In this document: positions 1 through 21,894 of the stretch, piece after piece
Layout: the number at the start of each line of letters is the position of its first letter
Numbering within the stretch: position 1 is the stretch's first letter
Source: a virus
Virus record (IMG/VR): IMGVR_UViG_3300028392_000321
Span: 1-21,894 of that record
Reading direction: 5' to 3' (one strand)
Length of the DNA stretch: 21,894 bases
Notes under the pieces: generated by a model
Database searches by the model: none
The model's input: the letters and a program-made list of their open reading frames with translations, nothing else
What the model was told of the DNA's origin: nothing
Position numbers and translations under genes: made by a program

Positions 1-1353
1 AGTTGTAGGTATTACAGGCGTAGATGATTGGTCAAAATCAAGGTTCATTTGGGCTGAAAATCCAAAAGGATTTGTATATCCCATAGAGATTAAAGCCATA
101 GTAAAGCGTTTTACTCTACTTGAAGACCCAAATGAGCTAAATGCAGGGAGCAGATCGGTTACGATAGCTGCGCCATTATCAGCTTGAGTATCCCAAGCTT
201 TACAGACTTTTCCTGCTGTACCAAAATAAAGATTCTCATTAGCAAAATACCAACACTGTGCGGGTATGTTAGTCCATCTAGCCCAACCACCAGAAATGGT
301 GTTCATAACGTACTGATATGATTCAGTTGCGCTAATCGGGACATTAACTAAAAGCATATTTTGAGGAGGGTATAATGTTACATCCCACCCATAATTACTT
401 GCATAAGTAGTCGTATCTTGCGCTAATTGATTCTGAATCTTATCAGTAATCATTAAATGGGTGCTGACACGGCTAGACATTAAGGCTTTAGATAAAGGGA
501 TTAATCCATCTTTATTAAGCAATAATACATCACCACCATATTTGCAAGTGCTACGCTCCCCTACAGGTGAACCTACAAGATAAACACCTACTAATGACCA
601 GTTATTAGGATCAGCAGGGTCAACACCTTTATATACAGCTACTTGACCTGCTGAAGTGATAACTACAAAATAGTCATCCATTCCGTAACCAGCATCTAAC
701 GACCAAGTTGTTATTTGAGATATAGACCCTCCTTGTTCAAAGATAGGGCCAAAGTCAAATACTGCCGCTGCACCTGAAATTGCATCAGTAGCTAAATACC
801 AGCATTTAAGAGACTCTTTCTGAATAAACCAGTTACGTCTTTTATGAGTATGAACATCTGATAAAAGCGTAGTTGCGACACCCGTAATAGCATACGGTGA
901 AGATACTGCGGTAACTGCATACCATGTAGTACCGTCATAAATTCGCAGATTATCAAGTCCATTAACAGCTAGAAGGAATGACCCACCTGAAGTTGCAAAT
1001 TGAGCATGAGTCCATTTAGCGTTAGTTAATCCACTAACTACAGCAGCGCCTACAGCGCCTTGAGCTGTTGCATTATAAATCGCGCAAGTTCCTGCGTTAT
1101 TACTAACTGCAAATAGTTGTTCTGTACCGGTAGAAGAATCGTAATCTATTAATGTTTGAACTGAACCGGGGATTCCAGTAGCCCAATCAGAATACCCTTT
1201 TCGTGATCTAAGTTCAGTAGGCGTACAAAACCAATTATCTAATACTACTGCATCAGACGGCTTCATTTGTGCTAAAGGATCACGAGAGTTCCAACCACCT
1301 ACAGGTGCAGTAACTGTGATCGTACTAGCCCTTTGTCTTCTTGGTTTTAGCAT
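1..1353 (-). CDS. P22 gp10-like head-tail stabilisation protein, partial (C-terminus missing)
   Basis: An uninterrupted reading frame of 451 codons runs from the ATG at 1351-1353 off the left edge of the window. The protein opens MLKPRRQRAS and then has VGGWNSRDPLAQM, a start typical of podophage packaged-DNA stabilisation or tail-hub proteins of the P22 gp10 type. The rest is a series of short beta-strand segments rich in Gly, Thr, Trp and Tyr, which fits a beta-propeller-like hub protein of the virion. There are no membrane or catalytic motifs. It follows the adaptor gene, as in P22-like gene orders, but an HNH gene now lies between them, and its start is only 9 bases after the HNH stop. 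The ribosome site is weak (AGG, 8 bases upstream) and lies at the HNH stop codon. The virion role is quite secure; the exact gp10 equivalence is inferred from position and the N-terminal motif. Confidence 0.75.
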   Translation of the reverse strand, partial: MLKPRRQRASTITVTAPVGGWNSRDPLAQMKPSDAVVLDNWFCTPTELRSRKGYSDWATGIPGSVQTLIDYDSSTGTEQLFAVSNNAGTCAIYNATAQGAVGAAVVSGLTNAKWTHAQFATSGGSFLLAVNGLDNLRIYDGTTWYAVTAVSSPYAITGVATTLLSDVHTHKRRNWFIQKESLKCWYLATDAISGAAAVFDFGPIFEQGGSISQITTWSLDAGYGMDDYFVVITSAGQVAVYKGVDPADPNNWSLVGVYLVGSPVGERSTCKYGGDVLLLNKDGLIPLSKALMSSRVSTHLMITDKIQNQLAQDTTTYASNYGWDVTLYPPQNMLLVNVPISATESYQYVMNTISGGWARWTNIPAQCWYFANENLYFGTAGKVCKAWDTQADNGAAIVTDLLPAFSSFGSSSRVKRFTMALISMGYTNPFGFSAQMNLDFDQSSTPVIPTT

Positions 1354-1362
1354 TTATTTGGC

Positions 1363-1839
1363 CTATTTAACATGTGTCCACCGTCTTCCCATTTTAATAT
1401 TGCGAATAGCAGATTCGCTAACATCAAAATCTCTAGCTAACCTTGCACAAGTAACACCTATCGCTAATTTATCCTTGATAATTAGCACCTTATTTTCATC
1501 TAACTTTGCTTGAGACTGCTGGCTTCCAGTTAAATACCTACCTCGGCCTTTAGTTCTCATATCAGCTACATTTTCAGCTTGTGTCCCTTGAGACAGATGT
1601 TCTGGATTAATACAGTTTGGGGTATCACATGAGTGCATTATAACCCCTGTTATTTCTTGATTAGGGTTATGTAGCTTCCAAACTTCTCTATGAACCCTAA
1701 CTAAATTTCCGTCTCTCGTTATTCTTCCATATCCACAATCATCTAAATTCCCTTTAAATAAAATACATCCGTTTACTTGTACTTCAGTATGTACGTTAAC
1801 TCTATCCCAAAATGTAATGCCGTTAACTGGTCTTGCCAT
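1363..1839 (-). CDS. HNH homing endonuclease with C-terminal HTH
   Basis: This 158-residue free-standing HNH nuclease (HNH_3 type) probably cuts a related phage genome lacking the gene so that the gene is copied in. The core is visible: H50 in VHREVWKLHN, then IMHSCDTPNC and NPEHLSQGTQAEN with H69, C71, C76, N78 and H81. Residues about 116-150 (ARLARDFDVSESAIRNI) form a resolvase-like helix-turn-helix that would give site recognition. It lies between two structural genes that are normally adjacent, without interrupting either. Its start has a good GGAG ribosome site, but that site is inside an inverted repeat (see 1841-1870). There is no sign of a self-splicing intron: both flanking genes are complete at this junction. 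Confidence 0.9.
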   Translation of the reverse strand: MARPVNGITFWDRVNVHTEVQVNGCILFKGNLDDCGYGRITRDGNLVRVHREVWKLHNPNQEITGVIMHSCDTPNCINPEHLSQGTQAENVADMRTKGRGRYLTGSQQSQAKLDENKVLIIKDKLAIGVTCARLARDFDVSESAIRNIKMGRRWTHVK

Positions 1840-1840
1840 G

Positions 1841-1894
1841 ATAATCTCCGATTAAATAAAAAGAGATTATATGATATCATGGCTTGATACTTAA
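1841..1894 (-). promoter_or_regulatory. Leader hairpin and overlapping promoter of the HNH gene
   Basis: The inverted repeat ATAATCTC (1841-1848) and GAGATTAT (1863-1870), with a 14-base loop, would pair in minus-strand read-through RNA. It would bury three of the four bases of the GGAG ribosome site at 1846-1849, just before the ATG at 1837-1839. A perfect minus-strand TATAAT lies at 1866-1871 with a weak TTAAGT 17 bases upstream (1889-1894). A transcript begun there would start near 1859 and would lack the upstream arm. Just beyond is the palindrome ATGATATCAT (1871-1880). The repeat is seen directly; the regulatory reading is inferred by analogy with T4 homing endonuclease genes. Confidence 0.5.
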
Positions 1895-1903
1895 ATCAAT
1901 AAC

Positions 1904-2812
1904 CTAACTTGTAGAGTTCCCAAAACCCGTATCCGGTATGTTCGATTGTGTAAGTAGGATGTTTGGATAGCGGGGTGCAAGTGATAATGTATCAGCACCT
2001 GATTCAGAAGCTTTCCATTTATCTAGCTCACGAGTATAATCCTGAAGTACCGCAGTAGTGTCAAAGCCTCTAATTTCAAATAGCTTAAGTTTAGTACCTA
2101 AAATTAGAACCCTATCAGTAAATCTGCTAGTATCAGTATCAGCAGTAAACTTAGTTTTATACGTTCCGTTAGCGGCTATAACCCAGCCATTAGAGACATA
2201 TTCAAAACCTAATACAAGCGTTGCTGTAGGTGCAGGCCAGAGTGTAAACTTGTCACCCATCATGCGGAAACGCATACGTGGGCCAGTTGTTACATAACTA
2301 GCTTTAAGCCATTGCCACTCTTGAGCATCTTTAGGCCCTATAATAGACCAACGGTTAGATTTGTTATATTGAGTCTTATCAACTATTCGTGCATAATCAC
2401 TAGGCATAGCGTATCTAGCTTGCCCAAAAGTAATAGTGATTCCAGTTGCAGTTTCTGTAGATGGAATAGTCATTTCAGCAGTTGTAGAGCCTACAGCAGT
2501 TAAAAAACTATCTTGTTGGATACCAGTGCCTGAAGCCATAAAATCAGTAGTTAAACCAATTACTGAGCTTAAATTTGTAATTGTTGTTGAGTCTGCGGTT
2601 ACATTACCTGTGTATTGGTAATATACAGTCTCAAAACGGTATTCTGCGGCTAGAGTTTGCCAATCCCTATCAGTTGATATGATATCGCCAGCTCTATTCA
2701 TCAGTGCTAATATTTGTAGCACTTGGGGGTCTGTCGAAGTAGCTACGACAGTAGGGACAGGCAACCCTAATTCTAAACAGACATCTTGTACGTTCGATAA
2801 AAGGGTTGCCAT
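1904..2812 (-). CDS. Head-to-tail adaptor (SU10-type connector)
   Basis: This 302-residue protein begins MATLLSNVQDVCLELGLP, followed by QILALMNRAGDIISTDRDW. This helical N-terminus is typical of podophage adaptor proteins that bind below the portal and join head to tail. The middle is a beta-rich insertion of Thr/Ser repeats (about 65-130). A conserved-looking stretch follows (YAMPSDYARIVD, WSIIGPKDAQEW, FTLWPAP, LGFEYVSNGWV), and then a final helix pair with LILGTKLKLFEIRGFD. It lies between the 177-residue head gene and the gp10-like gene, the expected place. The AGGA of its ribosome site overlaps the stop codon of the gene before it (TAGGATTT), so translation is probably coupled. Confidence 0.75.
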   Translation of the reverse strand: MATLLSNVQDVCLELGLPVPTVVATSTDPQVLQILALMNRAGDIISTDRDWQTLAAEYRFETVYYQYTGNVTADSTTITNLSSVIGLTTDFMASGTGIQQDSFLTAVGSTTAEMTIPSTETATGITITFGQARYAMPSDYARIVDKTQYNKSNRWSIIGPKDAQEWQWLKASYVTTGPRMRFRMMGDKFTLWPAPTATLVLGFEYVSNGWVIAANGTYKTKFTADTDTSRFTDRVLILGTKLKLFEIRGFDTTAVLQDYTRELDKWKASESGADTLSLAPRYPNILLTQSNIPDTGFGNSTS

Positions 2813-2822
2813 ATTTTAAATC

Positions 2823-3356
2823 CTATGAAGTTTTAGGTTCTTCTTCTACGCTTTTACGAGTTCGTTTAGCAGGTTCTACTTTCATAGAGTCCATTAAAAG
2901 TTTCATTTGAGCTTGAAGTTCAGCTATTTGGTCGTTTTGTTGAGTGATTATAACATCAGCATCAACTTTACCTCTATTTAAAAAGGCTTGTGCTTTAACT
3001 CTTAATTGTATACCGCCCATCATTCTAGCAAAAGCTGAATCAGGTGCGCTTGCAACTTGTTCAATAAATCTAAAGCCTTGATATGCTAATTCGTGTCTCA
3101 ATGTTTCGGCTATTTCTACCCACTCGGCCATTGGAGTGCCTTTTATATCTTTAAGCCCTTTATAGGCTTCCCATTGTCTTGCAAAACGTCTTTTATGGGT
3201 ATCTTCAGCAATAGTATCTATTGATAAAGACTTATCACCCGGAACACCTATCCTAATAAAGTCGTATTCTTGGTTCTCATGAATACCAACATAAAAAGAT
3301 ACATCTAAGTAAGCATCGCCACCGGTATCGCCAACGTATGAAATTCCATCACTCAT
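2823..3356 (-). CDS. Unknown head-module protein with coiled-coil tail
   Basis: A 177-residue protein of unknown function. Residues 1-60 look like a small beta domain (DAYLDVSFYVGIHENQEYDF). The middle is helical, with basic and aromatic residues (HKRRFARQWEAYKGLKDI). Residues about 130-160 (QQNDQIAELQAQMKLLMDSM) form a likely coiled coil, and the tail is charged and probably disordered. Position between the decoration-type protein and the adaptor suggests a minor virion or assembly protein. The ribosome site GAGG lies directly beyond the T-run of the terminator at 3368-3400, so this gene is translated from read-through RNA or from a promoter not recognised here. Confidence 0.6.
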   Translation of the reverse strand: MSDGISYVGDTGGDAYLDVSFYVGIHENQEYDFIRIGVPGDKSLSIDTIAEDTHKRRFARQWEAYKGLKDIKGTPMAEWVEIAETLRHELAYQGFRFIEQVASAPDSAFARMMGGIQLRVKAQAFLNRGKVDADVIITQQNDQIAELQAQMKLLMDSMKVEPAKRTRKSVEEEPKTS

Positions 3357-3367
3357 TTTAAATCCTC

Positions 3368-3400
3368 AAAAAAAATTAGGGGGTAATGGCTATTACCCCC
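3368..3400 (-). terminator. Rho-independent terminator after the capsid/decoration genes
   Basis: A perfect 9-bp stem (GGGGGTAAT / ATTACCCCC at 3379-3387 and 3392-3400) with a 4-base loop is followed on the minus strand by TAA and eight T's (3368-3375). It lies 10 bases beyond the stop of the 164-residue gene. It would end most transcripts after the coat and decoration genes and lower expression of the connector genes. Confidence 0.85.
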
Positions 3401-3410
3401 TTTTACTACT

Positions 3411-3905
3411 TTATACTATTTGACCTTGATGGAAAGGACGATTGATTTGAATCAATGCCAAACCGCTTGATGGAGTACCAGTTGTAGTGCTAACTTTAGC
3501 GTTAAGAATTTGCTCACCATTGACGGCTGCATCATCTACAGAGCCGGGAGTTGCAGCTAAAGAGAAAACTTCAGCGCCAACAACCATAGCGTTAGGGGCT
3601 TTTACAGCCGCTATACCTGCAATTTGATACCAGCCGTATTGTGATGCTACGTTAGCAGACATCGCAACCGCAACTTGACCTAAACCACCAGTAGCTGGAG
3701 CTAAAGCAGTAGTACCTAAATATGAATCATAGTCTACTAATGAACCAACAACAGTAGATGCGATACCCGCTAAATATATAAATTCACCAGCACCGTAAGC
3801 AGCATCTTCAGCACGAACGATAGTGCCTAAAAGATGATTTTTAGTAGTGTCAGAATATGAGATAGGTTGAGGGCCTATCAATGGATCAGTAATTTTATAA
3901 GCCAT
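3411..3905 (-). CDS. Probable capsid decoration/stabilisation protein
   Basis: A 164-residue protein rich in Ala, Gly, Ser, Thr and Val, predicted to be nearly all beta, with no charged clusters or membrane segments. It begins MAYKITDPLIGPQPIS and contains LGTIVRAEDAAYGAGEFIYLAG and VGSLVDYD, the style of small capsid cement proteins that follow coat genes in phage head operons. It is 12 bases downstream of the major capsid gene with an AAGG ribosome site, and the operon's strongest terminator follows it. Both points suggest high expression in step with the coat protein. The assignment rests on position and composition; no family-specific motif was recognised. Confidence 0.6.
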   Translation of the reverse strand: MAYKITDPLIGPQPISYSDTTKNHLLGTIVRAEDAAYGAGEFIYLAGIASTVVGSLVDYDSYLGTTALAPATGGLGQVAVAMSANVASQYGWYQIAGIAAVKAPNAMVVGAEVFSLAATPGSVDDAAVNGEQILNAKVSTTTGTPSSGLALIQINRPFHQGQIV

Positions 3906-3917
3906 TAGATTTAAACC

Positions 3918-4916
3918 TTATAGAGTTGAGAAAGTAGCGTTGAATTGAGCGCCAGAACAAGTTAATGCACCTGAGAAACCCATCAAACGAACGATTGCAT
4001 CTTGGTTGACCGCTTGACGATCCCCACCGATAGGCACGAAGTTACGATCTTTGTGAGGACGGAAATAAACATATTTAGAATTGATAAAGTCCATTCTAGT
4101 TGCAACTTGATTACCACCGATACCGCCACCAAGTACAACGTCAGCAGAACCAGCACCGCCATAGAATTTCAATGCGCTGAAACCAGCAGCACCTAATTTA
4201 TCATCAGTGATACGTTGGATAGCTTGTAAAGAAGACAAGTAAACAGAGTAAGCAGTTGATCCAGCATAGATTAAATCTACATGGTCAGTTCCACGAACTA
4301 CAGACAAAGCAACAGTGTTCATGCTGTTTTGAATGTTAGCAGCAGTAGCAACACCGCCAGCCAAAGTAGTAGATGTGAAAGCACCGTTACGCCAGAAAGT
4401 CCAAGTAGCGCGGTCAATACCACCGTAAGTACCAGAAGTAGGCGTAGTGCTAATCATAGCTGACAAACCAACTAAGTTCTTACCAGCGTTGCCAGTTCCA
4501 TCGCCATGTAAATCAGTATCAATTTTGTTACGTAAACGAGCTTCAGCAATTTCAACACGAGTTGCAAGCAATTCGATCATTTGCTCTTTACCACTGTTTT
4601 GTAACATTTCAGGGCCTGAAATAGTTACTGCATCAGCATAATGCTTTAGTGTGAATTGAGCAGCAGAAATTGGGCTATCAGGTGAAATGTTGATAGTTTC
4701 ATAACCGGAGTATGAAGATGCGTAGTTAGTATTAGGGTCGTTATAGAACAATTCTTGTAAAATTGTTGAACCACCAGAAATAGTTTTAATGTTGCCACGT
4801 TCAGACAAACGCATCAATAATGCGTTGTTGTTAGACAAGTTGTTTTGAGCCGATTTAGTACGAGACTCAATAGTAGTAGCGATGATATCGCTGATTGCGC
4901 TGTTGGCGAAAGCCAT
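3918..4916 (-). CDS. Major capsid protein
   Basis: A 332-residue coat protein that forms the icosahedral shell. It begins MAFANSAISDIIATTIESRT and has the expected order for HK97-fold coat proteins. There is a helical N-arm and a long segment TISGPEMLQNSGKEQMIELLATRVEIAEARLRNKID (about 98-133) that reads as the spine helix. After it comes a Gly/Thr-rich region with the DLHGDGTGNAGKNLVGLSAM stretch, then beta-rich P and A-domain-like parts, ending in FSGALTCSGAQFNATFSTL. It follows the scaffold gene and precedes a decoration gene. It has one of the best ribosome sites of the module (AGAGGA). The codon choice is cleaner than in its neighbours, as expected for the most abundant virion protein. 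Confidence 0.85.
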   Translation of the reverse strand: MAFANSAISDIIATTIESRTKSAQNNLSNNNALLMRLSERGNIKTISGGSTILQELFYNDPNTNYASSYSGYETINISPDSPISAAQFTLKHYADAVTISGPEMLQNSGKEQMIELLATRVEIAEARLRNKIDTDLHGDGTGNAGKNLVGLSAMISTTPTSGTYGGIDRATWTFWRNGAFTSTTLAGGVATAANIQNSMNTVALSVVRGTDHVDLIYAGSTAYSVYLSSLQAIQRITDDKLGAAGFSALKFYGGAGSADVVLGGGIGGNQVATRMDFINSKYVYFRPHKDRNFVPIGGDRQAVNQDAIVRLMGFSGALTCSGAQFNATFSTL

Positions 4917-4936
4917 AATAGTAATCCTCTAAAAAA

Positions 4937-5890
4937 TTATAAACCGTGTAAGCGCATTGCTTGACGTACGGCATCTTCAGTTGATGCAGGCATAACTGAG
5001 CGAGTCACTCCAGCAGGAGCGCCTTTTACAGATACGGCTGCGGCCTTTGCAGCTTGAGCTGCTTGATTTGCCTGAACTAGATTTTGTCTGTTAGCTCCAC
5101 CTTGCTGTTGAGCAATAGTTTTGTTGAAAACATTATCATCTAATCGTATGGCTTTCGCATAAGCATCATCCAGATCATTTGCAAAACCACGTTCTAGCAG
5201 GTCTGCCATCGTAGCTTGCACATCTGTAAAATGTTCATGTGATTGTGCAAATCCATCAATACTAGACTGAATCTGTACATCCTCTTGGCTTTGTCTAAAG
5301 TTTTGAGAGGCTTGCAGTTGACCTTGGGTATACTCCAACTGCGCTTTTAAATTGTGCATATTCGGATCGTATGGCACACCGGCTAGTGAGTTCATATCAA
5401 TCTGGTAATCATGTGCTAACTTTTGTAACATTTCCGCTTTTTCTTGGTATGATCCCATTCTAAGCGTGTGTTCGGTTTTCAATAGGTTAGTAAACGCCAC
5501 GTCTGGAGTTACGCCTAGGTTGTGCATGTAATCTTTATAAGGCGAAATAGCTTTATCTATGGTTTTAGCATAGTTGGCTGCTTCCTTATACTGTTCAATC
5601 CCTTTATGGAATTGATCCTGCCGTTCGATTATATACTTCTGTGCTTCTTCAGGCAAGCCTTCCATTACTTTAGCAGCATCCGCCTTCCATGATTTCCAAG
5701 GTGAGCGTTCTTGTGATACTACTTTAGGTTCTTCAGGTGCTTTTTCTTCAGGAGCTTTATCTTCAAGTTTATCAAATTCTTTACTGATAATATCTTGTGT
5801 AGTTTCAGGTTCATTTGACTCAATAGCAGGTGTTGAATCTACTGATTCTACTACTTCGCTTGAGTCGTCAAGCATTGTATCTTCACTCAT
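4937..5890 (-). CDS. Capsid assembly scaffolding protein
   Basis: A 317-residue protein directly upstream of the coat gene, the usual place for a scaffold. The N-terminal 60 residues are very acidic and low in complexity (Ser, Glu, Asp, with KAPEEKAPEEP). The SPWKSWKADAAKVM stretch (about 63-76), typical of phage scaffolds, comes next. After it is a mostly helical body with Gln-rich coiled coil (LKAQLEYTQGQLQASQNFRQ), and then an Ala/Gln-rich linker (QAAQAAKAAAVSVKGAPAG). It ends in a short helix, DAVRQAMRLHGL, which may be the coat-binding end. It would direct the shape of the procapsid and then be lost before packaging. Family assignment is from position and architecture. Confidence 0.8.
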   Translation of the reverse strand: MSEDTMLDDSSEVVESVDSTPAIESNEPETTQDIISKEFDKLEDKAPEEKAPEEPKVVSQERSPWKSWKADAAKVMEGLPEEAQKYIIERQDQFHKGIEQYKEAANYAKTIDKAISPYKDYMHNLGVTPDVAFTNLLKTEHTLRMGSYQEKAEMLQKLAHDYQIDMNSLAGVPYDPNMHNLKAQLEYTQGQLQASQNFRQSQEDVQIQSSIDGFAQSHEHFTDVQATMADLLERGFANDLDDAYAKAIRLDDNVFNKTIAQQQGGANRQNLVQANQAAQAAKAAAVSVKGAPAGVTRSVMPASTEDAVRQAMRLHGL

Positions 5891-5900
5891 TTCTTAATCC

Positions 5901-6227
5901 TTAATTGAATTTTTCAGATATTTCTCTACGCAAAGCTTCTTTCTTACGTTTTACCGCAAAATGATCTACTTTTTGTTCTGTACTATCATTACCAACTTCA
6001 CGCACATTATGAGTAATCAAATGCTTGCGATGTTGGCTTCTTCCAGTAATCATTTCCCCAGTCATCATAGACTTGTAAGGTTTTATGTCTTCAAATACCG
6101 CAGGTGCGGTCATTACCCGAATGGTGATTTCTCCACAACATTCAGGTAACTTATCCCAATCAGCTAACTTGCGGAATATATCTTGATGTTCTCCGCAGGT
6201 TCTACATTTGACTTCATATAAAGGCAT
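5901..6227 (-). CDS. FmdB-type zinc-ribbon protein
   Basis: A 108-residue protein starting MPLYEVKCRTCGE, with a second pair in PECCGE. C8 and C11 with C30 and C31 make a zinc ribbon like that of the FmdB family, whose members are common but poorly understood. The rest is charged and helical, ending with a Lys/Arg/Glu-rich segment (KRKKEALRREISEKF) that could bind nucleic acid. It begins at a TAATG overlap with the gene before it and ends 10 bases before the scaffold start, so it is translated with the virion genes. It may be an assembly helper or a regulator; the sequence does not decide which. Confidence 0.7.
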   Translation of the reverse strand: MPLYEVKCRTCGEHQDIFRKLADWDKLPECCGEITIRVMTAPAVFEDIKPYKSMMTGEMITGRSQHRKHLITHNVREVGNDSTEQKVDHFAVKRKKEALRREISEKFN

Positions 6228-6826
6228 TAAAGAACGTCCTCAGTCCATTCAATGATTAAATATAATGATGCGCCTATAGGCACAGCCGCGCCAGCAAAGT
6301 TAAACGCTATAGACTCAGCTACACCGCGTAGTACAGGTGCTTTATCGTTACGGTTGCCGAACATAAACTGTCTTTCTGTTCCAGCTCCAGCAGGCGTAGC
6401 GCCAGCAGGTAAATATACTTTTGAAGCTTCTAAAGTTACGCCCGTACCTAATGCTGAAGGATTAGCGGTATAAAGCGCTAGAGTAGCAGTAGCCGCGGCA
6501 TCTGACGAATCAGATTGAGATGGTGTAGGGGCAGTTGAAGTACCACCTGTATTAACCGTAGTTCGTTTAGTAAGGTATAGATCGTAAATTGAGGCCGCTG
6601 TAGCTGTACCTAATATACCTGCTCTAGTTACACGGATTGTTTTAGTAGCTGAACCTTTCAATACTAAAACATCAGTTGCAGTAGCTACTGGTGTTATATC
6701 AATAGCAGTATATCTAAAGGTAGGTTTAGGACTATTGATACTGACAGATAATGTAGACCCGTCATTACCCGCTGATTGTTGAGCGTTCCCATTTGAAGCG
6801 CCTGTTATTAGTGCTGATCCTGCCAT
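6227..6826 (-). CDS. Probable minor virion protein
   Basis: A 199-residue protein, Ala/Thr/Ser/Gly-rich and predicted to be beta throughout. It contains FRYTAIDITPVATATDVLVLKGSA, a long Ser/Thr-rich loop (TVNTGGTSTAPTPSQSDSSDA, about 90-110) and a C-terminal strand set ending SLYLIIEWTEDVL. There are no enzyme motifs. It resembles virion surface or fibre-base proteins in composition. It lies in the run between portal and scaffold with short gaps on both sides, so it is co-transcribed with head genes. The specific function is unknown. Confidence 0.6.
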   Translation of the reverse strand: MAGSALITGASNGNAQQSAGNDGSTLSVSINSPKPTFRYTAIDITPVATATDVLVLKGSATKTIRVTRAGILGTATAASIYDLYLTKRTTVNTGGTSTAPTPSQSDSSDAAATATLALYTANPSALGTGVTLEASKVYLPAGATPAGAGTERQFMFGNRNDKAPVLRGVAESIAFNFAGAAVPIGASLYLIIEWTEDVL

Positions 6827-6835
6827 TTGATTTGC

Positions 6836-7612
6836 CTATAAAAGTAACATTAATGATTCTTCATCGTCTAATTCGTCTTGAATTAAACGGTCTATTTCAG
6901 CTTGAAGCGCCATTGCTTGCGCTTGCATAACCCTTTCTTGAAGCCTAGCTATATTAGCTTCTTCAGCAACTTTAATTTCAGCTTCTAAACTAATTTCTTC
7001 AAGCTCAGGGGGTATATCTTCACCTGTAACTTTAGCTATAGCATTTGCTATATCATTTTCAACTTCTTGACGTAAATCTTTATAAACTTTAGATTTTTTC
7101 TTGCCCGTTCCCCCTCGGTGCTGAGGTACAAACGTCTGAAAGTAAACAGCTATATCTTCTAAAGTTAAAGCTAAAACACCTTCGTGAACATCAGAACCTA
7201 ATATTTGTACACTTATATCTTCAAGAGGAATAGCTATTGCCGCATTATGAACGACTATTCCTGACGATGTATAAGTAAAGTCATCTAAGGTTAAACTTAT
7301 AGGCCCTGCATGAACATCTTGCCCGGCTACAACTACATCAATATCATCAAGAGCCAATGTTATTGTTGCATGGCGGGTTATTACGCCACTAGAAGCTACA
7401 GTTATATCATCCAGTGTTAGCTCTACTGTTGCGTGGCGAGTTATTACTCCGCTAGAAGCTACAGTTACATCATCAAGTGATATTGCTAACGTGCCAGAAT
7501 GTACAACCTTACCAGTAGAAGCAACAGTTATATCCGCAAGCGGTATGGCTACGGTTGTTTCTATCGTAGACCATTTAGAGGAATCCCATATTCCAGAATC
7601 CCACAAAGCCAT
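6836..7612 (-). CDS. Repeat-containing virion protein (seven 21-residue units plus coiled coil)
   Basis: A 258-residue protein in two parts. Residues about 18-165 are seven tandem units of about 21 residues, each of the form hydrophobic strand, LDDI.V.SSG, strand, then His. The unit-closing His residues are H38, H60, H81, H101, H122, H143 and H165. Units 2 and 3 share TVASSGVITRHAT almost exactly. After a basic linker (GGTGKKKSKVYKD) comes a long acidic helix or coiled coil (about 176-250) and a Leu-rich end. Such LDD.T.S..G repeats are seen in virion proteins of many tailed phages, so a beta-solenoid or beta-prism attached through the helical tail is likely. It starts 2 bases after the gene before it ends. 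Confidence 0.65.
   Translation of the reverse strand: MALWDSGIWDSSKWSTIETTVAIPLADITVASTGKVVHSGTLAISLDDVTVASSGVITRHATVELTLDDITVASSGVITRHATITLALDDIDVVVAGQDVHAGPISLTLDDFTYTSSGIVVHNAAIAIPLEDISVQILGSDVHEGVLALTLEDIAVYFQTFVPQHRGGTGKKKSKVYKDLRQEVENDIANAIAKVTGEDIPPELEEISLEAEIKVAEEANIARLQERVMQAQAMALQAEIDRLIQDELDDEESLMLLL
7118..7561 (-). repeat. In-frame tandem repeat, period about 63 bases, seven units
   Basis: The DNA behind the seven 21-residue units. The two most similar copies, around 7381 and 7444, share most bases over more than 40 positions (CTAGAAGCTACAGTTA in both). Outer copies keep only the protein pattern. This points to duplication by unequal crossing-over or slippage, with the youngest copies in the middle. 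Confidence 0.85.
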
Positions 7613-7614
7613 TT

Positions 7615-7986
7615 CTAAGCGTTGCCTTCAGTGATCGTAGCTGAAGATATAGCAACATTATCACCTGTTGTTATTAAAGTACTTGAAAGATTAACATTCG
7701 ATGCAGACGTGCCTACGGTTAAACCGCTAACTATTAATGTAGTTCCGTCAGCTTTATAAATGCTTGCGTTAGTCGCAGTTCCTGTAGCGCCTGCTGTACC
7801 TTGAGCAATAGCTGACAAAGTTAGAACCCCGCTTGAAGCCGCGCCTGCAAATGGAGTGCCACAAACGCACTCAACTATTTGAACTGCACCAGCAGTATAA
7901 ATTCTTAACTTAGCCCCGTTACCTGCAAAAGTCGTGATTGCATCAGCTCGGCTATTGCGAAGTGTTGTATTTAATGATACAGCCAT
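7615..7986 (-). CDS. Small virion-associated protein
   Basis: A 123-residue protein beginning MAVSLNTTLRNSRADAITTF. This opening is widespread in small phage proteins found near portal and head genes. The rest is a Thr/Ala/Ser-rich set of beta strands (KLRIYTAGAVQIVEC, SGVLTLSAIAQGTAGATG, ASIYKADGTTLIVSGL), with no membrane segment or catalytic motif. The start overlaps the portal stop (TAATG), so its translation is tied to the portal gene. It is probably a minor structural protein; its exact place in the virion is unknown. Confidence 0.65.
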   Translation of the reverse strand: MAVSLNTTLRNSRADAITTFAGNGAKLRIYTAGAVQIVECVCGTPFAGAASSGVLTLSAIAQGTAGATGTATNASIYKADGTTLIVSGLTVGTSASNVNLSSTLITTGDNVAISSATITEGNA

Positions 7987-10166
7987 TATTGAACTCCAAT
8001 TATTTTACCGTCCGCACCGCGAACAATTTGTTTAGGTTGAGAAAGTTGAGCCATCATTTCAGCATGTTTTTGCATTACCATTTCATTTTGCATAGATGAC
8101 ATTTGAAGCATCTGTGCATAGTTTTGATTTACTGCATCTATAAGCCCTGATAATGCGCTAGTAGGTTGTTCTTCACCAGTTTCGCCCATCTCTATCAAAC
8201 CTTCTTGATCGCGAGCTGCATTTATAGTCATTGATGATTGTTTCAAGCTAGTTTTACTACTCATTTCAGCGATCATAACTCTGGTGTCAGAATCAAGTTG
8301 TGCTTTCCACTGTTCAAACTGTAGTTTCTGCGTTTCAAGTTGTTGTTCAGTTTGAAGTTTAGCTTGTTCCATTTGATTCTTAGCTTGAGCATTTTGAACT
8401 TCTGCTTGCGCCCTAATCATTTCAGGAGTAGGAGGCGGTGGTTGTGGAGGTTGTGCAGCTTTAGCTTTAGCTTGTTGAGTTGCTTGAGCAATATACTGTT
8501 CAAATGAACCTTCAATAGTACGGCCAATCTTAAAGCCCCTAATACCGAACAATAACATTTCACCTAATATTGGAACTAGATCAGGATGTTGTTGACCTAC
8601 TGGTAGTATTTTTTCAAGATATGAACTTACTGAAGTTAAGAACTCAACTCTGTTTGCTTTTTCAGTTTGTTGATCTATCTGTACTAAAGTGTCAGTCTCA
8701 ATATCAATGTTAAAGTTACGCATTGTTTCATTCTTTAGCAACTCAATAGCTGCTTGAACAAACTGAGCGTCAGGCGTACTCATAATGCCTGATATTTTCA
8801 CTAAAGTTTCAGGTTGATATTTAGAACAAATGATTTCTGACTTCATACGTAAAATGTCACGAGCGAATCTGCTCATGTCATCTTTCATATTGTTCAATCT
8901 TAATGATGCAAACTGTGATTTAATTTGTTGAGCTGTAGCAGTTTCAGATGCTACTGATGCTCCACGCATAATATCTGATAGACCGGTAGTTTCGTAAACT
9001 ATTTGCTTACATGATTCACGAGCTACATAAAGTTGTTGTAATGCTTGAGCTACGTCTCTAAGAGGCATAAACTGTACTGCACCTTGAAGACCACCTTTCT
9101 CAACAAATGCTGCCCAGTTCTTAACAGGTATAAGCACCCCGTCATTACCTTCTTTCATTAATCGTTCAATAGCAGGTTCATCAGCAGCATAGATACCCAT
9201 AACCTTCATGGCTTTGGTAAGATGCTTGATTCGACCTGTTAGGTCATCTATTTCGTCTGCTTGATCTTGATACAATAAGAAGTCAGCAACAGGAACTAAA
9301 GAACCTGAAGTAGTTGTAGCAAAATAAGGTTTAGGACAAGGAAAGAAGTTTATCAGTTCTAATGGGTCGTCACGATGATCTAAGACTATATCGTAGTTTT
9401 CTGCTATCCAGTAGACGCATTTTTCTGATTTAGACCAAATTTCCCAAATTTCAGCTTTCTTTAATGATTGAGTAGTTTCTTTCTCGCCATCTTGTCTATC
9501 GGGTGATAAAGTTAATGGGACTAATTTAAATACATCACCAAAACGTTCTTCACCTTCTTCTAAGGACATATAAACGCGTCTAGCTACCCAAGTAACTTCT
9601 TCCCATGTTCTAGCGGGTAGATGGGCAAAATCTTGCCAGTAAACGTAATCTACAGGTGATGTTTCAGATGTTATCTGTTCATATCCTTCTTCTTCATAAC
9701 CTTCACCTACTTCTTCATAATCAGTGATCTGAGGTTCTGTCTCAACTGATTCGATAACTGGTTCGTACCTAATCCAAGCGACACCACGCCCCGGCAACAG
9801 ACGATCATCGACAACATTACTAAGAGTAGCGTGAAAGTCAGGATATTGAGTAATCTCATAAGCTAACACCCTTTCTAATATAGTTGAAGCTACTCGCGCT
9901 GCATCATTCTGGTCATCAAAGCGTCTTGATACTTCAGGATTAGGTGGTTTAGCGTAAATAGCGGGTTTTAATGTCTGTACGTTAGACCAAAAGATATTAA
10001 ACCTAGCATCAGTAGCCTCAACGTCTTTCCGTTCATCGCGGTAGCGTTTAACAACCTTTTCACCACGTTCTGTCCACTTTTTGAACACTTCTTTATAGCG
10101 CGATAGTTCATCGTGCCAAGGCTGTGCTGACTTCTTATCTTCTGATTCTGCCATTTTGACACTCAT
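7986..10166 (-). CDS. Portal protein
   Basis: A 726-residue portal, the ring at one capsid vertex through which DNA is packaged and released. Its length fits P22-like portals. It has the N-terminal PWHDELSRYKEVFKKW and RFNIFWSNVQTLKPAIYAKPP (56-75). An acidic loop (150-165, EEVGEGYEEEGYEQ) follows, and then the family's typical stretch YETTGLSDIMRGASVASETA and TAQQIKSQFASLR (391-423). Residues 572-625 are a poly-Pro run followed by a Gln/Lys/Glu coiled coil, matching the barrel-like tail of P22-type portals. The start is unsettled. ATG at 10166 has no ribosome site; ATG at 10154 (four codons in) has a weak GAG 7 bases upstream and may be the true start. It lies downstream of TerL, as usual. 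Confidence 0.9.
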   Translation of the reverse strand: MSVKMAESEDKKSAQPWHDELSRYKEVFKKWTERGEKVVKRYRDERKDVEATDARFNIFWSNVQTLKPAIYAKPPNPEVSRRFDDQNDAARVASTILERVLAYEITQYPDFHATLSNVVDDRLLPGRGVAWIRYEPVIESVETEPQITDYEEVGEGYEEEGYEQITSETSPVDYVYWQDFAHLPARTWEEVTWVARRVYMSLEEGEERFGDVFKLVPLTLSPDRQDGEKETTQSLKKAEIWEIWSKSEKCVYWIAENYDIVLDHRDDPLELINFFPCPKPYFATTTSGSLVPVADFLLYQDQADEIDDLTGRIKHLTKAMKVMGIYAADEPAIERLMKEGNDGVLIPVKNWAAFVEKGGLQGAVQFMPLRDVAQALQQLYVARESCKQIVYETTGLSDIMRGASVASETATAQQIKSQFASLRLNNMKDDMSRFARDILRMKSEIICSKYQPETLVKISGIMSTPDAQFVQAAIELLKNETMRNFNIDIETDTLVQIDQQTEKANRVEFLTSVSSYLEKILPVGQQHPDLVPILGEMLLFGIRGFKIGRTIEGSFEQYIAQATQQAKAKAAQPPQPPPPTPEMIRAQAEVQNAQAKNQMEQAKLQTEQQLETQKLQFEQWKAQLDSDTRVMIAEMSSKTSLKQSSMTINAARDQEGLIEMGETGEEQPTSALSGLIDAVNQNYAQMLQMSSMQNEMVMQKHAEMMAQLSQPKQIVRGADGKIIGVQ

Positions 10167-10193
10167 TTATAAAGGTTTAGAGGGATTATAACA

Positions 10194-11495
10194 TTAAATT
10201 CGCTTTTTCAATGCTTTTGTGCTTGTTTCCCATAATTCATTCAAAGTTTGCTCTTGCCAATACTTAGCCTTCTTAACTTTAGGCTCTGGCCGCTGTTCAC
10301 GCCATGCTAATGCCATGTATCTAAATGCGTCTGAAAAATGGCTTGTCCAGTCATGTTTTGGACGGTCATTAAACACTTTCTTATCCAGATTATACTCACG
10401 TTGGTATTGTGTTAGCGCTTCCATTCCTTCTTTACACTTAGGATCAAACCAACAATCAGCCAAAGTCAGACGTGCTGCTTGTATCCCATCCATCAGACTT
10501 ACGCTTGGTACAATCCTTGGTCGCCATCCTAATGATCTAAACTGTTCTTCTATAGATCGCCCAGTTTGTAAGCTTTTAGCCTTAGCATCATGGGGTAAAT
10601 ACAACCATTCACCATAATCATAGCCTCTACCTTTGAGAATCTCATGATAATGACTGATAGGCATACCACTATTACTGTAACAGTCAATTACTCTTAGTTC
10701 TTTACCGACTACTTGATACCACCATATAGCTGTATCATCACTCCATCCTAAATCGAGTGCAGCATACGTCTTTAATGAGCGATCATAACATGGTTTCACT
10801 CGCCCAGCTTCAGCTAATTCATACATTTCCTTACCATATATAGCTCCCGGTATAGCTGCATCGAAATTACACTCCATTTCCTGTAGCCATGCGTCTTCAC
10901 TTAGTTCATTCTTCAGTTCAGCTAGTTCTTCTGCATCAAGTAATCCTGATTCAGAAGCCTTCAGTATTAATGTAAAGCAATTCGGGTCTTGTTTCCCTGC
11001 TTCATACCGTTCATAAAAGGCGTTCTTTCCTTTCGGTGTTCCGATGATGATAGCCCAGCCTTTTCTATCAGCTAATGCAGGTCTAATTACATACGCCCAC
11101 ACCGATGACTTCCAATCACCATATTCATCCGCGATAATTCCATCAAAATATAGCCCACGTAATCTATCAGGATTGTCAGCACCAAACAGTTGTAGTCTTG
11201 CGCCATTAGGAAAGTCTAATCTTAACTCAGATTCATTCACCTTTATATTAGGTATAGGTTTAGTGAAGGTTTTACAGTAATCCCATATCACCTGCTTGGC
11301 TTGGGAGTAATAAGGACAGATGTAGCCATAGCGCCCATCACCAGACACATCCTGACAGGCAGCTCTTATAAGCTCGTTGATGCACGATACTGACTTACCT
11401 GCCCGTCTATGAGCCACTACGACTGCCCAACGCTCCTTGCGGTTGTGAAGGGGCTTAAATACATCTCTTGGTCTGTAGGGTAAGACTACTTTCAT
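10194..11495 (-). CDS. terL: Terminase large subunit
   Basis: A 433-residue packaging motor: an N-terminal ATPase and C-terminal RNase H-like nuclease that cuts concatemeric DNA and pumps it through the portal. Walker A is AHRRAGKS (28-35), Walker B is GIIADEYGD with D123 and E124, and the coupling motif is IIGTPKG (150-156). The nuclease acids are D248 in AALDLGWSDDT, D303 in LPHDAK and D389 in HFSDAFRY. All catalytic parts are present, so it should be active. The start has a good AAGGA ribosome site. It follows TerS by about 20 bases and precedes the portal gene. The cutting strategy (headful, cos or repeats) cannot be decided from this sequence. Confidence 0.95.
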   Translation of the reverse strand: MKVVLPYRPRDVFKPLHNRKERWAVVVAHRRAGKSVSCINELIRAACQDVSGDGRYGYICPYYSQAKQVIWDYCKTFTKPIPNIKVNESELRLDFPNGARLQLFGADNPDRLRGLYFDGIIADEYGDWKSSVWAYVIRPALADRKGWAIIIGTPKGKNAFYERYEAGKQDPNCFTLILKASESGLLDAEELAELKNELSEDAWLQEMECNFDAAIPGAIYGKEMYELAEAGRVKPCYDRSLKTYAALDLGWSDDTAIWWYQVVGKELRVIDCYSNSGMPISHYHEILKGRGYDYGEWLYLPHDAKAKSLQTGRSIEEQFRSLGWRPRIVPSVSLMDGIQAARLTLADCWFDPKCKEGMEALTQYQREYNLDKKVFNDRPKHDWTSHFSDAFRYMALAWREQRPEPKVKKAKYWQEQTLNELWETSTKALKKRI

Positions 11496-11516
11496 TATAT
11501 TATCCTTAACATCTGG

Positions 11517-11894
11517 TTATTCTTCCCAACCTATAACTAAATTCATAGCTGAACCATCAGCGTTCGTCAGTCCTACCGCTACTCTCGTTGACTCCTTAGC
11601 CGTAGCCCAACCATGTGAGTGTTGCAATATCGCTAGCGCTGCTTTAGAGTCTCCGTTTCTAGCGGCATCTCTTAGTTGAGTTGACGCTTCCACTTCTGCG
11701 TCAGCAGCGCCCTTCATTGCGGCTAGTTCTACAGTAGGGTCTAACTGACACAGTTGCCGATACTCGGAGGGTAACATCCCTGATGCTAAGGCAAGCTTGT
11801 CACCTTTCAATCCGAGTTTAGCAGATTCATACACTTGAGTTAGACGCGCCTCTGTAGCTTGGAGTTCGCGAGGAGAATAAGGAAAGGAAATCAT
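11517..11894 (-). CDS. Probable terminase small subunit
   Basis: A 125-residue, mostly helical protein directly upstream of TerL, where the DNA-recognising small subunit normally lies. Residues about 11-60 (ELQATEARLTQVYESAKLGLKGDKLALASGMLP) can form the N-terminal HTH-like bundle. The stretch AEVEASTQLRDAARNGDSKAALAILQHSHGW (about 66-96) resembles the oligomerisation helices of phage terminase small subunits. The C-terminus is short and hydrophobic. It is the first gene of the leftward module, so its promoter should lie in 11895-12646. Ribosome site is weak (GGTG). The function is inferred mainly from position. Confidence 0.7.
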   Translation of the reverse strand: MISFPYSPRELQATEARLTQVYESAKLGLKGDKLALASGMLPSEYRQLCQLDPTVELAAMKGAADAEVEASTQLRDAARNGDSKAALAILQHSHGWATAKESTRVAVGLTNADGSAMNLVIGWEE

Positions 11895-11924
11895 AAAGCA
11901 CCAGTCGTGGTTAGTTTAGTTTGT

Positions 11925-11953
11925 AGCCTAACACATTTATCTATGTAAAACAA
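11925..11953 (-). promoter_or_regulatory. Candidate promoter for the leftward structural module
   Basis: On the minus strand TTGTTT (11948-11953) and TAGGCT (11925-11930) are spaced by 17 bases, with TGT directly before the -10 (an extended -10). It would start transcription about 25-30 bases ahead of the TerS ATG. Match to sigma-70 consensus is modest. Confidence 0.3.
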
Positions 11954-11993
11954 TCCTTAACCTTTTAAATTTTTCTCAAAAAAAATTTCAAAA

Positions 11994-12034
11994 TTCTAAA
12001 AGATTTACAAAATTAAATTTCTAAAAGATTTACA
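11994..12034. repeat. 16-base direct repeat in A/T-rich DNA
   Basis: TTCTAAAAGATTTACA occurs at 11994-12009 and again at 12019-12034, exactly, at a 25-base period. The surrounding sequence is nearly all A and T with runs of A on one strand. It may be a protein site pair or part of a DNA-unwinding segment. Confidence 0.85.
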
Positions 12035-12040
12035 TATATA

Positions 12041-12113
12041 GCCCCGCCACCGCTCACGCAGGTAACCCCCCCAACCGACCAACCGACCGATTTAAGCCCC
12101 CACCCCAAAGCCT
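12041..12113. other. C-rich tract (G-rich on the minus strand)
   Basis: The plus strand has runs of C (CCCC, a run of seven C, CCCCC, CCCC) and the tandem unit CCAACCGA twice (12071-12086) followed by CCGA, and hardly any G in its second half. The minus strand reads GGTCGGTTGGTCGGTTGG, five G pairs with 2-base loops, followed by seven G's. Such a strand can fold into a two-layer G-quadruplex. The composition contrasts sharply with the AT-rich DNA on both sides. Confidence 0.6.
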
Positions 12114-12174
12114 TTAAGAATCAATAACTTACAAACAGGCACAAGCTGCAAGCCACGAGTAGTAAGGGCTGAAC

Positions 12175-12208
12175 GCATAAGGCCGGCAAGGTGTGAGCAT
12201 AAGGCCGG
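12175..12208. repeat. 12-base direct repeat GCATAAGGCCGG
   Basis: Exact copies lie at 12175-12186 and 12197-12208, 22 bases apart (about two helical turns), each preceded by a GA/GC-containing stretch. This spacing would place two bound proteins on the same face of DNA. Confidence 0.8.
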
Positions 12209-12212
12209 TGAC

Positions 12213-12380
12213 TGTATGCAATGTCAGCAATGTTAGCTATCAATAATAATTGAAACTATACATTGGAACGTTAAGCGCTCGGCTTAATATGTCAGCATTG
12301 TTAGCTATTCTTTTTTAATAGCTAACATTGCTAACATTTAGCATCAAATTAAAAATGTATGCAATGTCAGCAATGTTAGC
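12213..12380. repeat. 25-base exact direct repeat
   Basis: The 25 bases at 12213-12237 recur exactly at 12356-12380. Each copy begins TGTATGC and then carries two tandem 9-base iterons, AATGTCAGC and AATGTTAGC. The exact identity over 25 bases inside a diverging repeat region suggests that the whole unit is the functional site or that the duplication is recent. Confidence 0.9.
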
Positions 12381-12568
12381 GCCTGTTTCAAACTACCTGG
12401 CGGTGGGACATTATTCTTTTACATATATATATATACTTTAAAACTAAATATAATATCTAATAGCTAACATTACTAACAAATAGCCTCAAGCCTCGCCATT
12501 GCTAGCCTAAGACGTATGTAATCACACCTATTTTTGATAGCTAACATTTAACAAACATTACTAACAAA
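12220..12568. repeat. 9-base iterons (AATGTYAGC) in six tandem clusters
   Basis: Forward pairs lie at 12220-12237, 12288-12305 and 12363-12380. A perfect reverse pair, GCTAACATT twice, is at 12321-12338. Reverse clusters GCTAACATT-ACTAACAAA lie at 12463-12480, and a looser one at 12540-12568. A further single GCTAACATT lies at 13020-13028 inside a small gene. Each cluster is two head-to-tail 9-mers, so a dimeric or cooperatively binding protein is expected. The copies are seen directly; binding is inferred. Confidence 0.8.
12290..12336. repeat. Large imperfect palindrome (20-base arms)
   Basis: Arms 12290-12309 and 12317-12336 are complementary at 18 of 20 positions around a 7-base T-rich loop; the ten pairs next to the loop (GTTAGCTATT / AATAGCTAAC) are perfect. 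It joins a forward and a reverse iteron pair. It could form a cruciform or an RNA hairpin. Without a clean T-run after the stem on either strand it does not read as an ordinary terminator. Confidence 0.8.
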
Positions 12569-12646
12569 ATTATTGTAAGAGAATCGCTTGCAATGATTAG
12601 CGAAAGCTGTTGTAATGGTCACGAAATTAAAAACAAGGGGGATAAA

Positions 12647-12832
12647 ATGATTAAAGATAGAAAATACGTAGTAATAAATGAAATGACTGGAACTAGTGCA
12701 AGCTTTAGTAAAACACGTCCGGCTTTAGAATGGGGACAAAAATTGTCACAATTGCAAAACACGCGTTTTAAGGTTATGCGTAAAGGCTTTTATTTTGGCA
12801 CGTTTGACAATGGTATATTAGATATTAAATAA
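12647..12832 (+). CDS. Small unknown protein, 61 residues
   Basis: First gene of the plus-strand mini-operon. The ATG at 12647 was chosen over an in-frame ATG at 12593 because AAGGGGG, a strong ribosome site, lies 5-10 bases before it. The protein starts MIKDRKYVVINEMTG and has a pattern of alternating strands and one helix (TRPALEWGQKLSQLQNTRF), ending in KGFYFGTFDNGILDIK. It is basic and has no membrane segment or cysteines. Size and charge would suit a small DNA- or protein-binding regulator, but no family was recognised. Confidence 0.55.
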   Translation: MIKDRKYVVINEMTGTSASFSKTRPALEWGQKLSQLQNTRFKVMRKGFYFGTFDNGILDIK

Positions 12833-12878
12833 CTCAATCAAGGCCGCCTTTTAATACATTAAACTAGGATAATATAAA

Positions 12879-13043
12879 ATGAAACAAACTATAAGAACAT
12901 TCAACGCCTATTTATTACTACCATTAATGATGTTAACCGGTTTTAGGTTTTCTAAACACTACCGATGGAACACAACAAAATATCATGCTTTTATATATAG
13001 CGTCGTCGATGTTGTATCAGCTAACATTAAAGCGGACCTTTAA
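12879..13043 (+). CDS. Small unknown protein, 54 residues
   Basis: A short frame with AGGA 9 bases upstream of its ATG, ending 2 bases before the next start (TAATTATG), which suggests coupled translation. The product starts MKQTIRTFNAYLLLPLMMLTG, with a hydrophobic stretch at about 9-21 that could be a weak membrane anchor. A basic and aromatic part (RFSKHYRWNTTKYH) follows. The last 15 codons contain an iteron-like GCTAACATT (13020-13028), so coding and control sequence may overlap. The function is unknown. Confidence 0.5.
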   Translation: MKQTIRTFNAYLLLPLMMLTGFRFSKHYRWNTTKYHAFIYSVVDVVSANIKADL

Positions 13044-13045
13044 TT

Positions 13046-13270
13046 ATGAAATATCAAACTGCAGAAAAGATTATCAATAAGTTAAGAGTTGGCCAAGTCG
13101 TTAAGCTTAAAAAACATAAGTATGGCGGATTACCTAGTGTTACTTGGTGCATGTTATGTAGCGTATTTTTTGATACTGGTAGTAGTAAGGCAAGTTATGA
13201 ACATATAAATGATAATCAGATAATGATATATAAAGATTGTTTGGCTATTGGCGTTGCGGAGTTATATTAA
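13046..13270 (+). CDS. Small unknown protein, 74 residues
   Basis: Starts 2 bases after the previous gene's stop. The product MKYQTAEKIINKLRVGQVVKL has a short N-terminal helix, then a likely small beta barrel (GQVVKLKKH, VTWCMLCSVFF, NQIMIYKDCLAIGVAEL), with three cysteines (CMLC and DC) and a basic patch. The layout of helix followed by a small barrel would suit a nucleic-acid-binding or inhibitor protein, but there is no recognisable family. Its end lies 1 base before the next gene's ATG, so the genes form one translational unit. Confidence 0.55.
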   Translation: MKYQTAEKIINKLRVGQVVKLKKHKYGGLPSVTWCMLCSVFFDTGSSKASYEHINDNQIMIYKDCLAIGVAELY

Positions 13271-13271
13271 A

Positions 13272-13985
13272 ATGATACCTTTAAATAATGATTATTATCA
13301 TTTAACTTTAATTAGTAAGAACAAAAAAACCGGGCCAATGGCGGTTTCAACGTCGCCTAAAAAAACATGCCCGGATAATTGCCCTTTAAAAAGTGATGGA
13401 TGCTTTGCGGATAGTGGGCCGATCCAATTACACTGGCAGCAATTGTCATTAGGTAACCGCGGGGTATTGTTTGATGATTTTCTATTACAAGTTGGCGCGC
13501 TAAGAAAAGGAGTAGAATATAGGCATAATCAAGCCGGTGACATGCCTAAAAAACCAGGTACTACTAGCACCATAGATGCACCAAAATTAAAGCAGCTCAC
13601 TAATGTCATTAATAAAAGAAAATTAAAGGCTTTCGGATATACTCATTATCCGGTTATAGACAATAAAGAAAATAGCGACGCTATAAAATATGCCAATGAT
13701 AACGGATTTGCTGTTAACTTAAGCGCTAATAATGTTAGTGATGTTGATACCTTGCTAGAACTAAATATAGCGCCGGTAGCGGTTATCATGCGCGCCAATG
13801 CTAAAAAAGTCAGCTACACTGAAAAGGGCAATAAAATAGTTATATGCCCGGCTCAAACTAATGAGAAAACAGCATGTATTGATTGTATGTTGTGCGCAAA
13901 ACCGGATAGAAAATTCTCTATAGGTTTTTATCCTCATGGAACAACGGCCAAAAAAGCGGCTATTTCAACTAATAATATAATTTAA
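13272..13985 (+). CDS. Cysteine-rich phage protein of uncharacterised family (radical-SAM-like pattern)
   Basis: A 237-residue protein. The ATG at 13272 was preferred to an in-frame TTG at 13248. It has the signature of a widespread, uncharacterised phage/plasmid family: KNKKTGPMAVSTSPKKTCP, C33-x3-C37-x6-C44 in CPDNCPLKSDGC, then FADSGP, a middle with GYTHYP (122-127) and VNLSANNVSDVDTLLEL (148-164), and a C-terminal cluster C192, C202, C205, C208 (CPAQ, CIDCMLC) followed by GFYPHGTTAKKAA. Two cysteine clusters around an alternating strand-helix core look like a metal- or Fe-S-binding TIM-barrel protein, possibly related to radical SAM enzymes. That last point is inference, since C-x3-C-x6-C is not the classical C-x3-C-x2-C motif. 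It lies in the plus-strand island between structural and replication modules. Confidence 0.65.
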   Translation: MIPLNNDYYHLTLISKNKKTGPMAVSTSPKKTCPDNCPLKSDGCFADSGPIQLHWQQLSLGNRGVLFDDFLLQVGALRKGVEYRHNQAGDMPKKPGTTSTIDAPKLKQLTNVINKRKLKAFGYTHYPVIDNKENSDAIKYANDNGFAVNLSANNVSDVDTLLELNIAPVAVIMRANAKKVSYTEKGNKIVICPAQTNEKTACIDCMLCAKPDRKFSIGFYPHGTTAKKAAISTNNII

Positions 13986-13986
13986 T

Positions 13987-14076
13987 ATGAAAATAATTGA
14001 TGAAATAACTTTGATTTTACTTAACTTATTTGTTGCGGCCGTTATTGTAGCCGCTCTTTTTTGGATCCCGTTGTGA
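13987..14076 (+). CDS. Candidate 29-residue membrane peptide
   Basis: A very short frame starting 1 base after the preceding stop (TAATATG). The product MKIIDEITLILLNLFVAAVI is followed by VAALFWIPL: a charged start of six residues and then about 20 hydrophobic residues ending in Trp-Ile-Pro, a clean single membrane span. It lacks a strong ribosome site of its own, so it would depend on re-initiation. Existence is inferred from the span's clean pattern and the tight spacing; a holin-like, toxin-like or membrane-tether role cannot be told apart. Confidence 0.4.
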   Translation: MKIIDEITLILLNLFVAAVIVAALFWIPL

Positions 14077-14132
14077 TCCTCGCAATAATAGCCGCCTTTA
14101 TTGTAGCCGTCATAACTTCAAACATAGAATAA
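14073..14132 (+). CDS. Candidate 19-residue hydrophobic peptide (GTG start)
   Basis: Overlaps the end of the 29-residue frame by four bases (GTGA), the usual coupling overlap. It would read MILAIIAAFIVAVITSNIE: one short hydrophobic span and an acidic end. Its DNA repeats 12 bases of the first peptide's span (TTATTGTAGCCG at 14042-14053 and 14098-14109), so the second may be a partial duplication of the first. The small size makes chance likely. Confidence 0.25.
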   Translation: MILAIIAAFIVAVITSNIE

Positions 14133-14135
14133 AAG

Positions 14136-14158
14136 AAAAGGCCTCACGGCCTTTTTTT
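14136..14158 (+). terminator. Terminator of the plus-strand mini-operon
   Basis: AAAAGGCC / GGCCTTTT stem (14136-14143 and 14148-14155) with loop TCAC and seven T's in total (14152-14158). It lies just after the last small frame. Confidence 0.85.
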
Positions 14159-14172
14159 ATGTTCTTAGTATT

Positions 14173-14196
14173 AAAAAAAAGGCCTCACGGCCTTTT
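14173..14196 (-). terminator. Terminator of the replication operon
   Basis: The same GGCC-TCAC-GGCC core as the neighbouring terminator, with eight A's on the left (14173-14180), giving eight T's after the stem on the minus strand. It lies a few bases beyond the stop of the primase-helicase gene. Both copies have the loop in the same orientation, so one is a direct duplicate of the other. Confidence 0.85.
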
Positions 14197-14202
14197 CTTG
14201 TT

Positions 14203-16482
14203 TTACTTAACTATTGATAGCTTCTTAAAGACTTCTGGCTCTACCATACGCCTCAGCTCCGATTTTGTCATGTCGCCAATGTTAGGAGCAGTGAAAATAT
14301 GTTTAGCCGTTGTGTAATCCCTACTACTAATCCTGCCCTTGTCTAACCAGCCAGCTTCTTTTAAAGCATGTAGAAAAGCCGGTTGAGGGATTTTATTACC
14401 GCTTGATTGCGTTAAGCGTTCGCATATCGCATGGAATGGCGACGCTATAACACCTGACGCAAATTCACCCACTCTTAAGCGCATCATGTCCACCAAATAC
14501 GACTCAGCGCTCGACATACCTTGCTCAACTAGATTCAACTTGAATTCCGTCATCATAGGCGCGGCACTTGGATTAAACTTGCTCACATCTCTAGTATGTA
14601 GCCATGACGCTATAGCCTCATAGCCTCCGCCAGTTTTAAACCACTCCCACATCGTTTGCGCTTTATCAGGACACATACGCGGTGCATGTGACCACACGCA
14701 AAACCAACGCCTATCCTGGCTTTCAAGTTGAATTGGGACAGGGTCATTACTAAACGCCAACACAAATACGCGGTTAAGCATATCGTATGGGTGCAATCCT
14801 TTTCTATTGATAGTCAAAGTTTCAGGAGGCGCGGCAATGATCGGTTTTAGTTTGTTAGCTAATGCTCTTCTCTCTTTAGCATCGACTTCTTTCAGCTCAT
14901 TGAGTATCAGGATCTCAGACTCAAGCGCATAGCCAAACGCGCTATTAATGCTTGAGCTATCAACTAGGCCACGATTTTTAAGATGTGCGCCACAAACAGC
15001 CCATATAAAAGGTGCATACATGGTATCCTTGCCAGCTCCTTGATCACCGCCATGTAAGATCGCATGATTGATCTTGACTTCAGGATGCTGAACCTTATAC
15101 GCCATCACGTTGAAAATATGCTCAAGCTCGTCATGGTTAGTCACTAAAGTTTTACAATGCTCTAACCATGCCGATACATCACCGGCTACATGATCAGGTC
15201 TAGCATCACGCCAACGATTGCCGTACAAATCGCCATCAAGGGCGGTTATAACGGATTCACCGGCTGCATAGGTTATACCAACAAGTGTTTTAGCGCCCAT
15301 AGCCTGCCTGTTCTCGTCATAACTACTGGCGGCTTCTATCTTGCGGCCGTTATGAATTGACTTACAATCGACATGCTTATATAAAGCATTAAAAGCTGAC
15401 CTGCTGACCTCACGTCTTGACTCAAGGTCAAAATAGGTCTCGTCCTGAATGACGTACGCATACCGCTCGAACCAGTCACGCTTTTCTATACGTCCAAGCT
15501 CTTTGCGTTCTACTTCAGCAATCAACGCATCAGCATCATTAGTAAACATGTCCGAGGGTTCTAGTTTGGCTAGGGTGTCATTCATAACCGATGCTAATAA
15601 TTCTTCCCGTAGTCCATGACTATGAATCGGGCCACCGTTAGCCTGTACCCATTCTAAAAAGCCTTTACTATCTAAATGCTGGCATGACTCATGGAAGCAC
15701 ATGTAAGCTCGGTTTAACGGGTGATAGCGTGCCATCGGGTTATTATCGGAATGATTACCTGCATTAATACAATTAACACCGTACCAGCCTTCACCATTAA
15801 CCGACTCAATAACATCACCGCGAGCATCAAGCCAAGTCAGCACGTCATCTTGACCATCGTCCATCAAATCTATACGTTTGACGGTTGCTGTATCTGCTTC
15901 ATTAGGTATAACTCCAAGGGCATTACAAATTTCAGGCAAGCTAAACTCCAAGTCTGGATTGAAAGAAGTTAACACCGATTTAAAGTTATCTCTGCCGGGC
16001 TTAAGATTGACAGAGCCGGGTAGTCTAAAGTTACGCACAGCGTTAATAGCCCCACCATCAGTATACCCAGCATCAGCTATAGCTTTAATAGCTGCGCTAA
16101 ACTCACCTTTAGTCGGCTGGTCATCAAGGGCAAAGACATAAGTATATTGATAGTTATTAGGTGAAGTCTCCATAATCCAAGTAGGTTGTAAATCAGGCGC
16201 TTTAGATTTAGTGCCTATATCATCAAGCATTAAAAACGCTACTACTTCGCAATTAGATGCAGAAGCACTAGGCTTACCATCTTTAAAACGATTAACGATA
16301 AAACTTCCAGTGTTACAAAACCAAGCACCTTTACCATCATATCTATTTGGAAGATATGCGGGCCAAGTGCATTGTTGTGCGCCATCTTTATGAAAAAGAT
16401 TAGGTTTCGGAATCTGTTTAACAAATAAAATTGTTTCGCCTTGAGGCGCGATAGATATTAGATAATCTATGAATTCACTCAT
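14203..16482 (-). CDS. Primase-helicase (RepB-type primase + SF3/VapE-like helicase)
   Basis: A 759-residue fusion that should prime and unwind phage DNA. Residues about 75-170 look like a RepB/archaeo-eukaryotic-type primase: the acid pair D87-D88 in VAFLMLDDIGTKS, then YQYTYVFA and NAVRNFRLPGSVNLK. Residues 238-269 carry a likely zinc site (C238, H244, C262, H264, C267). The C-terminal half is a DUF5906/VapE-like SF3 helicase, with Walker A GGDQGAGKDT (478-487), Walker B EILILNEL (523-530), LAFSND with sensor N579, and DRRW (590-593) with an arginine-finger candidate. The last 100 residues may be a winged helix. The start overlaps the HNH stop (ATGA), with AGGG upstream inside the HNH gene. 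It lies in the same operon as the polymerase. Assignments are by eye but consistent. Confidence 0.85.
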   Translation of the reverse strand: MSEFIDYLISIAPQGETILFVKQIPKPNLFHKDGAQQCTWPAYLPNRYDGKGAWFCNTGSFIVNRFKDGKPSASASNCEVVAFLMLDDIGTKSKAPDLQPTWIMETSPNNYQYTYVFALDDQPTKGEFSAAIKAIADAGYTDGGAINAVRNFRLPGSVNLKPGRDNFKSVLTSFNPDLEFSLPEICNALGVIPNEADTATVKRIDLMDDGQDDVLTWLDARGDVIESVNGEGWYGVNCINAGNHSDNNPMARYHPLNRAYMCFHESCQHLDSKGFLEWVQANGGPIHSHGLREELLASVMNDTLAKLEPSDMFTNDADALIAEVERKELGRIEKRDWFERYAYVIQDETYFDLESRREVSRSAFNALYKHVDCKSIHNGRKIEAASSYDENRQAMGAKTLVGITYAAGESVITALDGDLYGNRWRDARPDHVAGDVSAWLEHCKTLVTNHDELEHIFNVMAYKVQHPEVKINHAILHGGDQGAGKDTMYAPFIWAVCGAHLKNRGLVDSSSINSAFGYALESEILILNELKEVDAKERRALANKLKPIIAAPPETLTINRKGLHPYDMLNRVFVLAFSNDPVPIQLESQDRRWFCVWSHAPRMCPDKAQTMWEWFKTGGGYEAIASWLHTRDVSKFNPSAAPMMTEFKLNLVEQGMSSAESYLVDMMRLRVGEFASGVIASPFHAICERLTQSSGNKIPQPAFLHALKEAGWLDKGRISSRDYTTAKHIFTAPNIGDMTKSELRRMVEPEVFKKLSIVK

Positions 16483-16982
16483 GCTAATGCCCTATGAGAA
16501 TGTAATTGTTCTTCTGCTCGTTTTCTAACTGTGATAGCCTCATCTAAATCTTTAAATCGACCTAAGCTATGAGTGATATGGTTGACAGTTATCTGCGCGC
16601 GCCAACCTTTAGTTAAAGAGTCCCAATAAATACCTTTAACACCTGAAGTATTATTCGCCCTTATTTTAGTATTTTGGCTATTTTGAGAATCAGTAACTTC
16701 TCTTAAATTGGCAATTTTATTATCATGCCTAATTCTATTTATGTGATCTAGCTGACCTATAGGCCAAACATCAAACATATAAAGCCAAGCTAATCTATGA
16801 GCTAAATAATCTTTTTTATTAATGCAAATATAAACGTATCCAGTAGCAATATGAAAATGCCCTGCTTGCGTGCCTAATAACGCGCAATAATTCCTATCAA
16901 TGTTATTAGTAAATAATCCTGTGTCAGGATCATAATGTAAGAGCTTTTTTAATTCAGTTTGTGATAAACTAGATGCAGTCAC
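16479..16982 (-). CDS. HNH endonuclease with AP2 DNA-binding domain
   Basis: A 167-residue homing-type nuclease beginning with GTG at 16980-16982, chosen because AGGA lies 7 bases before it. Order: an N-terminal recognition segment (LLHYDPDTGLFTN), the HNH core (AHRLAWLYM with H62, QLDHINRIRHDNKIANLREV with D79, H80 and N88), then an AP2 domain (SGVKGIYWDSLTKGWRAQI, LGRFKDLDEAI, about 113-155). This is the commonest layout of phage HNH-AP2 endonucleases. It lies between polymerase and primase genes, with a terminator upstream and a four-base overlap downstream. It is therefore an insert that has become coupled to primase translation. All key residues are intact. Confidence 0.9.
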   Translation of the reverse strand: MTASSLSQTELKKLLHYDPDTGLFTNNIDRNYCALLGTQAGHFHIATGYVYICINKKDYLAHRLAWLYMFDVWPIGQLDHINRIRHDNKIANLREVTDSQNSQNTKIRANNTSGVKGIYWDSLTKGWRAQITVNHITHSLGRFKDLDEAITVRKRAEEQLHSHRALA

Positions 16983-17011
16983 GATCGTTTCCTATCTAAA
17001 TGATTGAGATT

Positions 17012-17048
17012 AAAAAAGGCGACTTCTTTAGCGGAAGGTCGCCTTTTT
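17012..17048 (-). terminator. Terminator between polymerase and HNH-AP2 genes
   Basis: Stem AAAAAGGCGAC / GTCGCCTTTTT (17013-17023 and 17038-17048) with extra inner pairs and a T-run on both sides, so it can work in both directions. On the minus strand it follows the polymerase stop by about 25 bases. Confidence 0.8.
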
Positions 17049-17071
17049 GCTTTTTGAGTTGTAAGTATATA

Positions 17072-18958
17072 CTACTTTCCATATCGAAACATAGTGCTTA
17101 TTTCCACTTCTAATGGAAGGCCAATACCCCACGATGGGGGTTTACACATAACTTCAGCCATACGGGCAGATATTATTTCAGCGTCTTCAATAGCGCACTC
17201 AACCACAATTTCATCATGTACAGTTGCTATAATTTGTATACCCTCTGATGAAAGAACTCTAAGCGAATTCCTTAATAGATCATTTGCTGTGGCTTGAGCA
17301 ATGTTTTCTTGTGCGATCCCTTGCCACAGTCTAGCTCTAGGCCATTCTAAAGCATCGGCAGCAGGTTTGAACGCGGCCTTTAAATAAGTTACTGAGCCAT
17401 CTTCTATACGTGCAAACGGATAGCACAATACTCTCCCAGACGGAAGAATGTACCATAAATGTACGCCATCAAATAGATAGGCAACTCTACCAGCAGAAAA
17501 TTCATGGTTCTTGTGTCTCATGGCAGACATGTAGGCGCGTTCAAGGTCTTGACCATAAGGCATCATCCAAGGATTAGCCACACGCCAGCCATTAATCATA
17601 CGTTTTATTTGGTGTTCTGACATCTCTAAGCCATAGATTCTAGCCATTGATGCAAACGCTCCAGCACCGCCTGAAAAGCCAAGTGCAAGCTCCTGCACCT
17701 TGCCAATAAAGCGCTGATCTTTAGTCACTTCTTTAGTGTTGAAAGTAGACTTTGCGTTCTCGACATACACGTCACCACCTGACCTGAAGATGTCAAGTTT
17801 AGCTTCAGATGCAATATGATTAGACAGCCAAGGATTACAACGTGCTTCAATACCAGCCCAGTCAGCTACGACTAACACATTTCCTTTAGCAGGTATGATA
17901 GAGGGACGGATCATGCCCTTAAGAACGTCAGTAACACGACTGCCATAAGCACTAAGGTCATCACCTGCCATCATAGCAGCACGTACCGCGACAGGGTCTT
18001 TAGCACAAATGCGAGCCATATTCTGCAACTGAACGCCATAAGAAGAAGCCCGGCCAGTAGCTGCACCGCCATTAAAGACAAATGCGCCCCTAACTCGGTA
18101 GTCTTCTATATCTGATAACTGCGCCATGCGTTTAAACTTAGCGATAGACGATGCGCTAATATCATCGATACATTGCACGACATCCAGCACATCATCAGGC
18201 AAGTCTAATTGCAGTAAAGCAGTCCTGACATTTTTATTAAGTGATAGTTTGTCATCAACCATCATTAGTTCTGGATCAATACGCTCGGATATCCATAGTT
18301 TTAATTTAGGTGATCTGGCAGACGCTATACCGGTGATATCTTTTACAAGCGATTGTATATCGTCCAACTCAGCAGAAGCATAGACAATAGCAGCATTACA
18401 TAGGGGAACATCTACAAGTAAACCTTTATCGTTGATTCTTTCGTTAATTTGATAGTCAAGCAATTCTTCATCAGATAGCTGACGTAATGCCAGACTGACT
18501 TCACGCATAGCACGAACGTCTTGTTCACAGTATTTGATTAGTTCAGGGATTAGTTCAGTATTGTATGGAGGGAGACAGCATTGACGGATAAGCTGTTTGC
18601 CTCGATGATCTTTTTTCATCTTAGCAGACATAGCACGGCCGATATCTTCAAGGCTACCGGGCAAGCAATTAGCCCTAGCTTGAGCAGCAGTGCAGTAGAA
18701 TTGTTCTAGTTTGAAGTTGATACCAAGTACATACCAGAAGATCAGGCGCTCAAAGGTAGCGTTATGCGCGCGTATTTGGCCAGTATAGTTTCTGACAGCA
18801 TCAGGGAATGGTTGATCCGGTGTCCAAGTCTGAACATCTTCATCATTAAAAGCATAAGACATACATAAAACTTGTGTGGTCAAGTCTTGAGCATAGTTGT
18901 AGACACCATGCTTTTTTAAATCACAAGCGGATTTAGTTTCAAAGTCAATGAATAACAT
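17072..18958 (-). CDS. Family A DNA polymerase with 3'-5' exonuclease
   Basis: A 628-residue Pol I-like replicative polymerase without a 5'-3' exonuclease domain. Proofreading motifs: D5 and E7 in FIDFETKS, AHNATFER (64-71), and YCEQDVRAM (143-151). Polymerase motif A is VVADWAGIEAR with D366 and E371. Motif B is RFIGKVQELALGFSGGAG with R416 and K420. Motif C is HDEIVVE with D582 and E583. All catalytic acids are present. At the position equivalent to E. coli Phe762, K420+4, there is L424, a variant used as a marker of phage lifestyle. The start has the ribosome site AGGA. It lies between the ssDNA-binding candidate and the HNH-primase pair, with terminators on both sides. Confidence 0.95.
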   Translation of the reverse strand: MLFIDFETKSACDLKKHGVYNYAQDLTTQVLCMSYAFNDEDVQTWTPDQPFPDAVRNYTGQIRAHNATFERLIFWYVLGINFKLEQFYCTAAQARANCLPGSLEDIGRAMSAKMKKDHRGKQLIRQCCLPPYNTELIPELIKYCEQDVRAMREVSLALRQLSDEELLDYQINERINDKGLLVDVPLCNAAIVYASAELDDIQSLVKDITGIASARSPKLKLWISERIDPELMMVDDKLSLNKNVRTALLQLDLPDDVLDVVQCIDDISASSIAKFKRMAQLSDIEDYRVRGAFVFNGGAATGRASSYGVQLQNMARICAKDPVAVRAAMMAGDDLSAYGSRVTDVLKGMIRPSIIPAKGNVLVVADWAGIEARCNPWLSNHIASEAKLDIFRSGGDVYVENAKSTFNTKEVTKDQRFIGKVQELALGFSGGAGAFASMARIYGLEMSEHQIKRMINGWRVANPWMMPYGQDLERAYMSAMRHKNHEFSAGRVAYLFDGVHLWYILPSGRVLCYPFARIEDGSVTYLKAAFKPAADALEWPRARLWQGIAQENIAQATANDLLRNSLRVLSSEGIQIIATVHDEIVVECAIEDAEIISARMAEVMCKPPSWGIGLPLEVEISTMFRYGK

Positions 18959-18980
18959 AGTCGTTCCTAAAATTAAGGGG

Positions 18981-19005
18981 AAAAAAAACCCTGCCTAAGC
19001 AGGGT
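18981..19005 (-). terminator. Terminator between ssDNA-binding candidate and polymerase genes
   Basis: ACCCTGC / GCAGGGT stem (18988-18994 and 18999-19005) with 4-base loop CTAA, followed on the minus strand by at least seven T's (18981-18987). It begins about 12 bases after the stop of the 207-residue gene. Confidence 0.85.
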
Positions 19006-19017
19006 CTCTTATTTAAT

Positions 19018-19641
19018 TTAGACTGATCTACGTCTTCTACCTGATTCTTCAGCTACTTCTTCAGTTTCAGGTTCACCACCAAGGCCAACCCATTCAATGA
19101 TATCAAACAAAGGAGTGTAAATCTTACCGTAGGCTTTATGTTGGTAAAATTCTTTCTTCAAAGTAATGACTGGAACAGGCTTAGTTTGATCTTCATCAAC
19201 TTGACCAGCGATAGATACTGCTAATGCTTGAACAGAACGCTTACCACCTACCGAAGTAGTAGAATAACGTACTTCCATGCCTTTATCTTCACCAGTTAAG
19301 CATTTAAGCGACATGCCAACCTGAGTTTCCCAACCACGTTTACCGCCAGTTGGAGCTGCATCAAGTTCAGGTAATGGTTGAGTGATGTTGACCATCTTCT
19401 CACCAAGAACTTCACCTTCACCCCAGCAAATAAAACCGTGTACGAAAGAGAACGGATTAACCGCCCATGTAGATTCTGCTTCTACTTCATTCTCACCAGC
19501 ACCATACACCCAGTGACCTGTACGATCCATTTTCAGGATTGCAGAGCCAGCAGCACTTTCAGTTACGATAGACCGAAGGGAAGTAGATAGTGATTGAACT
19601 GAAGGGAGATTAGAACCAGCGAAAGCTACTAAATTTGACAT
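19018..19641 (-). CDS. Probable single-stranded DNA-binding protein
   Basis: A 207-residue protein between the DUF2800-type nuclease and the polymerase. In many tailed phages the gene at this place is a DUF2815-like, OB-fold ssDNA-binding protein, so the role is mainly positional. The middle has strands that suit such a fold (HWVYGAGENEVEAESTWAV, GFICWGEGEVLGEKMV, RGWETQVGMSLKCLTGED), several exposed aromatics and a GKRSVQALAVSIAGQVDED stretch. The C-terminus is Glu-rich and then basic (RRRRSV), unlike the plain acidic tip of E. coli SSB. A strong terminator follows it, which would allow this gene to be made in larger amounts than the polymerase. Confidence 0.55.
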   Translation of the reverse strand: MSNLVAFAGSNLPSVQSLSTSLRSIVTESAAGSAILKMDRTGHWVYGAGENEVEAESTWAVNPFSFVHGFICWGEGEVLGEKMVNITQPLPELDAAPTGGKRGWETQVGMSLKCLTGEDKGMEVRYSTTSVGGKRSVQALAVSIAGQVDEDQTKPVPVITLKKEFYQHKAYGKIYTPLFDIIEWVGLGGEPETEEVAEESGRRRRSV

Positions 19642-19652
19642 TTTAAAATACC

Positions 19653-20744
19653 TTATTGTAGTTTACTAAGGGCAGCAGAAAGTTGCTGACCGATTAAAAG
19701 CACTGCTGGACGGGGATCGTCTAAGAGTGCCATTGTGTTACCTGATGAAATGGATACTACTTCTGGCAAAGGCTGTTTAAGTTTTTTAAGCTTTTTTTCA
19801 GCCTGAGCAGGAGAGATAAACGATGACTCCATAACGTCAGATTCTGTTAAGCCAGATGCAATCAAGGCAGCTTTAGCCGCTACTTCATCTGACCATTTAC
19901 GTGTTGCGCGTTTCGCAACAAGTTTGTAATTCGGTAAAGCGAGGCCAGAGTTTAGCATACTAAATGCTAATGTACGTAAATCTTTTATCCATTCTTCTAA
20001 AATGTCAGCATTTTGAAGATAAGCACTAATCGCTTCTGGATCAATAGATGTTAATTGTACTTTTAAAGCACGATCAACAGCGCCAGTCATTAAAGGACAG
20101 GTAGGTTTAGCTGCACACCATTTACAATGAGAGCCTTCTTTAAGAGGCGCGTTCAATTTCATAGCTGCATTAACAGCAGATAGTAATTGATGCTCAAAGG
20201 TTTTGATACGTTCTACTGTAGTCACCCAACGCTTAATCATAGGAGGCTGAATAATGATAAGCTCAACTTCTTTACAGTCTTTAAATACCCATTGTGTAGC
20301 CTTAGTTCTCATTGCAGCAGCAGCATAGAACATTAACTGCTCATTTTCTACCGCGTCAACCACCACACCGTTTCCAAATTTCCAGTCCAATACAACAGCG
20401 CGATCACCCACCCGACCAAGTACATCACAAGAACCAAACACGTCAGGTATGTACTCACCGAAATTGACTTCAGCTTCAACCACCAATTCCATCTTTTTTT
20501 CAGGATCAACTTCATCTAGTAGCCTCAACGCTGGCAGGAGTTTAGTTTCTAACAAATCTTCATTGAAATAAGGAGGCATAATACCTTTATCTAAATATAA
20601 AGCTATCGCTTCATGAAGCAACGTCCCTTCTTCAGCATAAGATGATGATGATTGCTCAGGTGCAGCATTACATAAAGCAACGCTACCGGGGCAGTTGATA
20701 ACACGTTTGGCAGTTGAACCACCGACTATTTTACTATGAGCCAT
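19653..20744 (-). CDS. RecB/Cas4-like Fe-S nuclease (DUF2800 type)
   Basis: A 363-residue PD-(D/E)XK nuclease. The ATG at 20744 was preferred to one at 20783 because ACGGAG lies 8 bases before it. Visible motifs: AEEGTLLHEA (E38, E39, H44), GSCDVL (D107), VVLDWKFG (D120 and K122), and NEQLMFYAAA (Q136, Y140). C18 in the N-terminal NCPGS, together with C207, C210 and C216 (HCKWCAAKPTCP), matches the four-cysteine iron-sulfur site of Cas4/AddB-type nucleases. It probably processes DNA ends in phage recombination or replication. It is the first gene of the replication operon, just below the divergent promoter. Confidence 0.85.
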   Translation of the reverse strand: MAHSKIVGGSTAKRVINCPGSVALCNAAPEQSSSSYAEEGTLLHEAIALYLDKGIMPPYFNEDLLETKLLPALRLLDEVDPEKKMELVVEAEVNFGEYIPDVFGSCDVLGRVGDRAVVLDWKFGNGVVVDAVENEQLMFYAAAAMRTKATQWVFKDCKEVELIIIQPPMIKRWVTTVERIKTFEHQLLSAVNAAMKLNAPLKEGSHCKWCAAKPTCPLMTGAVDRALKVQLTSIDPEAISAYLQNADILEEWIKDLRTLAFSMLNSGLALPNYKLVAKRATRKWSDEVAAKAALIASGLTESDVMESSFISPAQAEKKLKKLKQPLPEVVSISSGNTMALLDDPRPAVLLIGQQLSAALSKLQ

Positions 20745-20771
20745 TATTTTATCTCCGTTTAAGTTGGTTAA

Positions 20772-20799
20772 ATAATAACACAAAAATAATATTGTACAA
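20772..20799 (-). promoter_or_regulatory. Promoter of the replication operon
   Basis: On the minus strand TTGTAC (20794-20799) and TATTAT (20772-20777) are spaced by 16 bases, with TGT directly upstream of the -10 (extended -10). It would start transcription about 20 bases before the nuclease ATG. Confidence 0.6.
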
Positions 20800-20821
20800 A
20801 TTTATTTTACAATGATATGCT
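20792..20821 (+). promoter_or_regulatory. Divergent promoter of the rightward operon
   Basis: On the plus strand TTGTAC (20792-20797) and TATGCT (20816-20821), spaced 18 bases, with TGA directly before the -10. Its -35 shares the palindrome TTGTACAA (20792-20799) with the minus-strand promoter; matching A/T arms on both sides extend it to an imperfect palindrome of about 26 bases. Confidence 0.55.
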
Positions 20822-20848
20822 ACAGCCTCACTCAAAAAAGGAAACGAC

Positions 20849-21073
20849 ATGAACATAAACGCATTAAGAACCATCGCATTAATCACCGCTTTTATATCAG
20901 GCGCATTTGCCCACAGCTTCTATTTTAAAGCCCCGCTTAACATGGTGAAGATGGAAGTTACTAAGTCAGGCAAGTTTGTATTGAACGATGGACACATCTA
21001 TGAGTTGAACGAATTAGAAGTAGACATGGTGTTTCCTACTCAGCAATATAATCTGCCATCAGGTAAAAGATAA
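20849..21073 (+). CDS. Small membrane protein, 74 residues
   Basis: Starts at an ATG with a strong AAGGAAA ribosome site 6-10 bases upstream. Residues 8-26 (TIALITAFISGAFAHSFYF) form one membrane span or an uncleaved signal anchor. The rest (about 48 residues) is soluble, with an alternating pattern (KMEVTKSGKFVLNDGHIYEL), and would face the periplasm if the start is inside. There is no lipobox cysteine. It is the first gene of the rightward operon, overlapping the next one by TAATG. Such small membrane proteins are common in early phage operons; function is unknown. Confidence 0.6.
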   Translation: MNINALRTIALITAFISGAFAHSFYFKAPLNMVKMEVTKSGKFVLNDGHIYELNELEVDMVFPTQQYNLPSGKR

Positions 21074-21690
21074 TGGAAAAATTATTGGAAATGGTAGTTC
21101 GATGTGAAGTATGGCCTACTGGATTAGTTGGGGCTGATGTTATAGCAAAAGAATATGGAATAAGTGAAGACCGCGTTATAGGATTAGCTGATAGTGGGTA
21201 TATGCCTCATTACCGTTTAGATGGAGGCTCACCAATGTTTAAAAAAACTGACGCTAAACAATGGATCGCCCAGAATATGATGCAACAAATTAAAGGTAAA
21301 GCAGCTGATTTTGAGTTTAAGGTGCTTCTTGATGTACCACAAAAGTTTGATACTTTGCCACCTAAATCAATATCAAATGTTGCAGGGCTTACTGAATTAA
21401 CTCATATGTTATACCCATCAGGAGTATATTTTTTAGTTCAAGATGATGAAGTTGTATATGTAGGGCAGTCTGTAAACCCTTTAGCTAGAATAAGCACACA
21501 TGTAAAAGAAAAAGCAGGTATGTTTAATAAGTTTTATTTTTTAGCAGTCCCTAAACATATGCTAGATTCTGTAGAAGGTGGATTTATAAAGCTATTAAAG
21601 CCAAAGCTAAATGGAAATCCGGGGCCAAGCGCATATGGAAAAGAATCACTAGCTAATCAAATTCATCCTAACTTATATAAGGTGGCGTAA
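21073..21690 (+). CDS. HTH-GIY-YIG nuclease
   Basis: A 205-residue protein with two parts. The N-terminal part (about 14-68) resembles an excisionase/MerR-type helix-turn-helix (VIAKEYGISEDRVIGLADSG, then TDAKQWIAQNM). The C-terminal part is a GIY-YIG domain: GVY (117-119), YVG (129-131), R139 in PLARISTHV, E168 in DSVEGGFI and N180 in KPKLNG, so all usual catalytic residues (Tyr, Tyr, Arg, Glu, Asn) are in place. It could be a homing endonuclease, a nuclease acting on host or rival DNA, or a nicking enzyme of phage replication. The start and stop overlap the neighbouring genes by one base (TAATG). Confidence 0.8.
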   Translation: MEKLLEMVVRCEVWPTGLVGADVIAKEYGISEDRVIGLADSGYMPHYRLDGGSPMFKKTDAKQWIAQNMMQQIKGKAADFEFKVLLDVPQKFDTLPPKSISNVAGLTELTHMLYPSGVYFLVQDDEVVYVGQSVNPLARISTHVKEKAGMFNKFYFLAVPKHMLDSVEGGFIKLLKPKLNGNPGPSAYGKESLANQIHPNLYKVA

Positions 21691-21894
21691 TGGAAGTTAA
21701 TATATTAGGTCTACAGTTTGAAGTTGAGTATGACTATCAACCTTACGAGCCAGCAGAACCCTATTACGCAGGTGCAGCTGAAGAAGTTGTATTGACAGCT
21801 ATCTATATAGAAGGCCAGAACGTAATAGAAATACTAAACGATTACTGGATAAGCTTATTAGAAGAACAGATACTGGTGCAGATTGATGAAGGCG
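21690..21894 (+). CDS. Unknown protein, partial (C-terminus missing)
   Basis: Begins at the ATG overlapping the previous stop (TAATG) and stays open for 68 codons to the right edge. The product starts MEVNILGLQFEVEYDYQPYE and continues PAEPYYAGAAEEVVLTAIYI, then a helix (VIEILNDYWISLLEEQILVQI). It is acidic and rich in Tyr. Small acidic proteins of this layout are common in early phage operons, but no family or function can be named. Confidence 0.6.
   Translation, partial: MEVNILGLQFEVEYDYQPYEPAEPYYAGAAEEVVLTAIYIEGQNVIEILNDYWISLLEEQILVQIDEG

Follow-up and report, generated by a model that had tools for sequence, protein, structure and literature searches.

A short-repeat array in an uncultured freshwater phage is very probably a theta-type replication origin, opened by the phage's own PrimPol-helicase, which would bind the repeats (iterons) through its C-terminal winged helix. 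This reading, drawn from comparative sequence analysis, is strongly supported by a conserved floor plan, a core that resembles a DNA-unwinding element, and covariation of the iterons with the C-terminal domain of the protein. The array lies in a 21.9-kb virus contig (the window, meaning the whole 21,894-nt stretch that we analysed) encoding terminase, portal, coat protein, family-A polymerase, primase and exonuclease. A probable origin and initiator are thereby named for a phage group in which the key domain is annotated only as DUF5906. At least ten iteron spellings, paired with matching wings on near-identical proteins, amount to a natural experiment; these pairs make it possible to test in what way a winged helix uses its wing to read bases, and in what way an array of 10-18 copies can be rewritten with its function kept. 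Iteron switching, and the natural data set on a protein-DNA recognition code that comes with it, are what is new here.

An iteron array around an AT-rich core

The exact 9-mer AATGTYAGC occurs 11 times in the whole window, with eight copies inside 12220-12548, against a chance level of 0.62 for the whole window (sd 0.74, maximum 3, 100 dinucleotide shuffles). These counts bear out an earlier note on this DNA, which had described an iteron array of at least eleven copies. All six clusters that it listed, in both orientations, were found, and the TA-rich segment that it placed between clusters coincides with the lowest-stability 50 bp of the contig (Table 1). A search for further copies, which the note had proposed as a check, placed three of the 11 exact window copies outside 12220-12548; these stand alone at 4332, 13020 and 20001, again to be compared with 0.62 expected in the whole window. 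The 18-base pair of units, AATGTYAGCAATGTYAGC, matched eight times at up to three mismatches, seven times at 12211-12480 and once, weakly, at 5415 within a coding sequence; with the pattern reversed, as a control, there was no match.

In a common register the unit reads TGT-YAG-CAA, and the array comprises about 14 units when degenerate ones are counted. They stand on both sides of the AT-rich core as direct pairs or triplets, some rightward and some leftward. On one side of the array is the terminase operon, which runs leftward, and on the other a group of small genes that run rightward. GC-rich short tandem repeats are present at 12071-12088 and 12164-12208, in the interval that separates the array from the small terminase gene; such repeats (e.g., CAGCCAGCC, CTGACTGAC, AAGGGCAAGGGC, GCAGACAGCAGACA) vary by contig (L011, L016, L018, L020, L025, L046, L058).

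Table 1. Features of the window that bear on the proposed origin and its initiator
Feature	Coordinates	Strand	Remarks
Small terminase subunit	11517..11894	-	Assigned by position and conservation
Iteron cluster A	12211..12237	+	Degenerate unit at 12211-12219, then two perfect units at 12220-12237 (AATGTCAGC AATGTTAGC)
Iteron cluster B	12288..12305	+	TATGTCAGC ATTGTTAGC; spacing conserved in relatives
Iteron cluster C	12321..12338	-	Inverted, two perfect units
Iteron cluster D	12354..12380	+	Three units, the first degenerate (AATGTATGC AATGTCAGC AATGTTAGC)
AT-rich core, candidate DNA-unwinding element	12410..12462	.	12410-12459 is the lowest-stability 50 bp of the contig
Iteron cluster E	12463..12480	-	Opposite in orientation to D, on the far side of the AT-rich core
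Iteron cluster F	12540..12568	-	One perfect unit and degenerate units
Proposed initiator PrimPol-helicase, 759 aa	14203..16482	-	Pfam, structural matches, covariation
Predicted winged-helix domain of the initiator	14233..14529	-	Residues ~652-750; AlphaFold2 and winged-helix matches
Predicted wing hairpin of the initiator	14290..14346	-	Residues 713-731; residues covary with iteron spelling
Family-A polymerase	17072-18958		Phage polymerase

Relatives keep the floor plan and change the iteron

Roughly 200 loci were gathered through searches with the large terminase, a 17-base pattern and the primase. In about 90 related contigs of a viral collection an array occupies the equivalent site, upstream of the small-terminase gene. 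The floor plan is nearly constant among these ~90, in which the iteron is spelled in at least ten ways: TGTYAGCAA, TGTATCA.., TGTAWGCAA, TGTGTACAA, TGTGGACAA, TGTGGGTAA, TTGGGTCAT, TATTGGCAT, TGTAGGYAG and TGMATGCAA. Relatives whose large terminase is 89-100% identical have the same iteron as the window; the group at 84% (L030-L064) has no AATGTYAGC, and its arrays at the equivalent junction contain TGTRGKYAGT seven to 13 times. When near-identical 9-mers were counted without a preset motif, each array upstream of the small-terminase gene had ~5-18 copies. There is one array site per genome, as pairs in the relatives, records of 36-42 kb included, cluster upstream of the small terminase. An extra pair, with two mismatches, occurs in G006 at 14141-14158, outside the G006 array.

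Cluster gaps of 59, 24, 24 and 91 bases (neighbouring units, start to start) are identical in the window, L009 and L066. With the middle of the AT-rich core taken as zero, units of the window lie at -218/-209/-200 (rightward), -141/-132 (rightward), -112/-103 (leftward) and -75/-66/-57 (rightward) on the left side, and at +30/+39 and +107/+127 (both leftward) on the right. Those of L284, spelled TTGGGTCAT, lie at -178/-169 (rightward), -150/-141 (leftward) and -104/-96/-87 (rightward), and at +30/+39 and +117/+126 (both leftward); the layouts of L284 and of L273, which is spelled TGTGGACAA, are nearly the same as that of the window. Arrays are lengthened by 250-340 bases in L012, L016, L018, L025 and L262. 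In two lineages a family of small ORFs (83-116 aa) splits the clusters in lengthened arrays, at 486-737 of the array-to-primase region in L016 and at 404-754 in L262.

The array core is the lowest-stability stretch in the near-complete relatives G004 and G011, and ranks second in G006. Cumulative GC skew, a further check named in the earlier note, did not mark the array: in these three relatives its minimum falls beside the exonuclease gene at another switch of gene direction (G006 21624, G004 31561, G011 37346), which is uninformative either way.

The array travels with the primase and the small terminase rather than with the structural module. Where the large terminase is related (63-73%), the contigs yielded neither a primase nor a small-terminase match, and repeated 9-mers were scarce or absent in the upstream stretch that we examined. 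L252-L323 keep the primase, the array and the small terminase (56-73%), gave no large-terminase match by tblastn, and seem to have exchanged the structural module.

Iteron spelling covaries with the wing of the primase-helicase

Contig L247 closely resembles the window in its small terminase (98% identical), large terminase (96%) and primase (90%), and its iteron is WATGTATYA. When the C-terminal parts of the L247 and L009 primases were compared, the main difference was one segment, SSRDYTSA in L009 and KSADYPSQ in L247. Across 120 C-termini this wing segment (residues ~711-727) tracks the iteron spelling (Table 2). The earlier note had seen no partner gene for the array in the window, which was wrong, as the primase-helicase encoded there covaries with the iterons.

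Table 2. Wing segments of the primase-helicase and the iterons with which they occur
Wing	Iteron
(S/A)SR(D/E)YT(T/S)A	TGTYAGCAA
KS(A/T)D(Y/F)PSQ	TGTATCA
ASREFTTQ	TGTAWGCAA
KSREFPS(V/Q)	TGTGTACA or TGTGCATA
KSR(D/E)(Y/F)D(T/S)K	TGTGGACAA
KSREYDNR	TGTGGGTAA
AS(G/S)D(F/Y/C)(Q/P)SK	TTGGGTCAT
ASADYMSK	TATTGGCAT
(N/A)SRS(S/V)KTK	TGTRGKYAGT
NTREYTTS	TGMATGCAA

We then scanned for covariation by regressing identity per nine-residue window on overall identity, with iteron labels for 12 loci assigned by hand and the wing already spotted by eye. The top ten of 751 primase windows start at 710-719; the best partial r was 0.59, about 4 sd from the mean (mean 0.004, sd 0.146), and the best windows in TerS, PolA, SSB and exonuclease reached r 0.33-0.43. 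Pairs of proteins between which the iteron switches gave the same picture. In L252/L253, seven of 14 wing residues differ, compared with four of 465 in the rest of 281-759 (Fisher p 1e-9); the wing differs at 6/14 positions versus 3.0% elsewhere in L273/L275, and at 5/14 versus 3.2% in L257/L260. Helix 3 (residues 697-711) has zero differences within any switch pair, and the wing excess is absent from same-iteron pairs, even at 21% overall divergence. Matched wings and iterons also turn up together on distinct backbones: L247 on the one hand and L252/L261 on the other combine KSxDxPSQ with ATGTATCA, and L273/L301, L304 and L336 combine KSRxxD(T/S)K with TGTGGACA.

Seven held-out contigs carried the iteron predicted from their wing (L251, L192, L255, L256, L266, L299, L336), which we count as about five independent cases because L251/L192 and L255/L256 look like near-duplicates. 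L255/L256 are the sharpest, since they have the backbone of L252/L253/L258 but the wing KSREFPSV and TGTGTACA-type iterons. L336, only 55% identical, combines the wing KSRRHDSK with TTGTGGACA, and the wing of L330, ASRDHTTR, falls between two classes, as does its iteron, TGTWAGCAA. Held-out contigs L250, L254, L265, L271, L313, L323 and L332 yielded no array, as they stop at most ~2 kb from the primase, before or about the expected array; the wings of L285 and L293 lie outside Table 2, and no known iteron was found on either contig. The code is not one-to-one, since the L116 group has TGTCAGCAA with the distinct wing SARALPTR, giving one iteron class two quite different wings; the class 4 wings (KSREFPSV/KSREFPSQ) lump the TGTGTACA and TGTGCATA spellings. 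Many of the compared contigs are close relatives and, as array and protein are genetically linked, some of the covariation reflects shared descent.

The balance tips slightly towards a lineage that keeps one origin floor plan and rewrites all iterons and a ~10-residue wing together, repeatedly, leaving a readable recognition code and many exclusive specificities that coexist in freshwater. Such coexisting origin specificities would perhaps keep relatives or satellites that co-infect the cell from cross-initiating.

What reads the array

In all relatives the distance from the array to the small-terminase gene, upstream of which it lies, is a few hundred bases, and the small terminase co-occurs with the array, as would be expected of a packaging site (pac/cosB-like) whose repeats are bound by the small terminase subunit. 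However, the small terminases of L247 and L013 are ~98% identical to that of the window and their iterons are different, so the small terminase is not the reader; the best small-terminase window in the scan (r 0.35) is below the primase wing, and the site sequence does not track this protein. We therefore consider a packaging site very unlikely. We give just as little credence to an operator array, at which a repressor or activator would control the two divergent operons between which it lies, with clusters in both orientations. Sigma-70-like sites are in no excess (4 vs 4.4 expected), the adjacent small genes are not common to same-iteron phages and include no universal family, and the covarying protein is a helicase-primase. 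The earlier note had left origin and operator side by side; the origin half has gained from floor plan, core and covariation, and the operator half found no support in the promoter-like sites. The initiator may have a secondary, autoregulatory role.

Least probable of all is that another phage protein or a host factor reads the iterons and the wing covaries through linkage only: array and primase are 2-3 kb apart and the comparison covered genes on short contigs only (the L247 contig is 7 kb), but linkage alone is insufficient because the covariation is restricted to the wing of an otherwise near-identical protein, and wing and iteron recur jointly on separate backbones. Two other candidate readers were rejected. 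The adjacent small genes (12593-13985) are variable and not universal; DUF7227 gave a high r, but on 24 sequences with an sd of 0.28, and several phages that carry the array lack it.

Domain structure of the proposed initiator and a proposed mechanism

Pfam identified a RepB_primase (PrimPol) domain and a DUF5906 SF3-type helicase in the proposed initiator. Residues 1-200 align to RepB' and S-2L PrimPol (Z 12-14.5). Searching solved structures by sequence matched only NrS-1 chains (E 4e-8, residues 459-597), and the NrS-1 primase was also recovered by fold comparison; the match, to the C-terminal region of that phage primase (6k9c, 6k9e, 6lrb), is remote. An AlphaFold2 model was built on an alignment of 30 natural sequences, the model without an alignment being of no use (pLDDT 36). 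Its helicase part is poor (pLDDT <50), and the helicase identity therefore rests on DUF5906 and the NrS-1 match. The C-terminal part has helices at 658-668, 683-694 and 700-709 and strands at 713-717 and 728-731 (pLDDT ~66-83). As modelled, this order of elements is that of a winged helix, in which the wing would be made up of the covarying residues, with a conserved helix 3. Alignments of residues 652-750 to winged-helix domains gave Z 5-7.5, each modest alone. The variable segment had been a candidate recognition helix, which we rejected because the model places it in the wing.

In the mechanism that we propose, the PrimPol-helicase would use its C-terminal winged helix to bind the 9-bp iterons. 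Helix 3 (residues 697-711), which is invariant, would recognize the constant outer bases, TGT...CAA, and the central bases would be read by the variable wing (residues ~714-727), a division of contacts hypothesized from the pattern of conservation. Facing iteron pairs across the core, D rightward and E leftward, could seat helicase rings on both sides; the AT-rich core would then melt and the rings load in opposite directions. The PrimPol-helicase would prime, and the family-A polymerase would extend.

Comparison with known initiators

P4 alpha combines primase and helicase in one protein, binds origin repeats through a winged helix, and then unwinds and primes; its primase is of the TOPRIM type (PMC4234260). 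In architecture the window protein is likewise a primase-helicase fusion with a winged-helix domain predicted to bind the origin, whereas its primase is an archaeo-eukaryotic PrimPol (RepB'-like), and the repeat and layout of the P4 origin differ from those here. P4 alpha did not emerge as a relative, and its origin-binding domain was absent among the structural matches listed, which is uninformative either way. Since its primase part is RepB_primase/PrimPol, we describe the window protein as likely to work like P4 alpha, and do not class it as a member. ORF904 of pRN1 unites an archaeo-eukaryotic primase, a helicase and a C-terminal winged helix in one initiator and acts at a stem-loop origin, with iterons absent (PMC4234260). 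The window protein shares the PrimPol, helicase and predicted winged helix, but its proposed origin is an iteron array.

Origins of the SaPI type have iterons that flank an AT-rich stretch, a layout like that described here. SaPI Rep and SCCmec Cch2 are self-loading helicases whose C-terminal domain acts on short iterons, and SaPI origins lie directly downstream of rep (PMC7581432). By description the window protein is similar, an initiator helicase with its C-terminal domain as the putative iteron reader (here from covariation). The SaPI and SCCmec systems have other hosts and other sequences, and small variable genes separate our array from the initiator gene, in contrast to the SaPI origin beside rep. 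In the literature searched, we found no description of a multi-class spelling switch on a fixed floor plan.

Affiliation and other features of the window

A megablast search of the whole window against named phages gave no match; the nearest named relative is the uncultured podovirus MW202483, at 52% primase identity, in which no clear-cut array was recognized. Primase relatives in genome collections are mostly metagenome-bin contigs, several of them betaproteobacterial, and for this reason we speak of a freshwater group and assign it no host. On sequence reading, short ORFs resembling HNH-type homing endonucleases occur at 16479-16982, between primase and polymerase, and at 1363-1839. The region 21073-21690 gave a weak GIY-YIG match and has a possible helix-turn-helix. 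A 63-base tandem repeat (2.2 copies, 7341-7477) lies within the ORF at 6836-7612, the product of which contains repeated DDxTVASSGVI-like segments.
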